From Pyrinomonadaceae bacterium (GTDB taxonomy: Bacteria > Acidobacteriota > Blastocatellia > Pyrinomonadales > Pyrinomonadaceae): 64,000 bases of DNA. This document shows positions 1 to 64,000 of the stretch, piece by piece. The notes below the pieces were generated by a model. That model saw only the letters and a program-made list of their open reading frames with translations, was not told the origin of the DNA and did no database searches. Position numbers and translations under genes: made by a program. The stretch spans positions 1-64,000 of the forward strand of contig JANWYH010000010.1 of the NCBI GenBank assembly GCA_025054715.1, in the 5' to 3' direction. How positions within the stretch are numbered: position 1 is the stretch's first letter; every line of letters begins with the position of its first letter.

Positions 1-263
1 TCAGCATGACCAGGACAATCAACATGCGCATAATGCCGCCTCTCCGTCTCATACTCAACATGCGCCGTAGCTATCGTTATACCTCGCTGCCTCTCCTCAG
101 GCGCATTGTCTATCGAATCAAATGGACGATACTGCACCCGAGGATTCCTCTTCGATAACACCTTCGTTATCGCCGCCGTCAACGTCGTCTTACCATGATC
201 CACATGCCCTATAGTCCCCACATTCACATGCGGCTTACTCCTGTCAAACCTCTCCTTGCTCAT
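1..263 (-). CDS. tuf: Elongation factor Tu, N-terminal part (cut by window edge)
   Basis: The first 87 codons of EF-Tu, the GTPase that carries aminoacyl-tRNA to the ribosome. Reading leftward from the ATG at 263 the protein starts [20 protein letters not shown] and has the G1 loop GHVDHGKT, the switch region with RGITI, and reaches DCPGHA (G3) at the edge. A good Shine-Dalgarno (AAAGGAG) lies just upstream and the gene follows fusA by 27 bases, as in the classic str operon. Odd: all five Ile codons are ATA, seven of eight Thr codons are ACG, and Val and Ala are mostly GTG and GCG, unlike fusA, rpsG and rpsL next door. Identity is certain; the rest of the gene is outside the window. Confidence 0.97.
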
Positions 264-290
264 CTTTTCATAACTCTCCTTTAACAAAAA

Positions 291-2390
291 TTAGTTACTT
301 GCACCTTTAACTTTTGAAATTACCTCATCGGCAACATTTTTCGGAGCTTGAGCATAGTGATCGAAGTGCATCGTTGAAGTTGCCCTTCCTTGAGTCAAGC
401 TCCTCAAATCTGTTGTATAGCCAAACATTTCTGAAAGTGGAACGTAAGCAGTGATGACTTGAACCCCGCCGGGACGAGCTTCCATTTTTTCTATTTGCCC
501 ACGACGTCTATTTAAGTCACCGTTTACTGCCCCCATATACTCTTCGGGAGTCACCACTTCAACACGCATTATCGGTTCCAAAAGAACCGGGTCTGCCTTT
601 TTAACTGCATCTTGAAAAGCTAAACTTCCTGCAATGTGGAAAGAATGCTCGTCTGAGTCAACTTCATGATAACTTCCAAAAACCAGCTTTACTTTAATAT
701 CTACCATTTCGTAGCCAGCTAAGAACCCTCGACGCATAGCATCTTGGATTCCTTCCATGGTTGGCTTAATGAATTGACGAGGTATAACCCCGCCGGTTAT
801 GTGATCTTCAAAAACGAAACCTTGCCCTGGAGCTGGCTCGATCTCAATCTCTGCGTGTGCGTATTGACCGCGACCACCGGTTTGCCGCTTATGAATAGCT
901 TTTCCAGCGGCAGGTTTGGTAATGGTCTCTCTGTATGCAACCTGGGGCCTACCTACGTTTGCTTCGACTCCAAATTCTCGCTTCATTCTGTCAACTATGA
1001 TTTCGAGATGAAGCTCTCCCATTCCAGCGATTATGGTTTGTCCGGTTTCTTGATCGGTTGTAACACGGAAAGAAGGATCTTCTTGGGCCAGGCGACTTAA
1101 AGCTATGCCCATTTTATCCTGATCAGCACGGGTTTTTGGTTCAACGGCAACGCGCACGACTGGCTCAGGAAACTCTATCGCCTCGAGAACTATTTGCTTG
1201 TTTTCGTCGCAGATCGTATCGCCTGTCGTTACATTCTTCATTCCACCAATTGCTATGATTTCACCGGCTGATGCCGTTTCTATATCCTCACGCTTATTAG
1301 CATGCATTCGCATCAGGCGACCAACTCTTTCCTTAGTTCCTTTGGTAGAGTTATACACATAAGTTCCTGCATTTATAGTTCCAGAATAAATCCTTACATA
1401 AGCTAGCTGACCTAGATGCTTATCAGCCATAAGCTTAAACACTAGACCAGCAAAAGGCTCATTCGGATCAGCTTTTCTAATTTCTGTTTCACCCGTCTTT
1501 GGATTAACACCTTCAACTGCAGGAATATCAAGAGGCGATGGAAGATAATCAACAACAGCGTCAAGAAGCGGTTGCACGCCCTTGTTCTTAAACGCAGCCC
1601 CCATTATCACCGGAACCAATTTTTGCTCTATAGTGCCCTTACGAAGGGCTTTACGAATCTCTTCTTCCGATATGCTCTCACCTTCTAGGTACTTTAGCAT
1701 CAATTCATCATCAATAGAAGCAACCTGTTCTAGAAGCTGATCTCTCCAACGCTCTGCCTCTTCAATTAAATCTGTAGGAATATCTATCAACTCATATTCG
1801 GCACCTTTTGTTTCATCCTTCCAAACGATGCCTTTCATTTGAATTAGATCAACGACACCTCTAAATTGATCCTCTATTCCTATGGGAATCTGAAGAGCAA
1901 CAGCATTAGCTCCGAGACGCGTCTTTATTGACTCAAAACTTCTTTCAAAGGAAGCACCTGCTCTATCGAGCTTATTAATAAAGCAAATTCTCGGAACGCG
2001 ATATTTATCAGCCTGTCTCCAAACAGTTTCCGTCTGAGGTTCAACGCCAGCAACACCATCGAAGACAGCAATTGCTCCGTCTAAAACTCTTAGGCTTCGC
2101 TCAACTTCCATCGTAAAATCCACGTGTCCGGGCGTGTCAATTATGTTAATTCTATATTGAACCCCAAAGCGCTTCCAGAAGCAGGTTGTAGCAGCAGCGG
2201 TTATCGTGATACCACGCTCTTGCTCCTGCTCCATCCAATCCATCGTTGCGGTTCCTTCGTGAACCTCCCCTATCTTATGAGAAACACCCGTGTAATAAAG
2301 TATCCGCTCAGTAGTGGTTGTTTTCCCCGCATCAATATGCGCCATTATACCGATGTTTCTAAATCTATCTAGCGTAACCTTGGACGACAT
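291..2390 (-). CDS. fusA: Elongation factor G
   Basis: Ribosomal translocase EF-G, 699 residues, which moves tRNA and mRNA through the ribosome at the cost of GTP and also helps recycle ribosomes. The GTPase motifs are clear: AHIDAGKT at residues 17-24, DTPGH at 85-89 and NKLD at 139-142. Domain IV and V sequences such as GGRGQYA and the C-terminal [10 protein letters not shown] follow in the normal order. Length matches the usual 690-705. It is the third gene of the str operon, 15 bases after rpsG and 27 before tuf. The start (ATG at 2390) gives the standard N-terminus. Nothing is missing or unusual. Confidence 0.98.
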
Positions 2391-2405
2391 AACTCTAAAC
2401 CCAAA

Positions 2406-2885
<480 letters not shown>

Positions 2886-2892
2886 TCAAAAA

Positions 2893-3273
2893 CTATTTTG
2901 AACCTTTTGGACGTTTAGCTCCGTATTTCGAGCGTCCTTGTCTGCGGTTAGCCACTCCAGAAGCATCACGCGTCCCACGAATTATGTGATAGCGAACCCC
3001 AGGCAAGTCCTTCACACGACCACCTCGAATTAAAACTATCGAGTGCTCCTGAAGATTATGACCTATCCCTGGAATGTAAGCTGTTACTTCAATCCCGTTA
3101 GTTAAACGAACACGAGCAACTTTCCTTAAAGCTGAATTTGGTTTCTTCGGAGTCTGAGTATAAACTCTCGTGCAAACTCCTTGCTTTTGCGGATTTCCCT
3201 GCAAAGCCGGACTTGCCGTTTTATATTTAACCTTCTGACGACCTTTACGAACTAGTTGATTTATCGTTGGCAT
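2893..3273 (-). CDS. rpsL: 30S ribosomal protein S12
   Basis: Ribosomal protein S12, 126 residues, part of the decoding centre and the classic streptomycin-resistance locus. The decoding loop [11 protein letters not shown] and the second loop KDLPGVRYH, holding the Asp that is often beta-methylthiolated, are both intact, with the wild-type Lys residues at the streptomycin-related positions. First gene of the str operon. A ribosome-binding site (AGGAAG) precedes the ATG at 3273, and a structured leader and strong promoter lie upstream (see separate entries). Confidence 0.98.
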
Positions 3274-3321
3274 CCTACTATCTTCCTACAACAAAGATTT
3301 CATCTTTAACCTGACTCTTAC

Positions 3322-3481
3322 CGAAAAACTTTTCGGCAGTTAGCACAAGCTTTAATCTTCGCTTCTTTCTAGCGGATTAAACTTGTTCGTGCTTTTTCAA
3401 GGTTGAAACTTTGCTGTAGCGTTTCAATTTAAGGACAGCGTCGTACTGACTCAGTTTACGCTACAATTCCTGTTTTCAACC
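3322..3481 (-). promoter_or_regulatory. Structured 5' leader of the str operon (three hairpins)
   Basis: Three inverted repeats follow each other between the rpsL promoter and rpsL. In transcript order: (a) 3481-3401, outer stem GGTTGAAA/TTTCAACC and inner perfect 8-bp stem TGTAGCGT/ACGCTACA (3415-3422 with 3458-3465); (b) 3395-3341, stems AGCA/TGCT, CAAG/CTTG, TTTAATC/GATTAAA and CGCT/AGCG closed by a 7-nt loop; (c) 3337-3322, CCGAAAA/TTTTCGG. None carries a U-tract after it, so they do not look like intrinsic terminators. I recognise no known riboswitch or r-protein leader family. A role in autoregulation by a ribosomal protein or in mRNA stability is inference. Confidence 0.7.
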
Positions 3482-3521
3482 TAAAGCTACAAGAAGTACC
3501 TTTCAAAACCCGAAATTTCAA

Positions 3522-3550
3522 AGTATAGGAGATTGATGAATTCGTGTCAA
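3522..3550 (-). promoter_or_regulatory. Sigma-70 type promoter of the str operon
   Basis: On the minus strand a perfect -35 box TTGACA (3550-3545) is followed, after exactly 17 bases, by TATACT (3527-3522). This is the best promoter-like sequence I found in the window. It predicts a start near 3515 and a 5' UTR of about 240 nt ahead of rpsL. The site lies in the 295-base gap between rpsL and the upstream membrane-protein gene. Confidence 0.75.
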
Positions 3551-3568
3551 GTCATGAGAAATACATTT

Positions 3569-5293
3569 TCATTGTTCTTCGAACTCATTTTGTTCTAAGT
3601 CCTCTTCTTGGGTTTGATTTTCGGTTTGCTCGCTATCTTCAATGGCAGGTGGTTCACCTTTTGTTTCTCTAATCCTTAAATAATAAGCTTCGTCATCTTC
3701 ATACGCAATCTCAAACCAACCGCTATCTAGAGCTTTTGCTATAAAATCAGTGCATTCTCCAGCATCTGAAAAAACATACCTAGCACCTAATTTTTCGCGG
3801 ATAAGAGGACCGGGATCATCTACCCGGCCTTCGGCTATGTCTCTTACAAGCTTATAGATTTCCGGAGATTTTGAATAAAGGTAATTAGGGTCAAGCCCGT
3901 AAACATAGCGATGCTCGGGAGCAAAGAAGAAAAGTTTCGGAAAATCGTCCCAGTTACAGTTGAAAATCATCTCATTTTCAGGAATGTTTGACTTCGCCCA
4001 CTCAGTAGCCCTACGATACTTATCATTCGGCTCATTGTTGCTAATGCTCTGAATCAATCCTTCTTGCTTGATCCAACCTAAATCCACTCCTCTATAATTA
4101 AAGATAATCAAAGTAAAAAAGAACATGCCTATTAAAGCAACTGCCACCTTTTTTATGCGTTCGTAAAAGAGTTGTTTTTCGCTCTTTTTCTTGTCTAGAA
4201 AAGCTTCCAGCTCCTTGCGGAAGTCCTCAGGTAAAAGCTGAAAGTCCTTCACAAAGAAAGCCTGCCAACTAAAAGCAGCAAAAAGTATGGCAAACGGAGG
4301 AAAATACTCAGCGTAACGCTTTGCGACAAACTGAGCGGCAAGGAGTGGAGTTACGAAAGCCAGGAAGAAGGTCGCTTTTTCAGGTAGCTTTCCGTTTCTT
4401 GGCGTAAATAAAATGTATCCTACTAACATTGCAAGTAGAGCTATTGGAAAATGCGTTAATATCTCAACCGCTTGATAAGAATACCATTCACCTCCAACAG
4501 GAACATCGTAGTTTCCCATGCGAATTTTCATCTTTAGATGCTCTACAAAAAGTTTTATGTTATTAGGAAAAAAGGGATGGATCGTGTTACCTAGAATCAT
4601 TCCAGCCGTCGTGTAAGCCAGTGGACGCCACTCGAAAACCCTTTCATTCCAAGCTAAAATCAAAGTCCATACGAAAGCAGCGAACCAAAGAAGCGGGAAA
4701 AGACTATAAGTCCAAGTAAAGAGAAACATAAGTGGAAGCAACCAAACGTACTTTCTTTCAAAAAGAAGATAAATTCCGATAATGGAAAAAATGATTGTAA
4801 GAGGTGGCGCCTTTGCCATGTTCATTCTGTAATAGAAAGGATTTGCACAAGTTAAAAGCGCGCCCAACCAAATCGGCAAATAATCAATTCTGTAGTAGAA
4901 CATCAGCCAATAAACAGAAAAAACTGCAAGTGTTGCATAAAATACCGCAGCTACTTTTGCTGCCGTCACTGGCTCGAAAAACCAAAGAAATGGAACTTGA
5001 AGAAGGTGAAAAAGAAAGTGATGATCGTTGTAGTTCTGTGGGTCTAGAATCGTAAGAGGAAGCCATTTGAATTCAGGAAGTCCTTGCCCACTACTCAGGC
5101 TTTGCCATAAAATCTCACTCCATCGGATATGGTAGTAACCATCCCAATCGCCGCAACATATCGCATCGGTTGAGCGCTGAAGTATAATCATCAACATTAA
5201 AATTGCAATAAATCCAAAAACTAAATATACCCAAGCTATTGCATCGCCCGTAGAAAACCATTCTTTCCAAGATTTTCTCTTTTGTTCACTCAT
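3569..5293 (-). CDS. Polytopic GT-C-type membrane glycosyltransferase-like protein
   Basis: A 574-residue protein with about ten to twelve membrane segments and a C-terminal soluble part. After the first membrane helix comes GDWDGYYH (residues 48-55), an Asp-rich loop in the place where GT-C enzymes such as STT3/PglB and PMT families keep catalytic acidic residues; a later DHH lies in a second loop. The soluble part has NCNWDDFP, loosely recalling the WWDYG site of oligosaccharyltransferases. This suggests a lipid-linked sugar or oligosaccharide transferase, but I cannot name the family. The tail is very acidic (about 35 residues rich in Glu). Start: an upstream in-frame TTG at 5299 is possible, but GAGG is spaced well (8 nt) only for the ATG at 5293. 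It appears to be a single-gene unit. Confidence 0.6.
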   Translation of the reverse strand: MSEQKRKSWKEWFSTGDAIAWVYLVFGFIAILMLMIILQRSTDAICCGDWDGYYHIRWSEILWQSLSSGQGLPEFKWLPLTILDPQNYNDHHFLFHLLQVPFLWFFEPVTAAKVAAVFYATLAVFSVYWLMFYYRIDYLPIWLGALLTCANPFYYRMNMAKAPPLTIIFSIIGIYLLFERKYVWLLPLMFLFTWTYSLFPLLWFAAFVWTLILAWNERVFEWRPLAYTTAGMILGNTIHPFFPNNIKLFVEHLKMKIRMGNYDVPVGGEWYSYQAVEILTHFPIALLAMLVGYILFTPRNGKLPEKATFFLAFVTPLLAAQFVAKRYAEYFPPFAILFAAFSWQAFFVKDFQLLPEDFRKELEAFLDKKKSEKQLFYERIKKVAVALIGMFFFTLIIFNYRGVDLGWIKQEGLIQSISNNEPNDKYRRATEWAKSNIPENEMIFNCNWDDFPKLFFFAPEHRYVYGLDPNYLYSKSPEIYKLVRDIAEGRVDDPGPLIREKLGARYVFSDAGECTDFIAKALDSGWFEIAYEDDEAYYLRIRETKGEPPAIEDSEQTENQTQEEDLEQNEFEEQ

Positions 5294-5391
5294 CTTCAAG
5301 ACCTCAACAAAAGATAAAATTAGAAAATAACACGACCTTTAAGTTACAAACAAACTTGCATCCGTGCGAAAGTAAATTTAACCTGTAGTTA

Positions 5392-5847
5392 ATGCGACTT
5401 AATATACGTCTTGCTCAAAAAAGCGATATTTCTTTCTTGATAAAATTTAATCAGGCAATGGCAAAGGAAACTGAAAATAAACTTTTAGATCATGACATTG
5501 TAAAAAGCGGAGTCGAAGCAGTATTTGAAGAAAAAGGAAAGGGCTTTTATGTAGTCGCTGAAAATCACGAAGGACAAGTCTTAGGCTGCCTGATGATAAC
5601 TTTCGAGTGGAGTGATTGGCGAAATGCTTGGTTTTGGTGGATTCAAAGCGTTTACGTGCTACCAGAATATCGAGGAAAAGGCATATATCGGAAACTTTAT
5701 GAGTTCGTAAAACAAAAAGCAACTCTCGAAGGCAACGTGTGCGGCTTTCGTTTATATGTTGACAAAGAAAATAAAATCGCACAGAAGGTTTATGAAAAAT
5801 TAGGCATGAAACACTCAAATTACCTTATGTTTGAAGAAACCTTATGA
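5392..5847 (+). CDS. GNAT-family N-acetyltransferase
   Basis: A 151-residue acetyltransferase of the GNAT fold, which transfers acetyl from acetyl-CoA to an amine; the substrate is unknown. Visible are the N-terminal strand and helix (IRLAQKSDISFLIKF), the beta-4 strand IQSVYVLPEYRGKGIYRKL with the Q/RxxGxG/A-type acetyl-CoA loop (YRGKGIY), and the C-terminal strand-helix with AQKVYEKLGMK. It looks complete. Its stop codon overlaps the start of the next gene (ATGA at 5844), so the two are probably translated together, and the third gene overlaps in the same way. Confidence 0.88.
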   Translation: MRLNIRLAQKSDISFLIKFNQAMAKETENKLLDHDIVKSGVEAVFEEKGKGFYVVAENHEGQVLGCLMITFEWSDWRNAWFWWIQSVYVLPEYRGKGIYRKLYEFVKQKATLEGNVCGFRLYVDKENKIAQKVYEKLGMKHSNYLMFEETL

Positions 5848-6134
5848 CAAAAATAACCGAAGAAGAATTTTCAAAACTCTGTGAACAAATAGCCAAAAAC
5901 TCTGAAAGCATCATTAAACACAATCCCATCGGAACGCCTGAGGAAACGCTTCTTTGGATGCTCTTGGGCACATTGGTTTACTACTTAAATCTTTCTGAAG
6001 TTGAAACACCTTGCTTTGCAAGCCCTCCAACAGCACAAACCTATAAACAAGCAATTCTGCACGTCCTGAGAAATCGTAAAATGAACGACTTTGACCCTGA
6101 AAAATACATTGATAGAATGCTGTTCTTGAAATGA
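5844..6134 (+). CDS. Small protein of unknown function
   Basis: A 96-residue soluble protein that I do not recognise. It begins MTKITEEEFSKLCEQIAKNS, contains a hydrophobic helix (LLWMLLGTLVYYLNL) followed by a short loop and a basic helix YKQAILHVLRNRK, and has no signal peptide or metal motif. It is tied by 4-base ATGA overlaps to the acetyltransferase before it and the MBL-fold hydrolase after it, which is good evidence that it is translated. The mostly helical look may suit a partner or regulator of one of these enzymes, but that is a guess. Confidence 0.75.
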   Translation: MTKITEEEFSKLCEQIAKNSESIIKHNPIGTPEETLLWMLLGTLVYYLNLSEVETPCFASPPTAQTYKQAILHVLRNRKMNDFDPEKYIDRMLFLK

Positions 6135-6790
6135 TAATAAAAACTTTCGTCACAACCATTTTCCAGCAAAACACACGAGTAGTAGCTTGTCCAAAAACGG
6201 GTAAAACCATCTGTATTGACCCAGGTGGAAGCAGCAAAACAATAGCTGATTTTATCAAGAAAAATCAACTATCTCTACAAGCAATAGCACTTACTCATGG
6301 ACACCTTGACCATATCGGAGGCGTTGCCGAACTTCACTCGCTCTATCCTGAAGCCGACATTATAATTCACAAGGAAGATGAACCTTTGTATTACGCCCTT
6401 CCTGAGCAACCTTTAGCTTTGGGAATACCGAGAATGGCTTTTAGCAGCCTCGGACTCGAATTTGAAAAGCCGCCATCCATAACTAGAAATTGGGAAGATG
6501 AAGAGACATATCAAGTCGGAATGCTAAGTTTCAAAGTTAGGCACTGCCCGGGACATACACCGGGTCATGTCGTTTTATGTGAAGAAAAGGAAAGAAAAAT
6601 TTTCGTCGGCGATTGCCTTTTCGCTGGCTCAGTCGGCAGAACAGACCTTCCGGGTGGTTCATATCAAAAACTCATGAATTCGATATTTAACAAAATTTTG
6701 CCATTCGGCGATGATGTAGTTGTTTACTCCGGCCACGGTCCAGAAACAACCATCGGCCACGAAAGGCTTACAAATCCCTTTCTTCGCTAA
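6131..6790 (+). CDS. MBL-fold metallo-hydrolase, glyoxalase II-like
   Basis: A 219-residue metallo-beta-lactamase-fold hydrolase of the small glyoxalase-II/YcbL type. It has the HxHxDH motif (HGHLDH, residues 56-61), the following HCPGHTPGH with the third metal His, the GDCLFAGSVGRTD strand with the bridging Asp, and the final His in YSGHGPETT. All metal ligands for two zinc or iron ions are present. Family members hydrolyse S-acyl-glutathione-type thioesters or related compounds. With bshC also in this window, a bacillithiol thioester is a possible substrate, but nothing here proves it. Last gene of a three-gene unit; its stop overlaps by 4 bases the convergent zinc-ribbon gene. Confidence 0.88.
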   Translation: MIIKTFVTTIFQQNTRVVACPKTGKTICIDPGGSSKTIADFIKKNQLSLQAIALTHGHLDHIGGVAELHSLYPEADIIIHKEDEPLYYALPEQPLALGIPRMAFSSLGLEFEKPPSITRNWEDEETYQVGMLSFKVRHCPGHTPGHVVLCEEKERKIFVGDCLFAGSVGRTDLPGGSYQKLMNSIFNKILPFGDDVVVYSGHGPETTIGHERLTNPFLR

Positions 6791-7509
6791 ATTCCGGCAA
6801 ACCCGCTGGCAATATTGTAATAATGATACAAGTCGTTAAAATCCTTTATAGCACGGTTAAGAATTAAAGGCAGTTGTTCAACATCCCTAGTGTTCACCAC
6901 TAGATTCAAATTTCTCAGAAAGGCTTCCTGAGCATCAAGCGTGTTAGCGCTATCATCAATGGACACTAGAAAAAGCTTTCTTCTTTCAGAAGAATACATT
7001 GCATTAATTCTCTGCTGAACTATTGCCGCTCCTCCCATATCCTGAGCAAAGTCCGGTGAAAGAATCAGAATTTGAACTTTACCTTCTCGAAGACGCTCGT
7101 TTGCCTGCCCCGGATTTTCAGCTATATAAACCTTATAACCGGCATCTATAAGAAGCTTGGCTACCTTTTCACGATGTTTTCCTAAACAGATCAAAACCCT
7201 ACGAGGTTTTTCTTCATCTTCTTCGGTCTGTTCTAAAACTTTGCCCTCCTTTTTTAGTGCCATCAATAAGGCCCTAAGAGCCTGATTTATTTCAAATTCA
7301 GACTCTCTCGCCATAAATTTTTGTGCACCTTCAGGCACAGCAGGAGCAGGCTTGTTTTCTTTAAGATGATCGACAGGAGAAGCTGATTGATTTGCCTGAA
7401 CTCTTATTAGATTCTGGCAGCGAGGGCAGCGCACTGTGAAATTCCCTTTTGGGATTTTCGTCTCGTCAAGCTGTAAAGATACAGAACACGAGTCACATCT
7501 TATAATCAT
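6787..7509 (-). CDS. Zinc-ribbon (MJ0042-type) protein with receiver-like domain
   Basis: A 240-residue protein. The N-terminus carries two CxxC pairs (CDSC and CPRC, about 26 residues apart) in the MJ0042 zinc-ribbon pattern common in delta-proteobacteria and acidobacteria. A Pro/Ala-rich linker leads to a Rossmann-like C-terminal domain (RRVLICLG, VYIAENPGQA, ILILSPDF) that resembles a response-regulator receiver, although I cannot assign a phospho-acceptor Asp. Start: a TTG further upstream is in frame, but ATG at 7509 has GAGG at good spacing and gives the normal MIIRCDSC start. It follows pilT by 10 bases, so a link to pilus control is likely but not shown. Confidence 0.72.
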   Translation of the reverse strand: MIIRCDSCSVSLQLDETKIPKGNFTVRCPRCQNLIRVQANQSASPVDHLKENKPAPAVPEGAQKFMARESEFEINQALRALLMALKKEGKVLEQTEEDEEKPRRVLICLGKHREKVAKLLIDAGYKVYIAENPGQANERLREGKVQILILSPDFAQDMGGAAIVQQRINAMYSSERRKLFLVSIDDSANTLDAQEAFLRNLNLVVNTRDVEQLPLILNRAIKDFNDLYHYYNIASGFAGI

Positions 7510-7519
7510 ACTCAAATCC

Positions 7520-8722
7520 TCATTTTTCAATCATGTCTATGACGGAAGAGCTAGGAGGTTTGATAGGTGGTAAATTAGAAGCATCCCTTCTTTGAGCTTT
7601 CAAGGCGTTAGCATAGTCCTCTGCTGATGAGAAACCACTCAAGTTGAGCAGTAAATTATTCTGATTAGTAGCAAAAGATAGTCCATCTTCGACTGTAATC
7701 AACCCTTGCTGAATCATTCTCATGATCACGGTATCGAAGTCTTGCATTCCGTCAAGTTCACCATCCCGCATTGCATCAAGTAGAGTTTTACCTTCAGACT
7801 CACCATATTCAATATACTCGCGCGTCCTGGGATTCGATTTGAGAATTTCAACCGCAGGAACTCTTCCCTTGCCGTCAGCTCTAGGAATCAACCTTTGTGA
7901 AACTATATAGCGAAAAGTTTGAGCTAAACGTGTTCTTATAACTCTTTCCTCATTTTTAGGATACAAACCTATTATTCTGTCAACAGTTTTCGAAGCATCG
8001 ATTGTGTGAAGTGTTGAGAGCACGAGATGTCCGGTCTCTGCGGCTTCCAAAGCTATTTCCGTAGTCTCAAGATCGCGCATTTCACCCACGAGAATTACCT
8101 TAGGAGCCTGCCTTAATGCAGCTCTGAGAGCAGAAGCAAAATCCTTTGCATCAGAACCTATCTCACGCTGATTTATCGTGGACTTTTTATGTTTATGCAT
8201 GAACTCTATAGGATCTTCAATGGTAACTATGTGATAGCTTTTCGTTTCATTTATTCGATCGATTATCGCCGCCAAGGTAGAGCTTTTTCCTGAACCAGTT
8301 GGACCTGTAATCAGAACAAGTCCATTGCGAAGCTCGCAAATATCCTTAAGTTGAGGCGGCAGATTCAGGGCCTCAAAAGTCGGAATTTCTCTCGGTATAA
8401 CGCGCATTACTATCGAATAAGAACCGCGCTGTTGAAAAATGTTTACGCGAAAACGGCACTTACCTGGTAGCGTCCAGCTCAAGTCTGCTGATCCGTATTT
8501 GACAAGTTGCCTTGCTGCTTCCGGATTATCACGTATGATAGACATCGCTATCATTTCAGTCTGAAAACTAGTTAGCTTCCCCAAACCAAGCGGCGACGTG
8601 GGATATAATACTCCGTTTATTTCTACTTGAGGCTTTTGACCTACGCTAAAATTCAAGTCACTTATGTTATCTGAAACCATCAGCATTTGCTCTATGATCG
8701 GCGATATATCCAGCAAGCTCAT
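7520..8722 (-). CDS. pilT: Type IV pilus twitching ATPase PilT
   Basis: A 400-residue secretion-superfamily ATPase of the PilT/PilU class, the hexameric motor that retracts type IV pili. Walker A GPTGSGKSS is at residues 140-148, the Asp box VTIEDPIEF at 166-174, Walker B VILVGEMRD at 209-217 and the His box GHLVLSTLHT at 231-240. These fit PilT better than the PilB assembly ATPase, and the protein lacks the long N-terminal domain of PilB. The C-terminus has a Pro/Ser-rich extension. PilU cannot be excluded. No other pilus genes are in the window. Confidence 0.93.
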   Translation of the reverse strand: MSLLDISPIIEQMLMVSDNISDLNFSVGQKPQVEINGVLYPTSPLGLGKLTSFQTEMIAMSIIRDNPEAARQLVKYGSADLSWTLPGKCRFRVNIFQQRGSYSIVMRVIPREIPTFEALNLPPQLKDICELRNGLVLITGPTGSGKSSTLAAIIDRINETKSYHIVTIEDPIEFMHKHKKSTINQREIGSDAKDFASALRAALRQAPKVILVGEMRDLETTEIALEAAETGHLVLSTLHTIDASKTVDRIIGLYPKNEERVIRTRLAQTFRYIVSQRLIPRADGKGRVPAVEILKSNPRTREYIEYGESEGKTLLDAMRDGELDGMQDFDTVIMRMIQQGLITVEDGLSFATNQNNLLLNLSGFSSAEDYANALKAQRRDASNLPPIKPPSSSVIDMIEK

Positions 8723-8892
8723 TTCTTTATTACCTCGCTTTTGAAGAAGGCAGAACTTTTCCCCCTTCCTGTGTTACCGGTGAAGCAAGCTTCGCCTTCT
8801 CTATTTTCACCAAACCTTAAAAGAAAATCAAGCTTTTTTAATTTCGTTAAAACAAAAACTTCTACTGTTTCCTTAAAGCGTACATAGCCCAT
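8719..8892 (-). CDS. Possible small basic protein upstream of pilT
   Basis: A 57-codon reading frame starting ATGGGC at 8892 and stopping in a 4-base ATGA overlap with the pilT start. The product is basic (ending FFKSEVIKK), with no signal peptide or recognisable domain. The stop-start overlap suggests translational coupling to pilT, but the ribosome-binding site is weak and the frame lies opposite the iron-island control region, so it may be chance. Low confidence. Confidence 0.25.
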   Translation of the reverse strand: MGYVRFKETVEVFVLTKLKKLDFLLRFGENREGEACFTGNTGRGKSSAFFKSEVIKK

Positions 8893-8912
8893 CCAAAACC
8901 TAACTTCACCAC

Positions 8913-8939
8913 TTGACACTGGGCACAAGTTATTATACT
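8913..8939 (+). promoter_or_regulatory. Promoter of the iron/heme island
   Basis: A perfect -35 TTGACA (8913-8918) and a -10 TATACT (8934-8939), separated by 15 bases. The spacer is a little short for sigma-70; a 17-base alternative uses TACTCT. The predicted start, near 8946, falls a few bases before the Fur-like palindrome. Confidence 0.6.
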
Positions 8940-8950
8940 CTTTTTGAAAG

Positions 8951-8965
8951 TGAAAATCATTTTCA
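8951..8965 (+). promoter_or_regulatory. Fur-like operator
   Basis: A perfect 7-1-7 palindrome, TGAAAATCATTTTCA, lies between the promoter and the first gene of the heme/iron island. It matches the core style of Fur boxes (AT-rich inverted repeat around a central ATCATT). Being just downstream of the predicted start it would block transcription when a ferric uptake regulator is bound. The link to Fur rests on the motif and on the downstream genes; the regulator gene is not in the window. Confidence 0.65.
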
Positions 8966-8981
8966 ATTTTAATTAAAAAAA

Positions 8982-9179
8982 ATGAACGAAAGAGAACAAA
9001 AATTTGAGGAAAGAAAAGTTTACGCGTGGTTTTGCATTCTTTGCTCCAGCTTTCATGTAAAAGCTCTAGAAAAAGGCATATTCACGCTTAAAGCCGAAGA
9101 ATTTCTTCGGTTGTTTTCTGACGAGTACCATCAAGCTTTCTTTTTCTTACAAAAACCTAGTTCCGGAGATTCAATATGA
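8982..9179 (+). CDS. Small protein at the head of the iron/heme operon
   Basis: A 65-residue protein of unknown function, the first gene after the Fur-like site. It is hydrophilic with one CxxC-like pair (CILC), aromatic residues and a Phe-rich patch (AFFFLQ), and has no signal peptide. Its TGA overlaps the ATG of the receptor gene (ATATGAG at 9175-9181), which suggests coupled translation. No Shine-Dalgarno is visible before its own ATG. It could be a small iron-uptake accessory protein, or a coupling leader for the receptor. I recognise no family such as HemP. Confidence 0.5.
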   Translation: MNEREQKFEERKVYAWFCILCSSFHVKALEKGIFTLKAEEFLRLFSDEYHQAFFFLQKPSSGDSI

Positions 9180-11482
9180 GAATGCTTTTGTTTCTTCTCC
9201 TAACGCAAATCGTTACAGCTCAAGAAACTTTACTTGTAAAGGTAGAAAATCAGCTTGGTTTTCCAGTAAGTGGAGCTATCGTTAAGGCTAAACACGCTTC
9301 TTGTACGACTGATGCAGAAGGCAAGTGCTCTCTTAACTTGGACAAGAATGAAAGTTTTCTTACGGTCCAAGCAGAAGGCTTTGCAGAAGAATTAGTTAGA
9401 ATTCAGCATGCAAAAGAAGTCAAAGTAGTATTAAAACCCATCGTAGCATATGTTTCAGTAATATCTAGCTACTTGGCAGGAAAGGATGATGCTTTACTGC
9501 CCGGCTCTTTTCAAATCATTAGTAAGGAAGAGTTTGAAGAATCGCGTTATTTTACTCCTTCCGAAGCGCTAAGAAGGATTACGGGAGTACACACTAGAGA
9601 AGAAGAAGGATTCGGATTAAGACCTAACATATCCATACGCGGAACAAATCCGACTCGCTCAACAAAAATACTTCTGCTGGAAGACGGGGTTCCTTTGACC
9701 TATGCACCATACGGAGATAATGCTTCTTATTATCATCCGCCAATCGAAAGATTTGAAGCTGTAGAAGTTTTGAAGGGTTCAGGACAAATTGCATACGGTC
9801 CTGTAACGGTTGCAGGTGTCATTAACTACATAACACCTAATCCTCCAGAAAAAAGGCAGTTTAGTCTAAAGCTTCTCGGTGGAAATAGAGATATTTTTGA
9901 CGGAAGTTTAAGTTACGGAGAAAGTTTTGGACGCTTAGGATTAATATCAGCTTTCACGCGCAAACAAGGAAAAGGAGCGCGTGATAACGTGCGAATAGGC
10001 TTGAACGATTTCAGTTCCAAGTTTAACTATCAACTCAACACAAAAAACTACCTGACCTTTAAGTTCAGCCATCTAAAAGAAGACTCGCGTGTCACATATT
10101 CAGGTCTCACCGAAGCCGAATATAACTCCAATCCTCGACAAAATCCCTTTAGGAACGATTCGTTCAACGCCTTTCGCACGGGCTTTTCTCTTCAATACAC
10201 AAGCTTGCTAAACAACTTCGCAAGCCTCAACGCAACTTCTTACATAAACTACTTTTCTCGTGATTGGTGGCGACAGTCTTCTAACTCGAACGAACGCCCG
10301 AATCGCCTCGGAAGCGATCCAGATTGTCGCGGAATGCAGGACTTATATACAACCTGCGGAAACCAAGGAAGGCTTCGTGATTACCTAACTTGGGGCGTAG
10401 AGCCTCGATTAAATCTAACTTTTAACTCCAGAAAAGATATAAGAAATGAGCTAAACCTTGGATTTCGCATTCATTCTGAGAAGCAAGACCGTCTACAGAA
10501 AAACGGAGATTTGCCACTTTCAAGAGATGGTACAGTAGTTGAAAACAACCTTCGAGAAAATTTTGCCTTGTCAGGATTTGTGCAGTATCGCTTGATCTGG
10601 AAAAATCTCACCTTCGTGCCAGGACTGAGGCTAGAAAACATTAAATATAAGCGCACAAATCGCCTAAACGGCGCATCCGGAAAGACTCAAATAACCGAAA
10701 TTATACCTGGTTTCGGAATTACAGCTAACCTGTTTGGCAATACGACCATTTTTGCAGGTGTTCACCGAGGCTTTGCACCGCCTCGAACAGAAGACATTAT
10801 TTCTAACAATGGAGGCGTTATAGACCTAGAATCAGAAAAAAGCTGGAATTACGAAATAGGCTTGAGAAGCCTTTTTCTTAGAGCACTCAAAATGGAAATT
10901 ACTTTTTTCCGAACAGATTATGAAAACCAGATTGTCCCAGCTTCCGTAGCGGGTGGGATAGGTGCTACCTTCACAAATGCTGGCAAAACTCTACATCAAG
11001 GCATTGAACTATTTACGAGATTTGACTCTAACAATGTTTTTAACACTTCATTTAACTTCTATCTACAGATAGCTCACACTGAATTAGAAAAAGCAGAGTT
11101 CAGAGGGCGAAGATTCAGCTCTATAAATCCTAACATTCTCGTAACTAGAAACCGCTTACCCTATGCCCCTAGAAGATTATCCGATATTGTTTTGGGATTT
11201 GCTTACAAAAATCTCGATTGGTTTGTCGAAGGAAACTACATCTCAAAACAGTTTGCAGACGATCTAAACAGGATTAACCCAACACCAAACGGACAACAAG
11301 GAATTATCCCAGCACAAACTTATGTGAACATGACATTGAACTATAGGATTGAAAGCTGGAAAACGGTTTTGTTTTTCACAACTAAAAACTTGCTAGATAA
11401 AACCTTCATAGTTGACCGTTCAAGAGGTATTCTGCCTTCAATGCCAAGGCTCTTGCAAGCAGGTTTAAAATTGACATTCTAA
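9176..11482 (+). CDS. TonB-dependent outer-membrane receptor, FecA-like
   Basis: A 768-residue outer-membrane receptor. A signal peptide (MRMLLFLLLTQIVTAQ) is followed by a short carboxypeptidase-regulatory-like beta domain (residues about 18-85), the plug (including LRPNISIRGTNPTRSTKILL, EDGVPLTYAPYGDNASYYHP and VEVLKGSGQIAYGP) and a 22-strand-type barrel ending in Phe (LLQAGLKLTF). The plug resembles FecA-type receptors for ferric citrate and related siderophores. Its position behind a Fur-like box and before heme oxygenase argues for iron or heme import. A TonB box is not obvious. The start overlaps the upstream small gene. Confidence 0.9.
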   Translation: MRMLLFLLLTQIVTAQETLLVKVENQLGFPVSGAIVKAKHASCTTDAEGKCSLNLDKNESFLTVQAEGFAEELVRIQHAKEVKVVLKPIVAYVSVISSYLAGKDDALLPGSFQIISKEEFEESRYFTPSEALRRITGVHTREEEGFGLRPNISIRGTNPTRSTKILLLEDGVPLTYAPYGDNASYYHPPIERFEAVEVLKGSGQIAYGPVTVAGVINYITPNPPEKRQFSLKLLGGNRDIFDGSLSYGESFGRLGLISAFTRKQGKGARDNVRIGLNDFSSKFNYQLNTKNYLTFKFSHLKEDSRVTYSGLTEAEYNSNPRQNPFRNDSFNAFRTGFSLQYTSLLNNFASLNATSYINYFSRDWWRQSSNSNERPNRLGSDPDCRGMQDLYTTCGNQGRLRDYLTWGVEPRLNLTFNSRKDIRNELNLGFRIHSEKQDRLQKNGDLPLSRDGTVVENNLRENFALSGFVQYRLIWKNLTFVPGLRLENIKYKRTNRLNGASGKTQITEIIPGFGITANLFGNTTIFAGVHRGFAPPRTEDIISNNGGVIDLESEKSWNYEIGLRSLFLRALKMEITFFRTDYENQIVPASVAGGIGATFTNAGKTLHQGIELFTRFDSNNVFNTSFNFYLQIAHTELEKAEFRGRRFSSINPNILVTRNRLPYAPRRLSDIVLGFAYKNLDWFVEGNYISKQFADDLNRINPTPNGQQGIIPAQTYVNMTLNYRIESWKTVLFFTTKNLLDKTFIVDRSRGILPSMPRLLQAGLKLTF

Positions 11483-11500
11483 AAAAACGGAGGCTATCTT

Positions 11501-12085
11501 ATGATCTTGCAAAAGTTAAAGCAAGCAACAAAAGCACAACACGATCGTTTGGAAAAGGTGGTAAACTTGCTGAACGATACTCTTTCGATGCAGGATTACA
11601 AACATGTTTTGCTCAAATTTTACCGATTCTACAGCTCTATTGAACCAAAACTACACAGTTACGACCTAGACAAATTCGGTTACAAAACGACCGAAAGAAG
11701 TCGTTTAAGGCTTTTAGAAAAGGATTTGAAAAACTTGAATCTAAAACCTGTTCCGAGCTGGGAAGGATTACCACTTCTTGAAAACATTGGTGAAGTTTTT
11801 GGCTGCCTTTATGTGATTGAAGGCTCAAGCCTTGGCGGACAAGTAATATCGAGGCATCTTAAGGAGAAACTACAGCTTGACATAAACAATGGCGCTTCGT
11901 TTTTCAACATATATGGTTCAGAAACGGGAAAGATGTGGAAAGAGTTTGGAATTATAATCGAAGAATTTGCCAAAAGCTACCAAAACGATCAGCAAATAAT
12001 AGAAGGCGCAATTGAAACATTCCAAGGTTTTGAAGAGTGTTTCAAAAGCACTGCTTTAAGTTTTTCTTATGAAAATCAACAGTGA
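11501..12085 (+). CDS. Heme oxygenase (biliverdin-producing)
   Basis: A 194-residue heme oxygenase that opens the heme ring with O2 and reductant to give biliverdin, CO and Fe2+. The proximal heme ligand His14 sits in ATKAQHDRLE, and YVIEGSSLGGQVI is the distal helix with the flexible Gly pair typical of bacterial HO/BphO-type enzymes. Length is normal. A good ribosome-binding site (GGAGG) lies 18 bases after the preceding receptor gene. With two receptors around it, its likely job is release of iron from imported heme. Supply of bilin to a phytochrome is a less likely alternative because no bilin-binding kinase is nearby. Confidence 0.92.
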   Translation: MILQKLKQATKAQHDRLEKVVNLLNDTLSMQDYKHVLLKFYRFYSSIEPKLHSYDLDKFGYKTTERSRLRLLEKDLKNLNLKPVPSWEGLPLLENIGEVFGCLYVIEGSSLGGQVISRHLKEKLQLDINNGASFFNIYGSETGKMWKEFGIIIEEFAKSYQNDQQIIEGAIETFQGFEECFKSTALSFSYENQQ

Positions 12086-12158
12086 ATCTAATAGTCAAAA
12101 ACTTTGTAGGCTGAAAGAATCCTGTGTCAAAATTTTCTAACGAAAGGAGTTCTAAAAA

Positions 12159-14453
12159 ATGATACGAAATACGCTAAAAGTGTTCATTCTAATACTTGCA
12201 CTAATTTCTTTATGCTTGAACCTTTTTGCTCAAGCAAGCGAAATAAGAGGAGTTGTAAAAGACCCGAATGGAGCATTGATAGCTGGTGCTTCCGTAACTC
12301 TGCGCAACAAGCAAACCGGACTTGAAAGAACAATACAAACTAATCTGCAAGGCGAATTTAGATTTTCTGGTTTAAGCGACGGTGGCTATGAGATAATCGT
12401 AACAGCTAGCGGTTTTAAGAAAGCCTCAATTACTTATCAAAACCAGCCTCAAATTGAGATAACTCTCGAAGTAGCTCCTTTCGAGATGGCAACAACCGTT
12501 TATTCAGGTTCGAGACAAGAGGAGCTTCGTGAAAGCCTTAATACGAAAGTTGATGTTATAACCAGAACCCAAATCCGTGACACTGGATACGAAACCGTTG
12601 GAGAAGTTTTAAGAGAGCTTCCTGGCGTGCTGACTCGTCGCGGTTCGGAGGTAGGTTTTTCATTCAACTCTGCAGGACAGCAGATTCAAGGTATCGGTTC
12701 AAGACAATCTCTGGTTCTCATTGATGGATTTCCGATCATAAATGCTCGTGGCATAAAAAGCGGAATTATAAATCTCGATAGACAATCAACAGCAAGAATC
12801 GAGCAGATAGAAGTTGTAAAAGGGGCAGCTTCTGCCCTTTACGGTTCTGATGCAATCGGCGGTGTAATAAACCTAATCACTCGCGAGCCGAAAAAGCCTC
12901 TTGAAGCATCGGTTACAGTTTCAGGCGGAAATTTTGGCAGATTCGATCCAAGAGCAGAGTTTGGATTTCGTAAAAAAGGCTGGGTTGGATTTTTTAGTCT
13001 TGAACGCCATAAAAACAATGGTTTTGATCTGACGCCCACTACACCTGATACGACAGGAGCAGGTTTTCATCGATACGATCTGTTTGGAAAGCTAAAATAT
13101 GAATTCTCTGAAAACCTTTATCTGGTAGGTTTTGGTGACATTAAAAGAACCAATGTCAAGGGCATTTCTCTTGGTGAGGCAGGCTATCAGCAAGACGATG
13201 TTGATGAAACACTGCAAAGTTACGGACTTACAGCTAACTGGAATATAACCCCAAGAACCGTCGCTCAACTGCGTGGCTATTTCTCCCGCTACGATGAAAT
13301 TGGTAAGATCTTCGTTCTTCCGAATAGAACATTTCCAAGAGGAACTAGCTTCCCTGATGAGAACTTGTTTCAAAGATTTGGAAGAATTGACGCTTCAATT
13401 CTTCACATTCTCGGCGAACGTCAAATCTTACAATTCGGCGTCGAATGGAACACAGATCGTTATGCTGGTTTTAACCGCTTAAGAAACGCCTCTGGAGAGC
13501 GTGCAGATACTTCTGTCGTATGGGGACAAGATAAGATAAGCTTAACCAACTGGCTAACACTTACGCTCGGCTTTCGTTTTGATAATCATTCAATTTTCGG
13601 CTCAGCCGTGTCCCCCAAAGTGGGGTTAAACATTCGAGCGACTGAGAGAATAAGTCTTAGAGCATCTTGGGGCAGAGGCTTTAGAGCACCAGATCTAGGA
13701 CAGCTTTACTATCGTCTCTACAACCCAACAAACCTTTATCAAGTTTTTGGAAATCCAAATCTTGCTCCGGAGCACTCTGGTTCATGGCAACTGGGAGCAG
13801 AATATTCAAGCACAAGGAAGACTTATCGATTCAGCATAAACTTCTTTAGAAACGATGTAAGAAATCTCATAGAAGCAACTAACTTCGGCTTTGTCCGAAC
13901 TCAAGCGCAGGCAAGCGCAATCCTTCGACAATTAGGTCTTAATCCCTCAGATTATGCCGTTAGTCTAAACCGCTTAATGCTGATTTACACAAATAGCTCA
14001 AACATCTTCACTCAAGGAATCGAGCTAGATGCAGAAGTAAAACTACCAAAAGACTTCGCAATAAGCGGAGCTTACACTTACCTTGACGCAAGAAACAAAC
14101 TTACGGGAGCTTATCTACCTGATAGAAACAAACATCAGGGATTCATAAAACTAGCCTATGATAATGCCAAACTTAGATTTCGGACAAACATAAGAGGAAC
14201 TTTCCTAAGCCGATGGAACGTTGGTTCTGTGCGTGGTTTCACCGGCAATGTCGTAGCACCTGGTTTTCAACTCTGGGACTTCTATGTAGCAAAAACTTAT
14301 AAAAATCTCGACTTCTTTACTGCGATAGACAACATTTTCAACAACCGAGACCCGAACGTAGGTAAGCTCGACCAAACGGGCCAACCTTTACCAATTTATA
14401 GAAACGAAGCTGGTAGAACGTACCGCCTAGGTCTGCAAGTGAAAATAAAGTAA
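12159..14453 (+). CDS. TonB-dependent outer-membrane receptor, BtuB/heme-receptor type
   Basis: A 764-residue receptor with a signal peptide ending near FAQA, an N-terminal carboxypeptidase-regulatory-like domain (IRGVVKDPNGALIAGASVTL onward, about residues 30-105), a plug with VLRELPGVLTRRG, DGFPI and VVKGAASALYGSDAIGGVIN, and a beta-barrel ending YRLGLQVKIK. The plug resembles heme and ferrienterochelin receptors (CirA/BtuB class). It has a strong ribosome-binding site (AAAGGAG). It follows heme oxygenase by 73 bases and is closed by a strong terminator, so it is the last gene of the island. Confidence 0.9.
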   Translation: MIRNTLKVFILILALISLCLNLFAQASEIRGVVKDPNGALIAGASVTLRNKQTGLERTIQTNLQGEFRFSGLSDGGYEIIVTASGFKKASITYQNQPQIEITLEVAPFEMATTVYSGSRQEELRESLNTKVDVITRTQIRDTGYETVGEVLRELPGVLTRRGSEVGFSFNSAGQQIQGIGSRQSLVLIDGFPIINARGIKSGIINLDRQSTARIEQIEVVKGAASALYGSDAIGGVINLITREPKKPLEASVTVSGGNFGRFDPRAEFGFRKKGWVGFFSLERHKNNGFDLTPTTPDTTGAGFHRYDLFGKLKYEFSENLYLVGFGDIKRTNVKGISLGEAGYQQDDVDETLQSYGLTANWNITPRTVAQLRGYFSRYDEIGKIFVLPNRTFPRGTSFPDENLFQRFGRIDASILHILGERQILQFGVEWNTDRYAGFNRLRNASGERADTSVVWGQDKISLTNWLTLTLGFRFDNHSIFGSAVSPKVGLNIRATERISLRASWGRGFRAPDLGQLYYRLYNPTNLYQVFGNPNLAPEHSGSWQLGAEYSSTRKTYRFSINFFRNDVRNLIEATNFGFVRTQAQASAILRQLGLNPSDYAVSLNRLMLIYTNSSNIFTQGIELDAEVKLPKDFAISGAYTYLDARNKLTGAYLPDRNKHQGFIKLAYDNAKLRFRTNIRGTFLSRWNVGSVRGFTGNVVAPGFQLWDFYVAKTYKNLDFFTAIDNIFNNRDPNVGKLDQTGQPLPIYRNEAGRTYRLGLQVKIK

Positions 14454-14474
14454 AGAATCCAAATAAGCTAAATG

Positions 14475-14511
14475 GAGCGTCTCTTTTGCAAGAGGGACGC
14501 TCTTTTTGTTG
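14475..14511 (+). terminator. Rho-independent terminator of the iron/heme operon
   Basis: A long GC-rich hairpin, GAGCGTC...GACGCTC with further pairs inside and a TTGC-type loop, directly followed by TTTTTGTT. It ends the iron/heme island 22 bases after the receptor stop. Confidence 0.9.
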
Positions 14512-14542
14512 TTTTGCGGAAATTTAGGTTAATCTATTCAAG

Positions 14543-15979
14543 ATGAGTTACGTTCTTGCAATTGACATAGGCACATCAGGCATTCGCGCGGCAGTTTTTG
14601 ATCAAAAAGCAAGGCTCATTTCGGAAAGCTTTACGGTTAAAAAACTTAAGTTTAAGTCGCTTCCGAGCGGTGAATGTTCATTAAATCCTTCGGAAATTCT
14701 TTCTAAAACAGAGGAAATTATTGATGAAACCCTTGCGAAAGCTAATGAATACGAGATTTCCGCCGTCGGAGTATCGTGTTTTTGGCATAGTCTCCTAGGA
14801 ATCGGACAGAACGGGAAACCAACTACGGATTTAATTCTGTGGAATGACACGAGAAGTCAAAACAGGGTTGAAACCCTCAAGCGAAATTTCAACGAATCAA
14901 AGATACACAACTTAACCGGTGCTAGGTTTCACTGTAGTTTCTGGCCTGCAAAACTTTTGTGGTTGAGAGAAGAGCAAACTCAGGTGTTTAACAAAACAGC
15001 AAAGTGGCTTTCTTTGCCAGATTTGCTTATGAAAACATTTTGTGGCGAGATTGCAACTAGCATTTCTATGGCTTCAGGAACAGGTATCTTCGATATTCGA
15101 AGTATCGAATGGGCAAAAGAGCTTTTAGAATTTCTAGAGTTAAGCGAAGATAAACTTCCCGAAATTGCTGGCCAAGAATCAGGATTTTATCTAAGAAAAA
15201 ATTACACAAGTCGCTGGAGAAATCTTGAGAAGGCAAAATGGATTACAGCAATCGGAGATGGCGTAGCAAACAATCTCGGCTTAAACTGCACGGACGAATC
15301 GAAAGCTGTCTTAATGATAGGCTCTTCAGGAGCTTTGAGAGTTCTTTTTACAGGCGAGCCTCCTCAAGAGACGCCAAAAGGGCTTTGGTGCTATCGTCTT
15401 GATGAAAAAAGAATTGCCGTGGGTGGAGCTTTATCCGATGGCGGGCTTCTGCAAAACTGGATAAAAGAAAATCTTAGAGTCCAAAAAATGGATTTTCTGA
15501 AGCCAGACTCTCACAAACTCGTATTTTTACCCTTCCTTGCAGGTGAAAGAAGCACCGGATATAGCTTTTCTTCTGGAACAATCTTTGGACTTAGAACTAC
15601 TTCTACTGCTTCTGACATTTTGCAGGCATCACTTGAAGCTGTTGCATATAGATTCGCTGCCATTTTCGATCAAATACAGCAACTTTTTAATATTCAGCAA
15701 ATCATAGCAAATGGAAAAGTTCTTTGGGAGTCGAAAATCTGGACGCAGATCATTAGCGATGTGCTCGGCGCTAATATCCGACTTTCTTACCAGAAGGAAG
15801 CATCCTTAAGGGGTGCAGCCACATTTGCTTTAGAAAACTTGGGATATTCGGCCTCTTCTGAAAAGCCACGAGCGAAACTAATTACGTTCAATCCGGAAAA
15901 CCACGAAATATATAAACTCTCTAGGAAACGTCATGAGAGACTATATGAAATTTTGACGGAGTTTGACAAGCTTATATAA
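14543..15979 (+). CDS. FGGY-family carbohydrate kinase (gluconokinase/xylulokinase-like)
   Basis: A 478-residue sugar kinase of the FGGY family, phosphorylating a sugar or polyol with ATP. The N-terminal ATPase motif DIGTSGIRAAVFD and the hinge Asp in LILWNDTR are clear, as are the adenosine-site sequences GSSGALR and GGALSDGG and the C-terminal LQASLEAVAYRF. Closest general resemblance is to gluconokinase (GntK/FGGY), but the substrate cannot be told from sequence and no sugar-pathway genes adjoin it. It is slightly shorter than typical xylulokinase. It looks like a single-gene unit following the terminator. Confidence 0.85.
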   Translation: MSYVLAIDIGTSGIRAAVFDQKARLISESFTVKKLKFKSLPSGECSLNPSEILSKTEEIIDETLAKANEYEISAVGVSCFWHSLLGIGQNGKPTTDLILWNDTRSQNRVETLKRNFNESKIHNLTGARFHCSFWPAKLLWLREEQTQVFNKTAKWLSLPDLLMKTFCGEIATSISMASGTGIFDIRSIEWAKELLEFLELSEDKLPEIAGQESGFYLRKNYTSRWRNLEKAKWITAIGDGVANNLGLNCTDESKAVLMIGSSGALRVLFTGEPPQETPKGLWCYRLDEKRIAVGGALSDGGLLQNWIKENLRVQKMDFLKPDSHKLVFLPFLAGERSTGYSFSSGTIFGLRTTSTASDILQASLEAVAYRFAAIFDQIQQLFNIQQIIANGKVLWESKIWTQIISDVLGANIRLSYQKEASLRGAATFALENLGYSASSEKPRAKLITFNPENHEIYKLSRKRHERLYEILTEFDKLI

Positions 15980-16020
15980 TTTGTTTTGCCAGTTAACCAA
16001 CCAGAGGAGAACTTTCAAAT

Positions 16021-16194
16021 ATGGCTATAAATTCTGAACTCATTGAGATACTTCGTTGCCCAAAGTGCAAATCAAAAGTGGAGCTCAAACCAGATAAAAG
16101 CGGCCTAAAATGCACCAATCCCGAATGTCGTCTAGTCTATCCGATAAAAGACGACATCCCAGTCATGCTCATCGAAGAAGCAAAAGAAGAGTAA
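16021..16194 (+). CDS. Trm112/YcaR-family small zinc-binding protein
   Basis: A 57-residue protein starting MAINSELIEILRCPKCK. It has CPKC and a second half of a zinc knuckle, CTNPEC, and ends in the family-like LVYPIKDDIPVMLIEEA. This is the UPF0434/Trm112-like family: Trm112 activates methyltransferases in archaea and eukaryotes, while bacterial YcaR-type proteins lie near LPS and fatty-acid genes and have no firm function. It has an AGAGGAG ribosome-binding site. Its stop overlaps the glycosyltransferase start (TAATG at 16192-16196), so the pair is probably co-translated. Confidence 0.88.
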   Translation: MAINSELIEILRCPKCKSKVELKPDKSGLKCTNPECRLVYPIKDDIPVMLIEEAKEE

Positions 16195-17261
16195 TGATTG
16201 ATTGGAGTGAAGTAAAAAGCGTTCTGATAGTAAAACTTCGCTCAATAGGCGATACAGTGCTTTCAACCCCTTCACTAATCGCTTTAAGACGCTTCCTGCC
16301 AAAAGCACGGATAGATATTCTGCTCGAAGATTGGGTCGCTCCTATCTTGGAAGGTTTCGATCAAGTAGATAATGTAATAGTCTTAAAGAAAAGTCTTAAA
16401 TCAAAGCTCCGAACCGCCTTAGAGATAAGGAAGCGCCGCTACGACGTTGCATTCAATCTTCACGGCGGAACTACGGCAACCTTTTTTATAGCTGCTTCTC
16501 AAGCAAAGCATCGCGTGGCATACAAGCATGTAAGATACAATTTTCTCTACAACCATCTACTTTCATCTGCTAGCGATTTTTGGCAGCAACCTACGACTCA
16601 CTCCACTGAACAACAACTTGCTCTTCTAGGTTTTGTCGGAGTGAACGTGAGAGATAAGCCAAAAAGTCACCTAAAAGTTAGCAAAGATGCAGAAAAAACT
16701 CTTATTGAGAAACTAGAGAAATTTCAATCATTTGACAGAACAAGAAAGATAGCCTTGCTTCATCCCGGAGCTACGCTCGAAACTAAACGCTGGAGTGAAC
16801 AACGGTTTGCTTTAATAGCAGATTTTCTATATCAAAAAGGCTTTATGCCCATAGCTACGGGCACGAAAAATGAACTTGAAATATTAACAAAATTGAAAAA
16901 AGCTGCCAAGAAAACGGTATTAGTTTGCACAGATCTGTCACTACCAGAAGTTACAGCTCTAGCTTCGAAGGCTTCTATTTTCGTAGGTAATGATTCAGGT
17001 ATTGCGCACATAGCGGCCGCTGTTCAAACACCCTGTGTGGTTATTTTTGGCTCATCAAATGTCAATCATTGGCGCCCTTGGACAGATGCACCTAATCGGA
17101 TCGTGATAAAACCGATGCCTTGCCAGCCTTGTCATGGCTATTTTTGCGCTGAATTCGATCGGCCAAGATGTATCCTTGAAGTTAGCGTGGAATCAGTCAT
17201 AGAGGCAATAGAGCAAGTTATTGAGGAATCTTCGCAAAAAACAACCCTGTCAGCTCGTTAA
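16194..17261 (+). CDS. Glycosyltransferase family 9 (heptosyltransferase-like)
   Basis: A 355-residue GT9 enzyme related to ADP-heptose:LPS heptosyltransferases WaaC/WaaF. It has the N-terminal SIGDTVLSTPSLIAL loop, the central LLHPGAT nucleotide-sugar site and FVGNDSGIAHIAAA near the C-terminus, in the usual two-domain GT-B order. It likely adds a heptose or similar sugar to a lipid-linked core at the inner face of the membrane; the exact acceptor is unknown. Start: the in-frame frame upstream reaches 16110, but it would run inside the Trm112-like gene in another phase. ATG at 16194, overlapping that gene's stop, gives the family-typical N-terminus. Confidence 0.88.
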   Translation: MIDWSEVKSVLIVKLRSIGDTVLSTPSLIALRRFLPKARIDILLEDWVAPILEGFDQVDNVIVLKKSLKSKLRTALEIRKRRYDVAFNLHGGTTATFFIAASQAKHRVAYKHVRYNFLYNHLLSSASDFWQQPTTHSTEQQLALLGFVGVNVRDKPKSHLKVSKDAEKTLIEKLEKFQSFDRTRKIALLHPGATLETKRWSEQRFALIADFLYQKGFMPIATGTKNELEILTKLKKAAKKTVLVCTDLSLPEVTALASKASIFVGNDSGIAHIAAAVQTPCVVIFGSSNVNHWRPWTDAPNRIVIKPMPCQPCHGYFCAEFDRPRCILEVSVESVIEAIEQVIEESSQKTTLSAR

Positions 17262-17551
17262 AACTCTCTCAAATCCATCCCGGTTCTTGATCTGAACTTT
17301 TCTGAAAGCGAATCTGTAACTTCTGAACCTTCGTCTTTTACTAGCTTTTCCAAACGCCACATAGGCAAAAAATAATCTTGCATTGGCAAATATTCTTCTC
17401 CCTTTTTGATCGCATTTATTAGATCGTCAAAATAATTTAGATCAACACCTCGCAAGAACACACCAGCAGAGCTTATTTTTTGCACTGTTCCAATTAGTTT
17501 TTCGCGCGGATTCTGCAAAATTGCAATAACTATATCCCCTCTTTCTATCAT
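17258..17551 (-). CDS. Small Sm-like protein of unknown function
   Basis: A 97-residue conserved-looking protein. The first half (VIAILQNPREKLIGTVQKI, AGVFLRGVDL) suggests a small beta-barrel of the Sm/LSm or SH3 kind; the second half ends LPMWRLEKLV with an acidic tail. No catalytic residues are visible. Its start overlaps the trpA stop by 4 bases (ATGA at 17548) and its stop overlaps the convergent GT9 gene by 4 bases. An RNA- or protein-binding role is possible, but I cannot assign a function. Confidence 0.7.
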   Translation of the reverse strand: MIERGDIVIAILQNPREKLIGTVQKISSAGVFLRGVDLNYFDDLINAIKKGEEYLPMQDYFLPMWRLEKLVKDEGSEVTDSLSEKFRSRTGMDLREF

Positions 17552-18363
17552 CTTTTATTCCTTAAAAGTCCCCTTACGAAGTCCCTGACTCCTTCGACCA
17601 ACCTACTATCAGAGCCTATATCTTCTATCCTTTTGACTATAGCCGAACCTACTACCGCTGCATCGGCAAACTGCCAAATATCTTCTATTTGCTCACGATT
17701 AGATACGCCAAACCCGACTGCCACGGGCAAAGACGAAAGCTTCTTTATTCGCAAGACTAAATCTTTGACCTCTTGACTTAAATTCTTGCTCATTCCAGTA
17801 ACCCCTGTCCTAGAAACGGCATAAATGAACCCAGATGACCTTTTAGCTATCATCTTTAACCTTTCATCTGAAGAAGTTGGAGCAGCAAGAAAAATCACAT
17901 CAAGCCCAGACTTTCGAGCAACTGATATGAAATCATCAGACTCTTCAGGTATTAAGTCTGTTATCAGAATTCCATCAGCCCCTGATAGTTTCGCTTCTTT
18001 GCAAAACCTTTCAAAACCATACTGAAAAATTGGATTCAAATAACTAAAGAAAATCAGAGGAGTTTCAGCTCTTCGACGAAAATTGCTAACAATACGAAAA
18101 ACATCTTCAAGATGAAAAAAATTCCTCAAAGCTCTATCCGAAGCCCGTTGAATTACAACGCCATCAGCCATTGGGTCTGAGAAAGGAATTCCAAGTTCAA
18201 TGACTGTAGCCCCTTCCTCAGCTAGCATTAAAAGCAGTTCCAGCGTAGATTCCAAATTAGGATCTCCGGCAGTTATAAAAGGAATAAAGCCTTTTTGCCC
18301 ACTACCCCTTAAAAGATTGAAAGCCCTCTCGATTCGACTTTCCGTCATCGTCTGAACTAGCAC
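17548..18363 (-). CDS. trpA: Tryptophan synthase alpha subunit
   Basis: TrpA, 271 residues, splits indole-3-glycerol phosphate into indole and glyceraldehyde 3-phosphate and passes indole to TrpB. The catalytic Glu and Asp are in VIELGIPFSDPMADG, loop 6 is ISRTGVTG-like (AVSRTGVTGM), and the phosphate-binding GFGVSNREQ and VGSAIV follow. Start is uncertain: a GTG at 18363 has GAGAG six bases upstream, while ATG at 18348 gives a more usual start but has no clear ribosome-binding site. No trpB or other trp genes are in the window, and the gene sits behind pntB by 47 bases. Confidence 0.92.
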   Translation of the reverse strand: MLVQTMTESRIERAFNLLRGSGQKGFIPFITAGDPNLESTLELLLMLAEEGATVIELGIPFSDPMADGVVIQRASDRALRNFFHLEDVFRIVSNFRRRAETPLIFFSYLNPIFQYGFERFCKEAKLSGADGILITDLIPEESDDFISVARKSGLDVIFLAAPTSSDERLKMIAKRSSGFIYAVSRTGVTGMSKNLSQEVKDLVLRIKKLSSLPVAVGFGVSNREQIEDIWQFADAAVVGSAIVKRIEDIGSDSRLVEGVRDFVRGLLRNKR

Positions 18364-18410
18364 TGCAAGCTCTCAAAAATGCTTCATTCCAGATGCTCTG
18401 AAAACCCTGG

Positions 18411-19805
18411 TCAAACGGCGGCTCTTATTTGAAACAATATATCATCCACAACCTTTTTTGCATCGCCGAAAAGCATCATGGTATTCTCTTTAAAAAACAG
18501 AGGATTCTCGACACCAGCATAACCGCTAGCCATACTGCGTTTCATCACAATCACGTTTCGCGCTTCCCAAACTCTCAGAACAGGCATGCCAGCAATCGGA
18601 CTGTTCGGGTCCTCAAGCGCGCCCGGATTTACAATATCATTTGCACCGATAACCAGAACCGTATCCGTATCTTTGAATTGTTCGTTAATTTCTTCCATCT
18701 CAAACACTATATCGTAAGGAATGTTTGCTTCAGCCAATAAAACATTCATATGACCGGGAAGCCTGCCTGCAACCGGGTGAATCGCAAATCGAACGTCAAT
18801 GCCTTGACTCTTAAGCATTGTAACCATCTCAGCTAGAGAATATTGCGCTTGTGCTACAGCCATTCCATAGCCCGGAACAATTATGATTCTTCGCGAATTT
18901 AAGATTATTTCTGCAGCTTTTTCAACGTTTATTGCATTTACCTCGCCCGATGCCGACTCTACTGCAACCGTGCCCGATTCAGTTCCAAATCCTCCGAGTA
19001 TTACGCTTATGAACGAGCGGTTCATTCCTCGACACATTATGTAACTTAAGATAGCCCCGCTACTTCCTACAAGAGCTCCAGTGATAATCAATAGATCATT
19101 ACTTAGCATAAATCCTGCTGCCGCTGCTGCCCAACCCGAATAGCTATTTAGCATCGAGACAACAACTGGCATATCGGCTCCACCTATTGCCATTACAAGG
19201 TGAATTCCTAAAATACCGGTCAAAATTGTTGCAATCAACAGAATTTTGTGACCTTCTGGAGCGGGAGTATGCAAAAACCATGCTCCAAGAACTATAGTAG
19301 CTACCAACATTAAAAGGTTTATGAAGTGCCTTGCAGGTATTAAGAGAGGTTTTCCTGTTAGGATTCCTTGTAACTTACCAAAAGCTACAACCGAGCCTGT
19401 GAAAGTTATCGAACCTATACAAGCTCCAACGTAAATCTCAAAAAGCTGAACGATTTGTCCCACTTGCGACGAACCCTGACCAGTTTCATAAGTAGCAAAA
19501 CCTACTAAAACCGCCGCTAGACCAACAAAGCTATGCAATATGGCGACAAGCTGTGGCATTGCAGTCATCTGAACCTTTAATGCCACTATAGCTCCAATCG
19601 CTGCCCCAGGAACGAGCGCTGCAAGTAGAATCGAATAGCTGTCCTTATTCATTTGCAAAGCTGTAGCAGCAAGAGCAATAACCATGCCTAAAATTCCATA
19701 GAGATTTCCTCTACGTGCTGTCTCCTGATGAGAAAGCCCACTTAAGCTTAGAATAAACAAGATGCTTGCTGCAATGTATGCAATAACTACAAACCCTTCC
19801 TTCAT
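18411..19805 (-). CDS. pntB: NAD(P) transhydrogenase subunit beta
   Basis: PntB, 464 residues, the membrane and NADP-binding half of the proton-pumping transhydrogenase. About nine membrane segments fill the first 280 residues; domain III follows with the NADP site [12 protein letters not shown], the [18 protein letters not shown] stretch and [11 protein letters not shown]. All are characteristic. It sits 4 bases after pntA. With PntA it drives NADPH formation using the proton gradient. Confidence 0.97.
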
Positions 19806-19809
19806 CTCG

Positions 19810-21381
19810 CTACTTCCTAAACATTGACAACATTCGATTGGTTACAAGAAAACCACCTGCTATATTGATCGTTGCGACAAAAACAGCAATAGCACCTAAG
19901 ATAGTGGTAAGATTTATTTCTGATCCAGAAATTTGCAACATACCACCGACTATGATTATTCCGCTGATTGCATTAGTTACGCTCATCAGTGGCGTGTGCA
20001 ACGCAGGTTTTACATTCCATATAACCTGCCAACCAACAAAACAAGCAAGTATAAAAACCGTAAAGTGACTAAGTTTCGACGGCGGAACAAAAGCACCTAT
20101 GAGAAGAAGAGCCATTCCAGCTAGTATAAGCCATATCGGATTGAGATTTTTCTTTGTCTCATTTTCAACTGCAATTCCAGCTGCGCTTTGAGACACAGAA
20201 ACTACATTCTTCGAAGCCATACCCGGTTCAGGCAATGCCGGCTGCATCACTGGTGGCGGATAAGTTATTTTTCCCTCATGAACTACTAGCGCGCTACGAA
20301 TCACTTGATCATCGTAATCTACTTTTAGACCAGAATCACTGCGAAGCTCTTCTAAAAATGCCACTAGAGTGGAACCATAAAGCTGGCTCGAAAGACCCGC
20401 CATGCGGCTAGGAAGATCAGTATAGCCGATAATTGTAACTCCCTTGTAAGTAATAAGCTTACCTGGCTCGGTCATGACACAGTTGCCGCCTTGCTCTGCT
20501 GCAAGATCAACAATCACCGAACCGGGTTTCATGCTTTCCACCATACCCTTTGTTATCAATTTAGGTGCTGGTTTGCCCGGTATCAAAGCAGTGGAAATTA
20601 TTATGTCAACCTCCATTGCTTGCTGGGCGATTAGATTCATCTCAGCCTGAATAAAAGCCTCGCTCATTTCTTTAGCGTAGCCACCAATACCTTCACCTTC
20701 TTCCTTAAGGTTTATCTCCAAAAATTCAGCGCCTAAGCTCTTTACTTGATCCTTTGTTGCTGAACGTGGGTCAAAAGCGCGAACAATAGCACCTAAGGAA
20801 CGAGCTGTTCCTATGGCGGAAAGACCTGCCACTCCTGCGCCTATAACGAAAACCTTAGCTGGCTCAATCCTTCCCGCTGCTGTCATCTGACCACCAAAAA
20901 ACCTCGGAAAATGATTAGCAGCCTCTATAACGGCTCTATAACCAGCAATGTTAGCCATAGCACTTAAAGCGTCCATCTTCTGCGCACGCGTAATGCGCGG
21001 AACGCAATCCATTGCAAAAACAGTTGCTTTTCGAGAAGCTAGATGCTCCAAAAGACGCTTATTTTGTGCGGGCCAGATGAAGCTGATCAGCCACCCTTTC
21101 TCACGTAAAAGATCTGCTTCGTGAATTCCTAATTGTGAATTCTGTTCAGGCGGACGCACCTTTAAAATCACATCAGCCCATCCCCAAAGCTCTCTTACAT
21201 TATCAAAAACATAAGCTCCAGCTTCCCTGTAACTTCCATTTGAAAAGCCTATTTCAGAACCAGCATCCTTCTCTATACCGACCTCAAAATCCAGTTTGCG
21301 AAGTCGCAAAACTGTCTGAGGCGTTGCAGCCACACGTTTTTCTCCTTGATGAACTTCGCGCGGAATACCTATCTTTATCAT
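19810..21381 (-). CDS. pntA: NAD(P) transhydrogenase subunit alpha
   Basis: PntA, 523 residues, the NAD-binding domain I plus the short membrane domain. N-terminal [19 protein letters not shown] is the alanine dehydrogenase/PNT signature, the Rossmann loop is [19 protein letters not shown], and about four membrane helices occupy the last 110 residues. The single-chain form (not split into alpha-1 and alpha-2) agrees with the E. coli type. Gene order pntA-pntB is normal. It is separated from xseB upstream by 75 bases, so it may share that transcript or have its own promoter, which I do not see. Confidence 0.97.
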
Positions 21382-21456
21382 CGCTATAAGACTTACAGGA
21401 TAAGAACACTTGAAGAAAAAATCAAAACCTTATTAAGGATTAAAGGTTAAAGCTCT

Positions 21457-21720
21457 TCAAAAGGGGAGATCGTCCTCTGATTTAGGGTAATAGTCCTCTG
21501 ATTCAGGCTTATAGTCCTTCAGATAAAGTTTTTCGTTTTCTTGCATGAGAATCTCAACCTTTTTTTCTATTTCCTTTATCTTTTGCTCGCAAAAACGAAC
21601 TATTTTCATACCTTTTTCAAAATACTGATAGCTTTCCTCAAGTGTCAGATTACCTTCTTCTAGCTTCTTAACTATTTTTTCTAATGCTTCTAGACCTGCT
21701 TCAAATGTCTTTTCTTGCAT
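21457..21720 (-). CDS. xseB: Exodeoxyribonuclease VII small subunit
   Basis: XseB, 87 residues, the small subunit that binds several-to-one to XseA and is needed for nuclease activity on single-stranded DNA. The helical core FEAGLEALEKIVKKLEEGNL, TLEESYQYFEKGM and the later CEQKI segment are standard. An upstream in-frame ATG at 21822 would add 34 hydrophobic and basic residues not found in the family; ATG at 21720 has GAGG at ideal spacing and gives the usual length, so I chose it. The acidic C-terminal tail (ESEDYYPKSEDDL) is common here. It is not adjacent to xseA: a small membrane protein gene lies between them. Confidence 0.9.
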   Translation of the reverse strand: MQEKTFEAGLEALEKIVKKLEEGNLTLEESYQYFEKGMKIVRFCEQKIKEIEKKVEILMQENEKLYLKDYKPESEDYYPKSEDDLPF

Positions 21721-21802
21721 AAGATCCTCAGAAAGAATTTTTGATCTCTTTGACAACCTTATCAAGATCAGGATCACAAAAACTAAACTTTTTAACAGCT
21801 TT

Positions 21803-22390
21803 TTAGCTCTCTTTATTGACAAAAGAAATAAACTCTCTTCCTATCTTTTCAGCTACCCTTCTAGCTAACTTTTCATCCTTAACCGAAGTGACTTTCCAAA
21901 CATTCCCTTCACGCCGCATCTTTAGAACCATATCGCGATCTGCTCTTCTAATCTGAGCTTCATCACCTTCAATTCTTATCTCAACAAACCTATCAAACGC
22001 CAAAGCGATAGCCCACCAAGGCACATCTTCAAAATTCTTTGTCTGTTCCCGAATCAATTCAGCAATCTCAATCCTTGCTTTATCTTTGACAAGGGGCAAA
22101 ATCGAAGTAACCGATGCAGTAAAATTCTCAGTAATCTTTGGCGGTAGATTCCTTCCGTAAAGCTCAAACGCTTCCTCCACAACTTGCAGTGTAAAATCTT
22201 CAACTACAGCATCCACATCAATTAACTCATTAAGTTTTTGCAAGTTATTTTCTCTAGAAGATTTAACTAAAAGAGCAAGCGAGTATTGTGGCGTTGTTTT
22301 GAGCTTGTTCCAATAAACAAAAGCCGTTGCCGACAGCAACAAAAAAAGAATTACCGAAAAAAGCACTGCAAGTTTTACAAAGTTCCACAT
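21803..22390 (-). CDS. Membrane-anchored DUF2939-like protein
   Basis: A 195-residue protein with one N-terminal membrane segment (VKLAVLFSVILFLLLSATAFVYW) and a soluble remainder that resembles DUF2939: PQYSLALLVKSSRENNLQKL followed by a Val-Asp-Val turn, and a late conserved VWKVTSV. It is probably anchored in the inner membrane facing the periplasm. Function unknown. It lies between xseA (3 bases away) and xseB, which is unusual, and its stop is 82 bases before the xseB start. Confidence 0.65.
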   Translation of the reverse strand: MWNFVKLAVLFSVILFLLLSATAFVYWNKLKTTPQYSLALLVKSSRENNLQKLNELIDVDAVVEDFTLQVVEEAFELYGRNLPPKITENFTASVTSILPLVKDKARIEIAELIREQTKNFEDVPWWAIALAFDRFVEIRIEGDEAQIRRADRDMVLKMRREGNVWKVTSVKDEKLARRVAEKIGREFISFVNKES

Positions 22391-22393
22391 AAA

Positions 22394-23767
22394 TTACTCT
22401 TTAACAACACAAATTATCCTGCCATTTGCCAGAATTATCTCCAACTGTTCACCTTTCTTAACTTGATTTGCATCCTTTATTATTTTACCTTCTTGATTTC
22501 GGACTATTGCGTAACCCCGTTCCAAAATAGCAAGAGGCGAAACCGCATTTAGAGAGACTTTCCTTAATTCGAGCAAAGCACGAAAACGCTGCACAAAGTC
22601 CCTTTTCAATAGCAAATGACGCTTTAACGACTCAAACCTTCCCTTTTTTTCTTGATAGTTATTACGTAAGACTAGCGGAGAAACTCTACGCTTTAGGTTA
22701 TCGAGTAAAAGTTTTTTTTCTCCGAGCGTGTTTTCAACCGAAGTCCTTAATTTCGCAGTTAAGAAGTTCAATATGTTTCTTTTTTGCTTCGTATCCTTAA
22801 CAAATTTTGAGAAAGGAAGCCTAAATCTTTGCAACAAGTTTTCCTTACTGGCTTTTATGTTTTCTATGCAGTGCAACAGCCTTTTCTTTGTATCGCCAAT
22901 TTTCTCTAAAAGTTTTCTTTCTATTTCAGCTATCTCTTTCGCAGCAGCCGTTGGCGTAGGTGCTCGATGATCAGCTACAAGATCGGCTATTGTAAAATCT
23001 CGCTCGTGACCTACAGCTGAAATAATCGGTATTTTAGAATCTGCGATTGCTCTTGCGACGACTTCACTGTTGTAAGCCATCAAGTCTTCAATTGAACCAC
23101 CACCTCGTCCAACTATTAAAACGTCTATTCTTTCTTCTTCCGGGCAAATCGAATTATAGTTATTTGCCAATCTTATAGCTGAAGCTATCTCTTCGGCTGC
23201 GCCATTACCTTGAACCTTTGTTGGTATTAGAGTTATTTTGATAAAACTAGTCTTCTCTCTGAGAATCTTAAGCATATCTGTTATCGCAGCACCTTGAAGT
23301 GAGGTAACTATCCCAACTCTACGCACCCATTCGGGCAAACTCTTTTTTCGAGATTCATCGAAAAGCCCTTCTGAGTTTAGCTTCTCCTTAAGCTGTTCTA
23401 TAGCTTCATGTATAGCTCCTTTTCCGTAAGGCTCAAGTTTATAGACTACGATTTGACAATCACCATAGTTCTTATAAAACGAGACCTCCCCATAGACTAA
23501 AACGTGCATACCGTTTTTAATACTGAAGCCAAACTGACTATTCACGCCAGCAAAACACACTGCTTTTATTTGAGCGCCTTTTTCATCCTTCAGACTAAAA
23601 TACCAGTGCCCGGCACCAGACTCACCAAAACTTGTGACTTCTCCCTCAACCCAAACATAAGAAATGTTTTCTTCTAAACTCTGCTTTATCAAATCGCAAA
23701 GCTCAGAAACGGTTAAAACTTCTCGGTAAGCATCGGAAATCGTATCTTCATAAATAGTTTTCCACAT
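22394..23767 (-). CDS. xseA: Exodeoxyribonuclease VII large subunit
   Basis: XseA, 457 residues, the catalytic subunit that cuts single-stranded DNA from both ends into oligonucleotides. An OB-fold domain leads (WVEGEVTSF, HWYFSLKDEKGAQIKAVCF), followed by the catalytic core with VGRGGGSIEDLMAYN and SAVGHERDFTIADLVADHRA, then a long coiled-coil and a short C-terminal beta domain. The motifs are complete. The gene begins 4 bases after the VWA gene ends, so it is likely co-transcribed with it. Confidence 0.96.
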   Translation of the reverse strand: MWKTIYEDTISDAYREVLTVSELCDLIKQSLEENISYVWVEGEVTSFGESGAGHWYFSLKDEKGAQIKAVCFAGVNSQFGFSIKNGMHVLVYGEVSFYKNYGDCQIVVYKLEPYGKGAIHEAIEQLKEKLNSEGLFDESRKKSLPEWVRRVGIVTSLQGAAITDMLKILREKTSFIKITLIPTKVQGNGAAEEIASAIRLANNYNSICPEEERIDVLIVGRGGGSIEDLMAYNSEVVARAIADSKIPIISAVGHERDFTIADLVADHRAPTPTAAAKEIAEIERKLLEKIGDTKKRLLHCIENIKASKENLLQRFRLPFSKFVKDTKQKRNILNFLTAKLRTSVENTLGEKKLLLDNLKRRVSPLVLRNNYQEKKGRFESLKRHLLLKRDFVQRFRALLELRKVSLNAVSPLAILERGYAIVRNQEGKIIKDANQVKKGEQLEIILANGRIICVVKE

Positions 23768-23771
23768 AAAC

Positions 23772-25427
23772 TTATTGTCCCATTTTCACTTCTTCAATTA
23801 CAACATAAGCGTTTTCACGAGAAACCCTTACTCTCAGACGCGGATTTTTCCCGTCTGTAGAAGGACTCATATCGGAGCGAAAAGTTATCGTGTAAGCGCT
23901 TTTTAGTTGCAGAGCTATATCATCGTAAGCTTTCTGTATTTGCTCGAGTTGACTAATTTGATAGTAAAAACCTCCAGAAGCCTTTGCTAACATTGGTCCC
24001 TCTTCCTTAGCTTTTGAAGTAAGCGACATGTATTTTGTCCAGACTGGATCAGATGTCTTTGACAAATCAGTCTGAGCCGAAAAAGCAATCAGCGATGAAG
24101 GAACATATAAAGGATAAATCAACACACCACTTTCTTGAATAGTTGGAATTAGGTCGCTAAAGGACAAGAACGAACGATTGTCATCTCCATCTGAAAGAAT
24201 AACTATAGCCTTTCTTTCCTTTTGAAAAGGACGCAAAACCTCTACGAGCACGTATGCAAGAGCATCGTAAAACGCCGTAGCACCACCAGCATCGAATTCA
24301 TTTAGCGACATGTAGAGCTTTTCTCTATCGGTTGTAAAATCTGCGAGAACCTTCACATCATCATTAAAGGTAACTATGGCAATTCTATCTTTTTTGTCCA
24401 TAGCGTCAATGAAAGCCTTAGCAGCTCGACGGATAAAATCTATGTAGTTTTCGACACTTCCTGAAACATCCAGCAGCAATACGAGGTTCACTGGAGCCTT
24501 GACTGGCTCGGCCGAAATAATTTCCTTTTGCTGGTCTTTTTCTAAAACCATGAAATCATCTTTCTTTAATCCTGAAACGGCTCTTCCTTCAGAATCTAAA
24601 ACTCTAACCACGATTTGCTTTACACCAGAATTGTCTAGTGAAGCATCTTTTTGAAACTTTAGTAAAGGTTCGGCTCTTCTTGGCGGAAGCGTTTTTGCAT
24701 AATCACCAAAATACTTTGGACTTACGCGCCTTATAGCCTCCATCAGAAGACCATCTCCGCTTCGGATTATAGCCTTTGCAGCTTCAGTTAATGGTCTTTC
24801 TCTTAAATCGGGAGGCACTTCGGAAGGATGAACATTAAATAAAATTATGCCCCGCTCGGTCTTAAAATCCAATTTCCTTCGAGCCTTTTTATCCTCTTTT
24901 GAATTTTCTTTATCCGTTCTTCCTGAAATAACAAAACGACCAGCCGCCTTCTCCTTAATCTCCCCGACATCCACCGCACTTAAGAAGCGCGGGTAAGAAG
25001 AAAGCCAAGAGAACTTGTATTCCAAATCATCTATCGGAATGTCAGTCGAAATAGTCCCCGTTTGCGTCCTTGCATCGCAAAACTTAAAGTATCCCAAAAA
25101 CCTGATTTCACCATCCTTAGTTTTTGCTCTTACAATCAAATTTGCAGGCATTTGAATAGTTAAGTCTACGCGTTGACTCTCTTCAGGAGTCACAACGATT
25201 TGTAATCCCCTCTTTCTTTGCAAGATTTTGATTTCCTTTTCGTAAAAAGGCTTGTTGGATTCTACTCCAATGCTAAGCTGCTTCACATCTTCTTTACCGA
25301 AAACGATTATCTTTCCGTGCAAATTTTCTATCTCTATCTCCTCTGCGTTTCCAGATATATCAAAATTAAAAGTCTGAGCTTGAAAAGATGTGCAAAGCAA
25401 AAATGTAAAAATTATCCAACGAATCAT
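23772..25427 (-). CDS. Secreted VWFA-domain protein of acidobacterial type
   Basis: A 551-residue exported protein with a signal peptide (MIRWIIFTFLLCTSFQAQ). The first third is beta-rich, of a DUF4097-like look. The last 280 residues hold a von Willebrand factor A domain of the kind found in acidobacteria (VWFA-related, TIGR03436 style): a leading VVRVLDSEGRAVSGLKKDDF module, the MIDAS DVSGS and the later LSDGDDN. It may bind a metal-dependent protein partner in the periplasm. It begins 2 bases after the Ser/Thr kinase ends and is probably transcribed with it and xseA. Confidence 0.85.
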   Translation of the reverse strand: MIRWIIFTFLLCTSFQAQTFNFDISGNAEEIEIENLHGKIIVFGKEDVKQLSIGVESNKPFYEKEIKILQRKRGLQIVVTPEESQRVDLTIQMPANLIVRAKTKDGEIRFLGYFKFCDARTQTGTISTDIPIDDLEYKFSWLSSYPRFLSAVDVGEIKEKAAGRFVISGRTDKENSKEDKKARRKLDFKTERGIILFNVHPSEVPPDLRERPLTEAAKAIIRSGDGLLMEAIRRVSPKYFGDYAKTLPPRRAEPLLKFQKDASLDNSGVKQIVVRVLDSEGRAVSGLKKDDFMVLEKDQQKEIISAEPVKAPVNLVLLLDVSGSVENYIDFIRRAAKAFIDAMDKKDRIAIVTFNDDVKVLADFTTDREKLYMSLNEFDAGGATAFYDALAYVLVEVLRPFQKERKAIVILSDGDDNRSFLSFSDLIPTIQESGVLIYPLYVPSSLIAFSAQTDLSKTSDPVWTKYMSLTSKAKEEGPMLAKASGGFYYQISQLEQIQKAYDDIALQLKSAYTITFRSDMSPSTDGKNPRLRVRVSRENAYVVIEEVKMGQ

Positions 25428-25429
25428 AG

Positions 25430-27373
25430 TTACTTACCTGAACTTATAAGTTTTTCCTTCATTTTTTGTTGCCATTTCGTTTTAGGTAGTTCGTTGTCTT
25501 CAAACTGACTAAGCAAATCTTGGAGAGACTCCCCACCAGCTAGTCGGGTCTTGAAATAAAAAAGCGCTGTAGTTATCGAAAAAAATGGTAGCAAGAAAAT
25601 TGATACAGGCATCCAAAGCATCTCAAAAGTTGTTTCAACTATGGTCCTTCTAAATTCCATCTCTTCAACTTTTTGTGGTCCTTCTGGTAGCCTCACCGTA
25701 GGTCTAACCTGTAAGAACATAGCGCTTTCGCTACTTTGAAATATCTGTTCGATATAAGGAAAGTAGGCTTTAGTGACTGCATTGGCAAGCACATTCAGTA
25801 GTATTGCCAAAACAAATGGAGCAAAGTAAGAAAGAATAACCAGTGCAAAAGCCGTTCTATAGGAGCGCTTGACCAATTCTGCAGAACGTTTGAAGGCCTG
25901 CTTGATTCTCAAGTTTTCTATAACAACCACAGGAGAAATCAAAAGATACCGAACAGCAATCCAAATTCCCGGTATGATACAGCAAAGAACACCAAGAAAT
26001 GAAATAATCGAAAAAATAACTACAGTTACAACGAGTTTTTTCAATTTAGGTCTTATAAGCTTAAAAATTTTAGTCAGCTCGATAGGTCTTAGTGGCAAAG
26101 CTAGTCTCTGCCCAACCAACCAAGTTGAATAGCCTACTAAAAAGGCAGCAGAAACGCTTTGAACAAGAAAAGAAAGAACGCTGAAAGTAGTTAAAGCAAA
26201 TAGTTCAAAAGGTCCGCCGATCACATAAAAAACATCAAGTGCATTAAAAATAGCTTTTGAAAGACCAACCAGTGCACCCGGTAAAACAACTAAAAAGCCT
26301 ATTAGTAAAAACTTTGGTAGGTATTCGCTGTAAATAATCATTGATTTTTGAAGAAGCTGCCCTATACCTTCGCTATGCGCTCTCAGCTTTGCTGCAAAAG
26401 CTTGAGCTGTTTGAGGACGGTCATCAGGGTTTTTAGAAAGTGCCTGGTGAACGATTTGCTTTACCTTTTTCGGAACACCATCGGCAATAAGTGGTGGAGG
26501 CTCTTCTTTAATATGAGCCTGCATTACCGTAGTATTATCTCCCTCAAACGGCACTTTACCAGAAAGCATTCTATAGGTTATTACACCGATCGAGTAAATA
26601 TCACTTCTTGAATCAAGCTTTTCACCGCGGCATTGCTCAGGTGACATGTATAATGGGGTTCCTAAAATCGTTCCAACCTTCGTCAGATTCCCTGACAAAC
26701 GCTCCGTTTCAAGCCCCCTTTGTTGAGTTTCTCTTGCAAATAGCCGAGCAGTTGGATTTTCTGTGCTAGAAATAAGCAAGGTTTCTTGTTCAGACAAAGT
26801 TGCCTTGATCGCGTCTTCCGAACCTTTTGAAGAGCTTTCATTAGAAAAGTCTTCATCTTCAGCTAGAACCTCAAGTTTTGCGATTCCGAAATCCAAAACC
26901 TTTACCGTGTAGCCACCTCTTTGATTTGGTTCTAGCCAGATGTTCTCCGGTTTCAAATCCCTGTGAATTATACCTTGTTGATGAGCCTGATGAACTGCTG
27001 AGCATATCTGTTCGATAATATCCAAAGTCCATGAAAGAGATAAACTTTTCTCATCTTCCAGAATCTCGGCAAGAGTGCATCCATCAAGATACTCCATAAC
27101 CAAATAGGCGACATCCTCGCCTTGATTCGTCTTAGCAAAACCAAAATCCGTAACATCAACTACATTTGGATGCCTCAAACGTCCTGCCGCTCTAGCTTCT
27201 CTACGAAATCTCTCAACAAATTCAGCCCTCTTCATAAACTGCGGTGAAATTACCTTAACCGCAACGAAGCGATCCGTTCCAAGATGGGTAGCAAGATAAA
27301 CCGCCCCCATACCACCGCGCCCCAATTCTCTTTCTATCTTATACTTTCCGTCAAGAATTTCTCCCAACAACAT
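25430..27373 (-). CDS. Ser/Thr protein kinase with membrane C-terminal domain
   Basis: A 647-residue kinase of the Hanks type. The Gly-rich loop LGRGGMGAVY, catalytic Lys in VAVK (about residue 40), HRDLKPEN (137-144), DFG (161-163) and GTPLYMSPEQ (238-247) are all present, so it is predicted active. Between DFG and the SPE motif there are about 80 residues instead of the usual 25-30, and the extra part is rich in Ser, Thr and Glu. From about residue 335 follows a hydrophobic region with six or more helices and a CCIIPGIWIAVRY motif, like the glycerophosphodiesterase-membrane/DUF975-type domain. Start: TTG at 27388 is in frame, but AGGGAAG is best placed for ATG at 27373. Confidence 0.9.
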   Translation of the reverse strand: MLLGEILDGKYKIERELGRGGMGAVYLATHLGTDRFVAVKVISPQFMKRAEFVERFRREARAAGRLRHPNVVDVTDFGFAKTNQGEDVAYLVMEYLDGCTLAEILEDEKSLSLSWTLDIIEQICSAVHQAHQQGIIHRDLKPENIWLEPNQRGGYTVKVLDFGIAKLEVLAEDEDFSNESSSKGSEDAIKATLSEQETLLISSTENPTARLFARETQQRGLETERLSGNLTKVGTILGTPLYMSPEQCRGEKLDSRSDIYSIGVITYRMLSGKVPFEGDNTTVMQAHIKEEPPPLIADGVPKKVKQIVHQALSKNPDDRPQTAQAFAAKLRAHSEGIGQLLQKSMIIYSEYLPKFLLIGFLVVLPGALVGLSKAIFNALDVFYVIGGPFELFALTTFSVLSFLVQSVSAAFLVGYSTWLVGQRLALPLRPIELTKIFKLIRPKLKKLVVTVVIFSIISFLGVLCCIIPGIWIAVRYLLISPVVVIENLRIKQAFKRSAELVKRSYRTAFALVILSYFAPFVLAILLNVLANAVTKAYFPYIEQIFQSSESAMFLQVRPTVRLPEGPQKVEEMEFRRTIVETTFEMLWMPVSIFLLPFFSITTALFYFKTRLAGGESLQDLLSQFEDNELPKTKWQQKMKEKLISSGK

Positions 27374-27502
27374 AACTTCCCTTTTCAACAGATTATATTT
27401 AATCCGCCAATAAAAATCTTTTCTGGCTGACTTTTTTTTCCGAATATGTTAAATTCAAAACTTGCAACTTTTAATTCTTAATTCTAAACGGAGCTAAAAA
27501 AG

Positions 27503-28744
27503 ATGCATCTGACACGCCTTCATATTTTGAATAAGCATAGGAGCCTAAAAAATGAAGCAAGAACAGGCGTTTCACTTCATTGCCATACACAACGCTCAAA
27601 AGAAATGCTTGATTTCGTTCCGTTCTACGCAGAAAAATTACCCATAATTTCATACTTTTGGAAAAGGGAACGTGAAAAATACCTAAAGCGTGAAGGAAAA
27701 GGCATTGATTTTTCAACCGCCTACTGGACTCCACCCCTTCCTGAAGAAGAAGTTTTCAGAATCGAAAAAGAACAAATCAATAGCGTAGGACTTGATGCAA
27801 TCGTTTCCTTAAGCGATCATGACAGCATCCAGGCAAACTTGAACATCAACCTAGAAGAAGACAACAAAATAGCTCCAATTTCAATGGAATGGACTGTCCC
27901 CTTTCAGTATGGCTTTTTTCATGTAGGCGTTCACAACTTACCAAAAGAAGAAGCCGAACAGATAACCAAACAACTTCTCGATTACACCTTTGGCAAAGAG
28001 CACAAAAAAGCTCATCTTGATCAACTCTTTGAAATGCTCCACGAAATTCCGCAGGTTTTAATAGTTCTCAACCACCCTCTTTGGGATATAGAAAGAGTAG
28101 GAAAACAGCAACACGAAAATCTACTGAAAAACTTCCTGAAAGAGCATGGAAGATGGATTCATGCTTTTGAAATAAACGGTTTTCGCTCATGGTCTGAAAA
28201 CAAAGCAGTGATTGAAATGGCAGAAGCCCTAGGAATACCTCTAGTCACAGGAGGAGATCGTCATGGCTGCAAACCAAACACGGTTATAAACTTAACCAAT
28301 TCGACTACCTTTTCAGAATTTGTCGAAGAAATAAGGCTCTACAAGCAAAGTCAAGTAGTTCTTCTTCCTGAATACGCCCAACCGCTGCAATCCAGACAGC
28401 TTCAGTCCTTTTCTGAAATCCTTGCACTTTATCCGCATTTTCCCGAAGGTCGCCAACGTTGGTTCGACCGAGTGTTTTTTGATATAGGCGACGGGCGCGG
28501 TCTTAACCCTTTATCAGCTTACGGCTGGAAAAAAGGCGGTCCTAGATGGCTTCGTTGGGCAATTTGGACTTTGGGCTTTTTAGGAAGTCCGCAGATGCGA
28601 CCTGTTTTCAAGCTCTTAATGAAAAGCGAAGATCGGGTACCGAAAGATTCTACAAAAATCAGGTTAGAAATACCCGATTTCATAGACCTACAAGAAATTG
28701 CAAAAGAGCTTACAAGAGACACATCTATCGAAACAGCATCTTAA
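27503..28744 (+). CDS. PHP-domain phosphoesterase-like protein
   Basis: A 413-residue protein with features of the polymerase and histidinol phosphatase (PHP) metal-binding fold: SLHCHTQRS near the N-terminus, SLSDHDSI, LNHPLWDIE and GGDRHGC in order. These fit a phosphoesterase-type site with His and Asp ligands, so a phosphoesterase or nuclease-like reaction is likely, but the substrate is unknown. No signal peptide. The stop abuts the ATG of the next glycosyltransferase gene, so a shared role in surface-glycan work is plausible. A GGAG ribosome-binding site precedes the ATG at 27503. Confidence 0.75.
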   Translation: MHLTRLHILNKHRSLKNEARTGVSLHCHTQRSKEMLDFVPFYAEKLPIISYFWKREREKYLKREGKGIDFSTAYWTPPLPEEEVFRIEKEQINSVGLDAIVSLSDHDSIQANLNINLEEDNKIAPISMEWTVPFQYGFFHVGVHNLPKEEAEQITKQLLDYTFGKEHKKAHLDQLFEMLHEIPQVLIVLNHPLWDIERVGKQQHENLLKNFLKEHGRWIHAFEINGFRSWSENKAVIEMAEALGIPLVTGGDRHGCKPNTVINLTNSTTFSEFVEEIRLYKQSQVVLLPEYAQPLQSRQLQSFSEILALYPHFPEGRQRWFDRVFFDIGDGRGLNPLSAYGWKKGGPRWLRWAIWTLGFLGSPQMRPVFKLLMKSEDRVPKDSTKIRLEIPDFIDLQEIAKELTRDTSIETAS

Positions 28745-29899
28745 ATGCGCGTTGCTTTTTTCCCCGACTCCTTTCTAGAAATCAACGGCGTAGCAATGAC
28801 AAGCAGGCGCTTTGTCGAATACGCTAAAAGGAAAAACTATCCTGTTTTTTGCGTTTATGCTGGTGAAAAAACAGAAGAAAAAAGTGAAGAAAGTATCATC
28901 TATCTTAGTCTTAAACGCTCGGTCTTTTCAGTCCCAATGGATGAAGGCTTAAAGTATGACCCTCTGTTTCAAAGACACCGAAAATACGTTCTTAAAAGAC
29001 TTATTCAATTCCAACCCGAAATAATTCATATCACTGGACTTAATGATGTAAGCATTCTTGGAGCTTTTCTTGCTTGGCAGATGAATCTGCCACTTATAGG
29101 CTCATGGCATACAAACCTACACGAATACGCTGCGAGGAGATTTGCTAAAATTTGTTGCTTTCTTCCAGTACCAATCCTAAACTCGATGTCTAGGTTCATC
29201 GAAGAAAAAATACTCCAAGGTGCAATCCTCTACTACAAGATGTCTAGAATGATACTCGCACCAAACCAAGAATTGCTGGACATTCTAACCGCCGGCACCG
29301 GAAGACCAGGACAACTGATGCTCCGAGGCGTTGATACAAGCCTATACTCTCCTCAAAAAAGGTCTGTTAAAGATGAAATTTTCAGATTCGGATTTGTTGG
29401 AAGACTGCGTCCCGAGAAAAACTTGAGACTCTTAGCGAAAGTTGAACAGAGACTCTTTGAAAAAGGTAAAACCGGCTTCAAATTCATCATAGTCGGAGAA
29501 GGTAGTGAGCGTGAATGGCTTGCCCAAAACATGAAAACAGCCGAATTTACCGGATTTCTTGAAGGAGAAGCACTTGCTGAAACATTTGCTAATCTGGATG
29601 TGCTACTTTTTCCTTCAGAAACCGACACTTTTGGAAACGTAGTCCAAGAAGCAAATGCTTCTGGCGTTCCAGCAGTAGTTACTAACAAAGGAGGTCCAAA
29701 ATTCTTAGTTCATCACGCAGAGACAGGCCTTATAGCACAAAACGAAGAAGAATTTATAAATTTTGCCGTTGAGTTGATGGAAAATCCAGAAATGCTATCA
29801 AGAATGAAACAGAAAGCATTTCAACTCGCATCTTCAAGAAGCTGGGACAGCGTCTTTCAAAGTGTTTACGAAGCTTATGAAAAAGCCGTAAAGATTTGA
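28745..29899 (+). CDS. Glycosyltransferase family 4
   Basis: A 384-residue GT-B enzyme of family 4. It begins MRVAFFPDSFLEINGVAMTS, has a central acceptor-side IIHITGLND, the SWHTNLHEY loop and the donor-binding ExxxxxxxE motif in SETDTFGNVVQEANASGVP. This resembles GT4 mannosyltransferases and glucosyltransferases that act on lipid-linked acceptors. The donor and acceptor are not known. The gene starts on the base after the PHP gene's stop codon. Confidence 0.88.
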   Translation: MRVAFFPDSFLEINGVAMTSRRFVEYAKRKNYPVFCVYAGEKTEEKSEESIIYLSLKRSVFSVPMDEGLKYDPLFQRHRKYVLKRLIQFQPEIIHITGLNDVSILGAFLAWQMNLPLIGSWHTNLHEYAARRFAKICCFLPVPILNSMSRFIEEKILQGAILYYKMSRMILAPNQELLDILTAGTGRPGQLMLRGVDTSLYSPQKRSVKDEIFRFGFVGRLRPEKNLRLLAKVEQRLFEKGKTGFKFIIVGEGSEREWLAQNMKTAEFTGFLEGEALAETFANLDVLLFPSETDTFGNVVQEANASGVPAVVTNKGGPKFLVHHAETGLIAQNEEEFINFAVELMENPEMLSRMKQKAFQLASSRSWDSVFQSVYEAYEKAVKI

Positions 29900-29945
29900 T
29901 TTTGCTTATGAAGGTGTTTAGCATTTTTGTTTTTCGGGAACTTTT

Positions 29946-30770
29946 ATGAAGGAGACTCATACAATTAGCGAGGCATTATCCAATCTAATCAAAAATCCAT
30001 CTCAGATTATCCGTAATTGGAATTACAAAGGTGCTATTTTAAGCGGCATGCTTCGAGCGCCAATTTTTTTTGTAACTTATGTAGTTGGAAAAGAAAGTAT
30101 CCGAGTGGCACTCGGAGCCGCAGCCATTCAGTTCGTTTTTCGATTTTTTTATGCAGGCATCAGCGGTTCCTTAGTTCAAAACTTTCGCCGAGTAGAACCA
30201 CCTTGGAAAGCTCTCGCAGCAATACTTTTAATCATTCCATTCTTTAGTCACGGATTAGAATTTCTATTCCAGAGTATATTTGCTCACTTGACGGCTACGC
30301 ACCAACACACTGACGAAGCTATAATTCGTTCAATTTGTGTAACCGTAATCTCCGCTCTTTTTACACTTTTTGTAATGCGACGTGGCGTTATGATAGTTGG
30401 CGAAGCTGAAAGCAAGCCACTTAAAACCGACATTTCGCATTTACCGAGACTCATTTTCGAATTTTGCGCTTTTATTCCAAACGAAATCGCTTCAATGCTA
30501 CGCCGCGGAGCTTTGCTCGCCGCCTTTTTGAGTTTTACTGGTTTCGGCGTCTTTTCACAAATGCTTGTGTGGGCAATTACGGAAAAGTCTTTTTGGACGT
30601 ATAGTGGTGGCAAGCAAATCCCTTTGCTGAAATATTGGGGCGTCGATGCCGTGATTTTACTATTTTTCTCAACTGCTATTTCGCTTGCAATACCACCAAG
30701 AAGCCGTCGCATTAAATTGACAAAAAACTATGAAATAATTTCAGTCGAAGAATTAAAGACTGCAGAATGA
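29946..30770 (+). CDS. Polytopic membrane protein of unknown function
   Basis: A 274-residue membrane protein with about six hydrophobic helices (for example SGMLRAPIFFVTYVVG, LAAILLIIPFFSHGLEFLF, VITVISALFTLFVM-like) and positively charged loops, which I do not recognise. No enzyme motif is obvious. It follows the GT4 gene by 46 bases with its own ATG and may belong to the same unit. Its last 43 bases overlap the end of the convergent GT4 gene on the other strand. Confidence 0.7.
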   Translation: MKETHTISEALSNLIKNPSQIIRNWNYKGAILSGMLRAPIFFVTYVVGKESIRVALGAAAIQFVFRFFYAGISGSLVQNFRRVEPPWKALAAILLIIPFFSHGLEFLFQSIFAHLTATHQHTDEAIIRSICVTVISALFTLFVMRRGVMIVGEAESKPLKTDISHLPRLIFEFCAFIPNEIASMLRRGALLAAFLSFTGFGVFSQMLVWAITEKSFWTYSGGKQIPLLKYWGVDAVILLFFSTAISLAIPPRSRRIKLTKNYEIISVEELKTAE

Positions 30771-32047
30771 TTCGACAAGAATTCTTGATACATCCTGTCA
30801 TAGGTTTGAAAAAGTCTCTCTATTGCTTTTTCTTTTGAATTTTCCTGTGCTGTTTTGATAGCGTTCTCTATCCGCTTTCTTCTTAAAGGGCTATCTTCCA
30901 ACGCCTCTTGCGTAGCTTTTGCAAAAGCTTCAGGCGTCGGTTTAACGAGCCAAGCATTATCTTGACTTGCATAGGTTAACACTCCACCCGAGTTTGGCAC
31001 AACTACTGCACAACCAGAAGCCATCGCTTCAAGCACAACGTTCCCGAAAGGCTCGCGCGGATTCGGATGAATGAAAACATCAACATTTGCGTAATAATTT
31101 GCAAGTGTTTCTTTGTCAAGGTGACCCAACAAAACGATCCTGCCGGAAAGTCTTCTAGCCTCCTCCTCAAGCCACCCCTTTTCAGGTCCAGCACCAGCTA
31201 CTAAAAGTTTAAAATCCATTTCTTTTGGAAGACACTCTACTATCTTTGGTAACAAACTTATATTTTTTTCCGGTGAGATTCTGGTTGAAGAAAAAAGAAG
31301 CTTCGTATTTGAAGACAGGCCAGCAAGAATCTTACGCCTAAATTCTTGCGATTTTCTCGAAGGTGAAAACAGATTCGTATCAACTCCGCGCGGGCAGATC
31401 GCCACGCGTTCCTCAAAATTTTTTGGTGAAGAGTTAAAAAACTTCCAGCAAAACTCAAAAAATTTCTGGGAGCGACGAGGATTATGTTCGGCAATCACTG
31501 ATTCAAAAAGCTCTTCAGCAACAAAAGGAGAATTCGCAATGAAAAAATCAAACATAGCAAGATTATAGTTTCCCATCAAGCGACGAGAGAACCACTTGCC
31601 AAGTTTTCCTCCGCAAACGAAAGAGCTAAAAATTGTGTCAAATCTTTCTCCAGTAAAATAAACTAGCATTGGACGTCCTAACTTTTTGAAGTAGCCCTTA
31701 CGAATTACTCCCGCAAGCAAAGTCAAAGCATAGTTATCGTATATCTCGATCATTTCAGGTTTTTCTGCGAGCAAGATCTCACGAATCGGTGAGCCGTTTC
31801 TTAAGTAATGAAAAGGAAGCATCAGCCGATAACGACGGTCAAAAAAAGGAGCTGGTTTTGCACTAACATAATAGATCTTCCCGTAGCTTCCCACTCTTTC
31901 TACCTTATTTTCTGCCCCCGGCACTATCAAACTTACATATCGCCTATGTTTGTTTGCTTCTAGTAAGAGACTATCGTAATTTGATTTAACGCCGCCAGAA
32001 GCTTCATGATAGTAGTTCGTTATGTGAACGGAGCGCATTACTTTCAT
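30728..32047 (-). CDS. Glycosyltransferase family 4, paralogue A
   Basis: A 439-residue GT4 enzyme. Clear motifs are the N-terminal VHITNYYHEASGGVKSNYDS, SSTRISPEKN with the donor site, and the ExxxxxxxE in EPFGNVVLEAMASGC. It is a close paralogue of the divergent gene at 32128-33450: both start with VH(I/L)TNYYH, share RRILLEEKP- and PFFD-type stretches and FANV/YANVDVFIHPNP. The two start codons are 80 bases apart and point away from each other. The C-terminus overlaps the convergent membrane-protein gene by 43 bases. Confidence 0.88.
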   Translation of the reverse strand: MKVMRSVHITNYYHEASGGVKSNYDSLLLEANKHRRYVSLIVPGAENKVERVGSYGKIYYVSAKPAPFFDRRYRLMLPFHYLRNGSPIREILLAEKPEMIEIYDNYALTLLAGVIRKGYFKKLGRPMLVYFTGERFDTIFSSFVCGGKLGKWFSRRLMGNYNLAMFDFFIANSPFVAEELFESVIAEHNPRRSQKFFEFCWKFFNSSPKNFEERVAICPRGVDTNLFSPSRKSQEFRRKILAGLSSNTKLLFSSTRISPEKNISLLPKIVECLPKEMDFKLLVAGAGPEKGWLEEEARRLSGRIVLLGHLDKETLANYYANVDVFIHPNPREPFGNVVLEAMASGCAVVVPNSGGVLTYASQDNAWLVKPTPEAFAKATQEALEDSPLRRKRIENAIKTAQENSKEKAIERLFQTYDRMYQEFLSNHSAVFNSSTEIIS

Positions 32048-32127
32048 TTTCTGAAAGCCTTATATTATGAAACAAAATTCATATTTTGAAAAGCATTTCA
32101 ACAGTTTCTAAAATTAGAGTTTTAAGA

Positions 32128-33450
32128 ATGACCATAAAGACGGTCCATCTGACAAATTATTACCACAGCAATTCAGGTGGCGTTAGCACTAGCCTAAACA
32201 ACCTACTTAAAGCCGCCGAAAAGAAAAAAAGACCGATCAGTCTGATAGTGCCGGGCGAAAAAGATTCAGTTATAAGTTTCAACGAGTATGCAAAGATTTA
32301 CTACGTAAGGGCAATTCGCTCTCCCTTTTTCGACAGGAGTTACAGACTCATAATGCCTTGGAAATACACTTTCAAGAACAGCTCTGTTAGGCGGATTTTA
32401 TTAGAAGAAAAACCTGATCTCATAGAAGTTACCGACAAATACACGCTGATTTTTCTCGGCTTAATGATTCGCAAAGGATTCTTTTCAAGCTTAGGCCGTC
32501 CCATTCTAGTTCATTTTAGCGCTGAAAGAATGGACGATAACGTTGCAGTCTTTTTGACGAAAAAGGAAGTTGGCAAGAAATTCTCCAGAAACTATGTCGC
32601 AAACATTCTACTTCCCTTTTTCGACTTTCACATAGCTAATTCCGAATACACAGCCAGTGAGCTTTTCGAGGCTGAAGCAGAAGCATCAAAATGGCTGTTA
32701 AAAAAAACTGAACGCATATTTTCTACTCCCAAAATTCCATTAAAAGAAAGAGTCTTCATTTGCCCAAGAGGTGTTGACTTATCGCTATTTTCTATAACTA
32801 GGAAAAGTGAAGAAAAGAAACGCCAAATACTAAAACAATACGACTTGCCAACAGAAAGAAAACTGCTTTTCTATGCCGGAAGGCTTTCACCGGAAAAAAA
32901 CTTAGATCTTTTGTTAAAAACATTGAAAGCGCTTACCGAAAAAAACTTCACACTTTTAGTAGCAGGTTCAGGACCTAAAAGGAAATGGCTTGAAGAAGAA
33001 GCTAAAAAATTTGCTGATAAAAGCTTGATCCTAGTCGGACACCTCGATAAAGAGCGTCTAGCAGATTTCTATGCAAACGTAGATGTTTTTATTCATCCGA
33101 ATCCACATGAACCCTTCGGAAATACGGTGCTTGAAGCAATGGCTTCAGGCTGTCCAGTAGTCGCACCGAATTCAGGCGGAGTTCTAACTTATTCAAATCA
33201 AGATAACGCCTGGCTAGTCGAACCAACCCCTCAAGCTTTCTCAAATGTTATTGAAAAAATCTTCCAGAATGGAGAATTAAGAACATCAAAAATTAAAAAA
33301 GCACTTGAAACTGCAAAAGAAAATAGCTCGGAGAACGCCGTAAATCGTCTTCTTTCAACATACGAAAAGATCTATGAGACGTTTATCAAAAATCGCAACG
33401 CCTTCGAAGTTGCTAAGCTATTCTTAATGTGCTTTCACTTTTTAGTTTGA
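32128..33450 (+). CDS. Glycosyltransferase family 4, paralogue B
   Basis: A 440-residue GT4 enzyme, divergent partner of the gene at 30728-32047. It has VHLTNYYHSNSGGVSTSLNN at the N-terminus, AGRLSPEKNLDLLLK at the donor domain and EPFGNTVLEAMASGCPVVAP. Start: an in-frame TTG at 32086 would add 14 residues; the ATG at 32128 aligns with the paralogue's start and is preferred. The C-terminus carries a short hydrophobic tail (KLFLMCFHFLV). Donor sugar and acceptor are unknown. Confidence 0.88.
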   Translation: MTIKTVHLTNYYHSNSGGVSTSLNNLLKAAEKKKRPISLIVPGEKDSVISFNEYAKIYYVRAIRSPFFDRSYRLIMPWKYTFKNSSVRRILLEEKPDLIEVTDKYTLIFLGLMIRKGFFSSLGRPILVHFSAERMDDNVAVFLTKKEVGKKFSRNYVANILLPFFDFHIANSEYTASELFEAEAEASKWLLKKTERIFSTPKIPLKERVFICPRGVDLSLFSITRKSEEKKRQILKQYDLPTERKLLFYAGRLSPEKNLDLLLKTLKALTEKNFTLLVAGSGPKRKWLEEEAKKFADKSLILVGHLDKERLADFYANVDVFIHPNPHEPFGNTVLEAMASGCPVVAPNSGGVLTYSNQDNAWLVEPTPQAFSNVIEKIFQNGELRTSKIKKALETAKENSSENAVNRLLSTYEKIYETFIKNRNAFEVAKLFLMCFHFLV

Positions 33451-33926
33451 TACTTTACCTTAGTGAAAAATGCAGTTGCTACCAAAATCGAAGTTATGAT
33501 AAAAAGCTAATAAGCGCAGAAGGTTGAAACAGACTAACGGAATTTGTCGAAATGTATGTCTTTATTCAAAGGTTGTATGCTCGCATGAAGTATGCAAAAG
33601 ATTAAAGAGCTTTACTTTGCTGAAAAGCCTTAGTGGTAAGTCTGAGAAGCCCATAAGAAAGGAGAGAGGTTGATGGACAAAGGACAAAAACAGTGGCAAG
33701 TTGACAAGATAGCTCTTACCCTCTCTTGGGAAGTTTTTCAACGGAGATTCCTTTTTCCTAAAAATCGTAATGGTTGAAAGAAATTGGAATAAGAGATGGC
33801 AAACACTTCGTGCTTGTTACATAAGGCTAGCTTAAAATACCACTAGTCAGGGAAGGGTTAGCTTGAGAATGGCAGAATACAGATTGAACTAAAGTGTAGC
33901 AATTTTGCTCATTTTAATTAAAGAGT
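33451..33926 (+). other. 476-base intergenic region, possibly structured
   Basis: The longest gap in the window. It contains one short ORF (33673-33777) with a good ribosome-binding site, and complementary segments that could form competing helices: TAGTGGTA (33631-33638) with TACCACTA (33838-33845), AGCCTTA (33626-33632) with TAAGGCT (33822-33828), and GGTAAG (33635-33640) with CTTACC (33715-33720). AGAGAGG (33663-33669) can pair with CCTCTCT (33720-33726). A small hairpin AGCAA-TT-TTGCT sits near 33898. No tRNA, tmRNA, RNase P or SRP signature is recognisable. Confidence 0.45.
33673..33777 (+). CDS. Possible 34-residue small protein
   Basis: A 35-codon frame including stop, MDKGQKQWQVDKIALTLSWE and onward, ending in FPKNRNG. 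An excellent Shine-Dalgarno (AAAGGAGAGAGG) is placed about 8 bases before the ATG. No known domain; basic overall. It could be a true small protein, a leader peptide, or chance. Confidence 0.35.
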   Translation: MDKGQKQWQVDKIALTLSWEVFQRRFLFPKNRNG

Positions 33927-35438
33927 ATGAAAAAGATAGAGCGCAGACCGTTAGTAATAGTTGTAGTAGAAGGCTTAGGATACACAGACAAACAAGAAGG
34001 AAATGCCGTTGCTTTAGCACATATGCCTTACTACGACGAGATAAAAGCAAAATATCCTTTCACTTTGCTAGAAGCTTCTGGCGAAAGGGTCGGTTTACCA
34101 AAAGGTATGCCTGGCAACTCTCAAGTCGGATACATGAACATAGGTGCCGGAAGGGTCGTCAAGCCCTTAATTGTGAAAATAAAGGAAGCAATAGAAACAG
34201 GGAAGTTTTATGAAAATGAGGTTTTAAGTCAGGCCATGGAAAGATCGAAAAACTCCTCGTTACACCTTATAGGACTTTTAAGCGATGCAGAGATTCACTC
34301 CTCACAAGAAGTGTTATTTGCTCTTTTGAGAATGGCTAAAATGCGCGGTCTAGAAAATGTTTTTGTCCACGCTATTTTAGATGGAAAAGACGTTCCATTG
34401 CGAACAGCGGATATTTATGCAGAAGCCGTAGAAGTAAAAATGAACGAAATAGGCGTAGGGAAAATAGCTACCCTTTGTGGAAGATACTACGCAATGGACA
34501 AGGATGAAAATTGGGAACTCACGGCAAGAGCCTATACAATGCTAGTCCATGCCGAGGGCGAAAGAATGAAAGATGCTATCACAGCAATTCGTCGCTCTTT
34601 CTTACGAGGCATTTCGGATGAATATATCAGACCGATTGTTCTTGAGGATGAAGAGGGCAACCCAATCGCAACCATCAAAGATGGCGACGTTGTCATCCTC
34701 TTTAATCATCGTGGCGACCGAATGCGTCAGCTATTAAAAGCTCTCTCAAGTAAAGCACCTAATAAACCCGAAGCTTACATCGTCTGTCTAACTGAATACG
34801 AAGAAAGCTCTTCAGCTACTGTAGCTTTTCCTGCAGAATCTCATCGCAATACTTTAGCAGAAATCTTTTCGAGCTATAACTTGAAAAATTGTCGAATAGC
34901 TGAAGGAGAAAAGATACAGTGTGTTACTGAATGCTTTAACTTAGGCTTTAAGTCACAACTGGAAAGAAGCATTCAAATATCCGAAGTTAAAAATTACATC
35001 TTATCTCCTGAGACGGCGAGTTTTAAGATAACCGATGTTCTCTTTAAAAAAATTGAAGCCGATGAAGAAGACATCTTCATAGTTGATTTTTCAGCGCCTG
35101 ACAAGGTTAGCTATTCTGGAGACATAGAAAAAACTGTAGAATCGTTGCAATTTGTTGATACCTGCATTGGTTCGATCGTTGAGAGAACTCTCGAAGTCGG
35201 CGGAGTTGTTGTAATGACAAGCACTCATGGGCGTTGCGAAGAAATGATTGCCTCAAATGGCAGAAAAAGAAACTTAAATTCACTCAACAAGGTTCCATTT
35301 CACCTAATAGACAAGGAATCTACTCAAATTAAACTTAAAGAAGACGGAGCTTTGGAAGATGTTGCACCTACAATTTTGGAAATTTTGGGAATAGAAAAAC
35401 CCGAAGAAATGACCGGCAAAAGCCTGATAGAGAAATGA
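33927..35438 (+). CDS. Cofactor-independent phosphoglycerate mutase-like protein, metal ligands altered
   Basis: A 503-residue protein that aligns over its whole length with GpmI, the Mn2+-dependent enzyme that interconverts 3- and 2-phosphoglycerate. Substrate-site elements persist: catalytic Ser65 in GNSQVG, His124, DGKDV, GRYYAMDKD, the two Arg in HRGDR and Lys in EGEK. But of the seven metal ligands of the Bacillus enzyme, four differ: Asp12 is Glu15, His407 is Tyr396, Asp444 is Thr433 and His462 is Asn451, while Ser, Asp392 and His434 are kept. It may be inactive in the normal reaction or have a new role. Stop overlaps dacB start (ATGA at 35435). Confidence 0.85.
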   Translation: MKKIERRPLVIVVVEGLGYTDKQEGNAVALAHMPYYDEIKAKYPFTLLEASGERVGLPKGMPGNSQVGYMNIGAGRVVKPLIVKIKEAIETGKFYENEVLSQAMERSKNSSLHLIGLLSDAEIHSSQEVLFALLRMAKMRGLENVFVHAILDGKDVPLRTADIYAEAVEVKMNEIGVGKIATLCGRYYAMDKDENWELTARAYTMLVHAEGERMKDAITAIRRSFLRGISDEYIRPIVLEDEEGNPIATIKDGDVVILFNHRGDRMRQLLKALSSKAPNKPEAYIVCLTEYEESSSATVAFPAESHRNTLAEIFSSYNLKNCRIAEGEKIQCVTECFNLGFKSQLERSIQISEVKNYILSPETASFKITDVLFKKIEADEEDIFIVDFSAPDKVSYSGDIEKTVESLQFVDTCIGSIVERTLEVGGVVVMTSTHGRCEEMIASNGRKRNLNSLNKVPFHLIDKESTQIKLKEDGALEDVAPTILEILGIEKPEEMTGKSLIEK

Positions 35439-36922
35439 GAAAAATACTAATCTTTTGCCTTGTTTTCCTGCTGTCTTGCGCTCAGCGTCCGCTTGAAAGT
35501 AATACCAATACAATCAACGTTCCCACGTCAAACCTCAGCCCTTCAGAACATCTCGAAATTTCTAACCAACCCGAACACGTAAAGCTGGCTAGAAAAATTG
35601 AAGAAACAATCGACCAAAGCAGTTTTTCAAAAGCACGTTGGGGCATTTTCGTATTAAGCCTTAACAATAGAAAGGTCCTAGTTTCAAAAGACAGCGATAA
35701 AGCCTTTATACCAGCTTCAGTCATGAAAATTTTAACTTCGGTTGTCGCATTAGATAAATTAGGAAAAGATTTTCGCTGGAAAACTTATGTTTTTGCAAAA
35801 GGTAGTCTGGAAAATGGAGTTCTAAACGGAGACCTTGTACTTTATGGCACTGGCGCGCCAGATTTTGACGATTTAGCCGTTAAAGAACTGGTCAACCAGC
35901 TTAAAGCAAAGGGCTTAAAAACCGTCAAAGGTAACATCATAGGCGACGATAGCTTCTTCATAGGCGATAAACTAAGTGACGGCTGGACATGGAACGAACT
36001 ACAATGGTATTACGGAGCAGAAGCCTCCGCTTTGAGCATAAACCTGAATCAAACAGAGATTCAAATAAAAAACGGCAAACTTCTTCCTACAGACGATTTT
36101 ATCGAGGTAAGTCAAAACCTAAATCTCAGTAACGAGGACTCAATCGGAGTAAAGCGCGGTCTAGAAAATAACAAATTCTACATCTGGGGCGAAGGCAAAT
36201 CGCTCAGCGTAAAAGTTTCAGTTCAGAACCCATCTCTTTGGGCTGCAAAAACATTATCGGAAGAAATGAAAAAATCTGGCATCAAGATAGAAGGAAGCAT
36301 CAAGTCCGCAGACTGGACATCAATAGAACGCACCGACACACAAAAAGCCACAGAGATAGCTAGTATCGAAAGCAAGCCCTTAGGCGAGATCGTTAAAAAA
36401 ATGAATAAAGATTCAGTTAACCTTTACGCAGAATTGATTTTAAGAACCTTAGGCAGACTATTCGGAAGAGAAATTCCTGAAGAAGAACCAAAATTGAGAA
36501 AAGTCCGCGGAGATGATAGAGCAGGAACTGCCGTAATAAAAAGCTGGCTAAAAGAAAAGGGCATAATTCTAAAAGAAAACGAAGTCATAAGCGATGGCTC
36601 CGGGCTTTCTAGAACTAATCTTCTAACTCCAGAAACCGTAGTTAGAGTCCTGGTTGCTGCTACTCAAATCAAGGATTCTCAAATTTTCTTCGAGTCACTT
36701 CCTACAGCAGGAAAAGATGGCACCTTAAGAAATCGCCTTATTCAAGTTTCCGGACAAGTCTTTGCAAAAACAGGTTCTATCTTTTCAGTAGCTTCTCTAG
36801 CCGGCTACATTAAGAAACCGTCAGGCGATTTTCTATCATTTGTCATCTTTTGCAATAATTTTCCTGTAAAAAATGATGTCAATCTTCTAATTGATCAAAT
36901 AGTAACCGATATAGCAACATAA
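35435..36922 (+). CDS. dacB: D-alanyl-D-alanine carboxypeptidase (PBP4 family)
   Basis: A 495-residue serine-type DD-peptidase of the S13/PBP4 family, trimming or cutting peptidoglycan peptides in the periplasm. SVMK (Ser95-Lys98) is the SxxK active site, DSVNLYAE holds SxN, and AKTGS is the KTG box; ISDGSGLSR is typical too. The signal region ends LLSC (Cys15), a lipobox, so it may be a lipoprotein. Length and domain order are normal. It is translationally coupled to the GpmI-like gene and is closed by a strong terminator. Confidence 0.93.
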   Translation: MRKILIFCLVFLLSCAQRPLESNTNTINVPTSNLSPSEHLEISNQPEHVKLARKIEETIDQSSFSKARWGIFVLSLNNRKVLVSKDSDKAFIPASVMKILTSVVALDKLGKDFRWKTYVFAKGSLENGVLNGDLVLYGTGAPDFDDLAVKELVNQLKAKGLKTVKGNIIGDDSFFIGDKLSDGWTWNELQWYYGAEASALSINLNQTEIQIKNGKLLPTDDFIEVSQNLNLSNEDSIGVKRGLENNKFYIWGEGKSLSVKVSVQNPSLWAAKTLSEEMKKSGIKIEGSIKSADWTSIERTDTQKATEIASIESKPLGEIVKKMNKDSVNLYAELILRTLGRLFGREIPEEEPKLRKVRGDDRAGTAVIKSWLKEKGIILKENEVISDGSGLSRTNLLTPETVVRVLVAATQIKDSQIFFESLPTAGKDGTLRNRLIQVSGQVFAKTGSIFSVASLAGYIKKPSGDFLSFVIFCNNFPVKNDVNLLIDQIVTDIAT

Positions 36923-36951
36923 AGAGCAGGGACTTTACCCTGCTCTTTTTT
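36923..36951. terminator. Bidirectional rho-independent terminator
   Basis: A perfect 9-bp hairpin AGAGCAGGG/CCCTGCTCT with a 6-base loop, followed by a T-run on the plus strand and preceded by a few A residues. It separates dacB and the convergent amidohydrolase gene, whose stop lies just inside it. Confidence 0.88.
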
Positions 36952-38263
36952 ATCTTCTATCCTTGAATCTTTCGTAAAGCTCAGTATGCCTACTAGTTAA
37001 AGGCATTAAACGCCCATTGATGAAGAGGTATTTTATGTTTGTTCTTGGATCGAGTATGTCACCATCGGTTACTACAATGTTTGCAATTTTACCTACTTCG
37101 ATTGAGCCTAGACGGTCGGCTATGCCAAGAATTTGAGCAGGATAAAGTGTTACCGCCTTTAGTGCTTCTTCCTTCGGCAGGCCAAAGGCTACGGCCATGC
37201 CCGCTTGATAAGGCAAGTCTCTTACGTTTGCTCCGCCGTCACTAGTTGCTATAGCAAAGCGAATGCCAGCCTGAAGCATCTTTGACGGAGCTTCAAAAAG
37301 GTAGTCGTAAGGGTCGTCTTCTCTTACAGGAAGCCTGAAAATGTTTGTGTAGATAACAGGCACATTCTTCAACACATCTGCGGCTCTCCAAGCTTCCTGT
37401 CCGCCTAAAATTATTCCCTTAAGCTTAAATTCTTCAATGAATTTAACAGCAGCTCTAATATCGCGTTCTCGCTCGGCGGTGAAAATCACAGGACGTTCAG
37501 CACGAACATAAGGAATCAAAGCCTCCAGCTTTACATCAGTTTTGGGAGCTGGCAGTGTCTTGTCTTTAATGTAAGCTTCTTTTGCTCTTGCATAGTTTCC
37601 AGCATCTTTGAAAATTCTCTTTAAGTTTTCAAGCTGCTGATCTCTTCGACGAATTGCCTCATTAAAATCCATTTGTTGTTGACCGAAATCACTGCCAAAA
37701 GCAGCAACTCTCGGAAAATTAACTACTAGTGCAAAGGTTGGGACAACGGCCATCTGGGCTTGCGTTGAACCCCACAAGTTTATAACTGCAGCTTGACCTG
37801 AAATGAGTCCGCCTGTTGGCATAGAAAGAACGGTCGTAACGCCATTTATCCTAGCAACGTTCACATGCGAAGAATGTGGATTGATTCCAACTATAGCCTT
37901 AGCATTTGCATTATTATCGCCAACTTCTGAAACATCAACCGTTCCGTTAGCACCCAAGGGAATCTCGACAAGTCCCAAGGTGGTCGCAGCATCGATCATT
38001 CCAGGATACACGAAAAGCCCTCTTGCATTTATTACTTCTGCTTTTGAAGGAATTGAAACGTTTTGACCTACAGCCGCAATTTTACCATTTTCTATAATGA
38101 CGACACCGTTTTCAATAATACCGCCCGACACGGTTACTATGGTTGCTCCAGTTATTGCAAATGTGCCACTTTTACCGAGAAGGTTCTGCTGTGAGCCGTC
38201 GCTTTGAGCGAAGACGTTAAGAACGAAGAGAAAAAGAGCGGTCAAAAGAAGAGCTTTCCTCAT
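36950..38263 (-). CDS. Amidohydrolase-family exported protein, lacks HxH (paralogue 3)
   Basis: A 437-residue exported protein (signal peptide ending VFAQ) with the amidohydrolase beta-sandwich and barrel: VINARGLFVYPGMID then DAATTLG (residues 91-97) where active family members have a HxH metal pair. The late ATSDGG Asp and the C-terminal LGSIEVGKIANIVV sheet remain. Without HxH a normal two-metal hydrolase is unlikely. It overlaps paralogue 2 by 4 bases (ATGA). Possibly a scaffold or partner of paralogue 2; inference only. Confidence 0.8.
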   Translation of the reverse strand: MRKALLLTALFLFVLNVFAQSDGSQQNLLGKSGTFAITGATIVTVSGGIIENGVVIIENGKIAAVGQNVSIPSKAEVINARGLFVYPGMIDAATTLGLVEIPLGANGTVDVSEVGDNNANAKAIVGINPHSSHVNVARINGVTTVLSMPTGGLISGQAAVINLWGSTQAQMAVVPTFALVVNFPRVAAFGSDFGQQQMDFNEAIRRRDQQLENLKRIFKDAGNYARAKEAYIKDKTLPAPKTDVKLEALIPYVRAERPVIFTAERERDIRAAVKFIEEFKLKGIILGGQEAWRAADVLKNVPVIYTNIFRLPVREDDPYDYLFEAPSKMLQAGIRFAIATSDGGANVRDLPYQAGMAVAFGLPKEEALKAVTLYPAQILGIADRLGSIEVGKIANIVVTDGDILDPRTNIKYLFINGRLMPLTSRHTELYERFKDRR

Positions 38264-39675
38264 TTTTCTTCACCTCCGTCTTCATCGCTTAGATAAGGCA
38301 TTCCGTCAGCATCATCATGATGATCTTTTCTAAATTCTGAAGGAATACGCGGTTGAGTTCCGCCACTTGCAGGTGGTTTATTGATGTCAAGTTTTTCAAG
38401 TTCCTGACGTTCTTTTTCAAGTTCGGCTCTTTTTGCAATGTCTTGTTGCCGGTCGAAATAAATCTCACCTTCTATCATCGTAGTTTCAACTCGCGAATAT
38501 GGACTGAAAGGATGCCCGCTCCATATAACAATATCCGCATCTTTTCCCACTTCGATAGACCCGGTGCGTTTGTCAATCCCGAGCTGCTTTGCAGGATTTA
38601 AGGTTATCATTTTCAAGGCTTCTTCTTCAGGAACACCACCATATTTCATGACTTTTGCTGCTTCTATGTTCAATCGTCGCATCCTCTCGTCAGAGTCAGA
38701 ATTTATTGATACCAAGACACCGTTTTTCCAAAGTATCGCTGCATTGTAAGGAATCGAATCGTAAGCTTCAATCTTAAAGGACCAATTATCAACAAATATG
38801 GAAACACCTGCACCGTGTTTTGCAATTTCGGGTGCAATTTTGTAAGCCTCGAGTGCATGTTGTAGAGTGCCTACTCTAAAGCCGAATTCTTCAGCAAGAA
38901 GCATCAAATTAAGGTGCTCATCAGAACGATAACCATGAGCGTGAACGAGTCGCTTTCCCTCTAAAACCTCAACCAGCGGTTCAAGCTCGAGATCTACTCG
39001 CGGCGGAACCCTTGTTTTCCCTGCCCTATAGTCGTCCCATTCGCGTTTGTAATCTCTCGCTCGAAGAAAAGCATCACGAATAACTTCCATTACACCCATC
39101 CTCGTTCGAGGATAACGAGGAGTTTGTCCAGGTAAAGGTTGAAAGTTTGAGCGCTTCGGATTTTCACCAAGAGCAAATTTAATACCCGGAGGAGCATCCG
39201 GAATTATAAACTCTTCAACTGGTCTTCCATATTTGAATTTAACTGTTACCGACTGCCCGCCAATGGCGTTAGCCGAACCATGAAGCAAAAGAGCTGAGGT
39301 AACCCCGCCGGCAAGCGCTCGATAAATCGCTATATCCTTCGGATCAAGAACATCAAGAATTCGAGTCATCGAGGTCACCGAGTAAGAGAACTCGTTAACA
39401 GCATCAATCATAGTATGCGAATGACAGTCAACTATCCCGGGAGTTACGTATTTTCCGGTTGCATCAATCACGCGCGCATTAGCACCGGCTCTTAAGTTTT
39501 TTCCAATTCTAGCTATCTTACCGTTCTCAATTAGAATGTCAGCATTTTCTAGAGTTCCTCTGGATGCAGTCATCACAGTTGCATTTTTTATCAAAACTTG
39601 ATTACTAGCTTGAGCCAGCACAAACGAAGGAAGAAGAAAATTCAAAACAACTAGACATGCGAATACTCTTCTCAT
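38260..39675 (-). CDS. Exported amidohydrolase with intact metal site (paralogue 2)
   Basis: A 471-residue exported amidohydrolase (signal peptide to VLAQ) of the imidazolonepropionase-like group. HSH at residues 85-87 follows YVTPGIVDC; later metal His candidates lie in VHAHGYRS and LQHALEAY, and an Asp in NSDSDE. All four to five ligands appear present. Substrate unknown; related proteins cleave cyclic amides or peptides. The tail is acidic with Asp/His residues. It overlaps the following paralogue 3 and follows paralogue 1 by 13 bases, so the three form one operon. Confidence 0.88.
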   Translation of the reverse strand: MRRVFACLVVLNFLLPSFVLAQASNQVLIKNATVMTASRGTLENADILIENGKIARIGKNLRAGANARVIDATGKYVTPGIVDCHSHTMIDAVNEFSYSVTSMTRILDVLDPKDIAIYRALAGGVTSALLLHGSANAIGGQSVTVKFKYGRPVEEFIIPDAPPGIKFALGENPKRSNFQPLPGQTPRYPRTRMGVMEVIRDAFLRARDYKREWDDYRAGKTRVPPRVDLELEPLVEVLEGKRLVHAHGYRSDEHLNLMLLAEEFGFRVGTLQHALEAYKIAPEIAKHGAGVSIFVDNWSFKIEAYDSIPYNAAILWKNGVLVSINSDSDERMRRLNIEAAKVMKYGGVPEEEALKMITLNPAKQLGIDKRTGSIEVGKDADIVIWSGHPFSPYSRVETTMIEGEIYFDRQQDIAKRAELEKERQELEKLDINKPPASGGTQPRIPSEFRKDHHDDADGMPYLSDEDGGEEK

Positions 39676-39688
39676 ATTTCCTCACCTC

Positions 39689-41338
39689 TTACTGGTTTTG
39701 CGGTGTTCTAGTTCCTGAAAATGAGAACGTACCTTGTTGCGACTGAATTGAACCGCTCATCTGATTACCGGTTACTTTACCAGTAACGGTTACTTCGACT
39801 TGATTACCACCGAAGTTTATGTCAAGCAGAAAACTAAACCCATCCGCCGTTACCTTGCCCTCTTTTATGTTTGTGGTTCCAGTAACGGCTGTTTGTAATG
39901 TGCCTGATAAAGTGTTACCTTGCTGATTCAGATTCAAGGTTGCAGGTAAAGACTGTCCCATAGCTTCTATTGTCAGATTCCAAACCCCTGTTAAATTTAC
40001 ATTTGTGCTAGTAGCAGTTTGATTGCTCCTATCTTCTCGCTGCTTTATCTCGAATAACTTACCGTCAACAAAAGTGTGTGTAAACACACGATCCTTTGCA
40101 AAAAGATCGCCTCTTACCAAGACAAGGTTTGCTATTTTACCTGTTTCAATCGAGCCAAGTCGATCAGAAACACCTAGAATTTCAGCAGCACCAAGAGTTA
40201 GTGCTTTTATTGCTGCCTCTTTGCTTAATCCGTTTTCGATGGCTCGGTTAAGATTTGTCCATATCTCGGCGTAGTTTTGAATGCCACCGGATTGGAAAGC
40301 AAAACGAACACCTGCTTTTTCTAATCTTCCGGCACATTTTAGAGTTTCAACCCTAAAACGCAGGGTTTCTAATCTTTCTGGATCGGCTTCCTCCGAAGCT
40401 ATGGCCGTACGTTTCGGAAAATTTAATGAAAGCAGAACTGGAACATTCTGAGCTTTTAACCTGTCAGCCACCTTCCATGCCTCTTGCCCTCCTGCAATTA
40501 TTGCCTTTATGTTAAACTCCTTTGCTAAATTCAACGCCCGAATGATCTCTGTCTCCGTATTTGCATTGAAAATAACAGGCATTTTTCCTTCAAGAATTGG
40601 AAAGAGAGCCTCTAAAGATCTGTCGCTTTCCGGTCTTTTTATGCCGCGTGGATTAGCTTCATATATTTTTTTCCACTCTTGAAGCCTTTTTGCGTCTAGG
40701 AACATCTGTCTTAGAGCCGAGAATGTCCCAAGAAGCGAAGTAGGATAAACTCCGCCGGAAAGCGTGCGAAATGTAATATGCTGCGCGAAAGGCGATTTTA
40801 CTATCATCGCAGACACGGTCTCACCCGCAAGATTGATGATTGCCGATTGTCCGTTGAAAATTCCTTCTCGCTGAACCGTAACCGCAGTGGTAAAGCCATT
40901 ATTTCTTTGAGTTTCAAATTGGCTGTCTCCCGCCCGAAGCTGTTCGACAATGTCAATTTCGGGACGAAGCCCGACAGGATAGTTAGAAGTCGAAGATACC
41001 TGTTGCTGAGCCGATGCTTGCTGAATTAAAAGCGTGGGCGAGCTTGGCGTTGGGCTAGGCGATGGACGCGCTGCCAAACCAAAAGAACTGTTTGTATCAA
41101 AAAAGCCCGGATACACAGTCAAACCTTTGCCCTCGATTATAACAGCGTCCGCAGGCACTTTTACATTCTCACCGACCGCCTCAATCAGACCGCCACGAAT
41201 CACGATTGTTCCCCGTTCAATTGTAGCGCCAGACACCGTAAAAACTTTGGCGTCTCTAATTGCGTAAACACCCGTCTGTGCTTTGCTTTGAAGAACAAAA
41301 CATATCAGAACACAAAGAAGAAAATTCACTTTTCTCAT
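39689..41338 (-). CDS. Amidohydrolase-family exported protein with C-terminal beta domain (paralogue 1)
   Basis: A 549-residue exported protein, first gene of the amidohydrolase trio. After the signal peptide (ending SKAQ) the barrel follows, with DTNSSFG (residues 81-87) in the position of HxH; no metal His pair is visible. The canonical LGSIETGKIANLVLV sheet is kept. The last ~95 residues form an added beta-rich domain (from LTGVWNLTIEAMGQ to FSFSGTRTPQNQ) rich in Gly/Thr repeats. Most likely non-catalytic; the added domain may bind a partner or ligand. Confidence 0.8.
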   Translation of the reverse strand: MRKVNFLLCVLICFVLQSKAQTGVYAIRDAKVFTVSGATIERGTIVIRGGLIEAVGENVKVPADAVIIEGKGLTVYPGFFDTNSSFGLAARPSPSPTPSSPTLLIQQASAQQQVSSTSNYPVGLRPEIDIVEQLRAGDSQFETQRNNGFTTAVTVQREGIFNGQSAIINLAGETVSAMIVKSPFAQHITFRTLSGGVYPTSLLGTFSALRQMFLDAKRLQEWKKIYEANPRGIKRPESDRSLEALFPILEGKMPVIFNANTETEIIRALNLAKEFNIKAIIAGGQEAWKVADRLKAQNVPVLLSLNFPKRTAIASEEADPERLETLRFRVETLKCAGRLEKAGVRFAFQSGGIQNYAEIWTNLNRAIENGLSKEAAIKALTLGAAEILGVSDRLGSIETGKIANLVLVRGDLFAKDRVFTHTFVDGKLFEIKQREDRSNQTATSTNVNLTGVWNLTIEAMGQSLPATLNLNQQGNTLSGTLQTAVTGTTNIKEGKVTADGFSFLLDINFGGNQVEVTVTGKVTGNQMSGSIQSQQGTFSFSGTRTPQNQ

Positions 41339-41503
41339 ACTGCTTTTCTCATCTCAGAAGAAAGGTTTTTGTAAAGCTAATTTTACGCATCTTTTAAAAA
41401 AAGGTTTTCTTTTTTGAAAAAAAGACAAAATAAATATCCAAGAGGTTACATAAGATTTGCATACTTTCAATCATTCGCGATATTAAGCTAAAATTTTTAT
41501 TCC

Positions 41504-41896
41504 ATGGTCCTGCATGAAAAAGTTGTATTTTTCGACGATAACTGCAACCTTTGCAATCATGCAGTCAATTTTATTATTTCACGCGATTTGAAAAAAATAT
41601 TCAAATTTGCAAGCTTAAATTCAGAAGCCGCAAAGAAATTGCTTAATGAAAATTCAATCAAAGATATTGATTCGATTATTTTAATAGAAAATGGTAAAAC
41701 TTACACCTACTCAACGGCGATACTTCGCATAGCCAAGAATTTAAGCGGCTTATGGAAGCTTTTTTACGTTCTAGTTTTAGTTCCGAAACCAATGAGAGAC
41801 TTCCTTTACAAAATTCTTGCACGTTATCGCTATAAATTTTTCGGACAGAGTTGCTTAGTCTTGACACCAGAAATAAAAGAGCGATTCTTAAAATGA
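41504..41896 (+). CDS. DCC-family thiol-disulfide oxidoreductase-like protein (DUF393)
   Basis: A 130-residue protein of the DCC/DUF393 family. The motif FDDNCNLC near residue 10-17 gives the family name and matches the thioredoxin-like CxxC. The C-terminal half with PKPMRDFLYKILARYRY is conserved as well. Function in other bacteria is not settled. Its stop overlaps the mutS2 start (ATGA at 41893). No Shine-Dalgarno of note precedes the ATG. Confidence 0.85.
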   Translation: MVLHEKVVFFDDNCNLCNHAVNFIISRDLKKIFKFASLNSEAAKKLLNENSIKDIDSIILIENGKTYTYSTAILRIAKNLSGLWKLFYVLVLVPKPMRDFLYKILARYRYKFFGQSCLVLTPEIKERFLK

Positions 41897-44262
41897 AAAG
41901 CTATTCTTTAGAAACACTTGAATACGGAGAAGTTCTCGAAATCATTAAGCGTTACGCGCAAACGTCTTTAGGTAGAAAAAGAATTGCAAAGCTGCAACCA
42001 ATCGAAGAAGAAAAAGAGCTAGAAGAGCATTTAAGAAGCCTAGAAGAAGCGATTAAACTTATTGAAGAAAATCAGGTCTCTTGGCAGTTTTCTGAAATCT
42101 TCGATCCAAGCGAATGTCTAGCGACTTTAAGAATAAAAAATTCCTTGCTCAAACCACAAGACCTCGTTTCACTTGCTAGTTTATGCGAGCAGGCTTTCTC
42201 AGTTAAACAGGAATTGAAATCCTTTCAAAATCAAGCTCCAACTCTTTGGGAAAAGCTTAGAAAATTACCCGAAACCATTCTTAAACCCGCAGAACAAGTA
42301 AGAAAGAAAATAAGCTCAAACGGTGAAATGAATGACGATGCCTCGCCGGAACTTTCAAAAATACGGCAAGAAATCCATTTGCTTCGGAGTCAATTGACGA
42401 AACTTCTTAACCGGATAATTCACCAAGCAGGTGAAGCCATACAAGATGAAATAGTCACTCAACGAAACGAAAGATTTGTTATTCCCGTAAAGGCAGATTT
42501 TAGAGGTAAAGTTAATGGCGTAGCTCATGGATTTTCTTCATCTGGAGCAACTATTTTTATTGAGCCTATAGAATCCGTTCAAATGAATAACGAGCTGCAA
42601 ATTTTACGGGAAAAAGAAGAGGAAGAAATCCGAAAGATTCTCTTTGAAATCACAGAGCTTTTCCGAGAACATTTTTTTTGGGTAGAAGAAGCCGCTAGAA
42701 TAATCGCAGAATTTGATTTTTTGAAAGCGAAGGCAAAGTTTGCAAGCGACTTTAGAGCAATAGTGCCGAAAATAAACCATAAGGAAACCTTCATTTTGAA
42801 AAACGCACGTCATCCTTTGTTGGAAGACTCTTTAAGAAAAGTCAATAAAGCGATCGTTCCTGTTTCTTTCGAGCTGAACAAAGAAAAGCCTGTGATGATA
42901 GTTTCAGGTGCTAATGCTGGCGGGAAAACAGTTGTTCTTAAAACTGCTGGACTTCTTTCGCTAATGGCACTTTCGGCCCTGCCAGTTACTGCGTCGGATG
43001 CTGAGATACCTATTTATAATTCGATCCTTGCCGATATTGGCGATCGGCAATCTCTCTCGGCAAATCTCTCCACGTTTACCTCCCATATTTCAAACATCGT
43101 CAAAATGATAGCTGAATGCAAAGCTCCCGCACTTATTCTTCTCGACGAGGTTGGCACTGGAACAGACCCAGAAGAAGGTGCAGCTCTTGGTGTCGCTATA
43201 GTTGACTATTTTTATAGAAAATGCAATGCTCAAGTGATAACATCAACGCACTTTCGAAGCCTAAAAATCTACGCAGCAATGAACGATCACGTAATAAACG
43301 CCTGCGTAGAATTTAATGAAAAAACGCTTGAACCTACATATCGCTTGCTAACTGGCACTTCCGGCGCTTCCAGCGGTCTTGAAATTGCCAAGCGATTCGG
43401 TCTCCCCGAAGAAATAATCAATAAAGCAAAGCAAAACCTAGAAACTGCAACGCAACAGGTAAATGAATACCTAACGAAATTAAAAACAGAAATAAAAATT
43501 GTCGAAGATTTGCGTGCAGCCCTCGAAAAGGAACGAGAAGCAACCGCTGAAAAATACGAAATGCTGCAAAAACAAGCAGAACGACAAGAAAAACAGCGCC
43601 AAGAAGAATTTGCTAAAAAATTGAAAGAATCCTTAGATAACTTCGACCGCCAGACGCGCTCTTTTCTTGAACTTCTCGAAGATAAAGCCTTAAGGGCAAA
43701 GTTAGAAAAAGAAGTTGCAAAGCAAAAATCGGCAATGAAAAGACAAGCTATCTCAACCCTAGAAGAAATGAACGTAAATAAGTCTGACGAAACATTCTTT
43801 TCAGAAAAACCGATTCAGGAAGGAATGAAGGTCCTCGTAAAAAGCTTGAAAACAGTAGGAAAAGTCGAGAAAATTCAAGGGCAAATAGCGTCTGTTTTAA
43901 TAGGCTCGATGCGAATTAACGAAAAACTAGAAAACTTGCAAGCCGTAATCGAAGATAGTGAAGAAAAAAGAAAGGAAAAACAAAAGGAAGCACCTTTGCG
44001 ATTTGATTTAGATGATCGATCAGCCGAACTTAATCTAATTGGGAAAACCACTTTCGAGATAGAAGACGAAATTGACCGATTTCTAGATAAATCCTACATG
44101 AGAGGATTAAGGAGAGTCCGCATAATTCATGGTATCGGAACTGGCGCACTACGCCAAGCTGTGCATAGATTTCTTAAAAGCCACCCCCACGTAGAGCGCT
44201 TTACTCTTGCAGCTTACGATCAAGGTGGCTCTGGAGCAACAATTGTCGAGCTTAAACTTTGA
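41893..44262 (+). CDS. mutS2: Endonuclease MutS2 (Smr-domain)
   Basis: MutS2, 789 residues. The MutS-type ATPase has Walker A GANAGGKT (residues 339-346) and Walker [15 protein letters not shown], then a long coiled-coil, a KOW-like beta region and the C-terminal Smr nuclease domain ([25 protein letters not shown]). MutS2 limits recombination and, in Bacillus, splits collided ribosomes. Domain content and length are normal. Start chosen at the ATG overlapping the DCC gene's stop; an in-frame ATG at 41851 would run through that gene. Confidence 0.95.
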
Positions 44263-44294
44263 TTTTTCAAAAAGTTTTTCTGATGATTTTTCTT

Positions 44295-45125
44295 ATGGAT
44301 TTCAAAGAAAAAATAGAAGAGCTGAAACAAAAAAAGGAGTTTACGCAAACAGATAAAATCTTCTTCGACGAGTTCAGGAAAGCTTTAAGGGAAGGCAAAA
44401 TTCGTGCAGCCGAAAAAGATGACAAAGGACAATGGATAACGAATGCATGGGTTAAAGAAGGTATTCTCCTAGGCTTTCGTATGGGGCAAATCGTGAAAAT
44501 GTCCAAAGATACCGAAACCCTTACCTTCTTTGATAAACAAACTTATCCACTTCGACCTATAAAGCTTGAAGATAAGATCAGAATTGTTCCCGGCGGGACA
44601 AGTGTAAGGGACGGAGCTTATGTAGCACCTAACGTTGTTTTAATGCCCCCCTGCTACATAAATGTCGGCGCCTACGTTGACGAAGGCACAATGATAGATT
44701 CACACGCATTAGTAGGAAGCTGTGCCCAAATCGGTAAAAGAGTGCATATATCCGCAGCAGCACAGATCGGAGGCGTGCTTGAACCTGTAAACGCAAATCC
44801 TGTAATAGTTGAAGACGATTGCCTAATTGGTGGAAATGCGGGCATCTACGAAGGCGTCATAATTCGCCGCGGTGCGGTTATAGCTTCGGGTGTAATTTTA
44901 ACCCGCTCGACCCCCATCTTTGACTTAGTAAAGGGAGTCATTTATAAGTCTTCCGACTGGCATCCGCTTGAAGTCCCTGAAAAAGCAGTTGTAGTTCAGG
45001 GAGCTAGAGCAGTCCTAAATGAGTTTGGTAGAAGTCACGGTCTTTCAATCTATGCACCCATCATAGTCAAATATCGAGACGAAAAAACCGATGCTGCAAC
45101 GATGCTTGAGGACTATCTAAGATGA
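44295..45125 (+). CDS. dapD: Tetrahydrodipicolinate N-succinyltransferase
   Basis: DapD, 276 residues, adds succinyl from succinyl-CoA to tetrahydrodipicolinate in the diaminopimelate/lysine pathway. The left-handed beta-helix repeats are visible ([37 protein letters not shown]), as is [20 protein letters not shown]. Start: several in-frame starts exist (TTG 44259, ATG 44283, ATG 44295). The last gives the usual length, but no clear ribosome-binding site separates them. It overlaps dapE by 4 bases. Confidence 0.94.
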
Positions 45126-46132
45126 ATCTATTTGAACTAACCCTAGAGCTAATAAAAATACCCTCCATATCAGGCGAGGAAGAAACTATAGGCTTTTTTC
45201 TAAAAGATTACTTAACGGAACTTGGCTGGACTACAGAACTACAACCCGTGTCCGAAAAAAGAAATAACCTGATTGCTTACTTAAACGACTCACCCGAAAT
45301 TTTTCTTTCAACTCATATGGACACAGTCCCACCGTTTATCGAACCTCATGAAGACGAAGAAAAAATATACGGCAGAGGCGCATGCGATGCTAAAGGAATT
45401 ATCGCAGCGCAAATCTTCGCAGCAGAAAATCTGAGAAAACAAGGCTTTACAAATCTTGGCTTGCTGTTTACGGTTGACGAAGAGCTGTCCTCTCAAGGTG
45501 CCAAAATAGCGAATACACACCCGATAGCCAAAAAGTGCAAGTACCTAATAAACGGCGAACCAACCGACAACTACTTAGCAATAGGTTCAAAAGGTTCTCT
45601 ACGACTTCTGATAAAAACTTACGGCAAAGCTGCCCACTCGGCTTATCCAGAAGAAGGCGAATCAGCAATCGAAAAGCTACTCGACATCTTGCAAGAAATC
45701 CGCCAAACAAAACTACCAAGCGATGACTTCTTTGGAGAAACAACCTTAAACATCGGAACAATATCAGGCGGATTAAAGACAAACATAATCCCACCCTTTG
45801 CAGAAGCCGGTCTTCATGTTCGATTAACAACTGATGAAAGGGAAATACTGAAAATTTTACGTTCAAAGGTTAGAGATAAAGGTGAAATTGAAGTTTTAAC
45901 TATTGCGAAACCAGTTAAAATGCTCGCTATTGAAGGATTTAACCAAAAGGTTGTTAGGTTTACGACCGACATACCTCATTTGGATAATTGGGGAAAACCT
46001 TTGCTTTTAGGTCCCGGCTCCATTTTAGTTGCTCACACCGATAAGGAATTCGTAAGAAAGCAGGATTTGATTGAAGCTGTAAGTCTTTATGAAACGCTTG
46101 TCAAAAAACTAAATAGGGAGTTAGAAAAATGA
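45122..46132 (+). CDS. dapE: M20-family deacylase, probable succinyl-diaminopimelate desuccinylase
   Basis: A 336-residue M20 metallopeptidase. Two-zinc ligands are visible: His in STHMDTVPP, Asp in GRGACDAKG, the catalytic Glu pair in [15 protein letters not shown] and the last His in VAHTDKEF. The dimerisation domain is present. It is a little shorter than typical DapE (about 375), and ArgE-like or LysK-like activity is possible, but its place between dapD and dapB, with 4-base overlaps to both, makes DapE the best call. Confidence 0.85.
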
Positions 46133-46830
46133 AGATTGCACTTATTGGTTGCGGCTCAATGGGAAGAGTAGTCAAAGAACTTGCAAGAGAAAAAGGACAC
46201 CAAATCGAAACTGTTTTTTCAAGCTCTGAAGCTGGTCTTTCGGCAGAACAGTTAGCAGAAAGATTGCAAAATGCAGAAGTTGCAATAGATTTTTCTGTGG
46301 CTGAAGCAGTGCGGCGAAATGTATTAGCTTGCCTAAAAGCAAGAATTCCGTTAGTGGAAGGCACAACTGGGTGGCTACACGAGCTTGAGGACATAAAGAA
46401 TCTAGTCCAAGAAGCAGATGGTGCATTTGTTTACGGAGCTAACTTTTCTATAGGCGTAAATCTATTCTACAAAATAATTGACTTCACCTCACATCTAATA
46501 GCAAACTTTCCTGAATATGATGTATTCATTGAGGAACGTCACCACAAGCGTAAAAAGGATGCTCCAAGCGGAACAGCTCTAAAAATTAAGCAAATTATTG
46601 ATGCAAACCTAAAAAGAGAAACCACTGTTAATGTCACGCGTGCCGGATCCATTCCTGGAACTCACACAGTTGGCTTCGATAGCCAAGCAGATACGATCGA
46701 GCTTACGCATTCAGCACGCTCAAGAGAAGGTTTTGCTTTAGGCGCTATCTTTGCGGCTGAGTGGATTTGCAACAAAAAAGGATTTTATGAATTTCCGCAA
46801 ATCATAGAAAGCCTGTTTGAGACTAGTTAG
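46129..46830 (+). CDS. dapB: 4-hydroxy-tetrahydrodipicolinate reductase
   Basis: DapB, 233 residues, reduces dihydrodipicolinate (formed from HTPA) with NAD(P)H. The Rossmann loop GCGSMGRVV, EGTTGW, and the signature ERHHKRKKDAPSGTA with the catalytic His and Lys are complete. It is a short DapB lacking part of the N-terminal insert found in E. coli (273 residues), as in several non-proteobacterial phyla. Third gene of dapD-dapE-dapB. Its stop overlaps the convergent bshC by 8 bases. Confidence 0.94.
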   Translation: MKIALIGCGSMGRVVKELAREKGHQIETVFSSSEAGLSAEQLAERLQNAEVAIDFSVAEAVRRNVLACLKARIPLVEGTTGWLHELEDIKNLVQEADGAFVYGANFSIGVNLFYKIIDFTSHLIANFPEYDVFIEERHHKRKKDAPSGTALKIKQIIDANLKRETTVNVTRAGSIPGTHTVGFDSQADTIELTHSARSREGFALGAIFAAEWICNKKGFYEFPQIIESLFETS

Positions 46831-48505
46831 AAAAGATTACTCGGTGTTTCTTGTTGTCAAGCTCAATAGCCGAATAGATCTTGTCAATAAATCGTTGTCC
46901 ATAAATGTTCAAGAAAAAACTAATGTTCAAGGTCCTTTCTTGAAGGCGCTCGAAGGGAAGCACTACAGAAAAGAGATTCTCAACATGCCGCATCACGGTT
47001 TCGTTCTTCTGCTTTTGAATCTTCAGAAACTTATCTCTTAAAGCTGCAATGTGATAAATAATTTTCCTTCGTCTTTTCGCCAAATTCTCAGCCAAAGTCG
47101 AATCAATCTGCGAAAAATAGCGGTCCAGACGATTTAGTTCCGCGTTGATATTCTCTTCAACCTCTGCAAAAAGCCGCTTTTGATCATCGGAAAGAATCTG
47201 ATTTTCGATAATAGAAGAAAACACCTTATCCTTACCCAAAAACAGGTCCTCAAAAGTTAAACCGTATTTTCTCATTATTTTAGCCTGCTTTGATGGAATA
47301 ATAGTGAAGCTTTGTCTATGAATAATCGGGGTTACGGGGCGTTTGAGAACTCGGTAAACTTCCGAAACCTGTGCAAAATATGCTATCTCGGCGGCACCAC
47401 CAAAATAACAGATCGTCGGAAGTAGGAAATCCTGAACAACGGGCCTTAAAACAACACTTGGACTAAAACTTTCTGGTTCCTTCCTTATAAGCTCTAAAAG
47501 CTCCTGCCGGGTAAAACTTTTCTCTGCATTTTTCGTTTGATATAAATCACTGCCAACTCTTCTTAAAGCGTGTCTCCTCCCATCCTCCGAATGCCAAAAT
47601 AACAGAAAATAGTTTTCCGTAATCGAAACCTGGGCATGAAATCCTTCCAAAGTTAACTTTTTGCTACGCAGCAGCAGGGCTTTAATTAACTCATCAGACT
47701 TCTCAACTGCCTGCAAATAAATCGGAGAAGCTAAATTCTTCAAGTCTTTATTCAACGGGCATAGGAGTACAAGTCCATACTTACCAAAAAGCCTCATCAT
47801 CATTCTCGCAAATGCTTCACTGTATCGAAATCCTGGCTGCCAAGTTTCTTCAATAAGACGCCTTAGCTCAGCGCTGAAATCAGTCTCAGCAATAGACTGA
47901 AAAAGCTGCTTTTTTGTCTGATTTATCGAGTCATCAAGACTTACTAGTCCAACCGGCAGTTCATTGTAACAATCACGTGGCTCATTAGTTAATCGAATGA
48001 GTTCTCTTTTTGAGTTGACAACGTAACAACTAGCAACCTCTGCGAAGTCATGATCTTCGGTAGCCATCCAAAAAACAGGGACTGCTTTTACGCCTCTCAA
48101 CTTCAGACATTCCGCCAGCTTAATTGCTGTAAGTGTCTTGTAAATGCAGTAAAGAGGTCCTGTAAAAAGACCCGCCTGTTGACCCGTGACTACTGCAACA
48201 CAATCAGATTGCCGCAAAAGCTCTATATTTGACAAAGTCTCAACACCAGCTCCATAGGCTAAATTATCTTTCTGCAAGGCGTTACAAAGCTTTTCGCGAT
48301 CTACACTGTAACTTTCCAAAACGGAGTTCAAATTTTTTAAAACTTCTGTATGTGAAAAAATTGCCGACGGATAGAATTTTCCTAGTTCATCTGAGCCTTT
48401 TTGATATTCGATGAAGATTTTGCTTTGCGAAGGTATCTTAGAAAAATCAACATCTACAAAAAGCTCTCTGAAGAGATTTTCCTCCGAAAGACACTGTGTT
48501 TCCAT
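46823..48505 (-). CDS. bshC: Putative cysteine ligase BshC (bacillithiol biosynthesis)
   Basis: BshC, 560 residues, the enzyme thought to add cysteine to glucosaminyl-malate in the last step of bacillithiol synthesis. The signature VAVVTGQQAGLFTGPLYCIY and the following VPVFWMATEDHDFAEV are clear, and a C-terminal coiled coil is present. Bacillithiol is best known from Firmicutes, but BshC is also found in Bacteroidota and acidobacteria. bshA and bshB are not in the window. It probably has its own promoter and is not co-transcribed with dap genes. Confidence 0.92.
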   Translation of the reverse strand: METQCLSEENLFRELFVDVDFSKIPSQSKIFIEYQKGSDELGKFYPSAIFSHTEVLKNLNSVLESYSVDREKLCNALQKDNLAYGAGVETLSNIELLRQSDCVAVVTGQQAGLFTGPLYCIYKTLTAIKLAECLKLRGVKAVPVFWMATEDHDFAEVASCYVVNSKRELIRLTNEPRDCYNELPVGLVSLDDSINQTKKQLFQSIAETDFSAELRRLIEETWQPGFRYSEAFARMMMRLFGKYGLVLLCPLNKDLKNLASPIYLQAVEKSDELIKALLLRSKKLTLEGFHAQVSITENYFLLFWHSEDGRRHALRRVGSDLYQTKNAEKSFTRQELLELIRKEPESFSPSVVLRPVVQDFLLPTICYFGGAAEIAYFAQVSEVYRVLKRPVTPIIHRQSFTIIPSKQAKIMRKYGLTFEDLFLGKDKVFSSIIENQILSDDQKRLFAEVEENINAELNRLDRYFSQIDSTLAENLAKRRRKIIYHIAALRDKFLKIQKQKNETVMRHVENLFSVVLPFERLQERTLNISFFLNIYGQRFIDKIYSAIELDNKKHRVIFSN

Positions 48506-48589
48506 ATTTACCTCTTTTTGTATTATAGATGCGGAAGGTTTTTATTCAAAGATATCTGGAAAAGACTCTTTTCGCAGGATTTCAATGGG

Positions 48590-48622
48590 AGCGTTTCCCT
48601 GCTCCTAAAGCAAGGAAACGCT
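48590..48622. terminator. Hairpin between bshC and the Asp-box gene
   Basis: An inverted repeat AGCGTTTCC/GGAAACGCT (9 bp perfect) extended by TGCT/AGCA inside. It lies just after the stop of the gene at 48640-50700 (minus). No strong T-run on the minus strand, so termination is likely but weak. Confidence 0.5.
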
Positions 48623-48639
48623 TCTTTGTAGGGTTTCGA

Positions 48640-50700
48640 TTAGTTCGACGCAGTTTTATCGTCTTTTCTGAAAACTATCCTGTAAATTCCAGATGAATGG
48701 GTAGCCACAAAAATCTCATCCGAACGATTAGGACCAAAAATTATAGACCAATAGCGACGGCTTGGCAGATTCATATCCTTATCTACTCGCTTCCAAGTCA
48801 TTCCTGCGTCGAGTGACCGAAAGATTCCGCCATGACCTTCCATGGAACTTGCGACCAATAAATCATTCGGATTATTTGGGTTTACGACTATGCTTCTATA
48901 GTCTCCAAAAGGCAAGTTACCACCGCGCCGAGTCCATGTTTTACCTGCATCACGTGAAAGATAAAATGTTGATCTGGTTCCTACATAAATGTATTCAGGA
49001 CGATACGGATTTACGAGAATAGCGCCTATGAGCATATTACGTGGAATATCGGCTACATTTTGCCAAGTTTTACCACCGTCTTTTGACAGGAAAAGTCCAG
49101 AAGCAGCCGTTCCTACCCAAATAGTTTTCGGATCATTAGCCGGCACATGAATAGAAAAGACCCGATCTTCAATTCCTTGCCCAAGATATATTTTTTCCCA
49201 GCCTTCATCTAAGTTATCAGAGCGATACAATCCAGCGTCAGTTCCAGCAAATAAAATTTCCTTACCGTTTTCTACCATTTGTGCTAGAGTATTTACCTGG
49301 GCAATAAGCTTAGGAACTTTCTTTGAAACAGAAACAGGCGGCGAAGCCAATATTCTTCTACCTCTTATCTGTTTTGTCGGCACGCCTTTAGGTTTCTTAG
49401 CTGAAACTTCTGCCCACGAATTCCCTCTATCTAGCGAGCGGAAAAGTCCTATATTTGTTCCCAGGTATATAACATTTGGATTTAACTTACTTTGCAACAT
49501 TGACATAGGCTCAATACGAGTAGCTGTTAAGCCACGCATAGAAACTTTCCATGTGTCACCGTAATCATCACTTACGAAAAAGAAACCACCACCAGTAGCC
49601 GTGTTTCTGGTTATTGCGTATAAGCGAGATGGATTCTGAAGATCAAATGACAGAGAAACCGTAAAACGACTGGTAAAGTTACCATTCGTTTGTTCGAAGT
49701 TTTTTCCTGCATCGTTTGAGACCAAAACGCCATAGTTATTAGTTGCGATGTAGATTCTGTCGGGCCTATCACGATGCACAGCTATAGCGTTAACTTCTAT
49801 CTCCCTAGAGGTAGTCATTCGCCAGCTTTTGCCGGCTGTATCGCTAACCCAAAATCCTTCGGTTGTAGCTGCATAGTAAGATTGCGGTCTAACAGGATTT
49901 ATTTTTATATCTCTAGTGCGTCTCGAGGTTGAAGGAATACCCTGAATTTTTTTCCAATTTTCGCCTTTATCAAAGGACTCATAAATACCGCTACAAGCCG
50001 AAGCTATTACGTGCGTTGGATTTTTTTCATCAACCTCTATTGCAAAAACATCAGAATCATCAATCATTCCGTTTTTTATCAATCGCCAAGTTTTTCCGCC
50101 ATCCACAGTCTTATAAGGCCTCCAAGTCGTGCCAGCATATATTATGTTTGTATCCGTTGGGTCGATTGCTAGAGAATTAACATTTGTAGGCATGGTTGGA
50201 GAATCGAGTTTTTCAAAATTCTTACCTCTATCTTTTGAAATAAAAATCCCTCTCACTCCACCGACAATTATTATGTTAGGATTTAGAGTTGATTGAACCA
50301 TTGCGTGAATTGCTTCATTCTTTAGATCATCTGAAGCTTTCCAAGTTCGCCCACCGTCTGTTGACTTAAAAAAACCACCTGGCTCCTTGTGGCGATGTCC
50401 GGAAGCATATATCACGTTCGAATCTTCTACGTCAACCATAAGGTCGTCCAATATCAAAAGAGGTATATCAAAATTTACAAGAAACTCCCAGGTCTTTCCT
50501 CCATCAGCCGAAGTGTAAATTTGGCCATCAAGAGTGCTTATATAAAGCCTGTCTGGATTTCTCGGATCAATTGCTATTGAACGGACATCTCCACCAGCAG
50601 GACCTATTATGCTCTGCTGAATAAAAGCTTTTTCCTCGCCTGTGACATGACCATATACGTTAAAGATTATAAAAGCAAAGAAAAACAAACTTTTCAACAT
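48640..50700 (-). CDS. Exported Asp-box (BNR/sortilin-like) repeat protein
   Basis: A 686-residue secreted protein (signal peptide MLKSLFFFAFIIFNVYGHV) made of about 13 repeats, each with an Asp-box such as ADGGKTW, TDGGRTW, KDRGKNF or DAGKTWTR. Each repeat is a beta-propeller blade, as in VPS10/sortilin, BNR hydrolases and Ycf48 proteins. No catalytic residues for glycoside hydrolysis are visible, so the annotation 'photosystem stability factor-like' often given to such proteins would be misleading. A ligand-binding or scaffold role outside the cytoplasm is likely. Confidence 0.85.
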   Translation of the reverse strand: MLKSLFFFAFIIFNVYGHVTGEEKAFIQQSIIGPAGGDVRSIAIDPRNPDRLYISTLDGQIYTSADGGKTWEFLVNFDIPLLILDDLMVDVEDSNVIYASGHRHKEPGGFFKSTDGGRTWKASDDLKNEAIHAMVQSTLNPNIIIVGGVRGIFISKDRGKNFEKLDSPTMPTNVNSLAIDPTDTNIIYAGTTWRPYKTVDGGKTWRLIKNGMIDDSDVFAIEVDEKNPTHVIASACSGIYESFDKGENWKKIQGIPSTSRRTRDIKINPVRPQSYYAATTEGFWVSDTAGKSWRMTTSREIEVNAIAVHRDRPDRIYIATNNYGVLVSNDAGKNFEQTNGNFTSRFTVSLSFDLQNPSRLYAITRNTATGGGFFFVSDDYGDTWKVSMRGLTATRIEPMSMLQSKLNPNVIYLGTNIGLFRSLDRGNSWAEVSAKKPKGVPTKQIRGRRILASPPVSVSKKVPKLIAQVNTLAQMVENGKEILFAGTDAGLYRSDNLDEGWEKIYLGQGIEDRVFSIHVPANDPKTIWVGTAASGLFLSKDGGKTWQNVADIPRNMLIGAILVNPYRPEYIYVGTRSTFYLSRDAGKTWTRRGGNLPFGDYRSIVVNPNNPNDLLVASSMEGHGGIFRSLDAGMTWKRVDKDMNLPSRRYWSIIFGPNRSDEIFVATHSSGIYRIVFRKDDKTASN

Positions 50701-50837
50701 AAAGCTTCCTCCGAAAAACTTGTTGCTTTTAACACAACCAAAAGATGCCTAGCTACTGAAATTTTTGCAGATTTTATCAAAAGCACAAAATCAAAATTTT
50801 CGATTTTTCTACGTCGTGATCCATTCTGAGAAAAGTA

Positions 50838-50870
50838 AAAAAGCGGTGCTCACCTAGAGCACCGCTTTTT
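50838..50870 (-). terminator. Strong rho-independent terminator
   Basis: A perfect 14-bp hairpin, AAAAAGCGGTGCTC with GAGCACCGCTTTTT, loop of 5. On the minus strand the T-run follows the stem, so it ends the outer-membrane protein gene. The symmetrical A and T runs make it bidirectional in principle. Confidence 0.92.
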
Positions 50871-50889
50871 CCAATCAGCTAGTGGTTTT

Positions 50890-53307
50890 TTACCTGGTTA
50901 TTTCCGTTACGGAACGTCCAGCAGGTATGACGTAGAGTTTCGTATAGACAGTCCTGGCTGTAGTGTCTCCACGCACAATCGTTATGCGCTGTGCTGGGAA
51001 CTTACGGAATCTGATATGATTTCTGATCAGGGCTTCACGCCTGTCAGCTTCTCTCTTAGGACCGTCAATCACGATATAACCTGTCGCTGTTGGATCATTA
51101 CCCAAAGCAACGAAGAAGTTATCGAGTCTTCCTCTTACGTCATCGTTTGGAGCAGGACCGAACTCATCAAACGGACTTATGCCAGGCTTTTCTGTAACTG
51201 AACCAGTTTCTTCAGCCGTATTCGGGCAGTTTTCACACAAGCCACCTATGGTTACACGAGCCGTGATATTTGTTCTTTCTAGTCCTTCGGTGCTAACCCT
51301 AATGACTGAGGTTCCTTGTCCGCTTATGATTCTGCCTTGGGAAACAGTCCAGTTGTAAGTAACGGTTTCTTGTGTTCCACCAACGACATTTGCTGTAAAC
51401 GTCATTATTTCACCTGGTCTTACTACACCGCCACCACTAACAGTAATTGACGATGGACATTCGCATACTCTTTCACATTCGCATTCTCTTACTTCTACAG
51501 TTCTAGTTTGAGTTTTTCCACAAACTCCACATCCATCGTCTACACCGACAGTGATCGTATAGGTCCCAGGTCTTACACCAGTTAAATCCCAGGTTACGTT
51601 AGCACCCTGTCCAACGATTCTTCCACCAGAAACTGTGTAATTATAAGTAAGAACGTCATTTTCTGGGTCAACTGCTGTTGTTCGTACACTAACCGTTTGC
51701 TCGCCACAGCCTGTTTGCCCTTCTCTTGGGCGGAATCCCGGAGGACAAGGTAGAGTAACTACAGATCTACTAATCTCTACGTTGGTGACATCAGGAGCCT
51801 GGTTTAGCGGAGGTGTTGCACCCCTCTTATTACGGCGTCCTATAGTTCCTTGAAGGATAAATCCAAAAGCATCATTTGAAGGCACAAAGCCTGGTATTTG
51901 TCCCCTAAAAGTTGTAACTAAAGGAGCTGTTTGAGCTCTTCCTGCTAAGTTAACAGCAAAGGTTGACACCGAGTCACGTATAAATCCAGCATCTTGCTGG
52001 TTGAAGTTGTATCTAACTGCTGCGCCTAAGCTCAACCAGCGAGCCGGATAGAATCTAGCACCAGCAATACCGTCAATTGGGTCTTGTTCAAAGGCATTTG
52101 GAGTTCTTCCGCCAACATATTTTAGCGCACGAAACTCTAGTATCGGCTGAAAGTAACGGTTAACTGGAAAGTCTACACCAACAGCTGCTATGAGTTCATC
52201 TGGACGATCTAGGACTGTAAACTTAGTTCCTCCGAAATCACCTTTGACGCTGCTGTTATAGTTGTAACCGAGATTTGCAGAAACATTTAGCCATTTACGC
52301 AAGCGAGCGTCTGCAAACAAAACTACTCCAACATCTCCGCGGTTTCCACCTGGACTAGCACCTCTTTGAAGCTGATTCCATCCGCCAAAGTCCGTCGCCT
52401 TGTCAGCGTAAAACCGGTAATAAGCCACTATTCCAACTCCTACAGGGTTAGTAGGTCCTGTCCAACGCCATTTGCCTCCTACCGTAAAAGTGCTAAAAGA
52501 GCTCTCGCCATAGGTTCTATTAATAAAAGGAGCATCAGGCAGATATGAAGGTGCTGTAGTAAATGCAACCGGCGCCTGAGTAAAATCATTGCATCCTGTA
52601 GTTACAGTGCAAACAGTTGAAAGAACCAAACCAGGCAAAATACCACCAACCGGAGCTCCTATACCCGGGAAAAGGTCAGCACCATTGCCACTACCAGGTC
52701 TAGGTGGCCCCAAAGTCGGGAAAGTACCCGCAGGAAATCCAAAAATTGGCCCGGGTGGCGGTGGAAAAAGCCCAAAGCCGCCAGCAGATCCACCTATGTA
52801 CGGATATTGGACGAAAGGCTGATTATTTTGTGGCCTGAAAATAGACTGATTTGGAAATTGACTTGTACCCGGCCCTTGCGGGGCTAGAATAATTGCAGGT
52901 GGACTTACAAGAGCTGTTCCTATTCTTATTCTGGAATTTGGAAGATAAAACCCAGATAAATTTCTAGGGGAATTTATCTTCACTCCACGATATGCGTCTG
53001 TGTTGAAGAAAAGTTCTAGATAATCATTCAATCCGATTTGAAAACTGATGGGAACTTCGGTGAAATCAGCATTACCAGGGTCACGATCGAAGTTACTGTA
53101 TGCTGCACTGAAAGTGTATTCACCCCTCCTAAGTGTTTGCCCATCATATACGGTAAAAAGCCCTGTTGGCCCTCCTACAGGTCCGCCAGTGCCGACCGTA
53201 GGAGCAGTATTGCGCGGATCATCTTCTGATCTCGGCGTTTGAGCTGACACCGAAAGTGCCAACATCGAAAGCGTAATCAATAAAAATGCTTTTCTTGCGA
53301 GTCTCAT
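50890..53307 (-). CDS. Outer-membrane beta-barrel protein with PKD-like domains and OmpA-like end
   Basis: An 805-residue exported protein (signal peptide ending SVSAQ). The first 460 residues form a beta-barrel-like region with a Pro/Gly-rich low-complexity stretch (FPPPPGPIFG, GSGNGADLFPG). Two PKD/Ig-like domains follow (APDVTNVEI onward and SITVSGGGVV onward), joined by a Cys-rich linker with six Cys in about 25 residues (GCGVCG, CECERVCEC). The last 100 residues resemble a shortened OmpA/MotB peptidoglycan domain (ADRREALIRNHI, FPAQRITIVRG). It probably anchors the outer membrane to the wall. Start: GTG at 53310 is in frame, but GGAGG is 6 bases from ATG 53307. Confidence 0.8.
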   Translation of the reverse strand: MRLARKAFLLITLSMLALSVSAQTPRSEDDPRNTAPTVGTGGPVGGPTGLFTVYDGQTLRRGEYTFSAAYSNFDRDPGNADFTEVPISFQIGLNDYLELFFNTDAYRGVKINSPRNLSGFYLPNSRIRIGTALVSPPAIILAPQGPGTSQFPNQSIFRPQNNQPFVQYPYIGGSAGGFGLFPPPPGPIFGFPAGTFPTLGPPRPGSGNGADLFPGIGAPVGGILPGLVLSTVCTVTTGCNDFTQAPVAFTTAPSYLPDAPFINRTYGESSFSTFTVGGKWRWTGPTNPVGVGIVAYYRFYADKATDFGGWNQLQRGASPGGNRGDVGVVLFADARLRKWLNVSANLGYNYNSSVKGDFGGTKFTVLDRPDELIAAVGVDFPVNRYFQPILEFRALKYVGGRTPNAFEQDPIDGIAGARFYPARWLSLGAAVRYNFNQQDAGFIRDSVSTFAVNLAGRAQTAPLVTTFRGQIPGFVPSNDAFGFILQGTIGRRNKRGATPPLNQAPDVTNVEISRSVVTLPCPPGFRPREGQTGCGEQTVSVRTTAVDPENDVLTYNYTVSGGRIVGQGANVTWDLTGVRPGTYTITVGVDDGCGVCGKTQTRTVEVRECECERVCECPSSITVSGGGVVRPGEIMTFTANVVGGTQETVTYNWTVSQGRIISGQGTSVIRVSTEGLERTNITARVTIGGLCENCPNTAEETGSVTEKPGISPFDEFGPAPNDDVRGRLDNFFVALGNDPTATGYIVIDGPKREADRREALIRNHIRFRKFPAQRITIVRGDTTARTVYTKLYVIPAGRSVTEITR

Positions 53308-53412
53308 CACATTCCTCCGCCGAAAGAAATTTTTAATAAGTGCGTGTCGGTAAGCCTTTTTGACTTGAAACCGACTTGATGTTCAAGAAACTTTTGAATA
53401 ACTCTTTTTGCA

Positions 53413-53442
53413 TTTATAAGATACTTAACCCTCAAAAGTCAA
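53413..53442 (-). promoter_or_regulatory. Promoter of the outer-membrane protein gene
   Basis: On the minus strand TTGACT (53442-53437) and TATAAA (53418-53413) with an 18-base spacer, about 105 bases before the ATG at 53307. The gap between this gene and gdhA holds nothing else that I recognise. Confidence 0.5.
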
Positions 53443-53530
53443 ACGCTAAATAGCGATTGCTCATAAAAGTTACACTATATTCATCCCAAAATCAAGCAGT
53501 TTTTGTAAAATTTCTGGTAAAATCTCCTCT

Positions 53531-54823
53531 CTATGCATATATTCCCCGCATTTTAGTATCGTAAGCTACTCGGTCAATAGCAAGCATATATGCCGCCGTT
53601 CTTGTATCAACCTTGTGCTTTTCTGCAAACTGACAAAGCTCATTGAAGCTTGCCACCATCTTGTCCTTTAGTCTTTCATTGACTTCATCTTCTCTCCAGA
53701 AATATCCCATTCTGTCTTGCACCCACTCAAAATATGACACCGTAACACCACCAGCATTTGCCAAAATGTCAGGTATGACGAAAATTCCTTTCTCATAAAG
53801 GACTTTGTCGGCCTTCGGCGTGGTCGGACCGTTTGCACCCTCTGCCAATATCTTACAATTTATTCTATGAGCATTTTGCGATGTTATCTGATTTTCGGTC
53901 GCGCATGGAGCCAAAACATCACATTCTAGCTCCAGAAGTTCCTGATTCGTTATGTAATCTGCGTCCGGGTAACCTTCAAAAGTTTTGTGTTTTCTAGAGT
54001 ATTCCAAAGCTTTTGGAATGTCTAATCCTTTTGGATTATAAATACCACCACTTATATCAGAGATAGCTATTACTTTGTAGCCCCGTTCATGCATCAACAA
54101 AGCTCCAATTCCTCCAACATTTCCGGCTCCTTGCACTACTACTCTTGTTTTCTCAGGTGTCAAGCCAAACTTTTTGATAGCCTCATCAATGCAAAACATT
54201 AATCCTCTACCCGTAGCCTCTCTTCTTCCTAAAGACCCACCCAGAGCAACGGGTTTCCCAGTAACGATAGCCGTTACGGTATGTCTTGCGTGCATCGAGT
54301 AAGTATCCATTATCCAAGCCATTGTTTGTTCGTCAGTATTCATGTCGGGAGCTGGAACGTCTCTATCAGGACCTATGAAATCTATTAACTCTGCTGCATA
54401 TCTTCGCGTAAGACGCTCAAGTTCTCCTTCGGACATTTGACGAGGATCGCAAACTATACCACCTTTTGCACCGCCGAAAGGAACGTTTACTACAGCGCAT
54501 TTCCAAGTCATCCAAGCTGCAAGAGCTTTTATCTCATCTAAGGTAACATCGGGAGCATATCTGATACCTCCTTTTGCAGGACCGCGTGCAAAGTTATGCT
54601 GAACACGATACCCCTCAAAAACCTCTATCCTGCCTGAATCCATTTTTACAGGAATATAAATTTTTATCTCTCGGCTCGGGACTCTCATTACAGCATAAAG
54701 GTCTGGATCAAGCCCTAGTAGCTGGGCTGCACGATCGAATCTTTCAATCATCGCATCAAATGGATTCTTCTCATCCGTTCCCTTAAAACGACGCATTTCA
54801 TCAGCCATCGGATTTGCTCTCAT
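53531..54823 (-). CDS. gdhA: Glutamate dehydrogenase
   Basis: A 430-residue Glu/Leu/Phe/Val dehydrogenase, reversibly converting glutamate to 2-oxoglutarate and ammonia with NAD(P). The catalytic Lys lies in [19 protein letters not shown], with PAPDMNT and KGGIRYAP further motifs, and the Rossmann loop is [12 protein letters not shown]. Length matches the hexameric type. It follows larE by 27 bases on the same strand, so they form an operon. Cofactor preference cannot be told with certainty. Confidence 0.95.
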
Positions 54824-54850
54824 CTTCAGTCATTCCTTTCTCGTGTGAAT

Positions 54851-55675
54851 TTATTTCAGATTCATCGAACCACTTCTATAACCTTCCAAGTCCAATGTAA
54901 CGTAACGAAAACCTATGTCATGAAATCTTTTTGATAAATAATCAAAGATTTCTAAATCGAAAATCTTTTCTAGTTCCGCTCGAGATATTTCAATTCTTAC
55001 CAGTTCGCCATGGACTCTAACGCGAAACTCTCTAAATCCTAATTGTCTTAAAATTTCTTCTCCCTTTTCTACTTGCCCTAATCTTTCAACAGTAATTGTC
55101 AAGCCGTAGGCGATTCTTGAAGAAAGACAAGGACTAGAAGGCTCATTCCAGTTGTATAAACCCAAACGCCTACTTAAGAATCTTATTTCCTGCTTTTTTA
55201 ATCCCACTTCGATCAGCGGGCTTCTAACGTTATTTTCAAGTGCGGCTTGGCGCCCTGGACGAAAATCTGAAAGATCGTCAACGATTGAACCGTCAAGAAT
55301 GTATTCTACACCTAGCTCTTCAGCAATGCACCTAAGTTTCGTATAAAGTTCACTCTTGCAAAAATAACAACGATTTGAAGGATTGCTTTTGTAGTTTGAG
55401 TCATTTATTTCCTCAGTTTCTATTACCCTGTAGTTAAAACCAAAATCTTTTGCTATTTTCTCCGCTTGAACTCTCTGTCTCCGAGATACACTTGGCGAAA
55501 TTCCCATCACACAAAAAGCCTTATCTGCAAGCTCTTCGGTCGCAACTAATGCTAAATAAGAACTGTCCACTCCTCCAGAGTAGGCAATCAAAGCTGAATC
55601 CATCTTTTTGAGAGTCTCTCGAAGTCTTGCTTCTTTAAGCAGGGCTTTTTCTTCGCTTTCCAAAGACAAAATCAT
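54851..55675 (-). CDS. larE: LarE-type ATP-dependent sulfur transferase
   Basis: A 274-residue PP-loop ATPase of the LarE family, which adenylates and adds sulfur to a nicotinic-acid-derived cofactor precursor in lactate-racemase (NPN) cofactor synthesis. The PP-loop SGGVDSS is at residues 33-39; NRCYFCKSELY and PSSPCLSSRI are standard, and Cys in the latter aligns with the sacrificial Cys of LarE. The other Cys pair may also allow an iron-sulfur cluster, as in some LarE proteins. No larB or larC lies in the window. It precedes gdhA in one transcript. Confidence 0.9.
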   Translation of the reverse strand: MILSLESEEKALLKEARLRETLKKMDSALIAYSGGVDSSYLALVATEELADKAFCVMGISPSVSRRQRVQAEKIAKDFGFNYRVIETEEINDSNYKSNPSNRCYFCKSELYTKLRCIAEELGVEYILDGSIVDDLSDFRPGRQAALENNVRSPLIEVGLKKQEIRFLSRRLGLYNWNEPSSPCLSSRIAYGLTITVERLGQVEKGEEILRQLGFREFRVRVHGELVRIEISRAELEKIFDLEIFDYLSKRFHDIGFRYVTLDLEGYRSGSMNLK

Positions 55676-55696
55676 CTGAAAATCTACAAGTGCAAA

Positions 55697-55725
55697 ATAT
55701 TACACCAGCTTAACATGGCTTTCAA
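55697..55725 (-). promoter_or_regulatory. Probable larE-gdhA promoter
   Basis: On the minus strand TTGAAA (55725-55720) and TAATAT (55702-55697), 17 bases apart, about 22 bases before the larE start. It lies in a 100-base divergent control region. Confidence 0.45.
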
Positions 55726-55736
55726 GTTAGTAACCT

Positions 55737-55766
55737 TTGTAAGCCTTGAATACAAACTGCTAAAAT
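55737..55766 (+). promoter_or_regulatory. Possible promoter of the TPR-gcv unit
   Basis: TTGTAA (55737-55742) and TAAAAT (55761-55766) with an 18-base spacer, 9 bases before the ATG of the TPR gene, so the mRNA would have almost no leader. Divergent from the larE promoter. Confidence 0.4.
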
Positions 55767-55775
55767 TACACTAGA

Positions 55776-57116
55776 ATGAAAGTGGCGGCTTTGGCAACTG
55801 TTATTTTTCTAGCTTCCTTCGCTGCAGCACAAGAAGCTGATCCGGTAGCGCTTTTTAATCTGGGACAAGACGCTCAAGAAAAAGGAGATTTCAAAAAAGC
55901 AATAGAACTTTATGAAAAAGCTATAGAGCTTTTCCCAGATTTCCCAGAAGCCGAACATCAAAAAGCTGCAGCCCTTTTGTCCTTGGGCGATTTGAAACAA
56001 GCCGAAAATGGCTTTCGCCGTGCCATTCAGCTACGTCCTGACTGGACATTGCCAATGACATCGCTTGCTTTTATTCTCATCAAAAAAGGAGACTTCACGG
56101 AAGCTGAAAAACTTGTAAAACAAGCATTAACGCTTGACACTGAAAACCAAAAAGCATACGTGCTTCTTACCGAAATCAAACTTAAAACCAGATCAAGTGA
56201 CCAAGAGCTTCAAGAAATTTATCTTAAAATAAAACCTCTTACGGAGAAAGCAAATCCTATAGCGTCGCTATGGGCAGCACGCGCAGCAATTGAGCGAAGG
56301 CTAGGCAACTTAATTGCAGCAAAAAATAGCCTAAATCAGGCGCTCGAGATCGACCCTGATAATCTTCTAGCTTTATCCGAAAAAATAGAGGTCGCTCTTT
56401 ACGAGGACGATACCGCCACGGCAATCAGTAGTGCAGAAAAGCTTTTGAAACTTTCTGATTCAATCGAAGGTAGAATAATGCTTGCACGTGCCTTTCTTGC
56501 CGAAAACAGAAAAGATGAAGCCCAAAAAGTCATACAAAATCTTGACAACTCAAATCCTGAAGTCCAAAAGGCAATAAAACTCATAGAGCCACAACTTTTA
56601 GGCACTGAGGCGTTAGAAAAACAGCTGGAGCTAGAGCCAGAAAACGTAGTTATTCTTAGCCGTCTGTGTGTTCTTACGAGAAAGGAAAACCCTCTGAAAT
56701 CCGTCGAATACTGCAAAAGATACTTTGAAAAAGAACCAGAAAGGGCAGCTTCGGCATACGGCGCGGCACTTATTCAAGCGAAGCAATATGAACCAGCAGT
56801 CAAAATATTACGAGAATTCATTAGAAAATCACCCGAAAATTACTCTGCCCGAGCCAATCTAGCAACTGCGCTTTTTCAACTAAAACGTTATAAGGAAGCT
56901 AAAGAAGAATATCTATGGCTTGCAGAAAAAAATCCGAAATCACCTGTAATTTACTACTTTTTGGCTGTAACGAGCGATCATTTAGGCGAATACGCTCAAG
57001 CATTTCTAAATTACCGCGAGTTTTTACGCTTGGCTGACCCCGAAAAACACAAACTGGAAATTGAAAAAGTGCAATTACGTTTGCCGATTTTGCAAAAAAA
57101 GTTAGAGAAAAAATGA
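55776..57116 (+). CDS. Exported tetratricopeptide-repeat protein
   Basis: A 446-residue protein with a signal peptide (MKVAALATVIFLASFAAAQ) and about ten TPR repeats (for example DFKKAIELYEKAIEL, DLKQAENGFRRAIQL, DFTEAEKLVKQAL). TPR arrays bind peptides or organise protein complexes, here probably at the periplasmic side of the envelope. No enzyme motif is visible. Stop overlaps the next small gene (ATGA at 57113), so they are co-translated. Confidence 0.85.
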   Translation: MKVAALATVIFLASFAAAQEADPVALFNLGQDAQEKGDFKKAIELYEKAIELFPDFPEAEHQKAAALLSLGDLKQAENGFRRAIQLRPDWTLPMTSLAFILIKKGDFTEAEKLVKQALTLDTENQKAYVLLTEIKLKTRSSDQELQEIYLKIKPLTEKANPIASLWAARAAIERRLGNLIAAKNSLNQALEIDPDNLLALSEKIEVALYEDDTATAISSAEKLLKLSDSIEGRIMLARAFLAENRKDEAQKVIQNLDNSNPEVQKAIKLIEPQLLGTEALEKQLELEPENVVILSRLCVLTRKENPLKSVEYCKRYFEKEPERAASAYGAALIQAKQYEPAVKILREFIRKSPENYSARANLATALFQLKRYKEAKEEYLWLAEKNPKSPVIYYFLAVTSDHLGEYAQAFLNYREFLRLADPEKHKLEIEKVQLRLPILQKKLEKK

Positions 57117-57616
57117 TCTTCGATACAAAACATTTGCTACTTATCGTCTTATTGATGCATGCAATCGAACTCTTCTCTCAAGAAGAAGAGCCAGATGACC
57201 TCGCACCACCGCCAATTAAAAAACTCGTCGAAGAAGAAAAAAAACAGATTGATTCAGCAGAGAATATTAAAAAAAAGGTTGAGCTTTCACTAACACTGCT
57301 TGAAGCAAGATTAAAATTATCAGAACAAGCTACAGCAGAACAAAACTACAGAAAAGCCCTAGACTACTTAGGGAAATATCAGGCTCTTGTAGAATACATG
57401 ATCCAGCTTTTTGATCAAGAAAAAAAGCAGGATAGAAGATTCTTCAGCTCGATAAAAAATTTTGAAATTGCTCTTCGTAGGCAAACTCCTAGACTTGAGT
57501 TAATAAGGCGTGACATGCCTTTTAGATACGCTTGGCACGTCCAGAGACTAATTCGATTCGTGCGCGAAGCGCGGAGTAAAACCTTAGAACCGATGCTTAT
57601 TGATGCAACGGGATAG
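57113..57616 (+). CDS. Small exported helical protein
   Basis: A 167-residue protein beginning with a hydrophobic signal-like segment (LLLIVLLMHAIELFSQ) followed by acidic and basic helices (KKQIDSAENIKKKVELS, LLEARLKLSE). No known domain. It is coupled to the TPR gene before it and followed after 3 bases by another small exported protein. Partner of the TPR protein is a reasonable inference. Confidence 0.7.
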   Translation: MIFDTKHLLLIVLLMHAIELFSQEEEPDDLAPPPIKKLVEEEKKQIDSAENIKKKVELSLTLLEARLKLSEQATAEQNYRKALDYLGKYQALVEYMIQLFDQEKKQDRRFFSSIKNFEIALRRQTPRLELIRRDMPFRYAWHVQRLIRFVREARSKTLEPMLIDATG

Positions 57617-57619
57617 TTT

Positions 57620-58093
57620 ATGATGAGGCTATTTTTTATACTCTTCTGCACCATCGTTTTATCAGCGCAAACAAGAGATCACCTTACCGAAAGAGAAACA
57701 GAGCTTATACGCTCAAATCAGGTCTTAGACAAAAGAACCTCTATTTACGTGCAAGCTATCGAACGTAGAATGATAATTCTCAAAGGACAAAAACTTTCCG
57801 AAAAAGAGATCGAAAACTTTGGAGAGCCAACAGGAACCGATTCTGAGCTATTAAATGACATTGCAAAGATTCTGTTGGAAGCTATCGAAAAAATAGAAGA
57901 CGTAGCAGAAAGAAGCCCTAAAAATGAGCTCATTATGAAATCCACAAAAATCCTTGCCGAAGGCTGCAAAAATTTTGAGCCCAACCTCCAATCATTCCTA
58001 CAAAAATACCCGGGCAGAAAAGAACAAGGTGCAATACTTTCAGCAATTGAATATTGTCAACAAATAAAAGAAGCCGTTGATAGAAAGAATTGA
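57620..58093 (+). CDS. Small exported protein of unknown function
   Basis: A 157-residue protein with a signal-like start (MMRLFFILFCTIVLSAQ), then a helical, charged body (LTERETELIRSNQVLDKR, IYVQAIERRM) and a single Cys pair near the end (GCKNF, EYCQQ). No recognised family. A second ATG at 57623 is an equal start candidate. It is the third of three consecutive exported proteins, ahead of gcvT by 32 bases. Confidence 0.65.
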   Translation: MMRLFFILFCTIVLSAQTRDHLTERETELIRSNQVLDKRTSIYVQAIERRMIILKGQKLSEKEIENFGEPTGTDSELLNDIAKILLEAIEKIEDVAERSPKNELIMKSTKILAEGCKNFEPNLQSFLQKYPGRKEQGAILSAIEYCQQIKEAVDRKN

Positions 58094-58125
58094 TTTTCGG
58101 GTTTAGAAAGCTTAATCTTGCATTT

Positions 58126-59232
58126 ATGAATTTGAAAAAAACCCCACTTAACGAAATTCATCGCAATTTAGGCGCAAGAATGGTAGAATTCGGCGGATGG
58201 GAAATGCCCGTTCAGTATCCAGCAGGAACCATAGAAGAGCATCTAAGAACTCGCATCTTTGCTGGTCTTTTCGATGTATCTCACATGGGAGAATTCCTTG
58301 TAGAAGGTGAAGATTCTATTGATTTTGTAAACTTCCTGACCACTAACGATGTCAGAAAATTAAAAAACGGGCAAGCCCAGTATTCGATTTTAACAAATGA
58401 AAATGGCGGAGTAGTTGACGATCTTTTGGTTTATAGGTTTAACGAGAAGAAGTTAATGCTCGTAGTAAATGCAGCAACAACAGAAAAAGACTGGCAATGG
58501 ATAAATCTTCACAAAAGCAAGTTTCACGTTAAAGTTACAGACGTAAGTAAGAATTTCTGCCAGATAGCCATTCAGGGACCAAAAGCTCAGGAAATTTTGC
58601 AACAACTTACTGAAAACGAACTTTCTCAAATTAAGTATTACCACTTTGTTGAAGGAAAGATATTAGGCTTTGACGCAATCATTTCACGCACGGGTTATAC
58701 AGGCGAAGATGGTTTTGAAGTTTATGCTGATGCCGAAAAGGCTGATAAAATTTGGATGAAGCTACTTGATGCAGGAGACTACGGCATTGAAAAAGGAATT
58801 TTACCTTGCGGCCTTGCAGCAAGAAACACTTTAAGACTCGAAGCAGCTATGTCACTTTACGGAAACGAACTTTCAGAGACGATAACTCCATTAGAAGCAA
58901 ATCTCGCATGGGTTTGTAAGCTAGAAAAGGGTGAATTCATTGGTCGAGAAGCACTACTGAAACAAAAAAATCAAGGATTACAAAGAAGGCTCGTAGGATT
59001 TGAGATGATCGATAAGGCAATAGCAAGAGACGGTTTTGACATCTATGCCGAAGAAAAAAAAGTAGGAAAAGTAACCTCAGGAGCTCCTGCACCCTTTTTG
59101 AAAAAGAACATAGGCTTAGCTTTCGTGCTGATTGAGTTTGCAAAAATTGGGCAAGAAATTAAAATTGATGTTAGAGGCAAAAGGTGCAAAGCAACTATCG
59201 TTCCAACGCCTTTTTACAAGAGATCTTATTAG
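58126..59232 (+). CDS. gcvT: Glycine cleavage system T protein (aminomethyltransferase)
   Basis: GcvT, 368 residues, moves the methylene group from the aminomethyl-lipoyl H protein to tetrahydrofolate, releasing ammonia. Typical sequences are GARMVEFGGWEMPVQYPAGT, LFDVSHMGEF and SRTGYTGEDGFEVY; the C-terminal CTLRLEAAMSLYGNEL-type stretch is also there. An in-frame TTG at 58090 would add 12 residues; the ATG at 58126 gives the usual start. No glycine riboswitch is visible in front of it. First gene of the gcv set. Confidence 0.95.
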   Translation: MNLKKTPLNEIHRNLGARMVEFGGWEMPVQYPAGTIEEHLRTRIFAGLFDVSHMGEFLVEGEDSIDFVNFLTTNDVRKLKNGQAQYSILTNENGGVVDDLLVYRFNEKKLMLVVNAATTEKDWQWINLHKSKFHVKVTDVSKNFCQIAIQGPKAQEILQQLTENELSQIKYYHFVEGKILGFDAIISRTGYTGEDGFEVYADAEKADKIWMKLLDAGDYGIEKGILPCGLAARNTLRLEAAMSLYGNELSETITPLEANLAWVCKLEKGEFIGREALLKQKNQGLQRRLVGFEMIDKAIARDGFDIYAEEKKVGKVTSGAPAPFLKKNIGLAFVLIEFAKIGQEIKIDVRGKRCKATIVPTPFYKRSY

Positions 59233-59245
59233 GCATTTTTGAAAT

Positions 59246-59632
59246 ATGAACATACCGGAGAATTTGCGTTATTCGAAAGACCATGAATGGGTTTTAATAG
59301 ATGGAGAAATTGCAATCATAGGCATTACAGACCATGCGCAGAATTCGCTTGGCGATATAGTTTATGTTGATTTACCTAAAGTGGGCGACCACTTCAATGC
59401 CCATGATGCTTGTGGTTCAGTAGAGTCAGTAAAAGCCGTCTCAGAAGTATTCACGCCAGTTTCAGGCGAAGTCATCGAAGTTAATGAAACCTTAAATGAC
59501 TCGCCAGAAGTAGTTAACAAAGACCCTTATGGCGCAGCCTGGATGGTGAAGTTAAAAATCAAAGATGCTGCTGAAATAAATTCTCTTATGACAGCAGAAG
59601 AATATAGAGAATACCTAAACAACAATACATGA
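59246..59632 (+). CDS. gcvH: Glycine cleavage system H protein
   Basis: GcvH, 128 residues, the lipoyl carrier. The lipoylated Lys is in VESVKAVSEV, with the family stretch YSKDHEWV at the N-terminus and NEDPYGAAWM-type (NKDPYGAAWM) near the C-terminus. The gene starts 13 bases after gcvT. No lipoate attachment genes are in the window. Confidence 0.96.
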   Translation: MNIPENLRYSKDHEWVLIDGEIAIIGITDHAQNSLGDIVYVDLPKVGDHFNAHDACGSVESVKAVSEVFTPVSGEVIEVNETLNDSPEVVNKDPYGAAWMVKLKIKDAAEINSLMTAEEYREYLNNNT

Positions 59633-59639
59633 AGAAAAG

Positions 59640-60980
59640 ATGAGATACATTCCAAATTCGCCCGAAGAAAGGGCTGAAATGCTAAAAACTATCGGCTTAT
59701 CTTCAGCAGAGGAACTCTTTAGCTCGATACCGCAAGACATTAAGCTCGGCAGAAAGTTGAATATCACCGAACCGCTTGCAGAATCAGAAGTTATCAAGTT
59801 GATGGAATCTCTTGCTGAAAAAAATTCAGGCTCTAAAAAGACGTCTTTTCTCGGTGCGGGAACTTATCCGCATTACAGCCCCACGGTTGTTGATTACCTA
59901 ATTCAAAGAAGCGAATTTTTCACAAGCTACACACCCTATCAGCCCGAAGTATCTCAAGGAACGCTACAGTATATTTTTGAATTTCAGACTCTGGTCTGTC
60001 AGCTTACAGGAATGGAAGTAGCAAATGCTTCGATGTATGACGGCTCAACCGCAATGGCAGAAGCCATATTGATGGCTCAAAGGCTAACGCGTCGAAATAA
60101 AGTCGTCATAGCCAAAAACGTTCATCCAGAATACATCGAAGTCGCAAGAACCTACACAAAATATAGTGAAACCGATATAGAAACTATCGAGTTTGACAAG
60201 AAAACAGGAACAATAAAACCCGAAGAATTAAAACTTTCAGAAAACACGGCTTGCCTTGTCGTTCAATCACCAAACTTTTTCGGTTGCATAGAAGACCTTA
60301 AGAAACTTGCCGATATAACCCATGCCGTCGGTGCGATTTTTATTGTTGTTGTAACGGAAGCAATTTCTTTCGGACTTTTGAAACCGCCTGGCAAATTCGA
60401 TGCAGATATCGTCGTTGCAGAAGGTCAATCCTTCGGAATTCCTATGAGCTTTGGCGGACCACACGTAGGTTTATTCGCGACTAAAGAAAAATTTGTTCGT
60501 CAGATGCCAGGGCGTCTTGCCGGTATCGCATACGATAAAAATGGAAATCGTGGTTTCGTCCTAACGCTCGCTACGCGCGAACAGCACATAAGACGAGAAA
60601 AGGCAACCTCAAATATCTGCACAAACCAAGGTCTGATCGCACTTGCAGCTACCATATACATGGAAACAATGGGAAGACGCGGTCTTCAAGAAGTAGCATT
60701 GCAAAATGCACAAAAGGCAGCTTACGCAAAGCAAAGAATAAATAGCTTGAAAGGCTTCTCTATCGCCTTTTCAGCTCCTACTTTCAACGAATTTGTAGTT
60801 CGCTCCGAACAACCAGCTTCCGAATTTCTCGACAACTTGCGCAAGGAGAAAGGCATTATCGGAGGTCTTCCGCTTTCTCGATATTTTCCTGAAAATCAAA
60901 CTGACTTTTTAGTTTGTGTTACTGAAATACACACCAAACAACAGATTGATGAGTTTGTTGATTGTTTGAATAAGTTATGA
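59640..60980 (+). CDS. gcvPA: Glycine dehydrogenase (decarboxylating) subunit 1
   Basis: GcvPA, 446 residues, the non-PLP-Lys half of the heterotetrameric P protein. Typical: YIPNSPEERAEMLKTIG, FTSYTPYQPEVSQGTLQYIF and MYDGSTAMAEA. The split P protein is seen in thermophiles, Firmicutes and acidobacteria. It overlaps gcvPB by 4 bases. Confidence 0.95.
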   Translation: MRYIPNSPEERAEMLKTIGLSSAEELFSSIPQDIKLGRKLNITEPLAESEVIKLMESLAEKNSGSKKTSFLGAGTYPHYSPTVVDYLIQRSEFFTSYTPYQPEVSQGTLQYIFEFQTLVCQLTGMEVANASMYDGSTAMAEAILMAQRLTRRNKVVIAKNVHPEYIEVARTYTKYSETDIETIEFDKKTGTIKPEELKLSENTACLVVQSPNFFGCIEDLKKLADITHAVGAIFIVVVTEAISFGLLKPPGKFDADIVVAEGQSFGIPMSFGGPHVGLFATKEKFVRQMPGRLAGIAYDKNGNRGFVLTLATREQHIRREKATSNICTNQGLIALAATIYMETMGRRGLQEVALQNAQKAAYAKQRINSLKGFSIAFSAPTFNEFVVRSEQPASEFLDNLRKEKGIIGGLPLSRYFPENQTDFLVCVTEIHTKQQIDEFVDCLNKL

Positions 60981-62491
60981 GTATAAAGAAGGTTCGACAG
61001 CACCCAACACAAAATGAGTCTCTAATTTTCGAACGTTCACAAAAGGGCAGAATCGGATACAGCCTACCAAAACTGGATGTTGAAAGTAAAAACTTAGACG
61101 AAATAATCCCTGTTGACCTTAGAAGAGACGATGATCTAGAAGGCTTTCCTGAGGTTAGCGAAGTTGATGTCGTGCGCCATTTTACCCGAATGTCAACATG
61201 GAACTACTCAATTGATTTAGGAATGTATCCTCTCGGAAGTTGCACGATGAAGTATAACTCGCGTCTTAATGAGAAGGTAGCAAGAATTGCAGGTTTTATA
61301 AATCTACATCCACTAGTTCCAGAAGAAGAAGCCCAAGGCGCCCTTGAACTGATGTATGAATTACAGCAAAATCTAGCAGAAATAACAGGTCTGCCAGCGG
61401 TGACTCTTCAACCTGCCGCCGGAGCCCACGGCGAATTAACCGGGGTTCTACTGATAAGAGCTTTTCTTGAAAAACGTGACGGAAAGGCTCGTCGAACGAT
61501 GCTTGTTCCGGATTCAGCTCATGGAACTAATCCAGCTTCCGCTCAAATGGCAGGATTCACAGTCAAAACCGTAAAATCAACCTCACAAGGATTAACTGAC
61601 ATAGAACATCTAAAAGCCCTTTGTAAAGAAGGCGACATCGCAGGTTTAATGCTCACAAACCCAAATACGGCAGGCATTTTTGAAAAGAACATAAAAGAAA
61701 TTTGCAAGATCGTTCATGACGCCGGTGGTTTAGTTTACATGGACGGAGCGAACATGAATGCATTGGTCGGAGTAGCAAGACCTGGTGACATGGGTGTCGA
61801 TGTTATTCACCTAAACTTACACAAAACATTTTCTACTCCGCATGGCGGAGGTGGTCCCGGCGCTGGTCCCTGTTGCTGTTCTGCCGAGCTTGAGCCTTTT
61901 CTTCCTGTTCCTCGAATTGTGAAAGAAGTCGATAGGTTCAAACTAGACTTTAACTACCCTGACTCGATAGGTAGAATAAAGGCTTTTTATGGCAACTTCG
62001 GTGTAATGATTCGCGCGCTTGCCTACATTTACACCCATGGAGCGGACGGGCTGCGCGAAGCAACAGAAGCGGCAGTCCTAAACGCTCGCTACATCTCGTA
62101 TCATCTCGAAGATACTTTCGAAAAACCATTTAAATCCGATTGCATGCATGAAGTCTTATTCACCCATAAAAAACAAGCACGTAAAGGAGTTCACACAATA
62201 GATATAGCGAAACGCCTGATTGACTACGGCTTTCATCCAATGACCATATACTTTCCGCTCATAGTCGAAGGTGCTATGCTAATTGAACCGACAGAATCGG
62301 TCGGAAGGCAAGATTTGGACGCATTTATAGAAGCAATGAAAGCAATAGCAAAAGAGGCGGAAGAAAATCCGCAGCTTGTAATTGATGCTCCTCATAGCAC
62401 AAGAATAGGACGCCTTGATGAAGCTACTGCAGCAAGAAAACCCATTCTTCGTTGGAAGCCAGAAATAGAAGCAGCATCAAAAACTGCTTGA
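60977..62491 (+). CDS. gcvPB: Glycine dehydrogenase (decarboxylating) subunit 2
   Basis: GcvPB, 504 residues, the PLP-binding half of the P protein, which decarboxylates glycine and transfers aminomethyl to GcvH. The PLP Lys is in HLNLHKTFSTPHGGGGPGAG, and SCTMKYN and PAAGAHGELTG are family marks. With gcvT, gcvH and gcvPA it makes the complete set of specific glycine cleavage proteins (the L protein is encoded elsewhere). Confidence 0.96.
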   Translation: MSIKKVRQHPTQNESLIFERSQKGRIGYSLPKLDVESKNLDEIIPVDLRRDDDLEGFPEVSEVDVVRHFTRMSTWNYSIDLGMYPLGSCTMKYNSRLNEKVARIAGFINLHPLVPEEEAQGALELMYELQQNLAEITGLPAVTLQPAAGAHGELTGVLLIRAFLEKRDGKARRTMLVPDSAHGTNPASAQMAGFTVKTVKSTSQGLTDIEHLKALCKEGDIAGLMLTNPNTAGIFEKNIKEICKIVHDAGGLVYMDGANMNALVGVARPGDMGVDVIHLNLHKTFSTPHGGGGPGAGPCCCSAELEPFLPVPRIVKEVDRFKLDFNYPDSIGRIKAFYGNFGVMIRALAYIYTHGADGLREATEAAVLNARYISYHLEDTFEKPFKSDCMHEVLFTHKKQARKGVHTIDIAKRLIDYGFHPMTIYFPLIVEGAMLIEPTESVGRQDLDAFIEAMKAIAKEAEENPQLVIDAPHSTRIGRLDEATAARKPILRWKPEIEAASKTA

Positions 62492-62516
62492 AATTCTGAA
62501 ATGCTCTACAACAAAA

Positions 62517-63617
62517 ATGCTCGATCTGATTCTAGCCAATCTAAAATCTAGACCCTTCAGAACAGCTGTAAGCATATTAGGAGTGACTATTGGAGTCACA
62601 TTGATTTTGCTTTTTTCAGGTCTTGCCGTTGGAATAAGCAACGACATGGCACGTCGAGCAGCAAACTGGAAAGCCGAAATAGTTTTTACACGCCCTGGAG
62701 CAATGGAACTTACCAGCTCTAGCCCTTCACTATCAACAACTTATGTTAAGAAATTGCAAGAGATCGAAGGCGTTCACTCAGTTGTCCCAGTAATCAGATA
62801 CGTCTCTCCAAACCTGAAAGCACGTTGGGGATTTCAACAAATAGACGGTGTTGATTGGAAACCTTTTGCCGAAATGAATGAAATGCAGATCGTAGCAGGA
62901 AGGCCTCCAGAAAAAGCAGATGAGGTTATACTAGATGAACGCCAGATGAAAAAAGAAAACAAGCAAATCGGTGATCTAATAGAGCTCTTCGGCGGTAGGA
63001 CCTACAAGATTGTTGGGGTTTTCGCTCCACCCTCAGGTGCTAGAATCAAAATGTCGCTTTCAGCAATGCAAGAAGCTTTAGAGGCACCTAACAAATGCAC
63101 CTACATACTCGTAAAAATCAAAGACGGCGAAACTCCGGAACAGGTAGCTACAAGGATAAATCAAGCCTTACCAGGCAATAAGATAAATCTTACTAGAGAC
63201 CTCGTGATTGACGCGCAAGATCGTGTCCCCGGTTTGAATGCTTTCTTGAAAGTTTTAATTGGTTTAGGCGCCTTCGTATCAGCCATTTTCGTGCTTCTCT
63301 CGATGTACACAACAATAACGGAAAGACGTCGTGAAATAGGAATTCTTAAATCCCTCGGGGCATCTAAAAGCTTTATAATCTCGACAATCGAAAGTGAAGC
63401 TCTTCTGATAGGTGCAATCGGCGTTTTGATAGGTTTAATTACCTCATTTTTCATAGCCTATTTAATTCAAAAAAATTTAGAACTTGTGGTTGAGTTTACA
63501 ACTGGCTGGGTGTTGACTGCTACTTTTATTGCTCTCACAGGGAGCCTTCTAGGAGCCTTCTATCCCGCATGGAAAGCTTCCAAAATCGACCCTGTCAAGG
63601 TAATGACGAACGAATAA
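62517..63617 (+). CDS. ABC transporter permease (MacB/FtsX-like)
   Basis: A 366-residue permease with an N-terminal membrane helix (SILGVTIGVTLILLFSGLAV), a periplasmic MacB-type domain and three C-terminal helices of the FtsX domain (LGAFVSAIFVLLSMYT, LLIGAIGVLIGLITSFF, VLTATFIALTGSLLGAFYPAW with KASKIDPVKVM). Such permeases work with an ATPase and often a membrane-fusion protein; neither is in this window, so the partner must lie elsewhere. It begins 25 bases after gcvPB and stops 6 bases from a convergent gene. Confidence 0.88.
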   Translation: MLDLILANLKSRPFRTAVSILGVTIGVTLILLFSGLAVGISNDMARRAANWKAEIVFTRPGAMELTSSSPSLSTTYVKKLQEIEGVHSVVPVIRYVSPNLKARWGFQQIDGVDWKPFAEMNEMQIVAGRPPEKADEVILDERQMKKENKQIGDLIELFGGRTYKIVGVFAPPSGARIKMSLSAMQEALEAPNKCTYILVKIKDGETPEQVATRINQALPGNKINLTRDLVIDAQDRVPGLNAFLKVLIGLGAFVSAIFVLLSMYTTITERRREIGILKSLGASKSFIISTIESEALLIGAIGVLIGLITSFFIAYLIQKNLELVVEFTTGWVLTATFIALTGSLLGAFYPAWKASKIDPVKVMTNE

Positions 63618-63623
63618 ATATAT

Positions 63624-64000
63624 CTACCTTTTCCCAAACCAATAGGTGAAATTCAAATAGATGCCCGTAAGAAGCATAAGCGTGGCAAGAAAAGAAAAAA
63701 TCATAAGTAAAGGACGTTGAAACCTGCCTGCAAAAAAATAAAAATGAGCCTCACGGAAAAATCGTGATTTTAATGAAGGTGGTTTTGAAAATTCAGCCTC
63801 GCCAGTTTCAGCATTAATGAAAATAGAATCAGCACCAAGCCCGCCAATTGCTTGATAATAAGGCTTACCTTCTTTCATCAAAAGCGTCAGCGCCGTAATC
63901 GGCAAATCTCTTCCGGCAAGCTCATTTGCCTTTTTAATTGCTTCAAAAGGTAAAATTCTAACTCTTGCAGAGTCTATTTTCTGCACCTCTCCGTTAGCAG
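63624..64000 (-). CDS. PepSY-domain membrane protein (cut by window edge)
   Basis: The C-terminal end of a protein that continues past the right edge: the frame stays open through 64000 (ANGEVQKID before the internal GTG), so the start is outside the window. The visible part has a PepSY-like module (FEAIKKANELAG, VLINAETGEA-type IFINAETGEA), then two hydrophobic segments (EAHFYFFAGRF, LLMIFSFLATLMLLTGIYLN). PepSY proteins are linked to peptidase inhibition or iron reductase-type membrane proteins. Function not assigned. Confidence 0.8.
   Translation of the reverse strand, partial: ANGEVQKIDSARVRILPFEAIKKANELAGRDLPITALTLLMKEGKPYYQAIGGLGADSIFINAETGEAEFSKPPSLKSRFFREAHFYFFAGRFQRPLLMIFSFLATLMLLTGIYLNFTYWFGKR

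Follow-up and report, generated by a model that had tools for sequence, protein, structure and literature searches.

As a rule, structured leaders of mRNAs are of ancient origin and belong to a single pathway, and among the dispersed intergenic repeats are mobile promoters, REPINs and similar elements, some of which lie upstream of genes. Unlike mobile promoters and REPINs, the element described here has as its selected feature an RNA fold at a fixed spacing from the start codon. Many copies per genome, mostly placed just before the start codons of unrelated genes, are a property it shares with the TAACTGA repeats of marine Beggiatoaceae, for which the published account proposes post-transcriptional control and gives no known spreading mechanism. 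The latter are described there as short unstructured direct repeats overlapping the ribosome-binding site (PMC4679880), whereas the present element is a covarying pseudoknot of approx. 100 nt with the ribosome-binding site after it. A conserved RNA fold is also found in riboswitch-type or protein-bound translational leaders such as serC and SAM-II of alpha-proteobacteria; in the serC leader, the start codon follows the final hairpin by at most 11 nt. As described, these leaders belong to homologous genes of many species (PMC1273637), in contrast to 13 unrelated genes of one species here. Finally, the STAXI motif is likewise a repeated pseudoknot RNA of unknown function, but it forms tandem arrays near DNA-handling genes according to its description (PMC2864571), whereas single dispersed copies before start codons are seen in our case.

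The locus under study belongs to a genome of 2.45 Mb (G000; 23 contigs, 99% complete), and the window, i.e., the whole stretch of DNA analysed, comprises 64,000 nt of it. From the stop codon of a glycosyltransferase gene (33450) to the start codon of the iPGM/GpmI gene (33927) there are 476 nt, and the gap which the original prediction had placed before a GpmI-like gene (33451-33926) is real. A regulatory leader, a small RNA or a small-protein gene had been suggested for it. Of these, the leader fits, as there are 12 paralogues of the element, its fold covaries and its position relative to start codons is fixed, while the other two found no support. It had further been claimed that segment 33626-33640 (AGCCTTAGTGGTAAG) has three mutually exclusive pairing partners. 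Parts of this segment are indeed perfectly complementary to 33715-33720, 33822-33828 and 33838-33845, but at a frequency expected by chance: in 300/300 dinucleotide-preserving shuffles of the gap, some 15-mer has three or more partners of this kind, and the observed maximum of five partners is matched by 247 of the 300. The three competing helices were rejected on these grounds. They also differ from the conserved helices described below; two of the partner segments overlap the core strands of S2 and S3, yet pair elsewhere there. Folding of the whole gap was no better than that of shuffled sequences on either strand (z of 0.98 on the plus and −0.22 on the minus strand). Rfam 15 gave no match in the window at the gathering threshold, and permissive Rfam searches with the window copy and the copies L005, L026 and L038 yielded nothing near threshold within the element.

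Concerning the neighborhood, two similar glycosyltransferase genes, judged paralogues by eye, are arranged divergently and back to back (30728-32047 on the minus and 32086-33450 on the plus strand, the latter with GT4 Pfam matches), and three similar amidohydrolase-like genes, named by eye, lie in a row at 36950-41338 on the minus strand.

A family of copies before start codons

A blastn search of G000 using the gap as query returned two further similar places, of which one lies precisely in the groES-groEL gap, and a search with this groES-groEL copy led to ten copies including that of the window. Covariance models of the 3′ core detected 12 (R1) or 13 copies (R2 and R3). Based on sequence comparison, we conclude that the window's own genome contains a family of 13 structured RNA copies, that of the window included. 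The window copy reaches 82.5 bits with R3 (E 1.4e-18 in the window) as a member of the training set of this model; its kinship to other copies had been found earlier by sequence alone. Pairwise identity in the alignment of the 13 copies (A3) ranges from 41 to 95%, and the pair L005/L007 is 93-96% identical. The 5′ domain is variable, with sequence conservation in 10/13 copies; L010 and L011 also share about 110-120 nt further upstream.

Some details of individual copies may bear on their history. L009 and L011 have a near-identical 3′ part and a differing 5′ part, a mosaic which looks like recombination or gene conversion among copies. Positions 33587-33622 of the window resemble the end of groES at L005 (2765-2800), with a score higher than that of any of 200 shuffles (one of 45 pairs tested); the groES-groEL junction is a possible, unproven source of the window copy. 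By eye, the word GGTTGARR recurs upstream of the AAAAGCC block, at a distance of roughly 28-100 nt, in the window copy, L004, L007, L010 and L011, and could mark a promoter or the 5′ end of the element.

The position of the element relative to the next gene is fixed, as is typical for cis-acting structured leaders: the end of hairpin S5 is found 10-22 nt before a same-strand start codon in 13/13 copies, and a G-rich Shine-Dalgarno-like box is located between the two in 12 of them. The 13 downstream genes (Table 1) are unrelated and have no obvious common function. Oxygen or redox chemistry is touched by several of them. A same-strand gene lies upstream in 11/13 copies, several of these being in clear operons (groES-groEL, cox3-cox4, CO-dehydrogenase subunits), and the remaining L010 and L038 are placed behind divergent genes. 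Since its upstream gene is divergent, L038 is, judged from gene order, a true 5′ leader. A TTGACA-N17-TAACTT sequence was noticed by eye just upstream of L038.

Table 1. Features of the window around the element, and genes downstream of the 13 copies in G000.
Feature	Position in window	Strand	Description
Intergenic region	33451..33926	+	GT4 glycosyltransferase gene to iPGM gene; houses the element
5′ domain of element	33623..33785	+	starts AAAAGCCTTAG; helices without statistical support
34-codon ORF	33673..33777 (with stop)	+	after AAGGAG box; coding signal absent
3′ core of element	33797..33922	+	matched by covariance model R3
S2, 5′ strand	33825..33832	+	partner 33856-33863; 8/8 pairs, some G-U
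S3, 5′ strand	33840..33844	+	CCACT in window copy, CCGCC in 11/13 copies; 3/5 pairs left
S4, 5′ strand	33846..33851	+	crosses S2; 4/6 pairs left in window copy
S2, 3′ strand	33856..33863	+	partner 33825-33832
S3, 3′ strand	33871..33875	+	GGCAG in window copy, GGCGG in 11/13 copies
S4, 3′ strand	33884..33888	+	partner of 33846..33851
S5 hairpin	33890..33916	+	directly 3′ of S4; 7/8 pairs; ends 10 nt before iPGM start codon
Spacer	33917..33926	+	weak Shine-Dalgarno-like AAAGAG before ATG 33927; stronger in the other 12 copies
BPG-independent phosphoglycerate mutase (iPGM) gene	33927..35438	+	downstream of element; PF06415, PF01676
Window copy			downstream: iPGM
L004			downstream: TlpA/AhpC-TSA-like
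L005			downstream: GroEL (named by eye from sequence); copy between groES and groEL
L007			downstream: 82-aa ORF before NAD kinase (NAD kinase named by eye)
L008			downstream: metallo-beta-lactamase/rhodanese
L009			downstream: cox subunit IV
L010			downstream: 67-aa membrane protein
L011			downstream: amino acid permease
L012			downstream: CO-dehydrogenase-type FAD subunit
L013			downstream: Fe/Mn SOD
L026			downstream: LysM
L027			downstream: glucose/sorbosone dehydrogenase
L038			downstream: TM2

Crossing helices of the 3′ core

The core of approx. 100 nt comprises two helices that cross, S2 and S4, the near-invariant helix S3 (CCGCC/GGCGG) and hairpin S5. Together with an upstream hairpin, S1, these are the helices supported in A3, in which 95.6% of 453 cells are paired. 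Changes on both sides occur in 21/36 pairs, compared to a mean of 6.9 in shuffled alignments (none of 500 reached 21) and to 2 to 7 in slid controls. Of the five helices, S1, S2 and S5 had guided the fitting of the alignment, and S3 and S4 had not. For the first 12 copies, this count gave 15/36 pairs versus 4.6 in shuffles. Thus, a covarying RNA fold, as expected for a cis-acting structured leader, is established at the level of the alignment.

In most copies, the four strands of S2 and S4 are alike, and two nested hairpins could also form there. Crossing pairing has 96.6% of cells paired and 11/14 pairs covarying, a result reached by 0/500 shuffles, whereas the nested alternative has 84.5% of cells paired and 3/13 pairs covarying, which was matched in 189/500 shuffles. 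The nested form was rejected, with the diverged copies being decisive: in L026 and L038, the stem letters are largely different in S2 and S5 (for L038 also in S4), and nearly all pairs are kept. Helix S3 is intact in 11/13 copies, the exceptions being L027 and the copy in the window; it does not covary, its variation consisting of G-U changes or loss only. On this alignment, the case for S3 is one of conservation and complementarity, not of covariation. S2, S3 and S4 mutually cross and represent either one complex pseudoknot or alternative states; they may thus not form at the same time. For the 5′ domain, a CTG..CAG hairpin, an AAGG-UAGC-CCUU hairpin and a pairing of CCUUAG with CUGAGG were tried as well, but since their covariation was not above that of shuffles, no helix is claimed there.

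Parts of the fold are broken in L027 and in the window copy, and the latter is among the two most worn of the family. S2 and S5 are kept at 8/8 and 7/8 pairs, respectively. As just 3/5 pairs of S3 and 4/6 of S4 are left, activity of the window copy is doubtful; it may be losing its function and be weak or inactive.

Distribution among relatives

In G001, a genome of the same genus (97% complete), no match was obtained with R1, R2, R3 or blastn. The gap between groES and groEL measures 348 nt in G000 and 24 nt in G001, and that between cox3 and cox4 435 nt in G000 compared to a 1-nt overlap in G001. Absence of the element from these two orthologous junctions of G001 is evident from the sequences. 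The flanks of both empty sites have diverged too far for target-site duplications to be recognised; the iPGM gene of G001 sits in another context. Relative to G001, the element is an addition at groES-groEL and cox3-cox4, and loss in G001 is the less likely event at operon junctions as tight as these. G000 has a second groES-groEL pair, without a long insert (C11:86740-87619).

Searches with R1 were negative in 144 other relatives and in 395 further genomes of the phylum, using strict filters which recovered only 8 copies of the own genome and by which diverged copies could be missed. With looser filters, R2 and R3 gave only weak matches in 39 other genomes (three for R2, E 0.16-0.68, and two for R3, E 0.53-0.87); on inspection, the three R2 matches looked unrelated. 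In 162 genomes of the class, a pattern of the core matched 11 times in G000 (control 0) and 17 times elsewhere, spread over 15 of the remaining 161 genomes (7 matches with the reversed pattern as control); none of these 17 matched R3. None of the seven matches of a pattern scan of GTDB contigs matched R1, and the sole weak R3 match among them, in Vibrio ordalii (13.5 bits), is antisense in a coding gene and was discarded. Viral contigs had no matches with two patterns, nor did plasmids and phages in a blastn search with one copy (L010), and a literature search found no description of the element. The original prediction was to fall if the region had neither a transcript nor conservation. Judged from these searches, the family is conserved inside the genome, but it was not found in the relatives searched: nothing convincing came up in the class and the phylum, in GTDB contigs or among viral, plasmid and phage sequences.

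A proposed leader acting on translation and its alternatives

As the best explanation, we consider it fairly probable that a diverged copy of a multi-copy leader RNA, specific to this lineage, lies in the gap and acts in cis on translation of the downstream gene. In the mRNA, S2 and S4 would form a pseudoknot, and S3 pairing would tie the S2 and S4 loops together, either within a single compact fold or in an alternative state. Hairpin S5, adjoining S4, would end shortly upstream of the ribosome-binding site, at a distance of a few nucleotides, and the element would set or switch translation initiation of the next gene, both in operons and in single-gene leaders; a protein, a ligand, temperature or nothing at all might act as trigger. 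Translation initiation is suggested by the placement of S5 beside the ribosome-binding site, which is the same at genes that are unrelated. Masking of the Shine-Dalgarno sequence is inconsistent, with mean unpaired probabilities of 0.35-0.65 in 12 copies (non-pseudoknot folding), so that folding does not decide between a repressing and a promoting role. Metabolite riboswitches belong to one pathway, usually in many species, whereas the genes here are unrelated and the element was not found in relatives; a one-genome family is unlike typical riboswitches. Further, the window region contains no GC-rich hairpin with a U run as in intrinsic terminators or attenuators, S5 being followed by the Shine-Dalgarno region, not by U's.

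The main rival is an mRNA stabiliser or processing element, in which the pseudoknot stops an RNase J-type 5′-3′ exoribonuclease or directs processing, with the consequence that more of the downstream than of the upstream cistron is kept. The 11/13 copies with a same-strand upstream gene, several in clear operons, would suit this, and there is a precedent in a compact viral pseudoknot reported to have stopped bacterial RNase J1 in vitro (PMC5760640). However, protection against 5′-3′ decay does not need the tight spacing of 10-22 nt to the start codon, and the positions of L010 and L038 behind divergent genes also argue against it; overall, we regard this explanation as unlikely. A lower probability still is given to the second rival, a non-autonomous mobile element that uses the fold of its RNA or single strand for its own movement and whose copies survive only where they are harmless, i.e., in sense orientation before start codons. 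Such an element would agree with the absence from relatives, the dispersal of the 13 copies, their gain at two junctions that are conserved, the high identity of L005 and L007 and the sharing of only the 3′ part by L009 and L011. Nevertheless, terminal inverted repeats spanning the element, as in MITEs or IS derivatives, are absent in the three copies window, L009 and L010, no intact mother element was seen, and a sense orientation of 13/13 copies with a fixed 3′ spacing is hard to obtain by neutral insertion; moreover, among the copies with an intact core, L026 and L038 have diverged furthest from the main group, and they keep nearly all pairs. A small-protein gene or a trans-acting small RNA is very improbable: the predicted 34-codon ORF and its good Shine-Dalgarno box do exist, and several copies are similar in frame 0, but changes are spread flatly over codon positions 1, 2 and 3 (329:305:351 for pairs of ten copies in a shared frame, the pairs not being independent), the frame is broken in L008, L009 and L013, ORFs of element copies have no match in Pfam or NCBIfam, and neither terminator-like sites nor sigma-70-like promoters were found in the window region.

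Returning to a leader acting on translation, the copies would have been gained in the lineage before unrelated genes, with the native spacer being replaced each time. In a bolder form, which we put forward as a tentative possibility, the element would be a transplantable module of translation initiation, i.e., a self-contained pseudoknot leader, its hairpin set at a constant distance from the ribosome-binding site that follows, copied before at least 13 unrelated genes with replacement of their spacers, creating a new RNA regulon in one lineage. RNA families confined to one genome escape cross-species searches; here, paralogues within the genome supplied the covariation. If the proposed reading is true, the birth and spread of an RNA regulon would be observable in a single lineage.
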